Shown here in pieces: positions 1-52,674 of a stretch of DNA of 52,674 nucleotides (its first letter is position 1; the number at the start of each line of letters is the position of its first letter). The DNA comes from a virus. Location of the stretch: IMG/VR virus record IMGVR_UViG_3300030098_003093, positions 1 through 52,674 of that record; one strand, given 5' to 3'. A program made the translations under genes and the position numbers. Below the pieces are notes generated by a model, which worked only from the letters and a program-made list of their open reading frames with translations, made no database searches and had not been told where the DNA came from.

Positions 1-1284
1 ATAGGGGTTAAAGGAGCTGGGCGTTCAGCAATTAGAATTCCTTCTATATCGTTTTTTGGTTATAAATCCCCTTCATCTATAAAGGTCGCTGGAGATTATA
101 GAGCTCTATCTCCTCTACTAACATATATGGGTTCTTTTGGAGCATTAGAGGCGGCTATGTATCAAAAAAACATGAGAGACTTTATGATTGGTGAAAGCGC
201 AAACACTAGAGCTACTGGAGGTAAGAATGCTGCAGGTATATTCTCAGCAGGAGTCGCTTATGGTATAGGAACAACGGCAGAGTTTTTGATAATGGATTAT
301 ATGGTTAAAAAGTGGGAGCTAAACAACGAGGTTTCTACAATGCAATTTGCTAGGCAAGAAACAAAAGAATCTTTTCTTAAGGCGAATAATGATGCTTTAG
401 ATAATGATTTAATGATACAATTAAATAGACTTCTTCCTTATGATATGAATCACTATAAAAAAACAGGAAAAATAATACCTTCAAGTAGTTTAAAAACTCA
501 AGTTATAGGTAACGCAGGGTTTTTAATGACAACAAAGTATTCTCAGCTAGGTAGAACAAGTATGATTTTAGCAGCTCAAGGGTTAAAAAGGTTTAGCCCT
601 AGCAAAGAAGATGTTGAAGGTCAAAATCTTAATAGTTTTTTGTGGAAACAAATGGGGGGAATGGGAATAACAAAAGAAAATATAGATGATTTTGTTGGAT
701 ACACCATGTATACAAAACCGACAGGTGATGTTAAAGAGATTGCAGCTGGATACCTTCCTCATATACATAATTTACAGCGTACTGTTGAGGATTTTGATGA
801 GCAATTTTTCACAGCTTATAACGCTTTGACAGATGAAAAGGTAGATGAAAGAAAGGTTATTGAAACTTTTGAAAAGTACAAAAAAGAGTTTGCTGTTTTA
901 AATCTTTTAAACAGTGCTCAAAAAATGTATTTAACTTTAACAGGAAGCGCTTTACCTGGACAAATGTTGATTGATAGCTATTTGCAAACTATGTTTAACA
1001 TATACAATTTAGATTATATGTCTGCAGGGGAAATGAAATATCAAAAAAAGATTAATACTTTTGAAGACCTATATGACGGAATGGGAGTTTGGGGTAAACT
1101 ATATTTAGAACAAAGAGAAGAGAAAGAGGGGCCTATGACTAGAGAGGAAAAAAGAGAAGCTTTAAAAGAATTTAATCAAAAGTTTAACGCAAAACCTTTA
1201 GATGATAAGGGGGGAATAAAAGTTATTCAAACAAGGGAAGAAGATAAATTTAGTTTCCCAGACGAATATTGGGAAGATAAATGA
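1..1284 (+). CDS. C-terminal part of a large virion protein (5' truncated by window edge)
   Basis: The reading frame of the ATG at 127 stays open to base 1, so this is the 3' end of a longer gene whose true start lies outside the window. The visible part is largely helical and charged, with hydrophobic patches near the start, and ends in an acidic, polar tail. No catalytic motif is visible. It precedes the late structural and lysis genes and lies on their strand. If the genome is circularly permuted, it follows the neck and stabilization genes at the right end of the window. That place is where short-tailed phages carry internal virion or ejection proteins, which is my inference. Identity by family is not established. 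Confidence 0.6.
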   Translation: MGVKGAGRSAIRIPSISFFGYKSPSSIKVAGDYRALSPLLTYMGSFGALEAAMYQKNMRDFMIGESANTRATGGKNAAGIFSAGVAYGIGTTAEFLIMDYMVKKWELNNEVSTMQFARQETKESFLKANNDALDNDLMIQLNRLLPYDMNHYKKTGKIIPSSSLKTQVIGNAGFLMTTKYSQLGRTSMILAAQGLKRFSPSKEDVEGQNLNSFLWKQMGGMGITKENIDDFVGYTMYTKPTGDVKEIAAGYLPHIHNLQRTVEDFDEQFFTAYNALTDEKVDERKVIETFEKYKKEFAVLNLLNSAQKMYLTLTGSALPGQMLIDSYLQTMFNIYNLDYMSAGEMKYQKKINTFEDLYDGMGVWGKLYLEQREEKEGPMTREEKREALKEFNQKFNAKPLDDKGGIKVIQTREEDKFSFPDEYWEDK

Positions 1285-1311
1285 TAGTGATTAAAATAAT
1301 CAACCAAGAAC

Positions 1312-1342
1312 TTGTTAATAACAATAAAAAATAGTATATTTG
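1312..1342 (+). promoter_or_regulatory. Bacteroidota-type promoter (TTG ... TATATTTG)
   Basis: TTG at 1312-1314 and TATATTTG at 1335-1342 are separated by 20 nt, matching the known Bacteroidota -33/-7 consensus. The -33 region is embedded in TTGTTAATAACAA, a near-palindrome that recurs at other promoters in this window. The predicted start gives a leader of about 25 nt before the ATG at 1374. Confidence 0.7.
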
Positions 1343-1373
1343 TAAATATTAAAAATTAAAAAATTAAAAAATT

Positions 1374-2024
1374 ATGTCAAAGACAGCACAATTAGGATTA
1401 GGTATGGGGGGACCCACTATATTAATGCATGATGGGGACGCTTGCTCTAATATTAAAGGCTATGCTATACAGGCTATGGAAGAGTGTGTATTTTCAGTTT
1501 TTGATTTAGACTGGACTCCTGTCCACGCAACAGAACAATCTCAAGTTATAACTGCAGTAACTCATGGTGATGAAGAGTTTACGGTTGCTGATGTAACTAA
1601 ATTCGCAGTAGGAGACAGGGTATTAATAAGATTAAACGGAGGAACGGCTCCAACAGCTAATACAGCTACTGAAATGCCTCAAAACGACCAGGTTTACTAC
1701 ATACAAGCTATTGATACTGCTTCTAATGAGTTCAAGTTAGAAGAGTTTAAAGGAGCAGGAGCTATCGCTATAAGCGATGATGGTTCAGGTTTTGAAGGGG
1801 TAGCTACTGTAGCCAAACTTGTAAATCAAAACGATAGAAGTCATGGTGACTTTACTATAACAAGTGGTTCAAAGTTAGATGTAACCAATAGAGTGTCTGG
1901 AAATCCAGATATGTTTGATACAGATGGGGCTGAAGATGTAAAAATACCAAAAGGGATGACTATTTATCTTCCTGTAACTGCTATCACTATAACAACAGGA
2001 GCTTGTATTGTTTACACTAAATAA
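1374..2024 (+). CDS. Beta-rich putative virion protein
   Basis: A 216-residue protein, low in charge and rich in Gly, Thr, Val and Ala, with alternating hydrophobic patterns typical of beta-structured phage decoration or fibre proteins. The middle (about residues 60-150) resembles a small beta-barrel insert with a VGDRVLI-like strand. A comparable ITAHGLTTGEYIRVGD segment occurs in the leftward structural gene at 30750-31832. It follows its own strong promoter, and its stop codon starts a repeated hairpin element (2022-2037). Function unknown; structural role inferred from composition and location. Confidence 0.55.
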   Translation: MSKTAQLGLGMGGPTILMHDGDACSNIKGYAIQAMEECVFSVFDLDWTPVHATEQSQVITAVTHGDEEFTVADVTKFAVGDRVLIRLNGGTAPTANTATEMPQNDQVYYIQAIDTASNEFKLEEFKGAGAIAISDDGSGFEGVATVAKLVNQNDRSHGDFTITSGSKLDVTNRVSGNPDMFDTDGAEDVKIPKGMTIYLPVTAITITTGACIVYTK

Positions 2025-2055
2025 TAGGTTCCTATTACTATAAATAATATAAATT
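2022..2055 (+). repeat. Stop-anchored intercistronic hairpin element, copy 1
   Basis: Starts on the TAA of the upstream gene. TAATAG-GTTC-CTATTA is a perfect 6-bp stem with a 4-nt loop, followed by an ACTATAAATAATATAAA-like A/T leader to the next ATG at 2065. Closely similar sequence occurs on the minus strand at 20415-20446 and 27150-27176. Confidence 0.65.
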
Positions 2056-2064
2056 ATATAAATT

Positions 2065-2787
2065 ATGAGTCTAGGATTAGGGATAGGTATTAATTATCAA
2101 GAATTTTTAGATGAAGGGTTTTTGCCTACCCAGGTAGATAATTTGCAATTATGGCTTAAAAATGGAGAGTCGGTATCTGCCGCTTCTTGGGGTGACCAAT
2201 CTGGCAACAGTAGGCATGCTACACAAAGCACACCTGATAATCAAGCGGCTGTTTCAGAAGGCGGTTTAGATTTTACAGCAGCTGATGAGGAATTTTACGA
2301 GCTCGCAAGTGATATTGCAATAGCCGAGAGAGGTTCTGTAAATATTTTTGCTGTTGTAGAATTTGACACTAATGCGGATAAAAGAAGTATAGTGGGAACT
2401 GGTACTAGCGCTGATTTTATGGAAATATTCAGTAAAAACACATTACGTTTTCATTTTGATAACGCTGGTTCTTCAGAAAAAATTCAATTTTCAACAGACT
2501 ACTTCGTTGACGCAGCGAAAGTTTTAATACATTCAGAAAGAATATCTGGAGCAACAGGAACTTTAAATACGCAAATAAATGGCTCTACTGTAACTGGTAC
2601 AAACACAGCTGGAGATGGGGCAGACCCAGGGGCTTTTACTATAGATAGAATAGGTACTAGAAATGGTGATAGGTTTATGAACGGTACAATATTAGAGTTA
2701 TTAATATATAAAAATGACGCTGGAGATATGGCTGATTCTGATATAGTTTTAGTAAATGATTATCTAACATCAAAATTTAGTTTGTAG
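2065..2787 (+). CDS. LamG/concanavalin-like virion protein
   Basis: A 240-residue protein whose pattern fits a LamG/concanavalin A-like jelly roll: an early LQLWLKNG strand, WGDQSGNSRHA, then IFAVVEFD, a central beta region, and a closing GTILELLIY strand before a short tail. Such domains in phages usually serve carbohydrate binding on adhesins or head fibres. It starts with an ATG 41 nt downstream of the previous stop and shares a TAGTG stop/start junction with the next gene. No enzyme residues are evident. Carbohydrate binding is inferred from fold only. Confidence 0.6.
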   Translation: MSLGLGIGINYQEFLDEGFLPTQVDNLQLWLKNGESVSAASWGDQSGNSRHATQSTPDNQAAVSEGGLDFTAADEEFYELASDIAIAERGSVNIFAVVEFDTNADKRSIVGTGTSADFMEIFSKNTLRFHFDNAGSSEKIQFSTDYFVDAAKVLIHSERISGATGTLNTQINGSTVTGTNTAGDGADPGAFTIDRIGTRNGDRFMNGTILELLIYKNDAGDMADSDIVLVNDYLTSKFSL

Positions 2788-3914
2788 TGAGGTTTGTGTT
2801 TTATATATTATGCGCTTTATTAATAGCTTGCGCAACACCAAAAAAATGTTGTTCGCAAACAGATTACAAAGAATACTTAAAAGGTTTTGATTTAAAAAAA
2901 ACACTAAAAAAACATTCTAAATTTGCTACGTTATATGCTGCAGTTAACGGTGGTACTTCAAAATTTGATGTAAAAACTTTTGGAATTACATCTGGAGAAC
3001 TACAAGAGGATGTAATAAAAACCCCATACGATTATTCTTTTACTCTTGGAGTAAGAAAAATAGCCAGATTTGGATACGAAAACAGAGCTAACACTTTCTA
3101 TGATGGAACAGAGTCTAATTACACAGACGCAGCTACAGTAGGAAAGGTGAGGGGTTTTGAGTATTTATTTGAGGTAGATTATGCAAGACAGCAAGGTGTA
3201 GATTACATAGACCAGCACCATTTCATTAGGTACAGTTCTGATGATGATTGTGATGGTCCTTTTTGTATAGACCATTTTGCAGCTAAAGTAGAATATTTAA
3301 AAGATGGATTTGCTGATGTGGAATATTTTGAGCTGTCAGAAAGATATAGGTATAAGAAAAGTAAAAATTTAGCAATTAGCATAGGGGCCGCTCACAGGCT
3401 TTCAGAGCCTTATGGGTATAACCCCTTAGAAGAATGGCTGCTTCCAAACGGGAGCTTGCATTACACTTATTTAGCCATAGAGGAGGGATACACGATAGAC
3501 GTGGCTAATAGTGAGTATAAAGACCCTAACGGAAATGTAGTTGCTACATCTGTTGAGGTTTGGGAGGAGAATGTTATACCACAGGTATTATCAGATTACT
3601 CCCAGAAAAAACGAGATGAACTAGAAAAACAAATTCAACATTCAATAATTATTGGATTTGATTATTATCATTACACCAAAAACAAATGGTTACACGCCTG
3701 GGGTAACATATTACCTTATCATTATGATGATGGGAGTGAGTTTTCTTATCATAAATATAATAATGGTGAGCAGTGGTATGATTATTCAGCAGGCTTAATA
3801 TACGGGGTGAAAGTTGATAAACATCTAGGTTATTTTGTAGAAGGGAAGTACAATAAGTACTGGAACAGGGAATGGTATGATTTTAAGTTTGGTGTAAATT
3901 ATATCATTTTTTAA
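2787..3914 (+). CDS. Predicted outer-membrane beta-barrel lipoprotein
   Basis: A GTG start overlapping the previous TAG (TAGTG) gives a short hydrophobic leader ending in LLIAC, a good lipobox with Cys near residue 15, so export and lipidation are predicted. The remaining roughly 350 residues are rich in Tyr, Phe and Asp with many alternating strands (for example SFTLGVRKIARFGYE and LHAWGNILPYHYDD), and the protein ends FGVNYIIF, an aromatic C-terminus typical of outer-membrane barrels. The start choice matters: the ATG inside TTATGCGC is in another frame. A phage gene of this kind could alter the host surface or act in superinfection exclusion or lysis. That role is inferred. Confidence 0.6.
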   Translation: MRFVFYILCALLIACATPKKCCSQTDYKEYLKGFDLKKTLKKHSKFATLYAAVNGGTSKFDVKTFGITSGELQEDVIKTPYDYSFTLGVRKIARFGYENRANTFYDGTESNYTDAATVGKVRGFEYLFEVDYARQQGVDYIDQHHFIRYSSDDDCDGPFCIDHFAAKVEYLKDGFADVEYFELSERYRYKKSKNLAISIGAAHRLSEPYGYNPLEEWLLPNGSLHYTYLAIEEGYTIDVANSEYKDPNGNVVATSVEVWEENVIPQVLSDYSQKKRDELEKQIQHSIIIGFDYYHYTKNKWLHAWGNILPYHYDDGSEFSYHKYNNGEQWYDYSAGLIYGVKVDKHLGYFVEGKYNKYWNREWYDFKFGVNYIIF

Positions 3915-3939
3915 TTATTAACTTTTAAAAAATAAAAAA

Positions 3940-4164
3940 ATGGAAAATATATTTAATATGGTAAACGGGTTTTTTAGTAAAATGACAACATTATTCATGG
4001 CTCTTTTGTCTTTTGGAATAATGGCTGAAGTTTTATTTGGAAGCCCAGTGATGGGAATGTCTGTAATTGGAAATGTTATGGACGTTATTAATATGTTAGG
4101 GGACAATGGAGTCGTTGGCTTGATTGCCCTTGTTGTTCTTTATAGTTTATTAGATAAAAAGTAA
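3940..4164 (+). CDS. Small hydrophobic membrane protein, possible holin
   Basis: A 74-residue protein with two hydrophobic stretches (about residues 14-35 and 54-70) separated by a short Gly/Asn/Asp turn, ending in a short charged tail (LLDKK). Size and topology fit small holins or holin-like peptides. It opens a run of tightly packed small genes, ending one base before the ATG of the nuclease-like gene. A second, better holin candidate lies at 8910-9296, so the assignment is tentative. Confidence 0.5.
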   Translation: MENIFNMVNGFFSKMTTLFMALLSFGIMAEVLFGSPVMGMSVIGNVMDVINMLGDNGVVGLIALVVLYSLLDKK

Positions 4165-4165
4165 G

Positions 4166-4534
4166 ATGTACACCTACAACATTAAGCTAGAAAGGGTTGT
4201 TGATGGAGACACTATTGATGCTGTTATAGACCTAGGTTTTAATGTTAGTATAAAAAAAAGAGTGAGATTCTCGGGGGTTAATACCCCTGAGTGTCGCACT
4301 AGAGACTTAGAAGAAAAAGCAAAAGGTTTAGCCGCAAAAGACAGGGTTAAACAATTGCTAGAGGGTTCTAACAGAATACAGTTAACATCACATGGTGTTG
4401 GTAAATTTGGAAGGTGTCTTGGAGAAATCCATATAGATGTTGTAGATGGACAAGAAAAGTTAACATTAGAAAGTGTAAATGAATTATTAATTAAGGAGGG
4501 TCATGCGGTAGAGTATCATGGCGGTAAAAGATAA
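4166..4534 (+). CDS. Staphylococcal nuclease-like (thermonuclease) protein
   Basis: A 122-residue SNase-fold protein with the family's signature segments in order: VVDGDTID (about residues 11-18), a strand ending RFSGVNTPE (34-42), KGLAAKDRV (53-61), GKFGRCLGEI (79-88) and LIKEGHAV near the end. Equivalents of catalytic Arg35, Glu43 and Arg87 are visible as R34, E42 and R83. The Asp40 position is Asn, a substitution I recall in other bacterial homologues. The family cleaves DNA or RNA with calcium. There is no signal peptide, so it would act in the cytoplasm or be released at lysis. It could degrade host nucleic acid. Confidence 0.8.
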   Translation: MYTYNIKLERVVDGDTIDAVIDLGFNVSIKKRVRFSGVNTPECRTRDLEEKAKGLAAKDRVKQLLEGSNRIQLTSHGVGKFGRCLGEIHIDVVDGQEKLTLESVNELLIKEGHAVEYHGGKR

Positions 4535-4539
4535 AAATT

Positions 4540-4644
4540 ATGAAAAGTAAAATTTGTAAATGGTTTGACGCTATAACGTTTGGATTAGTATGTTTTGGAT
4601 GGTGCACATGTTGTTGTGGAAAAGATAATTGTTGTAAAGCATGA
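4540..4644 (+). CDS. 34-residue cysteine-rich micropeptide
   Basis: ATG at 4540, 5 nt after the preceding stop, encodes 34 residues with eight cysteines, six of them clustered near the C-terminus (CTCCCGKDNCCKA). The N-terminal half contains a short hydrophobic stretch. Its TGA overlaps the ATG of the next gene (ATGA), which supports real translation. The cluster resembles metal-binding or palmitoyl-like Cys tails, but I recognise no family. It lies in the small-membrane-protein part of the late region. Confidence 0.5.
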   Translation: MKSKICKWFDAITFGLVCFGWCTCCCGKDNCCKA

Positions 4645-4805
4645 ATTGGATAAATAGCTGGAAACAGGGTAACAAAAAAGAAAAGTACAATATTGAGTTT
4701 AGATTAGGTGTTTTTACTCTTTTAGAAATAAAATATTATGCATGTTCTGAGGGAAAACCTGTTAAATTTAGATTTATTTTATTAAATTTGGGATTTGAAC
4801 TATAA
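4641..4805 (+). CDS. Small hypothetical protein
   Basis: A 54-residue protein starting at an ATG that overlaps the previous stop by four bases. The N-terminus is Lys/Asn-rich; the C-terminal half has amphipathic strands (FRLGVFTLLEIKYY, KFRFILLNLGFEL). No signal peptide or family recognised. The ATGA coupling to the Cys-rich gene upstream and the short gap to the next gene put it in one transcript. Confidence 0.45.
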   Translation: MNWINSWKQGNKKEKYNIEFRLGVFTLLEIKYYACSEGKPVKFRFILLNLGFEL

Positions 4806-4814
4806 GCATTTAAA

Positions 4815-5024
4815 ATGAAAATGACAAACGAACAATTACACGCAGAACTTCTTGAACTTAAACAGGACGTTAGAGAAATAAAGAAAAGACTGCTTGACCC
4901 TGATGACGGGGTGGTTGCTCGTATTAATATAAACACATCTTTCAGAAAGGCTGCTAGAATTTGGCTTGGAGTGTTTTTTACATCTATAATAGGTATAGTT
5001 ACAAAAATGTTATTTGAAAGGTAA
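4815..5024 (+). CDS. Coiled-coil plus membrane-anchor protein (XhlA-like architecture)
   Basis: 69 residues from the first ATG; an alternative start two codons on gives MTNEQ. The N-terminal half is a heptad-like coiled coil (EQLHAELLELKQDVREIKKRL), followed by a single C-terminal transmembrane segment (about residues 47-65) and a short basic end. This matches the architecture of XhlA-type phage membrane proteins associated with holins, although I see no sequence-level proof. Its last base overlaps the start of the next gene (TAATG). Confidence 0.5.
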   Translation: MKMTNEQLHAELLELKQDVREIKKRLLDPDDGVVARININTSFRKAARIWLGVFFTSIIGIVTKMLFER

Positions 5025-5305
5025 TGGCAAAAGAATTAAACGAAGATACTAGTTTTAAAGTAAGTGTAAAAACACTTATTGGTATTGCATTTGGTATTGC
5101 AACGGTAGTGGGTATGTGGTTTGCTTTGCAAGCTGATATTGCAGAGGCAAAACTACTTCCTGAGCCACCAGCTCCTGATGTGACTAGAATGGAATTTGAC
5201 ATGAAAGACCAGATGATACGTAACACTATTATGACTACACAAAAAGATGTAGAAGAAATAAAAAAGTCTATGGAAAAGATAGAAGACAAACTATATAACA
5301 GATAA
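5024..5305 (+). CDS. Single-span membrane protein with C-terminal coiled coil
   Basis: 93 residues: a short polar N-terminus, one transmembrane segment (about 17-36), a Pro-rich hinge (LLPEPPAPD) and a heptad-rich C-terminal helix. Together with its neighbours it could form a membrane complex or spanin-like linker; the Pro-rich hinge is compatible but not diagnostic. Start and stop overlap both neighbours by one base (TAATG), which implies coupled translation. Confidence 0.5.
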   Translation: MAKELNEDTSFKVSVKTLIGIAFGIATVVGMWFALQADIAEAKLLPEPPAPDVTRMEFDMKDQMIRNTIMTTQKDVEEIKKSMEKIEDKLYNR

Positions 5306-5667
5306 TGGAAAAATCCGAAATAGCTTGGCCACAATACGTTATTTATATATTAGTAATGTTAATGGTTTTTTTTGCAAGCACGGCTTTTGGTCAAATTACA
5401 GCAATGCACTTTAACGCTGAATGGAATAAAAATAATGGGGTTTCTTGGTTTATGGATTTGCAAGAATGTAAAACTAAAAGCATTATAGACATAGCAAAGC
5501 AACCCAAAATGTCAACAAAATATAAAATAGCAGTTATACCTACTATTATAATATTTAAAGATGATGAAGAGGTTGCTAGGTTTCAAGCTGATTTAAGTTT
5601 CAAGATGGTGGCAACAAAAGAAGAGGTTCAAGAAGAAATAGACAACATAATAATGAGTGATTTTTAG
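5305..5667 (+). CDS. Membrane-anchored thioredoxin-fold protein lacking the CxxC
   Basis: 120 residues with an N-terminal signal anchor (about residues 12-30) followed by a thioredoxin-like fold: ITAMHFNAEWNKNN at the usual active-site strand, then KYKIAVIPTIIIF containing the conserved cis-Pro loop, then a strand and a final helix. The active-site position that normally reads WCxxC is EWNKNN, so it cannot do dithiol exchange. It would face the periplasm. A structural, chaperone or decoy role is possible. It overlaps the upstream gene by one base. Confidence 0.6.
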   Translation: MEKSEIAWPQYVIYILVMLMVFFASTAFGQITAMHFNAEWNKNNGVSWFMDLQECKTKSIIDIAKQPKMSTKYKIAVIPTIIIFKDDEEVARFQADLSFKMVATKEEVQEEIDNIIMSDF

Positions 5668-5668
5668 T

Positions 5669-5899
5669 ATGTGGGACTTATTTAAAAATAAAAATGAAAT
5701 AAACGAAAAGAATATAATTGGCTTTATATCTTTTGGTATAATGGTTTTGTTTGCTTTTGCAGACCTTGCCACTAGCTTTGTTTATTCAGGCGATGATGCT
5801 TATTTGTTGATAAATGATACAATATATAATTCTTTTGTTTTTGTAACATTAGGATGTTTTGGAATCAGTACTTTTGAAAAAATAAAAACTAAAGAATGA
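5669..5899 (+). CDS. Small two-span membrane protein
   Basis: I prefer the ATG at 5669 (76 residues, one base after the upstream TAG) over a GTG at 5657. The product has a charged N-terminus, then two hydrophobic segments (about 17-37 and 50-68) and a Lys-rich end. No family recognised. Its TGA overlaps the ATG of the large T9SS-type gene (ATGA), coupling translation to that gene. Confidence 0.5.
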   Translation: MWDLFKNKNEINEKNIIGFISFGIMVLFAFADLATSFVYSGDDAYLLINDTIYNSFVFVTLGCFGISTFEKIKTKE

Positions 5900-8800
5900 A
5901 AAATATTTTAATTTTATTATTAATACCTGTATTTGGCTTAGGGCAAGTTGTAAATACTTTTCCGTGGATACACGATTTTGAAAATGGCGTAGAACTAGAG
6001 CAAGATACAAATGATTTTGCTGATTGGTTGTTGCATCAGGGACCGACAAGTTCTTTTAACACAGGTCCGCAAGGAGACCACACTACCGGCAACGGTATAT
6101 ATTTTTATGTAGAATCTTCTAACCCTAATTTTCCAAATAAAGAATTCATATCTTACACACCAACATTTGACGTATCTGCAACACCTGGAAAAGTTTTGTC
6201 TTTTTGGTATCATATGCATGGTACTGCTATGGGGGATTTAGAAGTTGGAGTGTTAGATAGTAGTGGTTATACTGCTATAGACACTATATCTGGAAACCAA
6301 GGAAATATATGGAAGTTTGCTTACTACCCTATTCCTTCAACTAATGTGTTTAAAATAGCGTTTAAAGCTACTACTGGGTCTAGCTATACTAGTGATATAT
6401 GTATTGACGATTTATTAGTTGGAGACCCTTTTAATGTTGTTTTTGGATGTAATGATAGTGTTTCGTCTAATTACAACCCATTAGCAACTCATAGTGATGG
6501 TAGTTGTATTTATTATTATGGATGTATAGACCCTACTGCTACAAATTATAATCCTTGGGCTAATGTAGATAACGGTAGTTGCATTCAAGAGGTTGTTTGT
6601 AATCCAGGTCAATCTTTAATTGATGTGGCTATAAAACTAGATAATTGGCCAAGTGAAACCTCTTGGTTAATATATTCTGCTACAGATACATTTGCTTCTG
6701 TTCCAAGTGGAACTTACGATTATACACAAACAGGACAAACGGTGCATACACAAGTTTGTGTTCCTGTAGGAGACTCTATAGTGTTTACAATTAATGATAC
6801 ATATGGTGATGGTATTGGGGGTGGCTCTGTAGTTGGTAGTTGTTTGGTAACTAATATAGACTGTCAAGACACTTTATTTTTATTAAACCCGCCAAACTTT
6901 GGAACAACAGCGTCTTCAAGTCCCTACGTTTCTGCATCGTGCAATAATGATACTATAATATATGGTTGTACTACTCCTAGTTATTTAGAATATGACTCTC
7001 TTGCTACTGTAGACGATGGTAGTTGTTTAACGTTAGCTACTTATGGCTGTACTGATTTAGCTGCTTTTAATTACGACCCAACGGCAGATAGAATGTTATT
7101 AACCTCGCCTTGCACTTATGATTTAATATTATATGATGACGGTGGTGATTCATGGGGGGCTTGCTGGTTAGGAGTAGAGCAAGGAGATTCTTTATGGCAG
7201 TTTAAAATAACTCAAAATGGAGTTTATTCTGATACATTTGAGTTAGTTCTTAATTCTAATGATGAGGTTTATTTCTATTACTTTGAAATACCTACTCCTC
7301 AACAAAACCCTCAACAATTAGATATACAAACAATACAAAATTCTTTTAAACTAGAAAATAGTTACGGAGTTGTGCTGCATGAGGGAAACAATCCTTGGCC
7401 AGGGCCTAATGAAAATAAATTAAGAAACTATAAAAGCGCTTTAGATATTTACGAAGCTCAGCCTTTTTGCGGAACAGAGTGTATACTGGTTATTACTGGT
7501 TGTATGGATGCTATAGCTTATAATTACAATTCTTTAGCAAATACTAATGATACTTGTTATTATAGCCCTGGCTGTAATAATCCAGGTTATTTAGAATATT
7601 ATACTCAAGGATATATAGCAGATATTGATGATGGTAGTTGTAGCACTGTAGCGGTGTTTGGCTGCACAGACTCCACATCCTTTAATTATAGTGTTACAGC
7701 TAACGTAGATAACGGGGGTTGTGTTCCTGTTGTTTTAGGGTGTATGAATCCTTTAGCATTTAACTACAACCCTCAAGCTAATACAAACGATACATGTATA
7801 CCGGTTATATATGGTTGTATGAGCTCTATAGCTATAAATTACAATCCACTGGCTAATACAGATGATGGTTCTTGTATTGGTGTTGTGTATGGGTGTACTG
7901 ATTCAACCATGTTTAATTTTTCTCCTAGTGCAAATACAGATGACGGTAGTTGCGTGCCTTACATTTACGGTTGTATGGACGCTACTATGTTTAACTATAA
8001 CCCATTGGCCAATACAGATAATGGAAATTGCATTCCATTTATATACGGGTGTATGGACACGGCATCATTTAACTATGACCCATTGGCAAACACAGATAAC
8101 GGGACTTGCATACCTGTAATTTTAGGTTGTACAAACCCAATAGCTTTAAATTACTGTGACTCTTGTAATACAGATGATTTTAGCTGTATATTGCCTATAT
8201 ACGGGTGCACCGATAGCACAATGTTTAATTATAACCCTTTAGCTAATGTTGACAATAACTCTTGTATTCCTTTTATTTATGGTTGTACTGACCCTAGTAT
8301 GCTCAACTACAATCCGTCAGCTAATACAGAAGATTTTAGTTGCATTCCTTTTATTTACGGTTGTATGGATAGCACTGCTCTTAACTATGATTCGTTGGCT
8401 AATACTGACAATGGTTCGTGTATTGAAGCTATTGCGGGATGTAGAGACCCAAATGCGTTTAATTATAACCCGTTGGCAAACATAATAGCACACGATTCTT
8501 TAGGTTGCTTGTATGCAGCAGAACAATGTGTAAATGGGTCTGGAAACCCTTTCTTTTTAAATGACGAATGTTATGCTTGGGTAATAGAAGTAGATGAATA
8601 TTGTTGTTACAATGAGTGGGATAGTATATGTCAATTAACATATAATCATTGCTCAGATGGATGGACAGGAGAAATGCCTCCTGCAAGAAAAACAAAAAAA
8701 GAAATTTTATTATACCCTAACCCAACGAAAGGAATTGCTAACTTTAGCATACCTGTAGATGTAGAGGTTTATGACTTTACTGGTAAAAGAGTATTAGAAA

Positions 8801-8907
8801 TAAAAAACACAAACAGTGTAAATTTATCTAGTTATAGCAGGGGGGTGTACAATATTATCGCTATATTTGAAGACGAATTAATGCAATATAAACTTATAAA
8901 AGAATAA
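5896..8907 (+). CDS. Secreted MAM + GCTD-repeat protein with a T9SS C-terminal sorting domain
   Basis: 1003 residues. An N-terminal signal peptide (about 1-16, ending VFGLGQ) is followed by a MAM-like domain (about 20-180; FPWIHDFENG, GDHTTGNG, LSFWYHMHG). Roughly 18 Cys-containing repeats of the form GCTDSTxFNYNPLANTDDGSC follow, the first few interspersed with beta domains and about a dozen in tandem (about 540-870). A Cys-rich module comes next, and the protein ends in a type A T9SS sorting domain (about 934-1003; LLYPNPTKG, VYDFTGKRV, GVYNI). In Bacteroidota such proteins cross the inner membrane by Sec and the outer membrane by T9SS and become surface-attached or released. In a phage late operon this predicts a surface-displayed or secreted product made by the infected cell. 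The repeats are shared with the giant virion protein at 39850-45447. Confidence 0.8.
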   Translation: MKNILILLLIPVFGLGQVVNTFPWIHDFENGVELEQDTNDFADWLLHQGPTSSFNTGPQGDHTTGNGIYFYVESSNPNFPNKEFISYTPTFDVSATPGKVLSFWYHMHGTAMGDLEVGVLDSSGYTAIDTISGNQGNIWKFAYYPIPSTNVFKIAFKATTGSSYTSDICIDDLLVGDPFNVVFGCNDSVSSNYNPLATHSDGSCIYYYGCIDPTATNYNPWANVDNGSCIQEVVCNPGQSLIDVAIKLDNWPSETSWLIYSATDTFASVPSGTYDYTQTGQTVHTQVCVPVGDSIVFTINDTYGDGIGGGSVVGSCLVTNIDCQDTLFLLNPPNFGTTASSSPYVSASCNNDTIIYGCTTPSYLEYDSLATVDDGSCLTLATYGCTDLAAFNYDPTADRMLLTSPCTYDLILYDDGGDSWGACWLGVEQGDSLWQFKITQNGVYSDTFELVLNSNDEVYFYYFEIPTPQQNPQQLDIQTIQNSFKLENSYGVVLHEGNNPWPGPNENKLRNYKSALDIYEAQPFCGTECILVITGCMDAIAYNYNSLANTNDTCYYSPGCNNPGYLEYYTQGYIADIDDGSCSTVAVFGCTDSTSFNYSVTANVDNGGCVPVVLGCMNPLAFNYNPQANTNDTCIPVIYGCMSSIAINYNPLANTDDGSCIGVVYGCTDSTMFNFSPSANTDDGSCVPYIYGCMDATMFNYNPLANTDNGNCIPFIYGCMDTASFNYDPLANTDNGTCIPVILGCTNPIALNYCDSCNTDDFSCILPIYGCTDSTMFNYNPLANVDNNSCIPFIYGCTDPSMLNYNPSANTEDFSCIPFIYGCMDSTALNYDSLANTDNGSCIEAIAGCRDPNAFNYNPLANIIAHDSLGCLYAAEQCVNGSGNPFFLNDECYAWVIEVDEYCCYNEWDSICQLTYNHCSDGWTGEMPPARKTKKEILLYPNPTKGIANFSIPVDVEVYDFTGKRVLEIKNTNSVNLSSYSRGVYNIIAIFEDELMQYKLIKE

Positions 8908-8909
8908 TT

Positions 8910-9296
8910 ATGTTAGGAGGATTATTTTCAGGAGGAGCGGCGGAGTTAGTAAAAGGTGTAGGTGGTGTTATAGACAATTTACACACATCTCAGGAAGAAA
9001 AACTAGCTGCAGAACAAAAAATAAAAGAGCTAATAGCTACGTATGAAGTAGAAATGGAAAAACAAATATCTGAAAGATGGAATGCAGATATGAAAAGCGA
9101 CTCTTGGCTTAGTAAAAACGTAAGGCCTATGGTATTAATATTTTTAGTTATTAGCACCGTATTAATGATATTTATAGACGCAGGAACAATAAGCTTTGAG
9201 GTTGAGTCTAAATGGACAGATTTATTACAGTTAGTATTAATAACTGTTATAGGTGCTTATTTTGGAGGAAGGTCTTTTGAAAAAGTTAAAAAATGA
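8910..9296 (+). CDS. Holin, 3-TM GTA-type
   Basis: 128 residues. The N-terminal part is amphipathic and charged (EEKLAAEQKIKELIATYEVEMEKQISERWNAD), followed by SDSWLSKNVRPMVLIF and two clear hydrophobic helices (about 73-90 and 104-122). The DSWLSKNVRP junction and overall pattern match the family annotated as holin of three TMs for gene-transfer release. It directly precedes the M15 peptidase, overlapping it by four bases (ATGA), as expected for a holin-endolysin pair. Confidence 0.75.
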   Translation: MLGGLFSGGAAELVKGVGGVIDNLHTSQEEKLAAEQKIKELIATYEVEMEKQISERWNADMKSDSWLSKNVRPMVLIFLVISTVLMIFIDAGTISFEVESKWTDLLQLVLITVIGAYFGGRSFEKVKK

Positions 9297-9763
9297 AAAA
9301 AATAAGCGAACACGTTAGTTATAGAGAGGGTATTTACAGTAGAACGGCAGAAAGAAAAGATTTAGACAACACTCCAAATCCTGAACAGTTAAAGTGCATG
9401 ATGGAAATTGCCAGAGATGTATTTGAACCATTAAGAGAGTGGGTTGGCGGACCTATCAGGGTTAATAGTTTTTACAGGGGAGAAGAGTTAAATAAAGCTA
9501 TTGGAGGTTCTAGTAGGTCTCAACACTGTAAAGGTCAAGCTATGGACATAGATGACACTGGGTGTAAGAAAACGAATGCCGAAATGTATCATTATATAAA
9601 AGACAATTTAGATTACGACCAGTTAATATGGGAGTTTGGTGATGATAGTAATCCTAGTTGGGTTCATGTTAGTTATGTAACCCATAGGCCAAACAAAAAA
9701 ATATTAACAGTAGCGCTTAAAAAGAATGGTAAAACAGTTTACGAATATAGAGAACACAAATGA
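9293..9763 (+). CDS. Endolysin, M15-family zinc peptidase
   Basis: 156 residues matching the peptidase M15A fold (D-Ala-D-Ala carboxypeptidase / L-Ala-D-Glu endopeptidase). IRVNSFYRG (about 55-63) is followed by SRSQHCKGQAMDID with zinc ligands H78 and D85, and SWVHVSY with the third ligand H125; a nearby WEF supplies the catalytic Glu, about 114. It would cut peptide stems or bridges of peptidoglycan. There is no signal peptide, so access depends on the holin encoded just upstream. Its end overlaps the next gene by four bases. Confidence 0.8.
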   Translation: MKKISEHVSYREGIYSRTAERKDLDNTPNPEQLKCMMEIARDVFEPLREWVGGPIRVNSFYRGEELNKAIGGSSRSQHCKGQAMDIDDTGCKKTNAEMYHYIKDNLDYDQLIWEFGDDSNPSWVHVSYVTHRPNKKILTVALKKNGKTVYEYREHK

Positions 9764-10497
9764 TAGACCCAAAATCACATAGAGGCACTTTATTTAATGT
9801 TACCAGAGGATATGAATCTGCTATTACTAATAGTATAGCTGGAATTGGATTTGGAGGGTCTGCTATAATTAACACTGTAAGTGAACCTGAATTATTGTAT
9901 ATAGTTAGTTCTAGCGCTAACGATACTTCTGCTGGTACCGGTGCTCGTTCAGTATCTGGGACAATAGAAATAGTTGAAGAAGGGGGAGAGGTTCAGCAAT
10001 TTGATTTTGAAGTAGAGTTAGATGGAACCAGTCAGGTTCTTTTAGATGTTGACGGTACAGGTATATCTTCTTTTTCTGTGGTTACTACTGGTTCAGGAAA
10101 TACTAACGCCGGAGTAATATCTGTAAAAACTCAAGATACAGATACTGTTTTATACACAATACCTGCAAGCACAGGAACCTCTCAAAGTAGTTTGGTTACT
10201 ATGAATAGAAGAAGCAAGCTATATCAATTGAATGTTTATACAGATGCAACGACCACCTCTAATGTTCCAGAATTATATGAAATACTTTTAAGAAGCACAA
10301 ACGAAACGGATAGTGGTGATTTTTCTGCTACAACTTCTGGACGTATATTAGCCACTTTTTTTGCAACTCCAGGAAAGAATAGCTTTGAGCTTTATGATGT
10401 CGTAGAGTCTGGTACAAAGCTTTGGTGTACAGCTAAGAATGTAACTAATACTAACGCTAACGCTGTTTCTACAGAACTTATTACCTATGGAGTATAA
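9760..10497 (+). CDS. Beta-rich putative virion protein
   Basis: 245 residues, low complexity in Ser/Thr/Gly/Val, with many short strands and no charged catalytic cluster. The composition fits a receptor-binding, fibre or decoration protein. No family recognised. Oddly, it sits between the M15 endolysin and an amidase-like gene, overlapping both by a few bases, so it is part of the lysis transcript. Confidence 0.45.
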   Translation: MIDPKSHRGTLFNVTRGYESAITNSIAGIGFGGSAIINTVSEPELLYIVSSSANDTSAGTGARSVSGTIEIVEEGGEVQQFDFEVELDGTSQVLLDVDGTGISSFSVVTTGSGNTNAGVISVKTQDTDTVLYTIPASTGTSQSSLVTMNRRSKLYQLNVYTDATTTSNVPELYEILLRSTNETDSGDFSATTSGRILATFFATPGKNSFELYDVVESGTKLWCTAKNVTNTNANAVSTELITYGV

Positions 10498-10894
10498 ACC
10501 AAAATTAGAATGGCTAGTTGTTCATTCTACTGAAACAGAGTTTGGTTTAGATGTTTCTATATCAGAAATAAATTCAGACCACAAGGAAAGGTTTGGGATA
10601 ATAGGGTTTTCCGATATTATAGATTTTGAAGGAAATATAACTGGGACTTATAGTTTATATGACTATAGGAATTGCAAGCCTTATGATTGGGGTTTAAAAA
10701 ATTCAAGACACGTAGCATATATAGGAGGTTTGTCAGAAGATGGTTTTTATAAAGTAGACACCATGAGTCCTGAACAAAAAGAAACTTTAGACGTATATGT
10801 TATGTATATGAAAAGAAGACACCCCGGATTGAAAGTTATAAACTCTTCCGAACTTCAGAAACATACAAAAAAATCTATTTTGAAATCTGCGTAG
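10487..10894 (+). CDS. Amidase-2-like protein, apparently degenerate
   Basis: 135 residues. The start resembles the N-acetylmuramoyl-L-alanine amidase fold: LEWLVVHSTET (first zinc His, H13), DVSISEINSDHKERFGIIGF, DFEGNI, and a later SRHVAYIGGL equivalent to the NSIGIELVGG strand. The family's closing ligand motif, usually RHxxxxKxCPG, is not visible; the protein ends in INSSELQKHTKKS. It may be inactive, use different ligands, or serve as a binding or regulatory protein. The ATG lies inside the end of the previous gene, and its 3' end overlaps the convergent gene by 20 nt with no terminator visible. Confidence 0.5.
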   Translation: MEYKPKLEWLVVHSTETEFGLDVSISEINSDHKERFGIIGFSDIIDFEGNITGTYSLYDYRNCKPYDWGLKNSRHVAYIGGLSEDGFYKVDTMSPEQKETLDVYVMYMKRRHPGLKVINSSELQKHTKKSILKSA

Positions 10895-11102
10895 GTACAG
10901 TCCCGTACTCTATGTAATCTTCAACTTTTTTAGCCTCAGATATTATTTTAGACATATCCTTGTCGTTACCAACAACTTCTATAGTAAATTTTATAGCATC
11001 TACTCTTATCATTTTAGCCTCTGTCTTTCTTTGTCTATCGTTTAACATCTGTATATCAGCGTGCTGATTAATTTTTGGTGGTGGATTGTAATTTTTAGCC
11101 AT
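10875..11102 (-). CDS. Small basic hypothetical protein
   Basis: 75 residues, Lys-rich, with a predicted helical middle (MLNDRQRKTEAKMIRVDAIKFTIEVV). No family recognised. It is the most downstream gene of the leftward block. It overlaps the previous leftward gene by eight bases and its 3' end overlaps the convergent amidase-like gene, so transcription from both sides meets here. Confidence 0.45.
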   Translation of the reverse strand: MAKNYNPPPKINQHADIQMLNDRQRKTEAKMIRVDAIKFTIEVVGNDKDMSKIISEAKKVEDYIEYGTVPTQISK

Positions 11103-11292
11103 TTTTTTGTGTTATATTTTTTATAGTATTTATTATTTCTTCTTTAGCCTTTAGCTTTTCCTCTAGGTCTAATACTGTGAGTTTTAATTCACGATTAGAA
11201 TCTCTAAGTATATCAATCTCATAGCTAATTGTTGTTGAAGGCTTTATTGTTGTTGCAGGTTCTATAGCGTCTGCAAAAGGCTTGTATTCCAT
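11095..11292 (-). CDS. Small coiled-coil hypothetical protein
   Basis: 65 residues. The first 25 are Pro/Thr-rich; the rest is a heptad-repeat helix (IDILRDSNRELKLTVLDLEEKLKAKEEII). It probably oligomerises. Ten bases downstream of the phosphoesterase gene on the same strand. No function assignable. Confidence 0.45.
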   Translation of the reverse strand: MEYKPFADAIEPATTIKPSTTISYEIDILRDSNRELKLTVLDLEEKLKAKEEIINTIKNITQKNG

Positions 11293-11302
11293 TATTATTT
11301 AT

Positions 11303-12073
11303 TTATTTTATCCATTTATATTTGCTACCTAAATTCATCGGCACAAATATTGCTGTACGACCCCCATCAAGAACAACACCGCATCCTAGCGTAGGTTTTT
11401 TAGGGAAATGTTTTCCATATGAAAAAGCCATATGATGAACATCTATACCGCAACCAACATTCATGCCAAAAATAATATCATTACGAGAGGCCATGTAATT
11501 AACCCCTCCAAATGAATGTGAGTGACCTATAACTGTTGACTGTCTGTTTGCTATAGCTCTGTTTCTAGCTCCAGAAACACCTGAAGAGCCTGTTCCGTGA
11601 ACGTATAAAACATTATCTATTTCCCATTCCATTTTCCAAGTCCAACCCTCTGGAGCATTCCATATTTCTTCATATGTTTTTAAATATCTTTTTGGAATTC
11701 CTGCTGTGGTTGCTTGTCGGAAAGGTAGTGCCGAATGATTTCCTACACACACCTTTACATCTGGAAACGTTTCATACCATTTTTCCATAGCCTTTTGAGC
11801 CTGCTCGGCCTCTCTTACTGCGTTAGGCATTTCTAATTCAGACTCATGGTAAGATAGGGCTGCGTTATCACACTCATCTCCTATATGAACTATTTCTGAA
11901 CATCCAAACCTATTAAAAACATCATAACAAAAATTCCTGTAGTCTGGATGGCAAAAGGGTTCATGAGTGTCACCTATAACGCCAATGTTGTTAGTTCTTC
12001 TATGGTTGAGAATAAGACTCTCCTCTTCAGGAGTTAATCTTATTCTTCTTCCATATGTTTTTTTACTTGACAT
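11303..12073 (-). CDS. Calcineurin-like metallophosphoesterase
   Basis: 256 residues with the full set of metallophosphoesterase motifs: GDTHEPF (34-40), GDECD (65-69, GDxxD type), GNHSA (111-115), YVHGTG (His159) and GHSHSFGG (183-190). These supply two-metal ligands for phosphodiester or phosphomonoester hydrolysis. Phage members are often linked to nucleotide or DNA/RNA end processing; the substrate here cannot be told from sequence. It is preceded by a promoter-like TATCTTTG at 12089-12096 and heads the last leftward transcript. Confidence 0.8.
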   Translation of the reverse strand: MSSKKTYGRRIRLTPEEESLILNHRRTNNIGVIGDTHEPFCHPDYRNFCYDVFNRFGCSEIVHIGDECDNAALSYHESELEMPNAVREAEQAQKAMEKWYETFPDVKVCVGNHSALPFRQATTAGIPKRYLKTYEEIWNAPEGWTWKMEWEIDNVLYVHGTGSSGVSGARNRAIANRQSTVIGHSHSFGGVNYMASRNDIIFGMNVGCGIDVHHMAFSYGKHFPKKPTLGCGVVLDGGRTAIFVPMNLGSKYKWIK

Positions 12074-12088
12074 AGTTTTAAATTCTTA

Positions 12089-12122
12089 CAAAGATATAAA
12101 CAAATTTATTTTTTATTTACAA
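12089..12122 (-). promoter_or_regulatory. Leftward Bacteroidota-type promoter
   Basis: On the minus strand, TTG (12120-12122) and TATCTTTG (12089-12096) are separated by 23 nt. The TTG directly abuts GTTATTAAC, the recurring near-palindrome. The ATG at 12073 lies 15 nt downstream of the -7 box. Confidence 0.5.
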
Positions 12123-12132
12123 TTGTTAATAA

Positions 12133-12396
12133 CTATTTTTTGAAAAATGTGTAATTATTAGGCCTCCTACCCCATGTGTTATTGTAAAGACCATCGTCAG
12201 CTATCTTTTTAAATGACTGATACCTGTTTTTATGCAGCCTTTTTTGTTTGTCTTTGTTAAACGCTAACTTGTTACATTTTGTACAAACCCCAACATCAGA
12301 AGCAGGAGAATCTAATTTCATAGGCACATTACAGCACAGACTTATTTTTTGAGATATTTTCCAACTTGTTTTCTTTTTTTCTTCTGTCATTATCAT
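12133..12396 (-). CDS. Small zinc-ribbon-like protein
   Basis: 87 residues; ATG at 12396 with an alternative start two codons later (MTEEK). Cysteines occur as CC and CTKC around residues 21-40 (SLCCNVPMKLDS, GVCTKCNKLAF), a likely zinc ribbon. The C-terminus is basic and aromatic (KRLHKNRYQSFKK), suggesting nucleic-acid contact. A perfect 8-bp inverted repeat (12434-12452, loop caa) lies in the 5' region between this gene and the upstream one. Confidence 0.5.
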   Translation of the reverse strand: MIMTEEKKKTSWKISQKISLCCNVPMKLDSPASDVGVCTKCNKLAFNKDKQKRLHKNRYQSFKKIADDGLYNNTWGRRPNNYTFFKK

Positions 12397-12468
12397 ATTT
12401 ATTCATGTTGTTTATTAAATTTTCATTTTGATTGTTTCTTTCAAAAAGAAACCTAAGTATGCTCCTTA

Positions 12469-13029
12469 TCATTTTAAAGACATTTTTAATAATAATAAAT
12501 ACCCAATAACATCATCAAGAGTGTCTTCTGTATCATCATTTATTCCACGATTTTTTATTCTTGACAACTTATCGTCTAGTCTAGCGCATAACGCTTCAGT
12601 TGAGTTTAATTTGCTAAATATCCTAGGAGGGTTTAAAGCTGTATTACCGTAAGCTTTATTTTTAGATTTTAATAAATCAGTTATTTCTTTAGTAACAGCA
12701 TCTAATATCGTAGCAAAATCCCCTTGTTTTACATTTATAGACTCACTGCAAGAACTCACATTGCAACTTTCATCTACTCCGTGTATAAACTGTTCCATTT
12801 CACTAACATATTTTTCTAGCTCATTTACATAAGACTTTAAATCTACTTTAGAATCTTTTTGTGGGGATTCTTTTCTTTCTTTTGAATTTAAATCATCTGG
12901 TGTTGTATCTCGCATTGTAGGCACTCCGTCTCTGTCATCAAATACTGCTGTTGTTGTTGGAGTCCATCCGTTTCTACCTTTTTCGTAGTAGTATTTATTG
13001 TGCTTTTCAGCTTCTTTTTTCTTTTTCAT
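12469..13029 (-). CDS. Nmad1 / DUF1599-type protein
   Basis: 186 residues. The first half is polar and probably disordered apart from a short coiled coil (YVNELEKYVSEMEQFI). The C-terminal 75 residues match the nucleotide-modification-associated domain 1 (DUF1599): LLKSKNKAYGNTALNPPRIFSKL, then ARLDDKLSRIKN and DTLDDVIGYLLLL, with the conserved YGN and RxDDKLSR motifs. The family is associated with phage DNA-base modification systems. It lies among replication genes, so a role in nucleotide metabolism or a modified base is reasonable but inferred. Confidence 0.7.
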   Translation of the reverse strand: MKKKKEAEKHNKYYYEKGRNGWTPTTTAVFDDRDGVPTMRDTTPDDLNSKERKESPQKDSKVDLKSYVNELEKYVSEMEQFIHGVDESCNVSSCSESINVKQGDFATILDAVTKEITDLLKSKNKAYGNTALNPPRIFSKLNSTEALCARLDDKLSRIKNRGINDDTEDTLDDVIGYLLLLKMSLK

Positions 13030-13065
13030 ATTTCAAATTTTAATTATTAACTTTGTTTTAAACTC

Positions 13066-13254
13066 CTAAATAGAGTTATAATACTCTTGTAATCCATCTA
13101 TTTCTAATTTTTCTAATTGTTTATTTTTTGAATCTAATTCTTGTTCTATTTTTTTAATTGTTTTTTGCAATGCAAAGAACATCCACAACGCTCCTAAAAG
13201 GGAGCCGATACTAAAAGAAAAAAATATAATAGTTATAACTTCTGATTGAATCAT
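13066..13254 (-). CDS. Small membrane protein with coiled-coil tail
   Basis: 62 residues: an N-terminal transmembrane segment (about 8-28, IFFSFSIGSLLGALWMFF) and a Lys/Glu-rich heptad helix behind it. It overlaps the resolvase gene by four bases (ATGA). No family recognised. Confidence 0.5.
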   Translation of the reverse strand: MIQSEVITIIFFSFSIGSLLGALWMFFALQKTIKKIEQELDSKNKQLEKLEIDGLQEYYNSI

Positions 13255-13628
13255 GATAGTATTTTAATGATTACACCAGGGTTTTTTTTATCGTATTTAT
13301 ACTCTTCAAATACAGGTATAATTTCTTCACAGTTATCGTCTTTTATCCAGTTATATTTAACCATTAGGTCTTGCACTGTCTGGGCGGGATTTATATAGTC
13401 AAATTTATGTTTAGTACCCCTAATGAACTGTAGAGACACTCTATAAGGCTTCTCTCTTCCTTTTAACATCTTCTGGAAGTCTACCTTGTTTCCCATATAA
13501 AAACCCATAGTAGCCTTTATATAAGCTCTAGTAGCTTTTGAGTTTATCAGCATTTTTCCCGTCCATTGTTTAGAATTTTTACTGCTAGGGACATTTCCTG
13601 GTATAAATATCTCTTTTAATTTGGCCAT
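13251..13628 (-). CDS. rusA: RusA-like Holliday-junction resolvase
   Basis: 125 residues with the RusA-family pattern: an N-terminal FIPGNVPSSKNSK strand-loop, basic KATRAYIK, and the acidic signature FDYINPAQTVQDLMVKYNWIKDDNCEEI containing the spaced Asp residues that bind magnesium. Flavobacterial phage members read very similarly. It would cut four-way junctions as a dimer during recombination or before packaging. Neighbouring nuclease and annealase genes support a recombination module. Confidence 0.75.
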   Translation of the reverse strand: MAKLKEIFIPGNVPSSKNSKQWTGKMLINSKATRAYIKATMGFYMGNKVDFQKMLKGREKPYRVSLQFIRGTKHKFDYINPAQTVQDLMVKYNWIKDDNCEEIIPVFEEYKYDKKNPGVIIKILS

Positions 13629-13647
13629 ATTACCACTAAATTATCCG

Positions 13648-14139
13648 TCATTTAAATTTCTTTTTTTTTATTGTGTCTACACCAAAATACTGCGCATATT
13701 TTTTTCTAGGTATCAACACTAATTCAGACCAGTTGTTATCACCTCCTTTAACCACTTTTAGTTCTTGTATGTTTTCTTTGATAAGTCTTTTTAATTTATC
13801 ACACTCCATCATCCATAAGTTACTATGAGATATATCGGGCATATAATAAACCCACCAGTCAGCTTTTGTTGTACTTATACCAGAAGGGTTTCCTCTGTAC
13901 CTAATTTCAATAGCTATATTTCCTGTGTCATTTTCATCGTCAACATAGTTATCTGTCTTGACTTCCATGTACAAATTCTTGTCTGCTTTAGGAGAATACA
14001 TTACTATGTCATAATCCTTATTATCTCCACTTTCATCACTAACAATAGACATTCCATTTACAGCCATGTACATAGCCACTATTTTCTCTCCATTGTTGCC
14101 AAATTTTAGGTCTTTTTTAAATTTCTTATTTAAATCCAT
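13648..14139 (-). CDS. PD-(D/E)XK-type nuclease
   Basis: 163 residues. FGNNGEKIVAMYM (helix with Glu), DYDIVMYS (strand with catalytic Asp), LYMEVKTD (ExK) and a later TTKADWWVYYMP strand form a recognisable PD-(D/E)XK core. The nuclease could act on replication or recombination intermediates, or in host DNA breakdown. The tail is strongly basic (KKKKFK). It follows the primase-helicase gene by two bases on the same transcript. Confidence 0.7.
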   Translation of the reverse strand: MDLNKKFKKDLKFGNNGEKIVAMYMAVNGMSIVSDESGDNKDYDIVMYSPKADKNLYMEVKTDNYVDDENDTGNIAIEIRYRGNPSGISTTKADWWVYYMPDISHSNLWMMECDKLKRLIKENIQELKVVKGGDNNWSELVLIPRKKYAQYFGVDTIKKKKFK

Positions 14140-14141
14140 TC

Positions 14142-15896
14142 TTAATAAGGTGTTAAATCGTCACTTATATTTACAAAATTTTCTAATGGGTAAGACCCAT
14201 CATGATTTAAAAATCTATTTGACTTTCTATCATAACTTAGTTTAACAGGGGCACCGGTAGGAACCCCTACCAATTTCTGAAACTTTATTTTTTGAACGTG
14301 TATATCAACATCGGTATCTCTAAAGTCTTTAGGGTTTGGCCTGTGAACAGTAATAATATTATCTGCTTTATTGTACCAGTTGCTACCTCCCGCTATTCTG
14401 TATGCTGTAGGGACTTCGTTGTCCATACCCCCCTTGTCACTTCTCATGGTGATAGGGTGAGCCACAACGACAAATTTAAGATGATAGTTTTTTGTAAACT
14501 TCCTAATTCTATTTAATGTTTCTGCCACATAAAGAGCCTCAGACAATCCGTTCATGTTATGGTCTAGCTGATTAAATGGGTCAACCAACACTCCCTTTAT
14601 ACCTTTTCTGAGAACTAAATGTTTAAATTTATCTAGCACGTTATCCAAAGAAAAGCTATCTTCAGGGTACACAACAAAAAAATGTTTGTTTACAAAAGAT
14701 ATACCTCTAGTGTATTCGTTTATACTCATCCTGTGAGACGATTCTATATCTGAAGTTTTACCTATATACATCTCTACAAGAGTTTCGTAAAGTTCTCCAA
14801 TAGGATAATTTTCAGGAGAGAAAACTCCCCATTTCCAACCATAAAGTATAGAGCCGTTCATCATTAATTGAAAACAAAAAGATGTCTTTCCGTGTCCAGG
14901 TATTCCTGTAAACACATCAAACTCTCCCATTCTAAAAGTGTAGTGAGGGTCTAAACCAGGATACCCGCAAGACAACCCTTTAACCTTGCCATTGTTGAAG
15001 GAGTCAATCATAGAGCTTTCAACATCCGAAACAGAAAACACTCCGTCTACTGGATAATCCCTAGCTTTATCATAGCATTCCAACAGCTTTTCTTCTCCAT
15101 GCTTAACTAGAACATCGTTAGCGTCTTTACAGTCCTCTGGGAAGTCTATTATCATGACCCTTTCTTTACCCAGTCTCCTCGCTAATTCTTCTAGCAATCT
15201 CCTACCATTTACATCATTATCTACAGCTATAAATATGTTGTCCATATTTTCAAAATAGCTGTGACAATTATCAAGATACGAGAATTTAGATTCTACATTC
15301 TTGGCATTAGGGTTAGGAGCTCCATCAGGAACGCTTACTGTTTCTGTTTTTCCAATAACGTCAAAAGATAATTTATCTATCTCTCCCTCAACAATTATGC
15401 AGGTATTAGTATCTTTTATATCATCAAGACCGTAAAATATTTTTTCAGCACCAGACACCTGTTTAAAGTTTTTATCCCCGTCTCTGTATTTTATATTAAT
15501 CAACTCTCCATTTCTGAAATAATTAAAACAAATACAGTTTCTGTTTTTTTCTACTTGAGGCATGTAAACACTACACTCGGTAACTTTATTTTTCTCAAGA
15601 ATACTTTTAGGTATACTCCTGCTTTTAAAATACTCAACAATTTTGCTTGGTATTTCTTTACGTTTATGAGGTTTAGGCCTTATAAAAACTTTTTCTTCCA
15701 TAAGTTTGTTTTTTATAACTCCTGACCAAGCGCAATGATGACAGGTAAACAAGCCTGTGTTTGTGTTTATAGCTAAGCATGGCTCTTTCTTTTTCTTTCT
15801 ATTGTGAGAGCACTTAGGACAAACAGCCTTAATCTCTTCAGACCATTTACCCCTATAAGATATACCATAATCACTTAACAGACTTCTATCTATCAT
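14142..15896 (-). CDS. Bifunctional primase-helicase (T7 gp4/Twinkle type)
   Basis: 584 residues with ordered domains: zinc-binding primase domain (C26-x2-C29 ... C52-x2-C55), TOPRIM fold (CIIVEGEIDK with E170; IFIAVDNDVNG with D226 and D228), then a RecA-like hexameric helicase with Walker A GIPGHGKTS (331-339), a Walker B-like GVLVDP and downstream VVVAHP. It would both prime and unwind at the phage fork. Length fits the family. Its ATG overlaps the stop of the DUF4373 gene by one base, so initiator and helicase are probably made together. Confidence 0.9.
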   Translation of the reverse strand: MIDRSLLSDYGISYRGKWSEEIKAVCPKCSHNRKKKKEPCLAINTNTGLFTCHHCAWSGVIKNKLMEEKVFIRPKPHKRKEIPSKIVEYFKSRSIPKSILEKNKVTECSVYMPQVEKNRNCICFNYFRNGELINIKYRDGDKNFKQVSGAEKIFYGLDDIKDTNTCIIVEGEIDKLSFDVIGKTETVSVPDGAPNPNAKNVESKFSYLDNCHSYFENMDNIFIAVDNDVNGRRLLEELARRLGKERVMIIDFPEDCKDANDVLVKHGEEKLLECYDKARDYPVDGVFSVSDVESSMIDSFNNGKVKGLSCGYPGLDPHYTFRMGEFDVFTGIPGHGKTSFCFQLMMNGSILYGWKWGVFSPENYPIGELYETLVEMYIGKTSDIESSHRMSINEYTRGISFVNKHFFVVYPEDSFSLDNVLDKFKHLVLRKGIKGVLVDPFNQLDHNMNGLSEALYVAETLNRIRKFTKNYHLKFVVVAHPITMRSDKGGMDNEVPTAYRIAGGSNWYNKADNIITVHRPNPKDFRDTDVDIHVQKIKFQKLVGVPTGAPVKLSYDRKSNRFLNHDGSYPLENFVNISDDLTPY

Positions 15897-16561
15897 TATT
15901 TAAACGCTTTATTAAAATCTTCCTTTGTCATATTATCATATACTTTTTCGGACTTGTCCGAATTGTCTGATATTAATTCATCATTCCAAGACTCGTTTCT
16001 TAGATAAGTTTCAGGATTTTTTCTATATTTTTTATCAGGCTGAGCTTGTTTGTATTTAGAAACATAAGCTATTGCCTCTTCTTTTTTATCCTTTGACAAC
16101 TTCTTCCATAGAGCCTCGCATTTAGGTCTTGCCGTCTTCTTATCGTAAGCATCCCAAAACTCATCAAACCTATCAAGGTTTCCCCATCGTTTCATAACGC
16201 TTTTACGACCATCTTCTTTCTTCTTATCCCTAATGGTCATTCTTTTAATCAGACTATTTGACCAAAAGAATGAGCCATCAGAGTTAAAAAGACTAAATGA
16301 ACTGATGCAATCATCTATAAACTCAGACAGCTTTTCTTCAGATGTTTGCATTCTTTTTGATAAGACAGCCAGATACCCTTTATTATTAATAGGTAACCTA
16401 TATTCTTCTTGCATTGATAATGTTTCTACTAGAATCCAATAGAATCCATATCCTTCAGCACCATACACAGACATCATAAGCTCTATATTCATATCACTCC
16501 ATGAATCGGTGTCGTGTGAGAACCAATAAGATTTTGTTTTAGCCATCTCTTCTGTGTTCAT
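15896..16561 (-). CDS. DUF4373 replication-initiation-like protein
   Basis: 221 residues. Residues about 5-110 match DUF4373 (Lin1244/Lin1753 N-terminal): WFSHDTDSWSDMNIELMMSVYGAEGYGFYWILVE, then the LSEFIDDCISSFSLF winged-helix-like part. Such proteins are DnaD/replication-initiator-like and often sit beside a helicase gene, as here. The C-terminal third is basic (KPKCEALWKKLSKDKK), then polar. It carries an in-frame copy of the 14-bp palindrome at residues 201-205 (SDKSE), preceded by a degenerate copy reading SDN. Confidence 0.75.
   Translation of the reverse strand: MNTEEMAKTKSYWFSHDTDSWSDMNIELMMSVYGAEGYGFYWILVETLSMQEEYRLPINNKGYLAVLSKRMQTSEEKLSEFIDDCISSFSLFNSDGSFFWSNSLIKRMTIRDKKKEDGRKSVMKRWGNLDRFDEFWDAYDKKTARPKCEALWKKLSKDKKEEAIAYVSKYKQAQPDKKYRKNPETYLRNESWNDELISDNSDKSEKVYDNMTKEDFNKAFK
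15948..15961 (-). repeat. 14-bp palindromic element, copy in DUF4373 gene
   Basis: TCGGACTTGTCCGA on the plus strand; read in the gene it gives SDKSE. The adjacent bases (TCCGAATTGTCTGA, sharing the last four bases) look like a partly decayed second copy. Confidence 0.85.
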
Positions 16562-16840
16562 TTAGAATGGTAAATCATCTTCATCATTAGAGCTTGTTGC
16601 TGCAGCAGGTTGGCTGTCAAAAACAAACTCTTTACCATTTCCAAGATAATTTTTCTCAGACTTAGCCTCTCTCTCTTCTTTAGATTGAGATTGGAAAACG
16701 TAATGAGTGTTACCATATTGGTCTTCACCATCTCTGTTTCCACCTACAGTTAAGTTAAGGTATTTTCCTTTCTTACCTGCAACGATTTTACTTTTATCAA
16801 TTTTATCCAAATTGATACTCAAATTAATTATACTACTCAT
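16562..16840 (-). CDS. Short SSB-like single-stranded DNA-binding protein
   Basis: 92 residues. INLSINLDKIDKSKIVAGKKGKYLNLTVGGNRDGEDQYGNTHYVFQSQSKEER resembles the compact beta-sheet ssDNA-binding proteins found in Bacteroidota phages and plasmids. The C-terminus is the classic acidic tip ending DEDDLPF, known in SSBs to recruit replication partners. It is followed directly by the initiator and helicase genes. It is shorter than bacterial SSB (about 150-180), consistent with a phage minimal form. Confidence 0.7.
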   Translation of the reverse strand: MSSIINLSINLDKIDKSKIVAGKKGKYLNLTVGGNRDGEDQYGNTHYVFQSQSKEEREAKSEKNYLGNGKEFVFDSQPAAATSSNDEDDLPF

Positions 16841-16884
16841 AGTTAATAATTTTAAATTTACCTACTCTATTTAAGGTTTTCGGC

Positions 16885-17202
16885 TTACCCTTGTGACAAT
16901 CTTATATAAAATTGTTGTGTTATCATTTTTCCTTTTCCTGATATTGAATAAATAGCTTTGGTTTTATTTTTACCACCTCCACCTTTAATCATTTTTATAT
17001 ACCCTAAAGTTTTTAATCTTCTCATTCCTCTACTTACTGTTTCACATCCAAAAGGAACATCTACTATTGCTCCGTTAGTTGTAAACGTCTCACTATGAGA
17101 GGCGTACAATAATATAAAAAAATCTCCAAACTTCATATTATATTCTTGAGATATATTTTTTATATCTCTTCTTAAATATTTTAACGCTGATTCGTTTATC
17201 AT
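16885..17202 (-). CDS. Winged-helix DNA-binding regulator
   Basis: 105 residues. The helix-turn-helix is visible as a helix (FFILLYASHSE), then VPFGCETVSRGMRRLKTLGYIKMIKGGGGKNKTKAIYSIS: recognition helix followed by a beta-wing. This fits MarR/replication-initiator-like winged helices. It overlaps the DnaA-domain gene by one base (TAATG). It may regulate phage promoters or assist initiation; no ligand site is seen. Confidence 0.65.
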   Translation of the reverse strand: MINESALKYLRRDIKNISQEYNMKFGDFFILLYASHSETFTTNGAIVDVPFGCETVSRGMRRLKTLGYIKMIKGGGGKNKTKAIYSISGKGKMITQQFYIRLSQG

Positions 17203-17789
17203 TATATTAAAATTTTATTTCCTGTGCAGTAAACTTTATAGCCATCTCCGGCACATATAAAACCATCTTCTTCATACATCATGTCATCTCTTTCAACCCA
17301 CTCTGCTCCTTTTCTATACTTTCCCTTTATATATATCCTACCTCCTCTTCTTTGTATAGAGTCATGCTCCCATAGTATGTCTCTTTCCGTTTCTAAACCG
17401 TATTTCAAATGTATTTTGTTTCCCTTTTCTACATTCATAAACCAGTATATATCAATATAATTTCTGTTTAGTATACATAGTTCGTCGCATATAAGTTGAA
17501 CTTGTTCTTTTAAATCTTTGTTGTATTCTAACTCTAATTCAATACACTTTACGCTATGCATAACTGTAGCGTGATTACATATACTTCTTCTTGATTTAAA
17601 AAAGTCTCTAATACCTTGGTATGTTTTAATGTTACCATGATGCCTCATTATATACATAGCTATTTGTCTAGCTAAAACATAACTTCTTTGTCTGTTTCTG
17701 GAAAAGAATTGTTCTTCTGTTATGCTAAAAAAATTACATATAACTACAACAATATTAAAATTATTTACCCTTCTTTTAATTTTTTTCAT
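17202..17789 (-). CDS. DnaA domain IV-like DNA-binding protein
   Basis: 195 residues. Residues about 12-90 match the C-terminal DNA-binding domain of DnaA without the AAA+ part: VVICNFFSITEEQFFSRNRQRSYVLARQIAMYIMRHHG, then FFKSRRSICNHATVMHSVKCIE, equivalent to the DnaA signature GRDHTTVLHAVRKIE. This domain reads DnaA boxes. The other 100 residues are unknown and end in beta-rich, aromatic sequence. With the neighbouring SSB-like protein and helicase, an origin-recognition or host-DnaA-competing role is likely. Repeated TTATTAACA/TTATCAACA boxes occur in the window. Confidence 0.75.
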   Translation of the reverse strand: MKKIKRRVNNFNIVVVICNFFSITEEQFFSRNRQRSYVLARQIAMYIMRHHGNIKTYQGIRDFFKSRRSICNHATVMHSVKCIELELEYNKDLKEQVQLICDELCILNRNYIDIYWFMNVEKGNKIHLKYGLETERDILWEHDSIQRRGGRIYIKGKYRKGAEWVERDDMMYEEDGFICAGDGYKVYCTGNKILI

Positions 17790-18562
17790 TATAATTCCCC
17801 TTTAAAATAATACTCGTTTATATCTTTTTCTTTGTTTAAGAAATACTCTTTATATTTACTTAGCAATTCGTGTATCTCTCTTCTTCCGTTGTTTAAAAAC
17901 TCATCAGAAGCTTTATATAATCCTGTTCTATATGGAGCTTCTTTTTCTACAACAGCAAACCAAAACTCATCAGCATCCATTCCGTCTAAATAAAAAGCTG
18001 CTTGTCTGTGATAGCCATACTTGTATGCTGACCTTTTAAATGCTTCAGGACTGGAGTCTTGAGTAGTCTTTACATCAATAAGGATTTTCATACCATTAAC
18101 ATCATACACACAATCAACCTTTCCTTTGCAATCAACACCACCGGTTCCTTTCCAAACATTAACAACTTCATGTATAGAGTTCTCTATAAATTCATAAGAC
18201 ATTTCTGGAGTACATAGAGACCTTCTCATTTTTAATATTTTATTATACTCAGGCTCGGTGATGATAGTATTTGATTCGTTATCTGCCTTAAACTCTTCCC
18301 ACACTTTACCCCTCCTAGATTTGCCTTCAAAAACAGCTATGTCTGTGCTAACTTTTTCTGGCTCCAATACTACAGTATGGAAAGCCTTTCCAAAATTAAG
18401 AGCCGGAGACTCTTCCTTATGACCTTTTAACATTCTTTGTAAATGCTGTGGAGACTTGTTAAGTAAAGACAGCATACTGTTAGTTACAAAATCTCTATCA
18501 GAATAATATACATTGTCATCACTTAACCTCAACTCGTGTTTTAGTTTGTCTTCTTTATTCAT
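17789..18562 (-). CDS. RecE-like PD-(D/E)XK exonuclease
   Basis: 257 residues resembling the PDDEXK_12/DUF3799 exonuclease VIII C-terminal family: SMLSLLNKSPQHLQRML, LNFGKAFHTVVLEP (His of the helix motif), KGKVDCVYDVNGMKILIDVKTTQD with catalytic Asp and DxK, and YHRQAAFYLDG. It would resect 5' strands. It is directly followed, with a one-base overlap, by the annealase gene upstream in transcription, forming a classical exonuclease-annealase recombination pair. Confidence 0.8.
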   Translation of the reverse strand: MNKEDKLKHELRLSDDNVYYSDRDFVTNSMLSLLNKSPQHLQRMLKGHKEESPALNFGKAFHTVVLEPEKVSTDIAVFEGKSRRGKVWEEFKADNESNTIITEPEYNKILKMRRSLCTPEMSYEFIENSIHEVVNVWKGTGGVDCKGKVDCVYDVNGMKILIDVKTTQDSSPEAFKRSAYKYGYHRQAAFYLDGMDADEFWFAVVEKEAPYRTGLYKASDEFLNNGRREIHELLSKYKEYFLNKEKDINEYYFKGEL

Positions 18563-19170
18563 TACGCTAACGCTTTAGTTAATTTATCTTTTTGAACTTT
18601 AGTCATGGTGTAGTCGCTCATTCTTTCTTTAACCTTATCTCCCTTGCCTTTCTTTATAGCCTCCATCATAAGATTAAATACATCTGCAGTCATCTTAGTT
18701 CCTGGAGCACTTTTCTCTTTCTTATCGGACTTGTCCGAAAACTCTTTCTTCATTTGATTAACATATCTATTGTCATCCCATTGCCCTAAGAATACATCAG
18801 CATTGAAACCTAATTTAGATAATCCTTTTGTAAGAGCATCTGTTGACACTTTCTTGTAACACTCGTCATCTAATTTACCTGACTTGCTATGTGTTGCGAT
18901 AGAGGAGTTTATAGTAAAAGTTTTTACTTGTTGGTCATCACCTCTCCACCAAAAGATAGCTTGGTATCCTAGAAGTCCTTCACATACCATTTCAAATCTT
19001 TCATCAGAAACACCCCAGCCATCACCCATAGCTCCGAATTGTTCAGTGGCACACATCACTTGATATTGTGCATTGATACTCGTAAACTTACGACCAAAAC
19101 CTACCTGCTTGGTGTATTTTGGATTTGTTTTTTCAACTGCATTCCACAGCTTCATGTTGTCTTTGTTCAT
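18562..19170 (-). CDS. ssDNA-annealing recombinase (ERF/Rad52-like)
   Basis: 202 residues. GRKFTSINAQYQVMCATEQFGAMGDGWGV, then KKVSTDALTKGLSKLGFNADVFLGQWDDNRYV, match the phage annealing-protein pattern (single-strand annealing proteins of the ERF/Rad52-like group). A flexible linker follows and then a helical C-terminus (about 155-202). The linker carries the 14-bp palindrome in frame (SDKSD, residues 145-149). The partner exonuclease is the next gene. A (TTTAA)n microsatellite lies in its leader. Confidence 0.75.
   Translation of the reverse strand: MNKDNMKLWNAVEKTNPKYTKQVGFGRKFTSINAQYQVMCATEQFGAMGDGWGVSDERFEMVCEGLLGYQAIFWWRGDDQQVKTFTINSSIATHSKSGKLDDECYKKVSTDALTKGLSKLGFNADVFLGQWDDNRYVNQMKKEFSDKSDKKEKSAPGTKMTADVFNLMMEAIKKGKGDKVKERMSDYTMTKVQKDKLTKALA
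18725..18738 (-). repeat. 14-bp palindromic element, copy in annealase linker
   Basis: Exact TCGGACTTGTCCGA; encodes SDKSD at residues 145-149, in the linker between the annealase core and the C-terminal helices. Confidence 0.9.
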
Positions 19171-19176
19171 AATGTT

Positions 19177-19202
19177 TAATTTAATTTAATTTAATTTAAT
19201 TT
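19177..19202. repeat. Pentanucleotide microsatellite (TTTAA)n
   Basis: About five perfect copies of the AATTT/TTTAA unit lie just upstream of the annealase ATG at 19170. Copy-number slippage would alter the leader length. Confidence 0.7.
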
Positions 19203-19209
19203 GCTTAAT

Positions 19210-19312
19210 AAAAAAGCAAGGAGCTAACAGGCACAAGTATAATATGAAAACAATACCACCGGATTGGTGATTAATTAAGCCTTGTGGTCGTTGCCGATAC
19301 CACACTCCTTGC
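19210..19312 (-). other. Possible structured RNA or extended terminator
   Basis: On the minus strand an outer stem GCAAGGAG (19305-19312) / CTCCTTGC (19216-19223) encloses an inner stem TGTGGT/ACCACA (19299-19304 with 19283-19288) and a short CACC/GGTG hairpin (19257-19269). The outer stem is followed by six T. It spans the stop of the gene at 19275. It could be an attenuator or terminator between operons. Confidence 0.45.
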
Positions 19313-19469
19313 ATTTATTATTTAATTTTTGTAATTCTTTTTTTAAGAATTCTATCTTTTTTCTTTGTTCTAAATACATTTCGGTCCAAAATCTTGATTC
19401 ATAATTAACATCTGAATCATGCTGATAACCCTGCATTAGTTTTATGTGTTCTTCTGAATGTAATCCCAT
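19275..19469 (-). CDS. Small hypothetical protein with C-terminal CxxC
   Basis: 64 residues. A charged helical middle (WTEMYLEQRKKIEFLKKELQKLNN) precedes CKECGIGNDHKA, a single CxxC that could bind metal as a dimer. It is the first gene after a leftward promoter (19493-19525). Its 3' end forms part of a predicted stem structure. No family recognised. Confidence 0.45.
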   Translation of the reverse strand: MGLHSEEHIKLMQGYQHDSDVNYESRFWTEMYLEQRKKIEFLKKELQKLNNKCKECGIGNDHKA

Positions 19470-19492
19470 AGTTATACTGTTTAAATTGCTTG

Positions 19493-19525
19493 CAAATATA
19501 CAACAACTTTTTAATATATTACCAA
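19493..19525 (-). promoter_or_regulatory. Leftward Bacteroidota-type promoter
   Basis: On the minus strand, TTG (19523-19525) and TATATTTG (19493-19500) are separated by 22 nt. As at 12089-12122, the TTG is directly preceded by the GTTATTAAC near-palindrome. It would drive the recombination and replication block. Confidence 0.6.
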
Positions 19526-19537
19526 TTGTTAATAACT

Positions 19538-19924
19538 TTATTGTTTGTTTTTAACCATATTCATAAAATCTAAAAACTCATCTATAACATCTTGAGGAAC
19601 ATCTTTACCGTCTGTTATTTCTTTCTTCATACTTTCTAGTAAAACGTGTTCTTGTATTTTTTGTAGAAGAGCCGGCTTGTTTATGCAATACATAATTGAA
19701 ACAATTAAGTTTCTTATGTTTGTGCAGTGTAAAGTAAATGAATCTACACCCATTAGTTCTAACCATTTTTCATCTTCAAACTCAATGTCTGCATCTATTA
19801 GTTTTTTATCCAGCATTTTAGTAGCTGGAGCCAATTCATATACAGCTATATCCATAGCTATGATTAAGTCATTTAGAGCTGACTCTAGTCTTTTTACTTT
19901 CTTATTGTGTAGGTCTTTCTTCAT
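19538..19924 (-). CDS. Helical hypothetical protein
   Basis: 128 residues, almost entirely alpha-helical in appearance, with mixed charge and a few conserved-looking hydrophobic patches (LNDLIIAMDIAVYELAPATKMLDKKL). No motif recognised. Its start overlaps the glycosylase-like gene by 23 bases, which implies coupled translation. Confidence 0.5.
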   Translation of the reverse strand: MKKDLHNKKVKRLESALNDLIIAMDIAVYELAPATKMLDKKLIDADIEFEDEKWLELMGVDSFTLHCTNIRNLIVSIMYCINKPALLQKIQEHVLLESMKKEITDGKDVPQDVIDEFLDFMNMVKNKQ

Positions 19925-20396
19925 ATATTTTTTCTGTTTTAGGGTTAGCGATATTATGTTTTTCTCCTATGTAATAGTTCCAATAGGCTTGTATACTGCA
20001 TTCATCTTTATATTCATCTGGCATACACTGTGGTGGTTGCTCAAATGGTTTAATTGGTATATTTTTAGGTGTAAACCATAAGTGTTTACATTTAGTTATT
20101 GTTAAATGTGTTTTATTATAACGCTTTGTGTATTCATTACCTAAAGCTTTCATGTGGTTATACAGCCAATTGTAGTGTGAAGCATTTTCTCTTACCCATA
20201 TAGTTGATGGATGATTTTTATGAGCTATTTTATATGGTATATTTACATCTTCACCTATATTCATAATAGGAGCGCCTAATACATGATGAGCAGTACATAG
20301 CATTTGAGCAGACTCAAGTATCATCTTAACTACATGCCTATTGTACTGATACTCAGCAGCTTTGTTAGGATTTTCATGGAGATAAAATATATTCAT
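19902..20396 (-). CDS. Pyrimidine-dimer glycosylase-like phage protein
   Basis: 164 residues matching a phage family related to pyrimidine-dimer DNA glycosylase: MNIFYLHENPNKAAEYQYNRHVVKMILESAQMLCTAHHVLG, then HKNHPSTIWVRENASHYNWLYNH, then the Pro-rich PPQCMPDEYK before the C-terminus. T4 DenV-type enzymes excise cyclobutane dimers using an N-terminal residue. Whether this branch is enzymatic is uncertain, but it is common in marine phages exposed to light. Confidence 0.6.
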   Translation of the reverse strand: MNIFYLHENPNKAAEYQYNRHVVKMILESAQMLCTAHHVLGAPIMNIGEDVNIPYKIAHKNHPSTIWVRENASHYNWLYNHMKALGNEYTKRYNKTHLTITKCKHLWFTPKNIPIKPFEQPPQCMPDEYKDECSIQAYWNYYIGEKHNIANPKTEKIYEERPTQ

Positions 20397-20414
20397 TAGT
20401 TATTTATTTTTTTA

Positions 20415-20446
20415 TATTATTTATTTATAGTAATAGGTACCTATTA
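20415..20446 (-). repeat. Stop-anchored intercistronic hairpin element, copy 2
   Basis: The perfect palindrome TAATAGGTACCTATTA (20431-20446) begins on the TAA of the upstream 23-residue gene and is followed, reading leftward, by CTATAAATAAATAATATAAA. The next ATG (20396) is about 50 nt after that stop. Nearly identical to the copies at 2022 and 27176. Confidence 0.7.
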
Positions 20447-20515
20447 GGAACATATCCATATGACTAAAAGACACATAAAACAATCAAGTAGAAATTCTTT
20501 TGATTCTTCGCTCAT
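20444..20515 (-). CDS. 23-residue membrane micropeptide
   Basis: ATG at 20515 overlaps the TGA of the upstream Cys-rich gene (ATGA). The product is 23 residues: an acidic start (MSEESKEF) followed by a hydrophobic stretch (CFMCLLVIWIC). Its TAA starts the repeated hairpin element. The coupled start argues for real translation; function unknown. Confidence 0.45.
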   Translation of the reverse strand: MSEESKEFLLDCFMCLLVIWICS

Positions 20516-20697
20516 TTAGTATTTGTTTCTTCCTCTTCATCTTCTTCAAAGCAATCCTGGCAAACACACGTATCATCTACAAAATATGTTTTAGACTCTT
20601 GTATATCACACTCTTCACAGTATCTCTCTTTGTGTTGGTATTCGCAAGGGTCTTCATATCCTTGACGTACTGTTTCTAGCCAATTTTTGTAATTCAT
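20512..20697 (-). CDS. Cys-rich zinc-ribbon-like protein
   Basis: 61 residues with CEECDI (CxxC) and CVCQDCFEE (CxC, CxxC), plus an upstream C in DPCEYQHKERYC. This is a compact zinc-binding ribbon followed by an acidic EEDEEEET tail. It may interact with RNA polymerase or another host factor, as many such early phage proteins do; that is inference. Two bases separate it from the upstream gene. Confidence 0.5.
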   Translation of the reverse strand: MNYKNWLETVRQGYEDPCEYQHKERYCEECDIQESKTYFVDDTCVCQDCFEEDEEEETNTK

Positions 20698-20698
20698 A

Positions 20699-21301
20699 TT
20701 ATCTATAATTTTGTTTTATTTTTCTAAACCTTTCCCATGTGGAGCTTTGTAATAACACAGGACTAATTCCTATTTTCTTTGCAGTATATTTATAGCAATC
20801 CTGAAAAAACTTGTATTGCTTGTTTGTCATTCCTGCGTAATCTTCCTCTTTTACCCATTTAGACAAAGCTACGGACAATGCGTGTCTATCTATTGTTACC
20901 TCATCGCTGTCTTTAGGGTGTCTTATATTTGTGTAGAATGATATTATTTTCCTACCATTTAATATTGACTTTATGCACTCTTCAGAGCCATTACATTCTA
21001 ATATTTTTAGCGCCTTGTCATTAAATTGTTTCATATGCTTTCCGTTACCCGTCTCTAGCAAAGATATTGCACATTTTTTATTCTGTTCCCATTGTTTTAC
21101 AGGAGATAATGCAGCTATAATGCCGCAAGATGTGTTTATACTTATGCCGTAGTCGTGTGATAGTGATTCAGCAAAATCATAAGCGTCTTGATACCAATCA
21201 TATCTATCTGTCTTATCTGTCAACCGATATAACTTAGATATATTGTTTTTTATTTTAGTTCTGGAGTATAAATTACCCTTGTATGTTTGTGTATTATTCA
21301 T
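20699..21301 (-). CDS. Conserved helical phage protein
   Basis: 200 residues from the ATG at 21301, which I prefer over an upstream TTG at 21316 because the previous gene stops at 21304. YDWYQDAYDFAESLSHDYGISINTSCGIIAALSPVKQWEQNKKCAISLL, followed by KIISFYTNI and VTIDRHALSVAL, matches a family I recall from many marine phages. Its Gly-Pro-rich helical layout and catalytic-looking DRHA are reminiscent of helix-hairpin DNA glycosylases. I cannot assign activity. Confidence 0.55.
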   Translation of the reverse strand: MNNTQTYKGNLYSRTKIKNNISKLYRLTDKTDRYDWYQDAYDFAESLSHDYGISINTSCGIIAALSPVKQWEQNKKCAISLLETGNGKHMKQFNDKALKILECNGSEECIKSILNGRKIISFYTNIRHPKDSDEVTIDRHALSVALSKWVKEEDYAGMTNKQYKFFQDCYKYTAKKIGISPVLLQSSTWERFRKIKQNYR

Positions 21302-21303
21302 AT

Positions 21304-21729
21304 TTATTCTGCCCAATTAGGCGCTTTTAAAGGTTTGTCATCGGACTTGTCCGAAAAATCTTCTGGTTTATTTGGATTGTGCTGATGTATTTCAACGCTA
21401 CCTATTGTTTCTAAATCTTCAGCCATATCTTCCCAGTCTATGAGTTCATCTATATCGTCAGAAACAAGCCAACATATAGTTTCTCCTCCACTTAAATCTT
21501 GTATTATATTCGTCAATTTTTGCGCATACTCATACTCATCAATATAAATCCCATCATACCAATCGGGAAATTTTTCACCTCCCTCTAGTATAACGTGAAT
21601 TTGTCGGCTGTCAGAACTTTCGTATATATCAAAAGTCCAATCAACATATTTGTTTTTCCATTCTTCAAGCACTTCAATTTGCATGTCGTGCTTTTCGTTT
21701 AATAATTCAAAATACTCTTGTCTGTCCAT
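21304..21729 (-). CDS. Acidic hypothetical protein
   Basis: 141 residues, very acidic (many Asp/Glu and Trp/Tyr), for example FPDWYDGIYIDEYEYAQKL and DDIDELIDWEDMAEDLETIG. The acidity recalls DNA-mimic or host-inhibitor proteins, but no homologue is recognised. Near its C-terminus lies an in-frame copy of the 14-bp palindrome (SDKSD), about 35 nt before the stop. Confidence 0.45.
   Translation of the reverse strand: MDRQEYFELLNEKHDMQIEVLEEWKNKYVDWTFDIYESSDSRQIHVILEGGEKFPDWYDGIYIDEYEYAQKLTNIIQDLSGGETICWLVSDDIDELIDWEDMAEDLETIGSVEIHQHNPNKPEDFSDKSDDKPLKAPNWAE
21341..21354 (-). repeat. 14-bp palindromic element, copy near a C-terminus
   Basis: Exact TCGGACTTGTCCGA; encodes SDKSD about 12 codons before the stop of the acidic protein gene. 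Confidence 0.9.
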
Positions 21730-21740
21730 AGTTATTTATT

Positions 21741-22088
21741 TTATTGTATTAATTCAATATCTCTAATTACATCTACATATTCCCAGTAATCTCCTATTTC
21801 AGTATGAATAGCACCATCTTCTCCCATTGCTACAAGAAAAGCATTATCATTATCCTCATATGCTTTATCTATATAATCCTCAATTTTTTTATAAAAATCA
21901 TCTTCTCCATAACCATACCATTTTACATAATCCATTTGATAAATCTTCATATCATCATCATCATCAAATGTCGTTGTTAGATAGTGGTTATCTTTTTTTA
22001 CATCAAAATTACAATCAATTAGTATGTCTTCTAATCCTTTAACATACTTGGTTTTTACTCCCATAATTACTTTACTTCTGTATCCCAT
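21741..22088 (-). CDS. Conserved early protein of the MGYRS type
   Basis: 115 residues beginning MGYRSKVIMGV, a start seen in a widespread phage/plasmid protein family, followed by MDYVKWYGYGEDDFYKKIEDYI and FLVAMGEDGAIHTEIGDYWEYVDVIRDIEL. This layout (KWY ... GED ... R-I) is recognisable although its function is unknown. Strongly acidic. Confidence 0.5.
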   Translation of the reverse strand: MGYRSKVIMGVKTKYVKGLEDILIDCNFDVKKDNHYLTTTFDDDDDMKIYQMDYVKWYGYGEDDFYKKIEDYIDKAYEDNDNAFLVAMGEDGAIHTEIGDYWEYVDVIRDIELIQ

Positions 22089-22287
22089 TGTATTTAGTTT
22101 TAGTTAATAATTGATTAATGAAAAGAGGGAGAGAGAGGAGGGCTAGTCCGTTTGTTAATTGTTATTAGTTTTTTTAAATTAATACTCAATTATTTGTTGT
22201 CAGTCAATATACTAGCCAATAATCGTTACAAAGTATAACTGCTGATTATTAATTAATAATGATTATAACCCCTCTCTCCGACTTATG
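22089..22287. other. Non-coding segment with nested long-range inverted repeats
   Basis: No open frame of useful length is visible on either strand. GGAGAGAG (22128-22135) pairs with CTCTCTCC (22272-22279), and inside it GGCTAGT (22141-22147) pairs with ACTAGCC (22211-22217). The flanks contain further AT-rich complementary runs. This could be a structured RNA, a leader or an origin-like element. Confidence 0.5.
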
Positions 22288-22479
22288 TTATCGGACTTGT
22301 CCGATTTTTTCTAATCTGGTTAGCCTCTCGTCAAGTGATAGTGACTCCCAGTTGGACGGTTTAATAATTCCTGGAGTTGCGAATACAATTCTTTCTTTGT
22401 ATGCTACTCTTTCTTCTTGAGTTTGTTGTGTCATCTCGCCCATAGCAAGAAACATTTTCATAAGGTTTGTCGTTTCCAT
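22288..22479 (-). CDS. Small hypothetical protein
   Basis: 63 residues; MKMFLAMGEMTQQTQEERVAYKERIVFATPGIIKPSNWESLSLDERLTRLEKIG is helical with a central extended part. The 14-bp palindrome forms its last codons, in a frame reading IGQVR rather than SDKS, and is directly followed by TAA. No family recognised. Confidence 0.45.
   Translation of the reverse strand: METTNLMKMFLAMGEMTQQTQEERVAYKERIVFATPGIIKPSNWESLSLDERLTRLEKIGQVR
22291..22304 (-). repeat. 14-bp palindromic element, copy abutting a stop codon
   Basis: Exact TCGGACTTGTCCGA immediately before the TAA of the gene at 22288-22479. It is the only coding copy in a different reading frame (IGQVR). Confidence 0.9.
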
Positions 22480-22491
22480 ATTTATTTATTT

Positions 22492-22725
22492 TTAGTTATC
22501 AATTTGTTTTACATCATTTGTTATTACCTCCTCTAAATCATCAAAGAAAACTTGCTCATCTCTTATCAACACTTCGTCTAAATCATATAACCCCTCATAT
22601 ATATATGTATCTATACTATATCCTATATCGTTATGTTTGATAACAAGTTTTACATTGTTTATTTTTAACTCCATACTACTTTCTTTATCTAATGATATGC
22701 TGTATTTATCTATATTTTTTTTCAT
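22492..22725 (-). CDS. Acidic beta-type hypothetical protein
   Basis: 77 residues; alternating strands (MELKINNVKLVIKHNDIGYSIDTYIYEGL) and an acidic C-terminal half ending in a short polar tail. Its leader is AAAACAAATAACT before ATG, the recurring early leader. Function unknown. Confidence 0.4.
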   Translation of the reverse strand: MKKNIDKYSISLDKESSMELKINNVKLVIKHNDIGYSIDTYIYEGLYDLDEVLIRDEQVFFDDLEEVITNDVKQIDN

Positions 22726-22739
22726 AGTTATTTGTTTTA

Positions 22740-22934
22740 TTATTGACTTGTTATTAATACTGCTTCACGATAAATCTTATTAGTATTATTGCTATCTGCT
22801 ACACATGTTTCGTGTAATTCTACCTTAAACACCCATTCATTAGGTAAATCATCTGGAACATTATTCATTATTGTTCTTATTGGTATATCTTGAGGTAGTT
22901 TTTTCAGTTCTTTTATTAAATCTTTTATTTCCAT
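22740..22934 (-). CDS. Small hypothetical protein
   Basis: 64 residues: MEIKDLIKELKKLPQDIPIRTIMNN, a helix-loop-strand start seen in many phage proteins of unknown function, then VFKVELHETCVADSNN. It is preceded by ATAAAACTAAATAACT directly before the ATG. No family assignable. Confidence 0.4.
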   Translation of the reverse strand: MEIKDLIKELKKLPQDIPIRTIMNNVPDDLPNEWVFKVELHETCVADSNNTNKIYREAVLITSQ

Positions 22935-22953
22935 AGTTATTTAGTTTTATTAC

Positions 22954-23244
22954 TTAGAATGGCATGTCTAATCTAGGGACAAAGTGTTCATCTTTTTCTG
23001 ATAGTCCTAGTATATCGTGTTGCAAATCTATCCAGGACAAGTGTCCTCTTTCCTCTTTGTGTATTATAATTTTGCAATAATCTACATTATCCATTAGAGT
23101 AAACACTACTAATTGTCTTTTGTCTTTACATTCGTTCATAAATGGTAGGTTGTCCTCGCAAATCTTAATAGCTTTGTCTATTGTGTTAGTTTTCCTTTTT
23201 CTTTCTTTCATAATTATTTTAATAAGTTCTTTGTCTGTTATCAT
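22954..23244 (-). CDS. Hypothetical early protein
   Basis: 96 residues; helical basic N-terminus (IIMKERKRKTNTIDKAIKICEDNL), then strands including LVVFTLMDNVDYCKIIIHKEERGHLSW. The single WIDLQHDILGL region is the most conserved-looking part. Function unknown. Confidence 0.4.
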   Translation of the reverse strand: MITDKELIKIIMKERKRKTNTIDKAIKICEDNLPFMNECKDKRQLVVFTLMDNVDYCKIIIHKEERGHLSWIDLQHDILGLSEKDEHFVPRLDMPF

Positions 23245-23262
23245 TGTTTAATCATATGAGTG

Positions 23263-23559
23263 TTAGTATACAGATACTGGTCTATTGACATCTAAAAAAC
23301 TAGAGTCTAATCCCATATTCTGACAAAATAGTATTTTTAATTCAAATGCAATATCCATCAATTCCATATCATCTTCCCAATCATCTATCGTGCAATCGTT
23401 TGCTACGGCTCCCAACATATCTCCGCCTAAATAATTTTGATAGGCGGTCATCTTTTGATTTTTATATCCAAAGGGAGTTAAGTCAATCTCTACTCCGCCA
23501 CCTCTATTAGTATAATTATCTCTAATTACAGCTTGTTCTAATTTAATTTTCTTTTTCAT
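23263..23559 (-). CDS. Hypothetical early protein
   Basis: 98 residues with a Gly-rich strand (NRGGGVEIDLTPFGYKNQKMTAYQNYLGGGD-like, one G fewer in the sequence) followed by an acidic helical half (DDWEDDMELMDIAFELKILF). No family recognised. Ten bases upstream of the next leftward gene. Confidence 0.4.
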   Translation of the reverse strand: MKKKIKLEQAVIRDNYTNRGGGVEIDLTPFGYKNQKMTAYQNYLGGDMLGAVANDCTIDDWEDDMELMDIAFELKILFCQNMGLDSSFLDVNRPVSVY

Positions 23560-23569
23560 ATTATTTGTT

Positions 23570-23830
23570 TTAATCGTTTATATAATCTTCTAGTTCTTCT
23601 CTTTCATAGTCTTTCAAGTATCTTCTTTTGTCCTCTGTCATATCCCAAATCATTTCTTTCCTTTCTACTTTTGCTAACTCCTCAGGTTCATAATCCCAGT
23701 AAAACCAACCCATGTAGTCGCTTTTTAATTCTTCATCATTTAGTTTTTCTAATTCTTTTTCGTACTTATCCATATATTCTTCTATTAGAATTTTTCTTTT
23801 TTTTGGCATAGTTTTATTTGATTTTTTCAT
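23570..23830 (-). CDS. Highly charged helical early protein
   Basis: 86 residues rich in Lys, Glu, Asp and Tyr, with WFYWDYEPEELAKVERKE in the middle. Likely helical and soluble. The start has two Met options; the first (MKKSNKT) is used here. Function unknown. Confidence 0.4.
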   Translation of the reverse strand: MKKSNKTMPKKRKILIEEYMDKYEKELEKLNDEELKSDYMGWFYWDYEPEELAKVERKEMIWDMTEDKRRYLKDYEREELEDYIND

Positions 23831-23832
23831 TT

Positions 23833-24045
23833 TTATATTATTTGTCTGTTAGACTTTTGTATATCCATTATTATCTTTACTACTTCCCTGCCCTCCTCTT
23901 TTGAAAGTTCGTTGTAATCATAATAGTTAGCTAGTGCCGTGATGATGATAGTGTTTCTATCAATCTTGTCGGACTTGTCCGAAATGTTTTCGTGCCTTTT
24001 TCCAAAGGACTTATTCATTACATCTTTAAAATCGTTTAATTTCAT
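23833..24045 (-). CDS. Small early protein with in-frame palindrome
   Basis: 70 residues. The first 20 (MKLNDFKDVMNKSFGKRHEN) are separated by the palindrome-encoded SDKSD (residues 22-26) from a helical domain (IIITALANYYDYNELSKEEGREVVKIIMDI). The element thus sits at a likely inter-domain point. No family recognised. Confidence 0.45.
   Translation of the reverse strand: MKLNDFKDVMNKSFGKRHENISDKSDKIDRNTIIITALANYYDYNELSKEEGREVVKIIMDIQKSNRQII
23969..23982 (-). repeat. 14-bp palindromic element, internal copy
   Basis: Exact TCGGACTTGTCCGA; encodes SDKSD at residues 22-26 of the small gene at 23833-24045. Confidence 0.9.
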
Positions 24046-24046
24046 A

Positions 24047-24292
24047 TTATTTTTTTATTAAATTTATATATAAACTTTCTACTTCATCATATCTTTCGTT
24101 GTAGAAATCTTGTGCTTTTTCTGTAAATTTTATAGCATTTTCTTTTGTCTTTTCTAAATTTGCCCAATCAACATAAGTATTATCTCCAAATCTTTCTTCT
24201 GTTATTTGAGTGGCAATTTCATCTATAAATTCCATTTCGTTTGGTTTTATTTGATACCAAACTCCATCAATTTCATATTCATTTTCTTTCAT
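24047..24292 (-). CDS. Small acidic early protein
   Basis: 81 residues, acidic, with EYEIDGVWYQIKPNEMEFIDEIATQITEERFGDN followed by a long helix. Preceded by the AAAACTAAATAGCTATG leader, part of which is also the 3' end of the preceding gene. Function unknown. Confidence 0.4.
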   Translation of the reverse strand: MKENEYEIDGVWYQIKPNEMEFIDEIATQITEERFGDNTYVDWANLEKTKENAIKFTEKAQDFYNERYDEVESLYINLIKK

Positions 24293-24294
24293 AG

Positions 24295-24471
24295 CTATTT
24301 AGTTTTATGCTTGTATTCTAAGAATAATTTTTCTCTATATTTTATTTCATCTTTATTTAATTCAAACTCAAACCCATCAACAACTATATACATTTTGTCT
24401 ACAATACTAAAAGTATTTATATTGTGTAAAGCAAACCATTTATTTGCGTTTTTTAAAGTTTCTGTTTTCAT
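24295..24471 (-). CDS. Small hypothetical protein
   Basis: 58 residues from ATG at 24471: MKTETLKNANKWFALHN, FSIVDKMYIVVDGFEFEL, then a Lys/Glu-rich helix ending KHKTK. Its final codons (ACT AAA TAG) form part of the next gene's leader, so the two genes are packed as tightly as possible. No family recognised. Confidence 0.45.
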   Translation of the reverse strand: MKTETLKNANKWFALHNINTFSIVDKMYIVVDGFEFELNKDEIKYREKLFLEYKHKTK

Positions 24472-24486
24472 AATTATTTAGTTTTA

Positions 24487-24603
24487 TTACCTACAATTCA
24501 TTCTATATTGTTTATTTAGTGGTGTTATTCCTGGCGCATGGTGATAGGTTGCGCAACTAGATAACACTAATAGTGTTACTGCTAATAAGATTATTTTTTT
24601 CAT
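24487..24603 (-). CDS. 38-residue predicted lipoprotein
   Basis: ATG at 24603 gives MKKIILLAVTLLVLSSCATY, a short basic start, hydrophobic core and LSSC lipobox with Cys17, then only 21 residues of polar sequence. It should be exported, lipidated and membrane-anchored. Small phage lipoproteins of this kind can block superinfection by plugging an outer-membrane receptor (the T5 Llp principle), but the role is inferred. Confidence 0.55.
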   Translation of the reverse strand: MKKIILLAVTLLVLSSCATYHHAPGITPLNKQYRMNCR

Positions 24604-24607
24604 AGTT

Positions 24608-24760
24608 TTAGTTTTTAATTAACGTGTATTTTTCTAGTATTTGTACTGCTATATCAAATGATAGATTATTTATTTCATCATCATTCATATTCATATTGTT
24701 ATTCCATACTTCTTCTCCAATAAGTTCTTCTTTTATTATTTCTACCAATTCTTTATCCAT
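24608..24760 (-). CDS. Small acidic early protein
   Basis: 50 residues: MDKELVEIIKEELIGEEVW, a Met/Asn-rich turn, then a helix (INNLSFDIAVQILEKYTLI). Five bases separate its stop from the start of the lipoprotein gene. No family recognised. Confidence 0.4.
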   Translation of the reverse strand: MDKELVEIIKEELIGEEVWNNNMNMNDDEINNLSFDIAVQILEKYTLIKN

Positions 24761-24766
24761 AACTAT

Positions 24767-25108
24767 TTAATTTTTGTCGGACTTGTCCGATATTAATTCT
24801 GTTTTTGTTTTGGTTATAAACTGAACTGCTGTCTTGCTTATATTCATAGCAGATATTAGTATACTGCAATCTTGCTCAGCTATCCAATTAATATATTTAG
24901 GGAGTAACTCAACTTCTTTTTCCTTACTATCGTCTGCTATTATTGTCAACTGATAACTATTTTCTTTTATGAGTTTACCGGTGTCATCTTTCCAGCCACC
25001 CTGACATTTTGTTAAAGTATATCCGTTGAAAGCTACTGCAGACAATGATAGTATTTTGTTAAGCTGTTTCTTGTTATTTACTGCAAAGTATATATCGTAT
25101 TTATTCAT
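24767..25108 (-). CDS. Hypothetical early protein ending in the palindrome
   Basis: 113 residues; beta-alpha layout (YDIYFAVNNKKQLNKILSLSAVAFNGYTLTKCQGGWKDDTGKLIKENSYQLTIIADD, then a helical half), the last residues being SDKSDKN encoded by the 14-bp palindrome. The core resembles small phage proteins of unknown function with a KCQGGWKDD motif. It overlaps the next upstream gene by eight bases. Confidence 0.45.
   Translation of the reverse strand: MNKYDIYFAVNNKKQLNKILSLSAVAFNGYTLTKCQGGWKDDTGKLIKENSYQLTIIADDSKEKEVELLPKYINWIAEQDCSILISAMNISKTAVQFITKTKTELISDKSDKN
24777..24790 (-). repeat. 14-bp palindromic element, C-terminal copy
   Basis: Exact TCGGACTTGTCCGA; encodes SDKSD as the penultimate residues, stop seven bases later. 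Confidence 0.9.
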
Positions 25109-25319
25109 ATTGCTGTTTTATAAATTTTAGTGCTTGTTCATAACCAAACTGCACCGCCATTTGTGTTAATACTATATCCGAACTACCTTGATTTGCTTTT
25201 GCAAAACTTTCTAGTGTTTCTCTGTTTTTTGGAGTAGCAACAAAACTTCTATTTAATTTTTTAAGTTCTGCGTCTATCACTTTTGGAACCCAATCTTTTT
25301 CCAGATTTAACTTTTTCAT
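25101..25319 (-). CDS. Small helical hypothetical protein
   Basis: 72 residues: MKKLNLEKDWVPKVIDAELKKLNRSFVATPKNRETLESFAKANQGSSDIVLTQMAVQFGYEQALKFI, predicted all-helical with a Gly hinge. No family recognised. Its end overlaps the next gene by eight bases. Confidence 0.4.
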   Translation of the reverse strand: MKKLNLEKDWVPKVIDAELKKLNRSFVATPKNRETLESFAKANQGSSDIVLTQMAVQFGYEQALKFIKQQYE

Positions 25320-25347
25320 TTTATTTAATTTAATTAGACTTAACTTT

Positions 25348-25361
25348 TCGGACTTGTCCTA
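25348..25361 (-). repeat. 14-bp palindromic element, variant at a stop codon
   Basis: TCGGACTTGTCCTA; the final CTA is the TAG stop (minus strand) of the gene at 25359-25577, so the element begins inside the stop codon. Confidence 0.8.
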
Positions 25362-25577
25362 ATCATCACAACCAAGAGAATATCTAATAACTCTTGATAC
25401 ATCTTTTAGTTTGTAATGACTAATTATATCTCTAGCCATAAGACGTGAATAAGTCCCTCTTTGATATGTTGTGCCGTTTCTTTGAGGTTTAGGGAGTACT
25501 ATTATACCTCTTTCGGTGTCAATTTTTATACATCTATCTTCTAAGATATATCCGGCTATCTTACTTTCTAATTCCAT
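25359..25577 (-). CDS. Small beta-type hypothetical protein
   Basis: 72 residues: KIAGYILEDRCIKIDTERGIIVLPKPQRNGTTYQRGTYSRL, then a helical end (IISHYKLKDVSRVIRYSLGCDD). Strand-rich with positive patches, possibly nucleic-acid-binding. No family recognised. Stop codon overlaps the palindromic element. Confidence 0.4.
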   Translation of the reverse strand: MELESKIAGYILEDRCIKIDTERGIIVLPKPQRNGTTYQRGTYSRLMARDIISHYKLKDVSRVIRYSLGCDD

Positions 25578-25589
25578 AATAATAAATTT

Positions 25590-25688
25590 TTAAAGGTTGG
25601 TTATACAAAAGGTTATTGCGCTTAATATAAAAGCTAATACTGATACTGATACTGCTAATTCAAAAAATTGTATAATTTTTGTTTTCAT
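25590..25688 (-). CDS. 32-residue membrane micropeptide
   Basis: I use the internal ATG at 25688; a longer frame starting near 25793 would read through the palindrome in an unusual frame. The product MKTKIIQFFELAVSVSVLAF, followed by a hydrophobic end, is a single transmembrane helix. A copy of the 14-bp element (25709-25722) lies in its leader. Confidence 0.4.
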   Translation of the reverse strand: MKTKIIQFFELAVSVSVLAFILSAITFCITNL

Positions 25689-25708
25689 ATTTTTACTTCT
25701 AAAGGTTG

Positions 25709-25722
25709 TCGGACTTGTCCGA
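25709..25722 (-). repeat. 14-bp palindromic element, leader copy
   Basis: Exact TCGGACTTGTCCGA, 20 nt upstream of the ATG at 25688. Confidence 0.9.
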
Positions 25723-25807
25723 TTAATTTGTTTTGTTGTTTTGTTATTCATTGATATATGTAAACAATATAATGATATATTTGACTTGACCAAAAAGTAC
25801 CAATAAA

Positions 25808-25829
25808 GTTATTAACAAGTTATTAACAA
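25808..25829. repeat. Tandem 11-bp direct repeat (DnaA-box-like)
   Basis: AGTTATTAACA twice without a gap, one helical turn apart. Each contains TTATTAACA, two changes from the bacterial DnaA box consensus TTATCCACA. Confidence 0.6.
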
Positions 25830-25841
25830 TCATTATGACTT

Positions 25842-25855
25842 TCGGACTTGTCCGA
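25842..25855 (-). repeat. 14-bp palindromic element, directly after a stop codon
   Basis: Exact TCGGACTTGTCCGA, immediately following the TAA of the gene at 25856-26167 on the minus strand. Confidence 0.9.
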
Positions 25856-26167
25856 TTATTTGTCTTTGTACATTTGATATGTAGCAAAATCTCTATTTAG
25901 TTCTAAATCTTGTTGAGGATTAGAATTCTTGCTTAATCTAGCGTGTAAAGGACTGCACGAATTGTTTATTGTTTTATAGTATACATCAGATAGTATATGT
26001 TCCATTTCGCCACGTTTATTTCTGCTGACTACATACAACCTGCCATCTCTTCTATAATGGTGCATATTTTTTTTGCCTATATTCTTCAATCGTTTGCCAC
26101 GCCAAATCCCGACTAAGCCCACGTGTGATGATAGTAATTGCCTTACAAGTTTTTCAGTAAAATCCAT
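25856..26167 (-). CDS. Basic hypothetical early protein
   Basis: 103 residues; KLVRQLLSSHVGLVGIWRGKRLKNIGKKNMHHYRRDGRLYVVSRNKRGEMEHILSD, strongly basic first half suggesting DNA or RNA binding, then a more neutral C-terminus. Upstream of its start lies a stable GAAA-capped hairpin. No family recognised. Confidence 0.45.
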   Translation of the reverse strand: MDFTEKLVRQLLSSHVGLVGIWRGKRLKNIGKKNMHHYRRDGRLYVVSRNKRGEMEHILSDVYYKTINNSCSPLHARLSKNSNPQQDLELNRDFATYQMYKDK

Positions 26168-26187
26168 ATAATAAATTTAAAGAGTTA

Positions 26188-26207
26188 AGAGGGGGTTTCC
26201 CCCCTCT
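26188..26207 (-). other. GNRA-capped intercistronic hairpin
   Basis: On the minus strand AGAGGGGG-GAAA-CCCCCTCT, an 8-bp stem with a GAAA tetraloop, 20 nt before the ATG at 26167. No U-run follows, so it is not a standard terminator. mRNA stabilisation, processing or translational control are possible. Confidence 0.6.
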
Positions 26208-26222
26208 GTAATGGGTTAGGGT

Positions 26223-26229
26223 TCGGACT
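26223..26229 (-). repeat. Half copy of the palindromic element
   Basis: TCGGACT, matching the first seven bases of the 14-bp element, overlapping the TAG of the gene at 26228-26683. Probably a decayed copy. Confidence 0.4.
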
Positions 26230-26683
26230 ACTTTAAAAGGCCTCTGACCTCTTCCAATTGCTCCTTAGTTAGGTTGTCACGTTCTCTATTAATGTGGTTA
26301 ACTAGTAATTGGAATTTGTCGGCCTCGCTTGTTGTATTGTCTATAAATTTATAGAATATCTTTTCGCCTTTCTTCTCTAGCTTTAATTTTATTGGGGTGA
26401 TATTACTGCCTTCTTCTTTGCTTAGTGCCTTTGATACTCTTTTGATAGTTCGTTGTAATGTGTTAAGCCTTTGGCTTTTCGATGTTTCCTTAGTGTAAAG
26501 ATATAAAGCCGTTCCGGTTAATAAGTCCCTGTCTTTTTTTATTGCATTTGTTACAACCTCTGTTAGTTTTGTGCCTGAATTATTAACCTGCGTTAATACT
26601 TTGCAGAAATTTAATACCTCTTTTGCCGTTTTTGATACTTTTTCGGATTTGTCCGATTTTACTTTTTTTACTGCTGTTTTCAT
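26228..26683 (-). CDS. Helical basic hypothetical protein
   Basis: 151 residues with a basic N-terminus carrying the palindrome-encoded SDKSE (residues 10-14), then long charged helices (VLNFCKVLTQVNNSGTKLTEVV; TLQRTIKRVSKALSKEEG) and a final ERDNLTKEQLEEVRGLL. No family recognised. It is the first leftward gene after the non-coding control region and has its own promoter. Confidence 0.5.
   Translation of the reverse strand: MKTAVKKVKSDKSEKVSKTAKEVLNFCKVLTQVNNSGTKLTEVVTNAIKKDRDLLTGTALYLYTKETSKSQRLNTLQRTIKRVSKALSKEEGSNITPIKLKLEKKGEKIFYKFIDNTTSEADKFQLLVNHINRERDNLTKEQLEEVRGLLK
26643..26656 (-). repeat. 14-bp palindromic element, variant, N-terminal copy
   Basis: TCGGATTTGTCCGA: one base differs from consensus at the centre. 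Encodes SDKSE at residues 10-14. Confidence 0.85.
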
Positions 26684-26711
26684 AGTTTTATTATTTTGTG
26701 TTTGTATACCG

Positions 26712-26741
26712 ACAATATAGTGTTTTAAAAAAAAAAGTCAA
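26712..26741 (-). promoter_or_regulatory. Leftward promoter of the early block
   Basis: Minus strand TTGACT with TTG at 26739-26741, 19 nt, then TATATTGT (26712-26719), close to TAnnTTTG. It would also read as a sigma70-like TTGACT-N16-TATATT. The gene at 26683 starts about 29 nt downstream. Confidence 0.55.
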
Positions 26742-26748
26742 GTTAATT

Positions 26749-26782
26749 GCCTGACAATGTGTCAATTAGGCCTGACAATGTG
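26749..26782. promoter_or_regulatory. Duplicated 13-bp operator-like repeat
   Basis: GCCTGACAATGTG occurs at 26749-26761 and 26770-26782, spaced exactly 21 bp (two helical turns). Each contains the dyad TGACA-n3-TG(T/G)CA. They lie just upstream of the leftward promoter, the usual place for an activator or repressor pair. Confidence 0.6.
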
Positions 26783-26848
26783 GCAGGTGTATATTTCGTA
26801 CGTGTCACTAATAAAATAAAATTCATGTGCAAGTGATTAGTAAAAAAG

Positions 26849-26857
26849 TTATCAACA
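26849..26857. promoter_or_regulatory. DnaA-box-like TTATCAACA
   Basis: One change from the bacterial DnaA box TTATCCACA, inside the large non-coding region. Relevant because the phage carries a DnaA-domain-IV protein. Confidence 0.45.
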
Positions 26858-26976
26858 AATTACTAATTTAGAATGGTTTTAAATAGTGGGGGGTTTGTTC
26901 CGTTCCTCGTGCCGTCTAGTTCCTAACTTAGTACGGCTGTGCGTTCGGCCGTTCGTATGTGGTTAATTAGTTGGCT

Positions 26977-26990
26977 TCGGATTTGTCCGA
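26977..26990 (-). repeat. 14-bp palindromic element, variant, intergenic
   Basis: TCGGATTTGTCCGA, the same variant as at 26643, inside the non-coding region. Confidence 0.85.
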
Positions 26991-27060
26991 TTAGTTGGAA
27001 AGGGTACCCGATAAAATAATTTCATTTTTGTTTTAGAAAAAAAATTTTTATGTATGTGTA

Positions 27061-27129
27061 TTATCCCCTATTCACGTACATCTCACGTCTTTTTTCGTAC
27101 CCACCCATTTTCATAAGTAGTGTACCCAT
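27061..27129 (-). CDS. 22-residue basic micropeptide (possible)
   Basis: ATG at 27129, 22 residues including LLMKMGGYEKRREM, resembling the tiny Lys/Met/Gly-rich peptides common in marine phages. It sits 47 nt after the stop-anchored hairpin element, the same distance at which the other two copies have real gene starts; this spacing is the main support. Confidence 0.35.
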   Translation of the reverse strand: MGTLLMKMGGYEKRREMYVNRG

Positions 27130-27149
27130 GTATATATATATTTATATAT

Positions 27150-27176
27150 TTATTTATTTATAGTAATAGGTACCTA
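27150..27176 (-). repeat. Stop-anchored intercistronic hairpin element, copy 3
   Basis: Reading leftward, it begins at the TAG of the gene at 27174-27329: TAGGTACCTATTACTATAAA and more A/T sequence. It shares a 24-bp identical block with the copy at 20421-20444. Confidence 0.7.
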
Positions 27177-27329
27177 TAATTTGTATGTTGCATACACCTT
27201 TGCTCTTCTACCAGTATCTCTCATTTGGTAGTCTCTAATTACAGCATCTTTCATAGGTATTTTTCTAACAGAATTGTCAGATTTAGATTGTTGTTCTTGT
27301 TTAGCTTTTATCTTTGCGTTTCTGCCCAT
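27174..27329 (-). CDS. Small basic protein
   Basis: 51 residues from ATG at 27329 (TAATG overlap with the upstream gene): MGRNAKIKAKQEQQ, a polar middle, then KDAVIRDYQMRDTGRRAKVYA. Lys/Arg/Gln-rich, probably nucleic-acid-binding. Its stop forms part of the repeated hairpin. Confidence 0.5.
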   Translation of the reverse strand: MGRNAKIKAKQEQQSKSDNSVRKIPMKDAVIRDYQMRDTGRRAKVYATYKL

Positions 27330-27535
27330 TATAAACTCTTCTTTAATATCTTTCCTATATCAGAACTTATAATTCCCTGCTTTACTCTTAGGTCTATAGA
27401 TTTCATTCTTTCTTCTAATGCATCCGCATGCAGCTTATCTACGTGCTCCTGAACGTTTTTTTGTATTCTTTCGCTGTGACCCACAGAGCGCCCAGTAAAC
27501 TCCTTTGAGATTCTTAATTTACCTTTTATATTCAT
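27329..27535 (-). CDS. Small basic helical protein
   Basis: 68 residues: MNIKGKLRISKEFTGRSVGHSERIQKNVQEHVDKLHADALEERMKSIDLRVK, basic and helical. Belongs to the chain of overlapping small basic genes (ATGA with the upstream gene, TAATG with the downstream one). Function unknown; a virion or DNA-condensing role is possible. Confidence 0.45.
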   Translation of the reverse strand: MNIKGKLRISKEFTGRSVGHSERIQKNVQEHVDKLHADALEERMKSIDLRVKQGIISSDIGKILKKSL

Positions 27536-27657
27536 TTCTTTTTTATAGTTTTTACTTTGCCATTTGTAGTTCTTGCATACTTATGGGTTTTAGTTTCTCT
27601 TATTAGAGTTCCATAGTATCTTTTACCTCCGTACAACCAGCTTACTTTTTTAGCCAT
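27532..27657 (-). CDS. 41-residue basic protein
   Basis: MAKKVSWLYGGKRYYGTLIRE followed by a Lys/Thr-rich tail; the WLYGGKRYYGTL segment could be a short strand pair. ATGA overlap with the next gene. Tiny proteins of this style accompany phage head genes in marine phages; role unknown. Confidence 0.45.
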   Translation of the reverse strand: MAKKVSWLYGGKRYYGTLIRETKTHKYARTTNGKVKTIKKK

Positions 27658-27658
27658 A

Positions 27659-27943
27659 TTAAACTTTTCTTTTTCCTGTTGATGGGGATTTTCTACTAGA
27701 AGGGTAATTATGAGACACCCCTTTTCTTCTGCCTCCTTCTCCTTTTTTTCCTCTATTAGAGCTTTTCTTTTTACACACTAAATTAGAAGCAGCATTATTT
27801 CTAGGATTACCATCCTTATGATGAACTTCATGTCCAGGAGGACATTTCTTGTTCCTGTTTGCTTTGTTTCTAGCTGCTCTATTTTTTTTAGCTTCAGTAG
27901 AAGAGTGGAATTTTTTATATTCTGCTTTGTAATCTCTAGCCAT
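27659..27943 (-). CDS. Small HNH-like protein
   Basis: 94 residues from the ATG at 27943 (MARDYKAEYKKFHSS), preferred over a GTG two codons earlier because it gives the TAATG overlap with the upstream gene. The middle CPPGHEVHHKDGNPRNNAASNLV matches the HNH endonuclease core (HxVHHxDGNxxNN..NL), flanked by highly basic, Ser-rich tails. HNH proteins beside terminase-related genes can assist packaging; here the location is close to, but not adjacent to, terminase. Confidence 0.65.
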   Translation of the reverse strand: MARDYKAEYKKFHSSTEAKKNRAARNKANRNKKCPPGHEVHHKDGNPRNNAASNLVCKKKSSNRGKKGEGGRRKGVSHNYPSSRKSPSTGKRKV

Positions 27944-28245
27944 TACCACTTAACTTTATTAGCCCAGTACGCTGCAGAACATTTGCCTTTCTTTATATTT
28001 TTAGCATGTCTTGCTTTAAAAGACTTTCTTCTTGCTTTAGATTTAGCATCTGTTTTTTTACCAGCTGTACTCACCCCTTGCTGTCCAAAACGTATTGTTT
28101 TAGGCTTACCGCCACACATAGTAACAACAACATGAGATTTAGTTTTATGACTAGGAGTTCTTTTAGGTTTATTTAAACCACTAACTCCGGCACGCTTTAT
28201 AGAGGCTGCTTTTTTACTTCCAGTTGATTTGCTTTCTCTAGCCAT
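27943..28245 (-). CDS. Conserved basic protein (marine phage type)
   Basis: 100 residues: SIKRAGVSGLNKPKRTPSHKTKSHVVV, TIRFGQQGVSTAGK, RRKSFKARHAKNIKKGKCSAAYWANKVKW. I recognise this pattern from many marine phages, where it is annotated as a domain of unknown function, probably DUF6321. Very basic, likely DNA-binding or virion-associated. TAATG junctions at both ends. Confidence 0.6.
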   Translation of the reverse strand: MARESKSTGSKKAASIKRAGVSGLNKPKRTPSHKTKSHVVVTMCGGKPKTIRFGQQGVSTAGKKTDAKSKARRKSFKARHAKNIKKGKCSAAYWANKVKW

Positions 28246-28397
28246 TACTTTTTGTGTTTTTTCTGAATAGGGAAGCTAGCAAATAAGCTTGCCCCTGTGT
28301 GAGCAACAAACTTACCGCTATGCTTCATAAGCTTAACTGTCTTTCCTTTTTTCATCCAATGATAACCCGCTGGAGCCTTTACTCTTTTATTAGACAT
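28245..28397 (-). CDS. 50-residue basic protein
   Basis: MSNKRVKAPAGYHWMKKGKT, then KLMKHSGKFVAHTGASLFASF and a Lys-rich end. The APAGYHWMKKG start resembles small phage proteins found next to the previous family. Linked by TAATG to the neighbours on both sides. Confidence 0.5.
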   Translation of the reverse strand: MSNKRVKAPAGYHWMKKGKTVKLMKHSGKFVAHTGASLFASFPIQKKHKK

Positions 28398-28459
28398 TAT
28401 CTTAAATTTCCTTTAGGTTTTACTTTTACGTTTTTCTTTTTACCGCAACCGCACCCCAT
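28397..28459 (-). CDS. 20-residue Cys/Lys micropeptide
   Basis: MGCGCGKKKNVKVKPKGNLR: CGCG then basic residues. Short, but its ATG overlaps the upstream stop (CTAATG) and its stop overlaps the next start (ATAATG), which supports translation. Confidence 0.4.
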   Translation of the reverse strand: MGCGCGKKKNVKVKPKGNLR

Positions 28460-28530
28460 TAGTAAGACATTTTTTTTCTTCCTTTTTTCTTAACAGCTCC
28501 TCCTTTTCTTCTCATTCCTTTTTTAGGCAT
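28459..28530 (-). CDS. 23-residue basic micropeptide
   Basis: Starts MPKKGMRRKGGAVKKKG and ends MSY; almost half Lys/Arg. First gene of the leftward chain from the promoter at 28571-28602. Similar tiny Lys/Gly-rich peptides are frequent in marine phages. Confidence 0.45.
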   Translation of the reverse strand: MPKKGMRRKGGAVKKKGRKKMSY

Positions 28531-28570
28531 AATATTTTATTTTAGGTTAATAAATAATTTTAATAATATA

Positions 28571-28602
28571 CAAATATAATAAATTTTTTATTAACAACAC
28601 AA
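28571..28602 (-). promoter_or_regulatory. Leftward Bacteroidota-type promoter
   Basis: Minus strand TATATTTG-type box (28571-28578, CAAATATA on plus), with TTG options at 28595-28597 (16 nt) or 28600-28602 (21 nt). A TTATTAACA box (28588-28596) overlaps. It is divergent from the rightward promoter at 28623-28630. Confidence 0.6.
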
Positions 28603-28622
28603 TTTAAATCAACTTTTATTAC

Positions 28623-28630
28623 TATATTTG
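28623..28630 (+). promoter_or_regulatory. Rightward TATATTTG promoter element
   Basis: TATATTTG, 22 nt before the ATG at 28653; the -33 TTG is not clear. Drives the GroES-like operon. Confidence 0.5.
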
Positions 28631-28652
28631 TTTATAATTTAATTAAAAAAAC

Positions 28653-28898
28653 ATGGACAATAAAGACAAAAAAGAGCCTGGAATAATAAAAAAAAGCTTT
28701 AGTTTAGGAAAGGCTTTATTTAGATATGCAAAAGAAGGGTTCCCAAATGTTTCTCAAGAAGTTTATGAGCAAAGAATGATGCTTTGTAATAGTTGTGAGT
28801 TGCTAGACAAACAGTCTGCATCGTGTAAATCTTGTGGTTGCGTTGTAGAGTATAAAGGCAGAATGGAAACAGAGTCTTGTCCAGAAAAAAAATGGTAA
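28653..28898 (+). CDS. Zinc-ribbon protein
   Basis: 81 residues: a basic helical N-terminus (IIKKSFSLGKALFRYAKEG), then CNSCELLDKQSASCKSCGCVVEYK and CPEKKW: two CxxC knuckles plus further Cys, a zinc-binding ribbon as in phage proteins annotated DUF6171-like. Function unknown. First gene of the rightward small operon. Confidence 0.55.
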   Translation: MDNKDKKEPGIIKKSFSLGKALFRYAKEGFPNVSQEVYEQRMMLCNSCELLDKQSASCKSCGCVVEYKGRMETESCPEKKW

Positions 28899-28899
28899 A

Positions 28900-29166
28900 A
28901 TGAATCAACAAGGATTAATAAGAAAAATAATAGTTACAGCAGGAGATAGAGATATTACGTATGTAAAAGGTCAAACTATTGCTGGAGGAGCTATAAAAAT
29001 AGTAGACATAACATTTGATGGAATGTACGCAGAAGCTTTTGGAGAGGGTAGATATAATATCTACGTCATACCAAACAATGAAAAGTTCGTTAGATTATGG
29101 AAATCTATCCCTTCCAATAAGTGCGTACCAGAATATGAATTAGAACTAGAAGAACTTAAAAAATGA
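28900..29166 (+). CDS. Hypothetical beta-rich protein
   Basis: 88 residues: LIRKIIVTAGDRDITYVKGQTIAGGAIKIVDITFDGMYAEAFGEGRYNIYVIP reads as a small beta-barrel, ending in an acidic helix. Overlaps the GroES-like gene by four bases. No family recognised. Confidence 0.45.
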   Translation: MNQQGLIRKIIVTAGDRDITYVKGQTIAGGAIKIVDITFDGMYAEAFGEGRYNIYVIPNNEKFVRLWKSIPSNKCVPEYELELEELKK

Positions 29167-29744
29167 AAATAAACCCTTTAGGAGACTTTGTATATATTAA
29201 ACTAGAAAAAGAAGAAGAAAATACTCATACTTTAGATGATGGCAAAGTTATATGGCTAGACACTTCTTATGATAGATATGTTAACGCTAGACAATTTGGA
29301 ACCGTAGAGCTTGTTTCTATAAACATAAAAAAACGAGTAGAAGATAACTTAACTTTAAAAAAGGGAGATAAAGTATATTTCCATCACCATGTTATTGATG
29401 AAAGGATGGCTAGTGAATTTGGTGGAGATAATATATACAAAGCTCATTATGACCAAATATACTGCTACGTTAGAGATGGCAAAATAACAATGCTTCAAGA
29501 TTATGTTTTTGTGGAGCCTATAGAGTTAGAAGATAAAATAGGTAAAATACATATACAATCTAAAGAATCCACTAAAAGAGGTAAGGTTAAATTCTGTAAT
29601 CAATTCTCAAAAGATGATGGGTTTAAAAATGGAGATGAAATATTATTTATTAAAAACGCTAATTATGATATGATAATAGAAGGAGAGAGATTATTCAGAA
29701 TGAATAACAACGAAATATTAGCTAAGACAGAAGGGTTAGAATGA
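29163..29744 (+). CDS. GroES-like co-chaperonin with two GroES-type halves
   Basis: 193 residues. PLGDFVYIKLEKEE at the start and MLQDYVFVEPIELEDKIGKI at about 103-122 look like two GroES beta-barrel starts (normal GroES: PLxDRVLVxPxE). The first half continues FGTVELVSI, LKKGDKVYFHHHV and KAHYDQIYCYV; the second has RGKVKF, FKNGDEILFIKN and GERLFRMNNNEIL. It would pair with host GroEL to fold capsid or other phage proteins, like T4 gp31. The length of two domains is unusual for a single GroES. Confidence 0.7.
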   Translation: MKINPLGDFVYIKLEKEEENTHTLDDGKVIWLDTSYDRYVNARQFGTVELVSINIKKRVEDNLTLKKGDKVYFHHHVIDERMASEFGGDNIYKAHYDQIYCYVRDGKITMLQDYVFVEPIELEDKIGKIHIQSKESTKRGKVKFCNQFSKDDGFKNGDEILFIKNANYDMIIEGERLFRMNNNEILAKTEGLE

Positions 29745-30049
29745 TAGAAGAAGAAAAAAGCGAAATACAATTATATGTAGAAGGAACTTTACAGGAGCTA
29801 TTAAGCGCTGCTAAAGATGGTATCGCTACTTTAATAGCAGATGTAAGAAGACCTATAGCAGACGATGTAGCAGACGAAAGACGTAAATCAGCATTAGAGT
29901 CTAAAAAGAAAGCATTTATGGATGCTCAAGAAATGTTAGCAGCATTAGTAACATTAGAAAATAAAATAAAAGGACAAAAGGAAGAAGAAGAAGTCTTAGA
30001 CAATAACTTTAAAGGAGGATTCTCCGAAAAATACGCAAGAAAAAAATGA
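29741..30049 (+). CDS. Helical hypothetical protein
   Basis: 102 residues, nearly all helical, with LYVEGTLQELLSAAKDGIATLIADVRRPIADDVADERRKSALESKKKAFMDAQEML. Possibly a small scaffold-like or adaptor protein. Overlaps both neighbours by four bases (ATGA). Confidence 0.45.
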   Translation: MIEEEKSEIQLYVEGTLQELLSAAKDGIATLIADVRRPIADDVADERRKSALESKKKAFMDAQEMLAALVTLENKIKGQKEEEEVLDNNFKGGFSEKYARKK

Positions 30050-30318
30050 TAGAAGAAATAGCTCAAATGCAAAAAGAAGAAAGAATAATATATAACTCAA
30101 TGTTTTATTCTTATATGGTTTTAACAAAACAGGCTACTGTAAAAGAACTGTTTGAGTCAAGTAAAGATTTTGGATTATTATTCCACCCAGAAGATTTGGA
30201 ACACTTAAAAGGTCAAGAAGCCACAGACATAATAGACTGCCTTATAGATTTCTTTATAGAGATAGAGGAATACGAAAAGTGTCAAGACTTAGTTGATATA
30301 AAAGAATTATATAAATAA
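30046..30318 (+). CDS. Hypothetical helical protein
   Basis: 90 residues, acidic, helical: EEIAQMQKEERIIYNSMFYSYMVLTKQATVKELFESSKDFGLLFHPEDLEHLKG. No family recognised. Last gene before the bidirectional terminator. Confidence 0.45.
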   Translation: MIEEIAQMQKEERIIYNSMFYSYMVLTKQATVKELFESSKDFGLLFHPEDLEHLKGQEATDIIDCLIDFFIEIEEYEKCQDLVDIKELYK

Positions 30319-30323
30319 AAAAA

Positions 30324-30344
30324 GGGGCATAAAGCCCCTTTTTT
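30324..30344. terminator. Bidirectional intrinsic terminator
   Basis: GGGGC-ataaa-GCCCC stem flanked by A-run on the left and T-run on the right, between convergent genes ending at 30318 and 30362. It serves both strands. Confidence 0.9.
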
Positions 30345-30361
30345 ATTGTAAAGAACTAATA

Positions 30362-30724
30362 TTATCCTTTAGTAAAGTAAGCGTACTCTAATACACAAGC
30401 AGCTGTATTAGCTTGAAATTCTAAACCTGTACTTGGAGCTAAAGGTAAAAATGCAAATTCTCCTGGAGATAGTCTAGCAAAAGCTGTTGCTGCATCCGTT
30501 CTTACATCAATATAATTAGTTGTATCTATATTTTTTAAATACACATAATTAATTGCAGATATTGAACTAGCTATAAGTGTTGTTACACCACTGTGAGATA
30601 TAGAAGCTCTTGCTATATTTACAGCAGGATTTGTTGTTGTTAAAGTATCTGTTACCGTAATACTTAAAGAATCAGCAGTAGCATCTGTGCTTGTCAATGT
30701 TAATGTTGGTGTTAATGTTGCCAT
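30362..30724 (-). CDS. Beta-rich putative virion protein
   Basis: 120 residues, rich in Thr/Ser/Ala: LTSTDATADSLSITVTDTLTTTNPAVNIARASISHSGVTTLIASSISAINYVYLKNID, all strand-like, ending with a Phe/Tyr-rich stretch. Probably a head decoration or fibre tip. It follows the 360-residue gene in one leftward transcript. Confidence 0.5.
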   Translation of the reverse strand: MATLTPTLTLTSTDATADSLSITVTDTLTTTNPAVNIARASISHSGVTTLIASSISAINYVYLKNIDTTNYIDVRTDAATAFARLSPGEFAFLPLAPSTGLEFQANTAACVLEYAYFTKG

Positions 30725-30749
30725 TTTAATTTATTTTTTTAAGTTAATA

Positions 30750-31832
30750 TTACGTTGTTAATGCTGATTCAGTTCTAGTTAAAGCTGTAGCAACTGTTTC
30801 ATCTAAAGCTAAAGTGTCATAACCATGTTTACCAGTTCCTTTCATTATGATTTGACATTTGTCTGTACCTAAAGCTGTTCCGTCAGCTGACAATTCACCA
30901 GCAACTGAGTCACGACCAGAAACAATATTCTTAAGTCTAAGTATTCCAGAAACAGAAGTGTCAGGAAAAGCAACTATTCTTGAGTTTACTGTTAATGTTG
31001 CAAAGTCAGCAAGTCCAGTTTTACCTCCTAAATGATTAGTAAAAGAAGTCATTAACCCGTCTAACGAAGTTTCTATATCTAATATGTCTACATGAGGAGA
31101 ATTTACGCCTGCACAATTATTATTAGATTTGTCATACCAAGTAGCCCAGTCATCTGCAGAAGCTATGCTTCCTGAAACAGGAACTGCTAATCCTTCATAA
31201 GCCATAATAACTCTATCAAGATTAATCATTAAGTTATTTTCTAAAATTGTGTCAGCATCATAAGCTACACCATTTAATGTGTTAACCTCAACTACTCTTA
31301 ATTGTCCAGATTCAGCAGACACACCTAAACCTCCATCTGCTACATTTACACAAGGCTCTACTGTTCTGATTTCAATAGGTCTTCCTCCACCCATTGTGTC
31401 AGCATAAAGAAGTTTACCTTGCACTCTATATACAGGTAACTCTAGTCCAGTCGCACCAGTTGTAATGTCTTGTTTAGTGTTAGCATCATAATCAGTTTCA
31501 CTTCCATGTAAAAATACATTATCAGCACCAGTTATTTTTTGTCTGAAAATTTTACCAGGAGTATAGTCAGAAGAAGCTATATCAAAGTTTCCTACTGAAT
31601 CTCCTACATCCCCAACACGAATATACTCTCCTGTTGTAAGACCGTGAGCTGTAATAGTCAAAGCATCAGTTGCCGCAGTAGCGACAGTAGCATTAATTCC
31701 TAATGCTGTTTCTACATTAGTACCATAGATAATATGCTCGGTACTAAGCATCATTGTTTTTGCGTCAGCAGCAGTCGTACCGAACTCTTCGTTTCCGTAC
31801 TTTAACACGCTTACGCTAATTAAGTTTGCCAT
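30750..31832 (-). CDS. Beta-rich putative head fibre/decoration protein
   Basis: 360 residues, strongly beta, with LTITAHGLTTGEYIRVGDVGD, IFRQKITGADNVFLHGSE and IEIRTVEPCVNVADGGLGVS; the C-terminal half is more helical (DHVDILDIETSLDGLMTSFTNHL-like segments). Low charge and high Thr/Ala fit a virion surface protein. It is transcribed leftward from a promoter symmetric with that of terminase, although it most likely belongs to the virion. Confidence 0.5.
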   Translation of the reverse strand: MANLISVSVLKYGNEEFGTTAADAKTMMLSTEHIIYGTNVETALGINATVATAATDALTITAHGLTTGEYIRVGDVGDSVGNFDIASSDYTPGKIFRQKITGADNVFLHGSETDYDANTKQDITTGATGLELPVYRVQGKLLYADTMGGGRPIEIRTVEPCVNVADGGLGVSAESGQLRVVEVNTLNGVAYDADTILENNLMINLDRVIMAYEGLAVPVSGSIASADDWATWYDKSNNNCAGVNSPHVDILDIETSLDGLMTSFTNHLGGKTGLADFATLTVNSRIVAFPDTSVSGILRLKNIVSGRDSVAGELSADGTALGTDKCQIIMKGTGKHGYDTLALDETVATALTRTESALTT

Positions 31833-31870
31833 TTTTTTAATTTTTTATTATTAATAGATTGATTGTAATG

Positions 31871-31900
31871 CAAATATAGTTAAATCATTTGATATATCAA
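31871..31900 (-). promoter_or_regulatory. Leftward arm of a symmetric divergent promoter
   Basis: Minus strand TTG (31898-31900), 19 nt, TATATTTG (31871-31878). Shares the perfect palindrome TTTGATATATCAAA (31888-31901) with the rightward arm. Leader of about 35 nt to the ATG at 31832. Confidence 0.7.
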
Positions 31901-31918
31901 AATTTTTTGTTATATTTG
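31889..31918 (+). promoter_or_regulatory. Rightward arm of a symmetric divergent promoter
   Basis: TTG (31889-31891), 19 nt, TATATTTG (31911-31918). Both arms are symmetric around the same axis as the palindrome. The terminase ATG begins only four bases after the -7 box, so the transcript would be leaderless or nearly so. Confidence 0.7.
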
Positions 31919-31922
31919 TATC

Positions 31923-33956
31923 ATGTCAAGTAAAGAAATTTATGGAATACCAGTTAATATTCCAAAGAAACCTTCTAAGCGTTTTATTTTAGGAAATGAC
32001 AAGCCTAAGAAAAAACAAAAATGGGAAAGAACAGAGCTTCCAGACAACTGGGAAATATTACCAGAGTCTAAAAGAGCTAAGTTTATAGAGCAAGAGTTTA
32101 AAAGAAGAACTGAAGGGGTTTGGTTTATGAACAATGGTAGGGCAACATATATAACAGGTTTGCATTATTATTATTTAAACTGGTGTAAAATAGATATAGG
32201 GTATCCAGATTACTGGGATAGAGACAGAAGGTTTTTTCTTATATGGGACGGAGTAAGAAGTAATCCAGATTGTTACGGATTAATAATGCCAAAACATAGA
32301 AGGCAAGGAGCCTCTTGGAAAGCTGCTGCAATTGTTATGCATGATATAACTCTATCTTACAATTCCAATGGTGGGATTATGAGTAAAACGGGTTCTGATG
32401 CTAAAAAGCTCTTTGACAAGGTTGTGTTTATGTTTAGAAAGTTACCAGATTTTTTTCAACCTATTATTGAGGGAACCGATTCTCCTAAAACAGTGCTTTC
32501 ATTTAAAAAGCCTGGAGAAAAGATTACTAAGAATAATGTTAAGGTTAAAAAATCTGAAGCTCTAGATAGTCAGATAGATTGGAGGAATACTAAAAACAAC
32601 TCTTATGATGGAGAAAAACTTAAGACGTTTGTTTCCGATGAGGGGGGTAAGTGGTTAGAAGCTGATGTTTCTAAAAATTGGCAAATTGTAAAGCCAGCTC
32701 TTTCAGAAGGGATAAGAATTATAGGTAAAGCTTTTTTACCATCTACAGTTAACGAAATGGAATCTGGGGGTAAGGCTTTTAAAGATATATGGGATGACTC
32801 TAATCAAGAAGAAATTGTTCCTGGAATAAATAGAACTAAATCTGGTTTATACAGATATTTTACTCCAGCTTATGATGGCTTTGAAGGGTTTATAGATGAG
32901 TATGGAAATAGTGTTATAGAAAACCCTAAAAAGATAACTTATGACAAATATGGAGAAAAGATTAATATTGGAAGTAAGGAGTATCTAGAGGGAATTAGAA
33001 ATAGTTTTAAAAACGATACTAATAAATTAGCGGAATACAAAAGACAATTCCCTTTTACCCCAGAAGAAGCTTTTAGGGTAAGTACTGATGATTGTTTGTT
33101 TGATTCAGAAAGAATATATCAACAAATAGATTATATTGAAGGGATGGGTAATAATATGATTGTAAAAGGTAATTTCATATGGAAAAATGCTGAAAAAGAC
33201 AGTGAAGTAATATGGATACCTGATAGAAAAGGAAAATGGAAAACAGTATGGATGCCGGATGCTGAAGATATGAATGCTAAAGTGGTAAAAAGAAATGGCG
33301 TTTTCCCAGGAAACGAATTACATTTAGTTTCTGGATGTGACCCTTTTGACCATGATATAACAACAGATGGAAGAAGGTCTGATGCGGCTTCTTATGTGTT
33401 TAGAAAATTAAATGTTCATGACCAAAACAATTCAAATATGTTTGTGTCAGAATATATACATAGGCCTCCAAAAGCAGAAATGTTTTTTGAAGACATGTTA
33501 AAACAATGTGTTTTTTTTGGATGTCCAATATTAGTAGAGAATAATAAAATAGGATTAATACAATATTTTAAAAGAAGAGGATACGAAAAATACTTAATGG
33601 CAAGACCGGAATCTACACATACAAAGTTTAGTTTAAAACAAAAAGAGGTTGGTATACCAGCAACTGGTTCGGCTGTTGCTAATGCTATTGTAGACTCTAT
33701 ACAAGCGTATATATATGATTATGTGGGAGTTAACGAAGAAGAGGATGAAATAGGAAGAGTCTTTTTTATAAATTTATTAAAAGACTGGCTTGAATTTGAT
33801 ATAAATGATAGAACTAAATTTGACGCTACTATGGCATCAGGTATAACTTTATTAGCTTCACAGAAAAAAATTAAACCAAAAACAGAAATAAAACAAACAC
33901 AATCTTTTGTGAGAAAATATAGCAACACAGGAGTAATGTCTAAATTAATAAAATAA
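31923..33956 (+). CDS. terL: Terminase large subunit
   Basis: 677 residues with an ATPase-nuclease plan. The ATPase contains MPKHRRQGASWKAA (Walker A-like, about 122-135) and later acidic segments; the nuclease domain begins near D473 (LVSGCDPFDHDITTDGRRSDAAS) with further conserved ILVENNKIG and DSIQAYIYDY. It powers DNA packaging at the portal and cuts the concatemer. The layout resembles terminases of crAss-like and related Bacteroidota phages. No small terminase is evident beside it. Confidence 0.9.
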   Translation: MSSKEIYGIPVNIPKKPSKRFILGNDKPKKKQKWERTELPDNWEILPESKRAKFIEQEFKRRTEGVWFMNNGRATYITGLHYYYLNWCKIDIGYPDYWDRDRRFFLIWDGVRSNPDCYGLIMPKHRRQGASWKAAAIVMHDITLSYNSNGGIMSKTGSDAKKLFDKVVFMFRKLPDFFQPIIEGTDSPKTVLSFKKPGEKITKNNVKVKKSEALDSQIDWRNTKNNSYDGEKLKTFVSDEGGKWLEADVSKNWQIVKPALSEGIRIIGKAFLPSTVNEMESGGKAFKDIWDDSNQEEIVPGINRTKSGLYRYFTPAYDGFEGFIDEYGNSVIENPKKITYDKYGEKINIGSKEYLEGIRNSFKNDTNKLAEYKRQFPFTPEEAFRVSTDDCLFDSERIYQQIDYIEGMGNNMIVKGNFIWKNAEKDSEVIWIPDRKGKWKTVWMPDAEDMNAKVVKRNGVFPGNELHLVSGCDPFDHDITTDGRRSDAASYVFRKLNVHDQNNSNMFVSEYIHRPPKAEMFFEDMLKQCVFFGCPILVENNKIGLIQYFKRRGYEKYLMARPESTHTKFSLKQKEVGIPATGSAVANAIVDSIQAYIYDYVGVNEEEDEIGRVFFINLLKDWLEFDINDRTKFDATMASGITLLASQKKIKPKTEIKQTQSFVRKYSNTGVMSKLIK

Positions 33957-33957
33957 A

Positions 33958-36243
33958 ATGAAAAGAAAAAATCTTTATGGGTTTCCCAATCCATTTGCTT
34001 CCCGAGAAGAGAAGTTACAAAAAGAATATGGGCTTCAATACTTCAGACAAATTTATAGAGAATGGGAGGATGAAGGCTCTGGTATAAGTTTAATGTCTAC
34101 AAGAAATCAAAGGTATAGAAAATATAGAGAGTACGCTGAAGGAATGCAATCTGTAGACCAATATAAAGAATTAGTTGGAGCAAACGGAGATAGTTCTTAC
34201 TTAAATTTAAACTGGGAAGTTGTTCCTATCATTCCTAAATTTGTAGATGTAATTTCAGGAGGCCTTATGAATCAAGACTACAAAATTAAATGTACAGCAA
34301 TTGACCCTTTTTCTGTAGATAAAAGAAATGAGGATAAATGGGAAATGGTAACAAAAATGGAGCTTAAAGATTTTATGGAAGAAATGTCTGGGTTAAGCGG
34401 GCTGCCTATGAATGAAGGGTTTAAAGATTTGCCAGAAACTTCAGAAGAACTAGACCTGTACATGCAATTAAATTACAAGCAAGCTACAGAAATAGCAATG
34501 GAAGAAGGTATAGAATTAACAATGTATCTTAATGATTGGGAAGAGGTAAAGAAAAGAATCATAAGAGATTTAATAGTTTTAAATATAGGAGTATGTAAAA
34601 CAGGTGTTGAAAACGGAAAAATAACAATACGTTATGTAGACCCTATAAATTTTGTATCTTCACATTCTTCTAGGCCAGATTTTAAAAACATGGAGTATGC
34701 TGGAGAGGTTATATATATAACTATACATGATTTAAAAAGAATGGCTGGAGACCAATTTAGCGAAGATGAATATCAAGAAATTGCACAATCAGTTTTAGGA
34801 AAGCATGGAAACCCTAAAAGTATTTCTACTACAACTGTAAATTATAATGGTTTTGAAACTACAGAATATGATACTTATAAAATAGCTGTATTAGATGGTG
34901 TGTTTAAATGCACAGATTCTACTAATTATGAAAAGAAGCAAAATAAATATGGGGGTTATTCTGTAAATAAAAAATCTTCTAATTATAAACCGCCTAAAAG
35001 CCCTAGGTATAAAAGAGAGCAAGTAAAGTCTTCTGTTGAAATGATATATAAAGGTAAATATATAGTTGGTACAGATTTCTTATTTGATTATGGTATTGCT
35101 GAAAATATTGTAAGACCTAAAAGTCATTTAGAAAAAGCTTTGATGCCTTTTTGTGTTTATGCTCCTAATATTATAAATATGAATAATAAAGGATTAGTGG
35201 AAAGAATGATTCCTTTTGCAGACCAAATACAATTGTCTCATTTAAAGATGCAACATCTTATTTCTAAAGTAAAACCAAAAGGTTCTGCTATTGAGTTAGG
35301 GGCTATAGAAAATGTAGGCAAAGGAGATGGTGGTACTTTTACACCTATAGAAGTTCAAGATATATATCAGCAAACTGGTAATTTATATTACAGAATTCAG
35401 CAAGATGACGGAACTCCTGGCAACTCTACCCCTATACAAGAACTAGGAGGAGGAATTGGAGGCGCTTTACAAGAGTTAATAGCAATCTATCAGTACAACT
35501 TACAGATGATTAGAGATGTAACTGGTATTAACGAAATTAGAGCTGCAGAACAACCAGACAAAGAATCTTTAGTAGGTGTTCAAAAAATGGCTTTATTAGC
35601 TTCCAATAATGCTACCAGATGGTTAAATCAAGCTTATTTAAATATTACACAAAATATGTGTAAAAGTATTGCTTTAAGAGTTCAAGATTTAGTTAACTAC
35701 TCAGGACCTTACAAAGGATATATTCAAGCTATTGGAGAGTTTAATATGAAAGCTATTGAGGTGACAAAAGATGTCACTTTGGCAGACTTTGGCATTATGA
35801 TTGAGCCTTTACCAGATGATGAGGAGAAGGCTATATTAGAACAAAACATACAAATGTCTTTGCAACAACAACAATTAAGATTAGAGGATGCTATTATGAT
35901 TAGAACAATTCCTAATGTTAAATTAGCAAATCAATTATTAGTTTTAAGAAGAAAAAAATACGCAACAGAACAACAAGAAATGGCAATGGCAAATGCTCAA
36001 GCAAATGCACAGCAACAACAAGCTTCTGTTGCAGCAAAAGCTCAAGCTGACGCTCAATTAAAACAAATGGAGGCTCAATCAGAAATGCAAAAAATGCAAG
36101 CCGAGTTTCAGATGAAAGAAGCGTTTGCAGAAGCAGAGCATAAAAGAAAACTTATTGAGTTAGAATATCAAGGAAGTATTAAATCTGACCATATTAAATT
36201 AGCAGAGGATGATTCTGACCTTGTAAGAACAAAAGTAAAATAA
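33958..36243 (+). CDS. Portal protein
   Basis: 761 residues; the position directly after terminase and the helical, Tyr-rich architecture fit a portal. Long charged helices at the start, a beta-rich middle with VIYITIHDLKRM and MIYKGKYIVGTDFLFDYG, then helices ALQELIAIYQYNLQMIRDVTGINEIR, and a Gln/Ala-rich coiled coil at the C-terminus, common in large portals of Bacteroidota phages. Twelve copies would form the vertex through which DNA passes. Confidence 0.8.
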   Translation: MKRKNLYGFPNPFASREEKLQKEYGLQYFRQIYREWEDEGSGISLMSTRNQRYRKYREYAEGMQSVDQYKELVGANGDSSYLNLNWEVVPIIPKFVDVISGGLMNQDYKIKCTAIDPFSVDKRNEDKWEMVTKMELKDFMEEMSGLSGLPMNEGFKDLPETSEELDLYMQLNYKQATEIAMEEGIELTMYLNDWEEVKKRIIRDLIVLNIGVCKTGVENGKITIRYVDPINFVSSHSSRPDFKNMEYAGEVIYITIHDLKRMAGDQFSEDEYQEIAQSVLGKHGNPKSISTTTVNYNGFETTEYDTYKIAVLDGVFKCTDSTNYEKKQNKYGGYSVNKKSSNYKPPKSPRYKREQVKSSVEMIYKGKYIVGTDFLFDYGIAENIVRPKSHLEKALMPFCVYAPNIINMNNKGLVERMIPFADQIQLSHLKMQHLISKVKPKGSAIELGAIENVGKGDGGTFTPIEVQDIYQQTGNLYYRIQQDDGTPGNSTPIQELGGGIGGALQELIAIYQYNLQMIRDVTGINEIRAAEQPDKESLVGVQKMALLASNNATRWLNQAYLNITQNMCKSIALRVQDLVNYSGPYKGYIQAIGEFNMKAIEVTKDVTLADFGIMIEPLPDDEEKAILEQNIQMSLQQQQLRLEDAIMIRTIPNVKLANQLLVLRRKKYATEQQEMAMANAQANAQQQQASVAAKAQADAQLKQMEAQSEMQKMQAEFQMKEAFAEAEHKRKLIELEYQGSIKSDHIKLAEDDSDLVRTKVK

Positions 36244-36266
36244 TAGGAATATTCAAAAACTTTTTG

Positions 36267-36274
36267 TATATTTG
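36267..36274 (+). promoter_or_regulatory. TATATTTG promoter element
   Basis: TATATTTG, 32 nt before the ATG at 36307, after a T-run. No clear -33 TTG. It would add transcription for scaffold and capsid genes. Confidence 0.45.
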
Positions 36275-36306
36275 CGTAAGTTAAATTTAAATTAAAGAAA
36301 AAAATT

Positions 36307-37401
36307 ATGGAAGAAAACAGATTTGAGGAGTTAGTGGCTAAAAATATGGGTGCTAAAATAGAAACCGAAAAAGCTCCTGCTGAAGAAGTTAAACAAGAAG
36401 CACCAAAACAAGAAACTGCAACTGAAGAAAAAACAGAAGCAGTTAAAGAAGATAGTTCTTTAAAAACGGAGGAAACTCCAACGAAAACGGAGGAAACTCC
36501 AACGGAAGAAAAAAACACTCAATCTGAAGGTGAGGCTGTTACCAAACAACCTAGTTTTGAAGAATTGTTAAGCGAAAAGTTTGACGGTAAATACAAAACG
36601 GTTGAAGAGTTACAATCAGCTTTATCATCACAAAGTGCTTCTAGCGAAGATGCTTTTGCTAACGAACAGATAGCAAAATTAAATGAATATGTCGCTAAAG
36701 GAGGTAGCATGGAAGAGTTTTTTAGTACTCAAACGGCTAATTATGAGGAAATGGATACTGAAAATGTTGTGAAAAGTCACATGAAGTTTAAGAATCCAGA
36801 ATTAACTATGGAAGAAATTGGTCTTTTATATGAAGATACATATAAGCTAGATGAGGACGAATATACGGATAAAGAAGTTAAGTTGTCTAAGATTAAACTT
36901 AAGCAAAAGTCTTTAGAGGCTAGAAAAGAGCTTATGAAATTTCAAAGCGATAACGCTATTCCTAAAACTGCAAAAGATGCAGAAGCTGAAAGGCTAGCTT
37001 TAGAAGAAAACCAAGCAAATTGGAGGTCTAGAGTTAATGAAGGATTAAAAGATTTTCAAGAAGTAAGTTTTGATTTAAACGATAAAGGAGATAAATATAC
37101 TTTTGCTGTAAATGAAGATTCTATGAAGTACGTTAAAAATACAACTTCTAATCTTTCTGACTTCTGGAAAAGATATGTAAAAGAAGACGGTAGTGAAGAT
37201 ATTGGAAAAATAGCAAGAGAAATGGCTATTCTTGAAAATGTTGACAATATAGTAAGAAGTGCATATGCTCAAGGAAAGTCTGGAGGGAAAGAAGATGTAA
37301 TTAATGACATTAAAAATCCATCATATACACCAGAAAGTAAATCTAGCGACGGAACGCCATTATCCATACAAGAACAGATTAGTAAGCAATTACTAGAATA
37401 A
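36307..37401 (+). CDS. Scaffold-like acidic coiled-coil protein
   Basis: 364 residues. The N-terminal 80 are low-complexity, rich in Glu, Lys and Thr, including two copies of KTEETPT encoded by a 21-bp tandem repeat (36463-36504). The rest is strongly helical and acidic with coiled-coil character. Location between portal and major capsid, and composition, fit a scaffolding protein that would be removed after head assembly. Confidence 0.65.
   Translation: MEENRFEELVAKNMGAKIETEKAPAEEVKQEAPKQETATEEKTEAVKEDSSLKTEETPTKTEETPTEEKNTQSEGEAVTKQPSFEELLSEKFDGKYKTVEELQSALSSQSASSEDAFANEQIAKLNEYVAKGGSMEEFFSTQTANYEEMDTENVVKSHMKFKNPELTMEEIGLLYEDTYKLDEDEYTDKEVKLSKIKLKQKSLEARKELMKFQSDNAIPKTAKDAEAERLALEENQANWRSRVNEGLKDFQEVSFDLNDKGDKYTFAVNEDSMKYVKNTTSNLSDFWKRYVKEDGSEDIGKIAREMAILENVDNIVRSAYAQGKSGGKEDVINDIKNPSYTPESKSSDGTPLSIQEQISKQLLE
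36463..36504 (+). repeat. 21-bp tandem duplication in the scaffold gene
   Basis: Two identical 21-bp units encode KTEETPT twice in the disordered N-terminus. Slippage-prone. Confidence 0.85.
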
Positions 37402-37434
37402 ATTAATTATTAACGAATATAAAAATTAAAAAAA

Positions 37435-38829
37435 ATGGCATATTCAAGCGGAACGGGTTATGCGAATGGAATTCCTAGTGCATTCCAAGTAGCAACCCAA
37501 GAAAACTATGTGTCTACAATTAATGTTCACATGCCAGAAAAGGCAGAAGACTTTATTTCTAGATACGGAGACCAATCTTTAACAGGATTTTTGGACTCAA
37601 TGGGAGCTATGGCTCCAACTGCTCAAAAAAAATACGAGCACTATGAAGATGATTGGATTCATCAAAATTTTAAACTAGAGGCAGGTGCTACTGTAGCTGT
37701 TGCTGGTACAACTGTTACTTTAGCTGATGCATCGTCTTCTGACGGTACATCATCAGGTAAATTCTTTTTAAGAGTTGGTGATGTTGTAATGTCTCCTCTA
37801 GGAGAGTTAGCTCTTTGTACTGAGCGTGCAGCTAATAATACTGCAAAATTAGTTGCGTATAATTCAGCATGGACTGCAACTACTACAGCTCAAACATTAA
37901 TCATTATTGGTAATGAGTGGGGTGAGAGTACTAATCAGCCAGAAGGAATTACTCCTGTTGCTAATCACTACTTTAACTACACAATGATTATGAAAGAATC
38001 ATTTGATGTTTCTGGTTCTGAAGCAACTAACAAAACTTGGTTTAAAGTTAACGACCCTAATACAGGTCAATCTGGTTACCTTTGGTACTTAAAAGGTGAG
38101 GCTGATACTTACAAGCGTTTTATGAACTATTGTGAGACTATGATGCTTCAAGGTAAGATTGCTACAAACTCAAACGCTGCTTTACAAGCTGGTCAAACTG
38201 CTGGTTCTATTGGTGCGGGTGGTATTACAGGTTCTGAAGGACTTATTGAGTTTATTAGAACAGGTAATACTCAAACTTATAACCAATTAGCTGGATTTAA
38301 CTTATCTGATTTTGACTCAATGATTAGAACTTTAGACACTAATAGAGGTGCTAAAGAAAATACTATGTGGTGTGGTATTGACTTATCATTAGCTATTGAC
38401 GATGCAGTTGCAGCTATGTTTGCAGGTGGTGGTATTTCTTATGGCGCATTTAATGGTGCTGAAGAAATCGCTGTAGCATTCGGATTTAAATCTTTCACTA
38501 GAGGTGGTTATACGTTCCATAAGAAAACTTATGATGCGTTTAATTACTTACCTATGTTTGGTGCTGATGGATACAATTACGCTGGAATGGGAATGGTTAT
38601 TCCAGGTGATATGAGAAAAGATGCAAAAACAGGTTCATCTATACCTTCTTTAAGAGTTAGATATAAAGAAGCAGGAGGATACTCAAGAAAAATGGAACAC
38701 TGGTTAACAGGTTCTGCTGGTCTTGCAAATCCAACTAATGAGACTGATAATATGGAAGTACACTACAGAACTGAAAGAGGTTTTGAAGGATTCGCTTCTA
38801 ATAGATTTATCTTGTTAGAAAGAGCTTAA
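37435..38829 (+). CDS. Major capsid protein
   Basis: 464 residues immediately after the scaffold-like gene, with the layout of HK97-fold capsids of Bacteroidota phages: N-terminal arm (FQVATQENYVSTINVHMPEKAEDFISRYGDQ), a beta-rich insertion (about 75-160) and central helices (FDSMIRTLDTNRG, LSLAIDDAVAAMFAGG), ending in the conserved-looking YRTERGFEGFASNRFILLERA. Codons are notably regular, typical of highly expressed capsid genes. Followed by a strong terminator. Confidence 0.8.
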   Translation: MAYSSGTGYANGIPSAFQVATQENYVSTINVHMPEKAEDFISRYGDQSLTGFLDSMGAMAPTAQKKYEHYEDDWIHQNFKLEAGATVAVAGTTVTLADASSSDGTSSGKFFLRVGDVVMSPLGELALCTERAANNTAKLVAYNSAWTATTTAQTLIIIGNEWGESTNQPEGITPVANHYFNYTMIMKESFDVSGSEATNKTWFKVNDPNTGQSGYLWYLKGEADTYKRFMNYCETMMLQGKIATNSNAALQAGQTAGSIGAGGITGSEGLIEFIRTGNTQTYNQLAGFNLSDFDSMIRTLDTNRGAKENTMWCGIDLSLAIDDAVAAMFAGGGISYGAFNGAEEIAVAFGFKSFTRGGYTFHKKTYDAFNYLPMFGADGYNYAGMGMVIPGDMRKDAKTGSSIPSLRVRYKEAGGYSRKMEHWLTGSAGLANPTNETDNMEVHYRTERGFEGFASNRFILLERA

Positions 38830-38851
38830 TAAGCTTAGTTACTGAAAGAAT

Positions 38852-38883
38852 GGGAGGGAAAGCCTCCCTCCCTTCTTTTTTTT
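38852..38883 (+). terminator. Intrinsic terminator after the capsid gene
   Basis: GGGAGG-gaaag-CCTCCC stem followed by a C/T stretch and an eight-T run. Confidence 0.85.
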
Positions 38884-38907
38884 ATTAATTATATTAAATT
38901 TTAGAAA

Positions 38908-39735
38908 ATGGCAAACAAAAAAAGAAAACCGACGGTATATACATTATCGTCAAAAAATGAAGCTCCTGCTACGTCAGGAAAAAATTATCCAGCTACTGCT
39001 AGGATACCATCTATAGATGAAATCTATGATGACTCAACAGAAACAAATAGAATGATTCGTTACGTTGTTGGAGAGCAATCAATATACGAAGACGAACAAA
39101 CTACAGACAATCCAATTATAGGCGATGTTGTTTTTACAAATGGAATACTTACTGTTCCTTTTAATCAAGTAAATTTGAAAAAATATTTAGAAGCTTGTAA
39201 TTATAATGCAGATAATCCAGATAGAATTGACACCATTAAGCCTTTGTTTAGTAAAGTAAATACAGAGTTTGATGCTCAAAAATCTATAAAGGCATTAGAG
39301 GTTGAATATTTAGCTACTGATACTTTAATGAAAATGGAAGCTCAAAAAATGGTAGGATATGCTAGAGCTATGGGGGTTGATGTAGATAGAAGCATGTATG
39401 AAATAAAACATGACATGATGGTTATGGCTAAAGGAAATCCAGAGTTATTTATGGAAGAAATTTCTAATCCTATGATTGAAAGAAAACAAATAATAATGGA
39501 TGCTTTAGATGAAAAATTTGTTTATGAAAATAAAGGTAAAAGACAATTTTACTGGGCAGATACTAAAGAGTTAATTTTTACTGTTCCAGTAGGGATAAAT
39601 CCTTTAGATGCTTTTACAGAATATACTTTTGACGACGAAGGAACTCCTGTGTTTTCAAGAATAAAGAGAATGCTTTCTGGAGAAAAAGAAGAAGTTAAAA
39701 CTGTAAAAAAACAATCAAAAAAGGTTAAAGTATAG
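38908..39735 (+). CDS. Putative head-associated protein
   Basis: 275 residues. N-terminus disordered and basic, middle helical with NPELFMEEISNPMIERKQIIMDALDEKFVYENKGKRQFYW, then FTVPVGINPLDAFTEYTF and a Lys-rich end. Its place after the capsid gene suggests a head completion or decoration function. No family recognised. Confidence 0.5.
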   Translation: MANKKRKPTVYTLSSKNEAPATSGKNYPATARIPSIDEIYDDSTETNRMIRYVVGEQSIYEDEQTTDNPIIGDVVFTNGILTVPFNQVNLKKYLEACNYNADNPDRIDTIKPLFSKVNTEFDAQKSIKALEVEYLATDTLMKMEAQKMVGYARAMGVDVDRSMYEIKHDMMVMAKGNPELFMEEISNPMIERKQIIMDALDEKFVYENKGKRQFYWADTKELIFTVPVGINPLDAFTEYTFDDEGTPVFSRIKRMLSGEKEEVKTVKKQSKKVKV

Positions 39736-39762
39736 ATTTAACTTAAATATTATTTAAAATTA

Positions 39763-39792
39763 GGGGATATTTATACGTATCCCCTTTTTTTT
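39763..39792 (+). terminator. Intrinsic terminator
   Basis: GGGGATA / TATCCCC stem with an 8-nt loop, followed by eight T, before the giant gene. Confidence 0.85.
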
Positions 39793-39807
39793 ATCCAATT
39801 ATTTTTG

Positions 39808-39815
39808 TATATTTG
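39808..39815 (+). promoter_or_regulatory. TATATTTG promoter element
   Basis: TATATTTG, 34 nt before the ATG at 39850, directly after the terminator, so the giant fibre gene is a separate transcription unit. Confidence 0.5.
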
Positions 39816-39849
39816 TGGTTAGTCTTAGATATTATTTAAATAAAATTAC

Positions 39850-42800
39850 ATGGCAGTACTATCCGCTTACTCTTATCTTTTTGAAGTAAATCCAACAGAC
39901 CAAACTACAGGTCTTGGAAAAAACGGAGACCATAGCGCTAATTATGGGTCAGCTAATACAGGGGCAGCATTAACAACAGGAAATTGGTCTCCTCCTGCAG
40001 GTCATCAAGGGGGTACTTTTGCTGCAAATAATACTACTAACCCTCCTACTCCTGGGGGTGTTTCAGGTAGGGGTGGTAAAACAACAGTAAGGGTTACTAT
40101 CGCTATAGATAGAAGTAATTTTAAACCTGCACTTGGGCCTACTGGTTCTGGATTAGAAAGACCAATAGCTCCAAAAATGCTAGAAATACAAGATATTACT
40201 GGAGATGGTATTTATCCAAGCTTACAACATTTTCCTGGTGGGCAATATAATCATCCTTTAGGTTTGAATGCAGGTGGTGCCTCGTCAGGAGAGTACCGAG
40301 TTCTTGATTATGTTGATGACGGAAAATTTCATGAAGCTTTAACTGCTGGTTCTACAGGTCATAGTACTTATCAGGGAGGAGGGATACCTCCGACATCAGG
40401 AGAAAGAACATTTCAAGTAGAATTTACTAATGGTCATATAGAAACTATTACTGTTTTTGTTTTAGGAAGAAATGCCTTATACCATGAAGGGGAAGACATT
40501 ACAGATATTGCTATTGATACAAATCTTCCTAGTTTTTACGGTAATGGAATGACTCATACAGGAGCGGGAAATGTTAGTACATATTCTACACTAGATAGTG
40601 AAAGTGTATCTGTTGGTAAATTTTCTGGCGGTGAATCTGCAATACGAATGAATTATAACACCCTAAGCCCTCCTAGCAGCGGAACTCCAGCAGGATGGCC
40701 TGTTAATACAATTTTAAATAGCCCTTCAATGGGTAGTACTGATGCATATTGTGGGGGTTATGAACCTAGAATGCTGGTTGGTAGTCAATCATTAATAGGT
40801 CACCCTAATTTAAAATGGGGAACAACTATTGAGCCTGGAGGTTGTAGCGGTTCTTGTTGGGACGGAACTCCTAAGTCGTTAGTTATGGCCGCTAAGGTTG
40901 TGCAAGATGACGACGAAAGATTTGCTGGAATTACAGATTTTGTATTGCACGATATAGCATCCTTAAACTCAGGTTTTGGTTCATCAGGAAATAAAGTTTA
41001 TTCTGGGGTGCCTCATAACTGGGTTGGTTATGCTAAATTTAATAGTGGTTGGAGTCAACCATCATTAATAGCCGGTCAATATCCACCTTTAAATATGCTA
41101 GGGACTCCTACTGGTAGTAATTTTACTGCTAATTTAGATAATACATATATTGATTTTAATAATAATAGTTTAGATAAAAATTCTTACTTTAGAATACCTG
41201 CTAGCCCTATAAGTGTAAATAACTCTGCAGGCTCTTTAGATACAGAGATAAGAGAAATTTTTCTACATGAAGATTCATGGATTATAGGAACGGTTGGAGG
41301 TCTTTACGAACCAACATCTACTTATGATGCTGTTGTTACTGCAATGTCAGGTGTTAATACGGGAAGTAGTCCAGGAACAGAGAGTTTTAGCTCTGCAGTT
41401 TCCCACACTTATAAATATATTGAAGATGATGTGGATGACCCTTGTAGGAATTTTTCAGTTTCTAATGTTCCTTATACAACTACGGATGAAACTTCAGTTG
41501 GAGCTAACGATGGAACTTTTAGTATAAGTCTTCCGGCTTCAGGTGCGCCTTATAATATAACTATAACAGATAGTTCGGGGACTGTTGTAGGTACTAACAA
41601 TACAGCTTCTAATTTAGCTCCAGGAATGTACACTGTTACCGTTAGAGATAATTCAGATTGTGAAGACCAAATGGCGTTTATGATTTATGCTTCTACTTCT
41701 AGTCCCTGCAACATACAGGCTACAGCAAGCGCATCTATAAAATGTGCCGGGCTATCAACTTTAACTATAAATACTAATCAACCGACAAGTTCTTGGAAAA
41801 CAACTTGGAAAGACCCTTCAGGGGTAGTAATTCCTGTGTTAGGAAACATTTATCAACCACAAGTAAGTGTAAATGCTTCTACAAATCCTGGTACATATAC
41901 GGTTGAAATAGAAGATACTAATTTTGCTTCAGGGGTATGTGTTTTACTTCTTTCAATACCAAATGTTTCTGCTACTGCAATAAACTTAAGCGCAACAGCA
42001 ACAGATGTTACTGTTTTTGGTGGTTCTGATGGAACAGCTACTGCTTTAACTTCTGGAGGGACACCTCCTTTTAATTACTCTTGGAGTAATGGTGCTACTA
42101 CTCAACTTATATCTAATTTAACTGCAGGAACTTATAGCGTAACTGTTACAGATAGTTCTAATTGTACGACTACAGCTAGTGTTACAGTTGGGCAACCTGT
42201 AACCAAGCCAGTTAACGCAAAATGTTTAGATGTTTGCTTAGATTTAGATAATGGAGTGTTTGATTTTGTTGATAATAATGATTATTCTCCAGCAGGCCCA
42301 CAATTACCTTATAGAATTGCTTTAACAATAGAGCATTCAAACGGAACAATAGTTCACCCTGGTTCTTTAGGAAATCCTGATATATTTTCGGATTCAAATT
42401 TAAGCAATGTAAGAACTTACAATTACAATATAAAATACGGTCAAAACAATAAAATACAAATACCATCTAGTAGTGGAAATTATATTTCTGATGTTTATAA
42501 AGTAACAACAGAATGGAATTTTTCAGGAACTTCAGTTCCGGAAGTAACAAAAGTATGCTATATTAACGCTCAAGGATTAGCGATGTTTGATAATATTTCT
42601 ATTGATACATCTTTAACATATAGTTGTACTGGAGATATTATAAGTAAAGACAATACTGTTTATGGCATGAGTGGTATTCCTTTTACTATATCTAGAACTC
42701 ATAAATTATTTGGGCCTTCTACAAGTGGATTGCCAACTCCAGCTTTTACAACTGGAACAAATATGATAACTCATTCTTTATACGAAGGAACTTGGGATAA

Positions 42801-45447
42801 TTTTATAGAAACAGAAATAAAATGGACAATCCCTTCTAGTCCTGCTTTAGGAATAACATATGAGCCTTTGTGTGTTACAAAGACATTATACGGAACTGCT
42901 TCTGTTGACGTAGAATGTTTTGTTGACCCTTGTGTAGTTCAATATTACACAAAAAAAATAAGAAATAAATATGATAAAGCTGTTTGCGATTGCGACACTT
43001 TAAAAATAAAAAAATATAGAGCTCAACTACAAAGAATTGTTGAGTTATTAAATGTATTCATAATAGGAGAACAATCAGAGTGTGCAAATGATTATTCAGA
43101 ATTATGGACTATTCTTGGAATTAGCTACCAAGACCATTTAACCGACCCTAACTGTTGCTCATCTATTAAAGACGCAACACCTAATCCTAAATTAATAGGA
43201 GACGGGTGTATAGGAGATGTAGGGGATTGTGGAGATGATGGAGGAGGAGGTGGGAAACCACCGCCACCACCACCACCGCCGCCAAATAATTGCGCCTGCG
43301 ACTCTACTACTCCTTATTGGGATTTTACACTCCAAGCAGCTGGAGGTTATGCCGTTGGAGATTTAGTGTGGCACACAACACAGATTGGAGGAAATGATGT
43401 TCCTGTTAATACTTGTAAAGCGTGTTTTGAAGTGGGGACTATTCCTACGGGAGGTTGGGACCCAACTTTACCTATCAACGAATTGCCAAATGAAGATAAA
43501 CAACAATATTGGACTTTTGTTACTTGTAATGTTTCTAGTCAAAACAAAGATTGTTTTGGATGTACAGATAAAAATTCTATTGGTTACAATCCAAATGCTG
43601 TGTATGATGATGGTTCTTGTATTCCTTGCGTATATGGATGTCCAGACAGTACAGCATTAAACTATAATTCAGCTGCTACTTGTGACGATGGTTCATGTAT
43701 AGCTGTTGTTTATGGTTGTACAGACCCACTAGCTTTGAATTATTACCCTGGAGCAAATGTTGATGACGGTTCTTGTTGTTATATTTCAGGCTGTACAGAT
43801 GGAGCCGCTACAAATTATTCTCCTACTGCTTGTTATGATGATGGCTCATGTATATATCCAGGAGCATGTACTTCTACTAATTGGGTTAATATTTATTCTT
43901 CTCCAGTTTTACTTCACGATGGTATACCAAAATTTTCAAACTTAGTTTTAGATAATGGAAATAATATTTGGGCTTGGGTGGCTTCAAATAGATTTCCGTA
44001 TGGCCCTATGAATCATCCGATTAATCGTAGTTTGGCTATAGGTCCTGCTGCAGACGTTACATCTCCTACTGATTATTGGGCTCAATCGGCTGGAACTTGG
44101 AATATAAGCCCTGCGCTTAGTTCACTTCCAAACTTTCCTGTTAGTTCTCAAGAAATAGTTACTACAGGAGATGGAAGGTTTTGGTTTGTAAATGGGGAAG
44201 GAGTATCTCAAACAAATGCTTTTGCGGGAATGTCCAGCGCTTCAGCAACTAACGCCGGGGGTGTATTTAGCAGTAAATATAATATTACTTCTCATGCTCT
44301 TCCTGCTTTAGTGAAAAATAAAGAAATGAGATATGTTACTATGGATGTTGATGGTGCTTCTACTCCACTTTTACATATATTATTTGGCTCACGAGATTCT
44401 GCTGATAGCGTTACTCACGGAAGTGGAGGCTCAGAAAGTGGTGCTTATAAAACTTACTATTATACAATGGATACTTCTAATGGTAGCTTTACCTTAGTTG
44501 ATACATTAAATGAATCAAATACAGACTGTCATTTATATTGGAGAAATGAAAACTCTCATGATTTAACTAGTCAATATAAAAACGAAAAAGGAGAAATTAA
44601 TGCTAAATTAAAATGTGATTCTTCTAATAAACCATGGGTTGTTTCTAATGGTAAAATAATGAAATACGATAGTGGGTGGAAAAACATATCTGGAAGTGCT
44701 GCTACAGCAAATGCGGGAGACTTTCATACTCATGCTACTACTGGGGCTAACACTGTTTTCACTGAAGATGCATCAGGTTCAACAAGAAATCCTGGGGGAA
44801 TGTATGGAACAAATCATTGGGAGTATAGAGAAATAACACTAGACTTTTTAATTGACGGTTCTAATAAATACATTTTAACTTATAGTACTAGAAAATTAGA
44901 CAATGCTTCACAACAGGGAAGTTCTCCAGCTGGAGCTGTAAAAGCTACTGATAGAAAAGCAGAAATTATATTACATCATCACAACGGAAGTAGTTGGGCT
45001 CATCACGTTGTACCTACTGCCACTGATTCTAGCGGAGGCTTATTATATGAGCATCCTTTTGATAATTATTTAGATTATCCACGAACAGGAGATACTACAA
45101 CAGCAAAACCTACTATAGCTGTAAGGTCAGGGATTCCTTATGTTTTTGTGTCAACCAATGTTCATGATGGAAGTGACTACGGAGAAACTAGTAAAACTAC
45201 AGTGTATAAATATGATAGCGGATGGACAAAAATAGGAGATGATATTGTAATAGGAGCGCATGGTTGGGGAGCAGATGATACTAATTATAATTATAGTAGA
45301 TTGCTTCAGCCTTTAACGCAATTATTATATAATTCTACTACTGATGAAATTTATGCTATGTCTAACACAGTACCTTCAAATGTAACTGATTTACCTACTG
45401 GGGACTGGACAGGATTTGATGTCATAATTAAAAAAATATGTTTTTAA
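39850..45447 (+). CDS. Giant fibre-like virion protein with SprB-like and GCTD repeats
   Basis: 1865 residues. About 1-530: beta-rich with little charge. About 530-620 and 690-780: domains resembling SprB repeats, the second with GGSDGTATALTSGGTPPFNYSWSNGATTQLI, NLTAGTYSVTVTDSSNC (SprB is the T9SS-secreted gliding adhesin of flavobacteria). About 780-1110: a beta domain and Cys-containing helical module. A Gly run and a nine-proline stretch near 1130-1150 act as a hinge. About 1230-1340: four GCTD-repeat units, as in the T9SS cargo gene. The C-terminal 500 residues are beta-rich with a propeller-like character (WVVSNGKIMKYDSGW, later YKYDSGWTKIGDD). Likely receptor-binding fibre. Confidence 0.65.
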   Translation: MAVLSAYSYLFEVNPTDQTTGLGKNGDHSANYGSANTGAALTTGNWSPPAGHQGGTFAANNTTNPPTPGGVSGRGGKTTVRVTIAIDRSNFKPALGPTGSGLERPIAPKMLEIQDITGDGIYPSLQHFPGGQYNHPLGLNAGGASSGEYRVLDYVDDGKFHEALTAGSTGHSTYQGGGIPPTSGERTFQVEFTNGHIETITVFVLGRNALYHEGEDITDIAIDTNLPSFYGNGMTHTGAGNVSTYSTLDSESVSVGKFSGGESAIRMNYNTLSPPSSGTPAGWPVNTILNSPSMGSTDAYCGGYEPRMLVGSQSLIGHPNLKWGTTIEPGGCSGSCWDGTPKSLVMAAKVVQDDDERFAGITDFVLHDIASLNSGFGSSGNKVYSGVPHNWVGYAKFNSGWSQPSLIAGQYPPLNMLGTPTGSNFTANLDNTYIDFNNNSLDKNSYFRIPASPISVNNSAGSLDTEIREIFLHEDSWIIGTVGGLYEPTSTYDAVVTAMSGVNTGSSPGTESFSSAVSHTYKYIEDDVDDPCRNFSVSNVPYTTTDETSVGANDGTFSISLPASGAPYNITITDSSGTVVGTNNTASNLAPGMYTVTVRDNSDCEDQMAFMIYASTSSPCNIQATASASIKCAGLSTLTINTNQPTSSWKTTWKDPSGVVIPVLGNIYQPQVSVNASTNPGTYTVEIEDTNFASGVCVLLLSIPNVSATAINLSATATDVTVFGGSDGTATALTSGGTPPFNYSWSNGATTQLISNLTAGTYSVTVTDSSNCTTTASVTVGQPVTKPVNAKCLDVCLDLDNGVFDFVDNNDYSPAGPQLPYRIALTIEHSNGTIVHPGSLGNPDIFSDSNLSNVRTYNYNIKYGQNNKIQIPSSSGNYISDVYKVTTEWNFSGTSVPEVTKVCYINAQGLAMFDNISIDTSLTYSCTGDIISKDNTVYGMSGIPFTISRTHKLFGPSTSGLPTPAFTTGTNMITHSLYEGTWDNFIETEIKWTIPSSPALGITYEPLCVTKTLYGTASVDVECFVDPCVVQYYTKKIRNKYDKAVCDCDTLKIKKYRAQLQRIVELLNVFIIGEQSECANDYSELWTILGISYQDHLTDPNCCSSIKDATPNPKLIGDGCIGDVGDCGDDGGGGGKPPPPPPPPPNNCACDSTTPYWDFTLQAAGGYAVGDLVWHTTQIGGNDVPVNTCKACFEVGTIPTGGWDPTLPINELPNEDKQQYWTFVTCNVSSQNKDCFGCTDKNSIGYNPNAVYDDGSCIPCVYGCPDSTALNYNSAATCDDGSCIAVVYGCTDPLALNYYPGANVDDGSCCYISGCTDGAATNYSPTACYDDGSCIYPGACTSTNWVNIYSSPVLLHDGIPKFSNLVLDNGNNIWAWVASNRFPYGPMNHPINRSLAIGPAADVTSPTDYWAQSAGTWNISPALSSLPNFPVSSQEIVTTGDGRFWFVNGEGVSQTNAFAGMSSASATNAGGVFSSKYNITSHALPALVKNKEMRYVTMDVDGASTPLLHILFGSRDSADSVTHGSGGSESGAYKTYYYTMDTSNGSFTLVDTLNESNTDCHLYWRNENSHDLTSQYKNEKGEINAKLKCDSSNKPWVVSNGKIMKYDSGWKNISGSAATANAGDFHTHATTGANTVFTEDASGSTRNPGGMYGTNHWEYREITLDFLIDGSNKYILTYSTRKLDNASQQGSSPAGAVKATDRKAEIILHHHNGSSWAHHVVPTATDSSGGLLYEHPFDNYLDYPRTGDTTTAKPTIAVRSGIPYVFVSTNVHDGSDYGETSKTTVYKYDSGWTKIGDDIVIGAHGWGADDTNYNYSRLLQPLTQLLYNSTTDEIYAMSNTVPSNVTDLPTGDWTGFDVIIKKICF

Positions 45448-45458
45448 TATAATATATT

Positions 45459-46274
45459 ATGGGAAAAATACAATATAAAGAAATATTAAATGATGGAACA
45501 GAGAAGGCACAATATTCTTCTAAAAATACTCGTAAAGTAGTTAAAAAAGTAGGACACAAGGGTAATTATTCAGATGTAATTATAAAATCTCCTTTTCTTA
45601 ATTTAGAAAAAACTGGAACTGGAACATCTGTTAATCCTTATGTTTACAAAATAGATGTAGCAGATACTTTTGCTAATTCTTTATCTTCACAAAGAACATT
45701 GGTTTCTGAATTTAACGAAAAAGCTGAAAACATAACAAACATAAAAGAAAGACTAAAATATATAAACAATAAAAATTTACAGGCTAAATATAAATCTATA
45801 TCTTTTTCTGTAAATCTTTTAGATTTTTTAACCATGCAAGGTAAAGATAAAAAAATAAACACCTTGGATGTTAATTATATATATAATCCAGATAAAAAAA
45901 ATATATCTATTAATTCTTTACATTATTTAGATTCAAAAAAAACAAATAGAAATTGGTCTCAAAACAATTCTTTTTCATTAGAAGGTATAAACGAAAAAGA
46001 AATACATTTTTTAAAGACAACTTTTATTAATGATAATAGCGACAATACTAGATTTAAAGAAGATAATAAAGGGGAGTCTTTTAAAAGAGCCTCAAAAGAT
46101 TTTGTTTTTAATATATCTAAAACTTTAAAAGTTAATTTTAATGTAACAAACAAAATTGAGTTTCATTTTACTAATAAAAATATACATGTTACAAATGTTT
46201 ATTTAGAAAAATTATTAAAAGAAAATTCAAAAAAAGGAAATGCAATAATTCAATTCTATATTGAATACAATTAA
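45459..46274 (+). CDS. Fibre-associated paralogue
   Basis: 271 residues. LNLEKTGTGTSVNPYVYKIDVADTFANSLSSQRTLVSEFNEKAENITNIKERL parallels the SLTSSGSGTSADPVIYSMDLGPSISSNIAYIAENIHE segment of the next gene, so the two share a module. The remainder is beta-rich and Lys/Asn-rich. Possibly a fibre adaptor or trimer cap. Confidence 0.5.
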   Translation: MGKIQYKEILNDGTEKAQYSSKNTRKVVKKVGHKGNYSDVIIKSPFLNLEKTGTGTSVNPYVYKIDVADTFANSLSSQRTLVSEFNEKAENITNIKERLKYINNKNLQAKYKSISFSVNLLDFLTMQGKDKKINTLDVNYIYNPDKKNISINSLHYLDSKKTNRNWSQNNSFSLEGINEKEIHFLKTTFINDNSDNTRFKEDNKGESFKRASKDFVFNISKTLKVNFNVTNKIEFHFTNKNIHVTNVYLEKLLKENSKKGNAIIQFYIEYN

Positions 46275-46293
46275 TATAAATAAATAATTAGGA

Positions 46294-46319
46294 ATACTCA
46301 TTAATTTTGAGTATATTTG
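46294..46319 (+). promoter_or_regulatory. TATATTTG promoter with overlapping inverted repeat
   Basis: TATATTTG (46312-46319), 16 nt before the ATG at 46336. ATACTCA-n7-TGAGTAT (46294-46314) is a perfect 7-bp inverted repeat overlapping the promoter, suitable for a repressor or activator. Confidence 0.5.
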
Positions 46320-46335
46320 TAAAAATAAATATAAT

Positions 46336-47973
46336 ATGGCTTTAGATGTAAAAGTAATTTTTGATTTAGATAATTCAAAGCTTAAGATAGAGGATAATAA
46401 CAATTATTCAAGTGGATATTCTTTTTCCGGGCAACTTAATGTAGTTCTTACAGTTACAGGTCCTGGAGGAGCTGTTCATGCCGGAGGTACATCTAGCGAG
46501 CCAGACATGACAATTTTAGCTAGCGAGTATACTCCTAGTATAGACCTGCAAGGTAACAGAAAATGGAATAGTGGAGAAGGAATAACATTACCATCGTCAT
46601 TAACTGGAGCTTGGACTGTTGCTTATAAAATTTATGATAATGCAGGAAGTGGGGATGTATATACAGAAACTTACAGCTTTAACTACGGATTTAGTTTGCC
46701 TGCAGTTAGTGTTGGGTTAACGGTTACTCAAAATTCATCTTTAATAACTAGTACAGATTCTACCAATTACTCTTCTAGTTACACTAACGATTCTTTAACA
46801 AGAAATCACCGAATACATCCTCCTGCTGGAGCGACTACTGCTACTGGGGTTGCTATACCAGAAGATGCTGAATCTGGAACTGCTTCTACTATTAATTATA
46901 CGGGAATAACAACAGGGTCGTGGAGAGCTACAGTTTCATCTACTGGAGAATGGTCTGATGGTAGCGCAAGTGATGCTACAACATCTAGTAGACATTATGT
47001 TACAGGAACACCTACAGGAGGCTCTACTACTACTGTAAATTCAGACCTTGGCTTATGCGATGTTTATTGTTGTTTAAAAGCCTTAAATGATAGATACGAA
47101 CAAGCTAAATGTAAAAATAAAGATTTAGCAGAAGAATACAAAGCAAAAATAGAAGATGTTACTAGAATGGTTACGTTATATGTTCAAGCGGTTACTTGCG
47201 GATTAACAGGTGATGCAGAATGTTATATAAATGATATTAAAACTGTTTCTGAATGTGGGACAGAATGTAATTGTTATGGCTCGGGTAGTGCTCCGGCAAA
47301 CATACCTATAGTTTCTAAAATATCTACTGACACTTTTGTTATTGAAAATAAATCTGAAAGATTGTCATTAACATCTTCCGGTTCAGGAACTTCAGCTGAC
47401 CCTGTAATTTATAGCATGGATTTAGGCCCTTCTATATCTTCTAATATTGCTTATATTGCAGAAAATATTCATGAAACAAATAGTTCTATTAATAGGGTGG
47501 AAAGTGAAATGGCTGAGGTTTTAGAATCTTTAGAATTATCTACTGAATCTGCCGAAAGATTAACTATGAAGGTGAATCATAATTATTCAAACACTGGTGT
47601 TTCTATTGTTAAAAAAGAAAGCTTTAGAACTGGGTCTAGATTTTATAGTGCAGACACTGATGATATTTCAGTAGTTTCATCTAACACTTCTGAATCTACT
47701 TGGAAAAATTTAAACAACTCTATTGTAATGTCTAATATTTATGATTCAAAGTGGAGAGAAACTGATTTTTATGTTGAAGCTATAGTTTTAAACAATCCTG
47801 ATTTAGAAATAGATGTCTTTACTTTAGATAAAAAAGGAAGTAGTGGTTATGGTTCTTTTTATTATCGTTTTATTAATAAAAAAGGATATGTTTTAACAAA
47901 CAATAATTTAAAAAAATACGGAGAAATTCAAGTTTCTTTTGACTTGATTTCTGATTCAAAAACAAATGAATAA
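46336..47973 (+). CDS. Fibre/tail protein with modules shared with the giant protein
   Basis: 545 residues: an N-terminal beta domain (VKVIFDLDNSKLKIEDNNNYSS, like CLDLDNGVFDFVDNNDYS of the giant protein), then a Cys-rich helical module (YCCLKALNDRYEQAKCKNKDLAEEYKAKI ... LYVQAVTCG) parallel to the giant protein's KIRNKYDKAVCDCDTLKIKKYRAQL module, then the region shared with the previous gene. This is domain shuffling inside the adhesion gene cluster. Confidence 0.55.
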   Translation: MALDVKVIFDLDNSKLKIEDNNNYSSGYSFSGQLNVVLTVTGPGGAVHAGGTSSEPDMTILASEYTPSIDLQGNRKWNSGEGITLPSSLTGAWTVAYKIYDNAGSGDVYTETYSFNYGFSLPAVSVGLTVTQNSSLITSTDSTNYSSSYTNDSLTRNHRIHPPAGATTATGVAIPEDAESGTASTINYTGITTGSWRATVSSTGEWSDGSASDATTSSRHYVTGTPTGGSTTTVNSDLGLCDVYCCLKALNDRYEQAKCKNKDLAEEYKAKIEDVTRMVTLYVQAVTCGLTGDAECYINDIKTVSECGTECNCYGSGSAPANIPIVSKISTDTFVIENKSERLSLTSSGSGTSADPVIYSMDLGPSISSNIAYIAENIHETNSSINRVESEMAEVLESLELSTESAERLTMKVNHNYSNTGVSIVKKESFRTGSRFYSADTDDISVVSSNTSESTWKNLNNSIVMSNIYDSKWRETDFYVEAIVLNNPDLEIDVFTLDKKGSSGYGSFYYRFINKKGYVLTNNNLKKYGEIQVSFDLISDSKTNE

Positions 47974-47984
47974 AAAATAAAAAA

Positions 47985-49526
47985 ATGAGTGCATTAAGTA
48001 ATTTAGGAAATGGTTCTGGTTATATATATATTACCGATAAAGATAATGTAATTATATCTAATCTAGCCAATACTGCTGACAATAAACAATTAATAATTTC
48101 GGAAGCCGTTTATAACGGAGCTTTAGCTAATGAAAGTGGAAGTATTTTTACGGGTAATTATAATAGATATTATATAAATGCTGATTCTTCAGCATCATCT
48201 GGAACTATTAGTGGTGCTGTAGAAATAACTAATTATATTACAGGTTTTAATTTAGGTAATACAATGCCTCATGTAGATGTTACTGCTGCAGCTGGAGTAA
48301 TTACTTATACTAGATATTCTAATATACAAAGAATAGTTGTAGACACACAAAGTTCTGCGGCTACAGACGATATTCTTTATATAAGAGAAACAAATAGTTA
48401 TATTGCAGACGGGGATATTTTAATACTAGTAGGAGCACATGATGAAAGAGTTTCAACTTTTATTGATTGTTTAAGCAACGGTGGGCAAGACGCTAAAAAA
48501 GCTAATGCTGGAGTTGCTCTTTCTGGAATTGGTCAATTATCACTAGACTCTACTACTAGTTTTGAAACTCTTGATGAAAATTATGTTTTAATGATGTATT
48601 ATTGTGAGGCAACTACAAAATGGCATGAAATAAACAGAGCTCCAAATGCAGTTATAACAGATAGAAAATTAAGAGATAATGATATAAATGTTCCTATAAA
48701 AGGTTCAAAAGTAATATCAAGCATTACAGCTGGAGATGTTACAACTCCTCAAGCGGGTATAACAGAAGGGACAATTTTAGTTACGGGAACACACAGTATA
48801 GGTAGTGGTACTTTTACTATTGATAAGCCTAGTGGAGGGGTCGCAAAAGAAGGAGAAAAAATGATTGCTGTTTGGAATGCTAATTTAACAACTTCTGGTG
48901 CTGTTAATGTATTTGGACAAACTTTAACTACAGACCAAATGTTAAATGGTACAACAAAGCCAATGGAAATCATTACTCATTATGTAAACGGTGCTTGGCA
49001 AGATGGTATTATATCAAGAAGTGATGATGCTTCTGAAGACGCATTAGGAAATCCTTCTTCTGACGGAATGGTTTTAACTTCAACAGCTGCAGGGGTAAGA
49101 AGTTGGGCTAAAAGAGAAAAGGTAATACATACTGTAAGCGCTACTTATGATACAGCTTCAATGGCTAAAACAGTAGCAGATACACCAGTTGTAATTGCTG
49201 TAGATGCATTTCCTACAGGCTCTTTAATTATGTGTGACGAAGCTATAATAGAAATGGAAACAGCTTTAACTTCGGGAAGTTCTGCTGATGTTTCTATAGG
49301 AGTAAATGGTGGTGGTATATCTCAAGACCTAGATGCTATACATGATGAAACAGATTATAATGCAGCTCCATTTAATAGTGCAACAGCAGTTACTAGAACT
49401 AGCCCAGGAGGAAGTGTTACAATACTAAAACCTGCTAGTGGTCCTTGTAATATAGAGGTAAATGTTACAGCAGCAGATTTAACGGGAGGTAAGTTTACTG
49501 TTACTGTTCCTTACATGACATCTTAA
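47985..49526 (+). CDS. Beta-rich putative tail fibre protein
   Basis: 513 residues, Thr/Ser/Gly/Ala-rich with regular strands: SSAATDDILYIRETNSYIADGDILILVGAHDERVSTFIDC, a helical LLDSTTSFETLDENYVLMMYYCEATTKWHEI-like centre and a beta C-terminus (VEVNVTAADLTGGKFTVTVPYM-like). Probably a trimeric fibre or tail needle. No family recognised. Confidence 0.5.
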   Translation: MSALSNLGNGSGYIYITDKDNVIISNLANTADNKQLIISEAVYNGALANESGSIFTGNYNRYYINADSSASSGTISGAVEITNYITGFNLGNTMPHVDVTAAAGVITYTRYSNIQRIVVDTQSSAATDDILYIRETNSYIADGDILILVGAHDERVSTFIDCLSNGGQDAKKANAGVALSGIGQLSLDSTTSFETLDENYVLMMYYCEATTKWHEINRAPNAVITDRKLRDNDINVPIKGSKVISSITAGDVTTPQAGITEGTILVTGTHSIGSGTFTIDKPSGGVAKEGEKMIAVWNANLTTSGAVNVFGQTLTTDQMLNGTTKPMEIITHYVNGAWQDGIISRSDDASEDALGNPSSDGMVLTSTAAGVRSWAKREKVIHTVSATYDTASMAKTVADTPVVIAVDAFPTGSLIMCDEAIIEMETALTSGSSADVSIGVNGGGISQDLDAIHDETDYNAAPFNSATAVTRTSPGGSVTILKPASGPCNIEVNVTAADLTGGKFTVTVPYMTS

Positions 49527-49537
49527 AATAAATAAAT

Positions 49538-50311
49538 ATGGCTATAAGCGTAAACGAATTATATAGATTTGTTCAGTTTGTTGCAAATAAAGAACAATCT
49601 GGATTTATAAAGCCATCAGAATTTAATTTAGCCGTTGATAGGGCTCAAATGCAATTCTTTATGGAAAGATATGGTAATCCAGCAGAATACCAGCCAGGAA
49701 GACCTATTCCTAGAGTTGCTTATAATCAAACTCAAAAAGTTTCTGACGATTTAAGAAAATTTATAAAAAGGTCTGCTATTCCTGTTGATGTTAATGGAAT
49801 AATGCAATATCCTGAAGATTATCTTCATTTTAGCTCGGCAACATATCATTTTGTAGAGCAGCCTGTGAGTACAGAAACTCCAGATGATAATTGTGATGAT
49901 TGTCCAGGAAGCGGAACTAGTACTGTAACAATAGGAGAAATAACAAACCATACGGTTACTGTTAGACCTGTAGATGATTCTGAATTGTCTTATTTATTAC
50001 AAAGCAGTATTGTTAGACCGGATGAAAAAAACCCTGTATTAACTTTTTATCAAGAAGGAGTTCAATATCATCCAAAAAATTTAGGAGCTGTAGATTTTGT
50101 TTATTTAAGAAGACCTATAAAGCCTGAGTGGTCTTTTAATTTAAATTCAAACGGTAGGCCTGAATATGACCCCGTTAGCTCTGTAGATTTAGAATGGCCT
50201 GAGCAAGTTTTTAACGAAATAGCAGTAAGAATATTGTCTTTTGTTGGTGTAAATTTAAGAGAAGGAGAATTAACTCAATATAGTGAAGGGAAAAGACAAA
50301 CAGGAATATAA
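49538..50311 (+). CDS. Neck/ring-type tail protein
   Basis: 257 residues; helical N-terminus (ISVNELYRFVQFVANKEQSGFIKPSEFNLAVDRAQMQFFMERYGNP) with a motif common in Bacteroidota-phage ring/neck proteins, then beta sections. First of three similar-sized tail genes. In short-tailed phages such genes encode connector rings. Confidence 0.55.
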   Translation: MAISVNELYRFVQFVANKEQSGFIKPSEFNLAVDRAQMQFFMERYGNPAEYQPGRPIPRVAYNQTQKVSDDLRKFIKRSAIPVDVNGIMQYPEDYLHFSSATYHFVEQPVSTETPDDNCDDCPGSGTSTVTIGEITNHTVTVRPVDDSELSYLLQSSIVRPDEKNPVLTFYQEGVQYHPKNLGAVDFVYLRRPIKPEWSFNLNSNGRPEYDPVSSVDLEWPEQVFNEIAVRILSFVGVNLREGELTQYSEGKRQTGI

Positions 50312-50314
50312 GAT

Positions 50315-50947
50315 ATGGCAACTACAAAAAAACAATTAGCAGAGCAAATACTTAGACTCCTAAAGTCTGGTGATGTTACTCATGACAACTCTATAGATAG
50401 TAGAGAAATACTTTTAGCTGTAGAGCAGGAAAGAGACAGACTAATTAGAGAAAGATTAATGCAGTCTATGGCTCAAGGTGAAGGGACTATACCGGGAGAT
50501 GTTATAAGTGCTTTTGACAGTATAAAAATAAAAAAAGACCATGTAAAACATTTGTTATACTCTCAGTTGCCAGGAAGACCTTTATCTCTTATGGACGACA
50601 AAGGAATAGTTCATGTTAGTTATACTGCAGACCAAGCTAATGCTTTTATTAGAGTAGCTAATGGTAGCCTTAGTTTATATAATGGATTATTGTCTTCAGA
50701 TATTGGGGGTAGAGGAGGATATTGGTTAGAGGGAGATAGAATATATTACAATGAATCTGTAGATGATTGTTGTGGAAATACAGTAATTATAAAAATGGTT
50801 ATGAATGCTGGAGATGTAGACCCTTCTCAGCCATTTCCTATACCTGCGGATATGGAAGCTGCTGTTATAAGAAATGTATTACAATTATATGGGGCTACTC
50901 AGGCAGTGCCTAATGATGAAACTAATGATAATTTAGAAACAGCTTAA
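50315..50947 (+). CDS. Neck/ring-type tail protein
   Basis: 210 residues; LAEQILRLLKSGDVTHDNSIDSREILLAVEQERDRLIRERLMQSMAQGEG at the start, then beta regions with conserved-looking GDRIYYNES. Three bases after the previous gene. Resembles ring proteins by position and layout. Confidence 0.5.
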   Translation: MATTKKQLAEQILRLLKSGDVTHDNSIDSREILLAVEQERDRLIRERLMQSMAQGEGTIPGDVISAFDSIKIKKDHVKHLLYSQLPGRPLSLMDDKGIVHVSYTADQANAFIRVANGSLSLYNGLLSSDIGGRGGYWLEGDRIYYNESVDDCCGNTVIIKMVMNAGDVDPSQPFPIPADMEAAVIRNVLQLYGATQAVPNDETNDNLETA

Positions 50948-50948
50948 T

Positions 50949-51686
50949 ATGCCAAAAGATGTAAAATTAGACGAGGTTGTTAAATCTTTGCTTATACAGC
51001 ATGGAGAACAAACAGAGCATAAATACATGATGTATTTAGATGCAGCTATTAGAGGATTAAAAGAATTGACTTTTGATATTTTACAAAATATTAAGTCAGA
51101 AACACTAGATGTAAATACTAATTTAACTGTAGACTTACCATGTGACTTTGTTAACTACACAAGAATAGGATTGTGTAGGTCTCACGGAAGAATAGAAACT
51201 TTAGGGTATGATGAATACTTGTGTACACAAAATAATGTAGATTTATGTGGTGACGAAACTGCTAATGATTTTAGTGGAGAAAGTAGTGTTAGTGGAGGAA
51301 ATTCAAGAAATGGAGAGCTTACCGGAGGGTGGTATGGTCTTGGAGGTGGTCATAGAAATGGTTATTATAGAATTGATAGAGATAAAGCAAGAATTGTTTT
51401 GTCTTCAGAATTAGCTGGAGAATCTATTGTTTTAGAATATTTAAGTGATGGCTCTAATCCTAATGGAGACATGAAGGTTAATGCTTTAGCAGAAGAAGCC
51501 TTAAGAGCTTATATGCACTGGAAAATAATACAAAGACGTGCTGGTATTCCAATGCAAGAAAAAGAAGCCGCAAGAAGAGACTGGTATAATGAAAAAAGAT
51601 TAGCTAGAGCAAGAATAGTAAACTTTACCCCTGACCAAGCTTGGAGAATTTCAAGAAAACAAGTAAAACAATCACCTAAATTTTAA
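50949..51686 (+). CDS. Neck/ring-type tail protein
   Basis: 245 residues; LDEVVKSLLIQHGEQTEHKYMMYLDAAIRGLKELTFDILQNI, then VDLPCDFVNYTRIGLC and a C-terminal basic helix (EKEAARRDWYNEKRLARARIVNF). A head-tail connector with this pattern precedes the stabilization protein, as in P22-like and crAss-like clusters. Confidence 0.55.
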   Translation: MPKDVKLDEVVKSLLIQHGEQTEHKYMMYLDAAIRGLKELTFDILQNIKSETLDVNTNLTVDLPCDFVNYTRIGLCRSHGRIETLGYDEYLCTQNNVDLCGDETANDFSGESSVSGGNSRNGELTGGWYGLGGGHRNGYYRIDRDKARIVLSSELAGESIVLEYLSDGSNPNGDMKVNALAEEALRAYMHWKIIQRRAGIPMQEKEAARRDWYNEKRLARARIVNFTPDQAWRISRKQVKQSPKF

Positions 51687-51689
51687 TGA

Positions 51690-52674
51690 ATGGCTTTAGA
51701 AAAAAAAGTGCTTGCTGGTGGAGGAATGGACAAGGATACCGATTCAAGGTTTCTTGCTAAAAATGATTATAGAGAGGCTCACAATGTGCGTATATCTACT
51801 TCTGATGAAGGAAATGAGGGTACTGTAGAAAATATACGTTCAAATTTAAAGATACCTAATTTAGATGTTGATGCGCAAGGAAACAAAGTAATAGGTTCTT
51901 ATGAAGACGTAGATAATAAAAAAGTTTATTATTTTGTAGCTGGAGCAGCGTGGACTGGAGGAAATTCTATATATCAATATGATACAAGCACAGAAACAGT
52001 ACAGTTAGTTTTACAAGATTCTTTATTAAATTTTGATAGAAATTATTTAATTACAGGAATTAGTATAATAGGAACTGATGAGGATAGATTTCCTCTAGGA
52101 CTTTTGTACTGGACAGATGATTTTAATCCTCCAAGAAAAATAAACATTGATAAAGCACTTAGGTATACTGCTTCTGGAGGTGGAGACCCTTTAGGTTATC
52201 AAAGCATAACTTTTGATTCTTTAGACGCAATTAAACATCCTCCTGAAAAAGAGCCTACTTGTCAAAATTTAACAGTTTTAAATCCTTTTTTAACAGATAC
52301 AAATACACAAAACAATCAACTAAAAGGAAGGTCATGGCAATTTAAATATAGATGGGTATATGATGATGGAGAAATATCTTCTTGGTCTCCTAATAGTTTA
52401 GTTCATGCTGACACTAATTTTGATTCTTTTTTTGATTCTGGTACCGTTTCTAATGTTTCAAATGTTCTTCCCGTTGCTTTTAATAGTGGTGAAGAACTAG
52501 TTGAAAGAATACAAATAGCAACTAGAAACAGTAATGACATGGATGACTGGCTTCTTGTTTGTGATATAAAAAAATCTTATTTAAAAGAAAAAGTTGGTAC
52601 AAGCGTATCTTCAATTTCACCTTTAGGGACTGGTACTGTATTAAATAATAACAATCAATATGTATTTTATTTTT
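51690..52674 (+). CDS. Tail stabilization protein, P22 gp10-like (3' truncated)
   Basis: ATG at 51690, four bases after the preceding stop, gives an open frame to the window end (328 codons). It begins MALEKKVLAGGGMDKDTDSR, then LAKNDYREAHNVRISTSDEGNEGTVENI, the hallmark of phage stabilization proteins (P22 gp10-like: GGMNxDxDExxxxxGDYRDAxNxR). Such proteins plug and stabilise the portal tail after DNA packaging. Its C-terminus lies outside the window. Confidence 0.75.
   Translation, partial: MALEKKVLAGGGMDKDTDSRFLAKNDYREAHNVRISTSDEGNEGTVENIRSNLKIPNLDVDAQGNKVIGSYEDVDNKKVYYFVAGAAWTGGNSIYQYDTSTETVQLVLQDSLLNFDRNYLITGISIIGTDEDRFPLGLLYWTDDFNPPRKINIDKALRYTASGGGDPLGYQSITFDSLDAIKHPPEKEPTCQNLTVLNPFLTDTNTQNNQLKGRSWQFKYRWVYDDGEISSWSPNSLVHADTNFDSFFDSGTVSNVSNVLPVAFNSGEELVERIQIATRNSNDMDDWLLVCDIKKSYLKEKVGTSVSSISPLGTGTVLNNNNQYVFYF

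Follow-up and report, generated by a model that had tools for sequence, protein, structure and literature searches.

Back-to-back host-type promoters and a predicted leaderless terminase mRNA in a phage of Bacteroidetes-type bacteria

The viral contig analysed here (52,674 bp, G+C 33%) is taken as a whole and called the window below. It belongs to a phage of Bacteroidetes-type bacteria and carries two divergent promoters around a short palindrome. Two questions are raised by this locus: what the symmetry represents, and whether the terminase mRNA begins at its own start codon. The original prediction held that one bound regulator could control terminase and the leftward structural genes equally, or that two polymerases may compete, and that the terminase mRNA was leaderless. 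Re-reading of the sequence showed that the coordinates claimed for both boxes and the palindrome were exact and that both TTTG/TTG-to-box spacers were 19 nt. The 52.7 kb record contains one copy of the divergent promoter composite, which has the following parts.

31911..31918, + strand: rightward (terminase) -7 element TATATTTG; predicted +1 at 31923 (4 nt spacing) or 31924 (5 nt spacing), the spacing being that of PMC6847099
31888..31891, + strand: rightward -33 element TTTG, spacer 19; in relatives a TTG/TGG variant, spacer 19-20
31871..31878, - strand: leftward -7 element TATATTTG, which reads CAAATATA on the + strand; predicted +1 at about 31866
31898..31901, - strand: leftward -33 element TTTG, spacer 19
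31888..31901, both strands: 14-bp palindrome TTTGATATATCAAA, made of two face-to-face -33 elements and ATATAT

Both promoters match the Bacteroidetes primary sigma -7 element TAHHTTTG exactly and, like the primary sigma promoters of Bacteroidetes (TTTG / TAnnTTTG), have TTTG at -33. Bacteroidetes -33 elements (TTTG/TTG at about 19-21 nt) were found on both sides in the window, at 19 nt; the clade B variants described below were weaker. Most promoters of this phage have no clear -33 element, as in F. johnsoniae (PMC6847099), whereas the divergent pair has both, shared head to head. The symmetry axis of the back-to-back promoters is at 31894.5. Because the two -7 boxes define the axis and both spacers are equal, the -33 elements are mirror images. 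The three symmetric elements of the original prediction are therefore for the most part a single fact, a pair of promoters whose spacers are equal. With both -7 boxes taken as fixed, a perfect 7/7 palindrome exactly on the axis had p ~6e-4 with a shuffled 32-nt spacer; once two equally spaced TTTG elements were granted, chance had only to cover three A/T pairs (p ~0.045). The symmetric centre, with its ATATAT core, exceeds the need of two -33 elements, which counts against the reading by overlap given below. Clear symmetry is confined to the boxes and the central 14 bp; of the 9 pairs that separate them, 3 were symmetric.

The bidirectional promoters of E. coli (Warman et al., PMC12825309) likewise consist of pseudo-symmetric DNA on which the two polymerases are expected to exclude each other. 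Those promoters share a -10 element and have transcription start sites (TSSs) 10, 18 or 23 bp apart, whereas here the -33 regions overlap, with 32 bp separating the boxes and about 57 bp the predicted TSSs; assignment to the E. coli type was rejected on these two distances. Among the matches listed for box gaps of 29-35 in viral contigs, the 32-bp gap was the commonest (27/120), and the phage's own group contributes to this number.

Non-late promoters at 28589-28630 (+), 19534-19493 (-) and 12131-12089 (-) have the motif T[AT]TTAACA (TTATTAACA) 26-28 bp upstream of the -7 box. Most of the related contigs have the motif too. Its centre falls near -42 relative to the predicted start, and it is probably an element of early or middle promoters, spaced like an activator site.

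When the terminase large subunit (TerL) was used as query, 24 viral loci matched it at 70-94% identity, and many others were more distant. Ten contigs formed clade A (the window, L002-L006, L014, L020, L021 and L237). The box-to-box layout CAAATATA-N32-TATATTTG (48 bp), with both boxes conserved, was invariant in these ten and six clade B contigs at TerL identities of 77-94%; the 16 contigs were aligned on the 32-bp spacing, and the unfiltered listing gave the same layout in every clade A or B contig with an intact region. The fixed 32 bp is sufficiently explained by the position of each -33 element in the opposite spacer, since any indel alters at least one spacer. The centre changed in sequence. 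Most of clade A had TTGTATATATGCAA and similar centres, with both TTG elements shifted to a 20-nt spacer. In L004 and L021 the centre was TTTGATATATAAAA, and the leftward TTTG, with the left half of the palindrome, was gone. Clade B had TGGGAATATTCCTA or less symmetric forms, mostly with only 4/7 pairs. Three of the seven central pairs were symmetric in all relatives, two of them with two-sided changes, and the other pairs were broken. In a further relative, L019, the leftward box stood at the usual offset from a different perfect 14-mer palindrome (TATGTTATAACATA), and the rightward box was 12 bp further off. Elements TAGGAATATTC, TTGCAATATTC or TAGGAATACTC were located at the same offset before the non-divergent late promoters 36267 and 46312 and their orthologues. 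As elements of the same type occur at non-divergent late promoters and the centre is variable, the centre is best read as overlapping -33 regions. The late promoters at 36246-36274 (+) and 46291-46319 (+) carry TAGGAATATTC and TAGGAATACTC at -33, a variant of the TTG -33 element that was seen in several relatives.

A dimeric phage regulator that binds TTTGATATATCAAA and jointly represses or activates both promoters would also produce a perfect palindrome on the axis. Such an operator would account for the partial symmetry that the centre keeps in relatives through changed sequences (TTTGATATATCAAA, TTGTATATATGCAA, TGGGAATATTCCTA), with both-sided changes at two pairs, and for the L019 palindrome, which keeps its offset from one box though the other has moved. 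The loss of the left half in L004 and L021 and the 4/7 pairs of most clade B contigs argue against it, as do late promoters with no divergent partner, in which a similar element (TAGGAATAYTC or TTGCAATATTC) has the same offset. The perfect palindrome has no other copy in the window, where three matches at ≤2 mismatches were found against 1.5 expected, a chance level; a repeated phage-wide operator was rejected on the single copy. No candidate regulator gene was recognised among the early and small ORFs whose proteins were scanned. We regard the operator as unlikely, and two overlapping host-type promoters as the better explanation of the palindrome on sequence grounds. The shared regulator of the original prediction stands as the weaker possibility, the palindrome being accounted for by face-to-face -33 elements and changing in relatives while the promoters persist. 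That the symmetry and the short spacing are functionless accidents of AT-rich DNA is barely credible: an ATATAT core costs little in DNA of this kind if the TTTG elements are taken as given, but the box geometry is invariant at the TerL identities given above, the TerL spacing is kept across clade A, and the short-distance class described below is discrete across gene families.

The leftward promoter serves a small unit, with these features.

30750..31832, - strand: first leftward gene, 360 aa, all-beta (AF2 model), fast-evolving, probably virion structural; no PHROG/Pfam match
30362..30724, - strand: second leftward gene, 120 aa; two copies in some relatives
31833..31865, - strand: leftward mRNA leader with conserved (A)CAATCAATC and an A-rich end
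30318..30344, both strands: bidirectional intrinsic terminator AAAAAAGGGGC..GCCCCTTTTTT with symmetric A and T flanks, recorded on the - strand

The unit consists of only two ORFs (360 and 120 aa) and is closed by the terminator, a symmetric GGGGC/GCCCC structure between the GroES operon and the leftward cassette. The 360-aa protein was 32-80% identical among relatives, some of which miss an insertion domain. Its AF2 model (pLDDT 79, pTM 0.82) had no confident fold match, and no PHROG, Pfam or phage tblastn match was found; a virion role is likely. The claim of equal control over terminase and leftward structural genes holds only in part: the unit is a small variable cassette of two ORFs, for which a structural role is plausible. 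Much of clade A, and some of clade B, kept the (A)CAATCAATC leader motif. The cassette at 30362-31832 (-) is missing from clade C and, in L004, was more divergent than its flanks (34% vs 87% identity), which together mark it as a likely site of mosaic exchange.

Gene order was conserved as ORFs 28653 and 28900, GroES, 29741, 30046, leftward cassette, TerL and portal. Clades A and B and L019 have the cassette; clade C lacks it, and there the terminator directly precedes the TerL promoter. In Maribacter phage Panino and the Flavobacterium elemo phages, as here, a TerL homologue (36-37% identity) lies between GroES and portal; unlike here, their GroES and TerL genes abut, with no cassette and no intergenic promoter. 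A search of GTDB genomes for TerL relatives, as a guide to the host, gave none. Two large proteins are encoded elsewhere in the window. The 1003-aa protein at 5896-8907 (+), unusual for a phage, combines a MAM domain with a C-terminal sorting domain of the Por secretion system (a type IX secretion signal). The 1865-aa protein at 39850-45447 (+) has a match to the SprB repeat, a family known from flavobacterial gliding adhesins.

The rightward promoter is followed by the packaging genes.

31923..33956, + strand: terminase large subunit (TerL), 677 aa, phrog_6681 (E 3e-152); start and N terminus conserved; mRNA predicted leaderless
33958..36243, + strand: portal protein, next in the terminase operon, phrog_6547 (E 1e-140)

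The TerL ATG at 31923 lies four bases (TATC) past the box, as originally read. In probable promoters of F. johnsoniae the -7 element (T-12 to G-5) is separated from the transcription start by 4 or 5 nt; 241 of 434 candidate promoters had this spacing (PMC6847099). When this distance, which comes from another flavobacterium, was applied here, the predicted +1 was the A of the terminase AUG (31923) or 31924. All ten clade A contigs had box-to-ATG distances of 4 or 5 nt; relatives with 5 nt could have a 1-nt leader. TerL codons 2-68 showed a synonymous excess in most clade A comparisons. In clade B (TerL 77-80%) the same box is followed by a 15-16 nt A-rich leader and then ATG, and in clade C (TerL 75-76%) the distance is 16-18 nt. 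Clade A is monophyletic in the tree (support 100/99), so the short spacing most simply arose once in that clade. Further off, the TerL clade of L334-L339, 52-53% identical to clade B, has TATCTTTG, 6 nt and ATG, an independent near-leaderless terminase.

An in-frame upstream start, named in the original prediction as a refuting observation, was looked for, and no ATG, GTG or TTG was found between the TGA stop at 31890 and 31923. The terminase mRNA would nevertheless be leadered if it came from another upstream promoter or if initiation took place several bases upstream. The TSS-to-box distance does vary, and a TAAGTTTG sequence is found at 31821; that box, however, has G where mapped promoters nearly never do (PMC6847099) and falls inside the conserved start of the leftward gene. 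Transcription from upstream would also have to cross the terminator (30318-30344) and then 1.5 kb of genes in the opposite orientation, which makes read-through from the GroES operon into TerL unlikely, and the 4-5 nt spacing in 10/10 clade A contigs would be left unaccounted for. We consider a leadered terminase mRNA improbable. The leaderless terminase mRNA is a prediction with strong though indirect support from position, conservation, the lack of an in-frame start upstream and a discrete short-distance class in related phages.

That class was seen in a survey of 412 ORFs of related phage loci, in 127 gene families. Box-to-ATG distances were bimodal: 14 of 127 families had 3-7 nt (seven of them exactly 4), none had 8-11, and the main mode began at 14. 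Control motifs gave a flat distance distribution in an earlier count. A pyrimidine before the ATG was a weak trend in the short-distance class, with no clear enrichment. The gap between 3-7 nt and distances that were mostly at least 14 nt suggests that very short leaders are excluded. The other promoters in the window lie 15-40 nt from their ATGs, as had been claimed (15, 16, 19, 22, 23, 24, 31, 32, 34, 38 and 40 nt).

Leaderless mRNAs are already known as a minority (about 4-6%) in hosts. They make up 5.5% of mapped mRNAs in F. psychrophilum (PMC9723704), and about 3.7% of 5' UTRs in B. thetaiotaomicron are shorter than 10 nt (PMC7366714). As host transcriptomes show a real leaderless minority, a leaderless TerL message is plausible and not exceptional in kind. 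The phage case resembles the leaderless mRNAs of Bacteroidetes in having AUG at the predicted +1; it differs in that the gene is a phage packaging gene, sister clades are leadered and the prediction comes from sequence.

It is likely, in our view, that this locus contains back-to-back, interpenetrating host-sigma-type promoters and that the rightward +1 is at or near the terminase AUG, leaving the mRNA leaderless. Two host-sigma-type (TTTG / TATATTTG) promoters would stand back to back with each -33 element within the spacer of the other, and the palindrome would be mainly the overlap of the two -33 elements. Because of this geometry, only one RNA polymerase would be bound at a time, and it is reasonable to expect exclusion or competition of polymerases at the shared region. 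The leftward promoter would drive the short, variable, terminator-bounded cassette and the rightward one terminase and portal. With the rightward +1 at the A of the AUG or one base away, the terminase mRNA is predicted to be leaderless. As to stoichiometry, we infer that near-identical promoters are transcribed at similar rates and that, as a likely consequence, output is set by translation, which would contrast an A-rich leader of 33-40 nt leftward with none rightward.

Bacteroidetes mRNAs lack Shine-Dalgarno sequences and, to our knowledge, the handling of leaderless messages by Bacteroidetes ribosomes has been little studied. A bolder reading, which we hold only tentatively and think may well fail, is that phages of Bacteroidetes have a discrete leaderless class with AUG at +1, selected since leaders of 3-9 nt are excluded, that leaderless versus leadered translation sets the output ratio of back-to-back promoters, and that a shared operator possibly co-evolves with a phage regulator. 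The exclusion of very short leaders is a testable rule, and the layout is useful for asking how Bacteroidetes begin translation without a leader. Close phage relatives differ in that some 12 nt of leader have been lost or gained in nature before the same gene and after the same -7 box, a ready-made comparison. The arrangements are of known kinds, in a little-studied group of phages, and they are chiefly useful because one gene can be compared, as it occurs in nature, in its leaderless and its leadered form.
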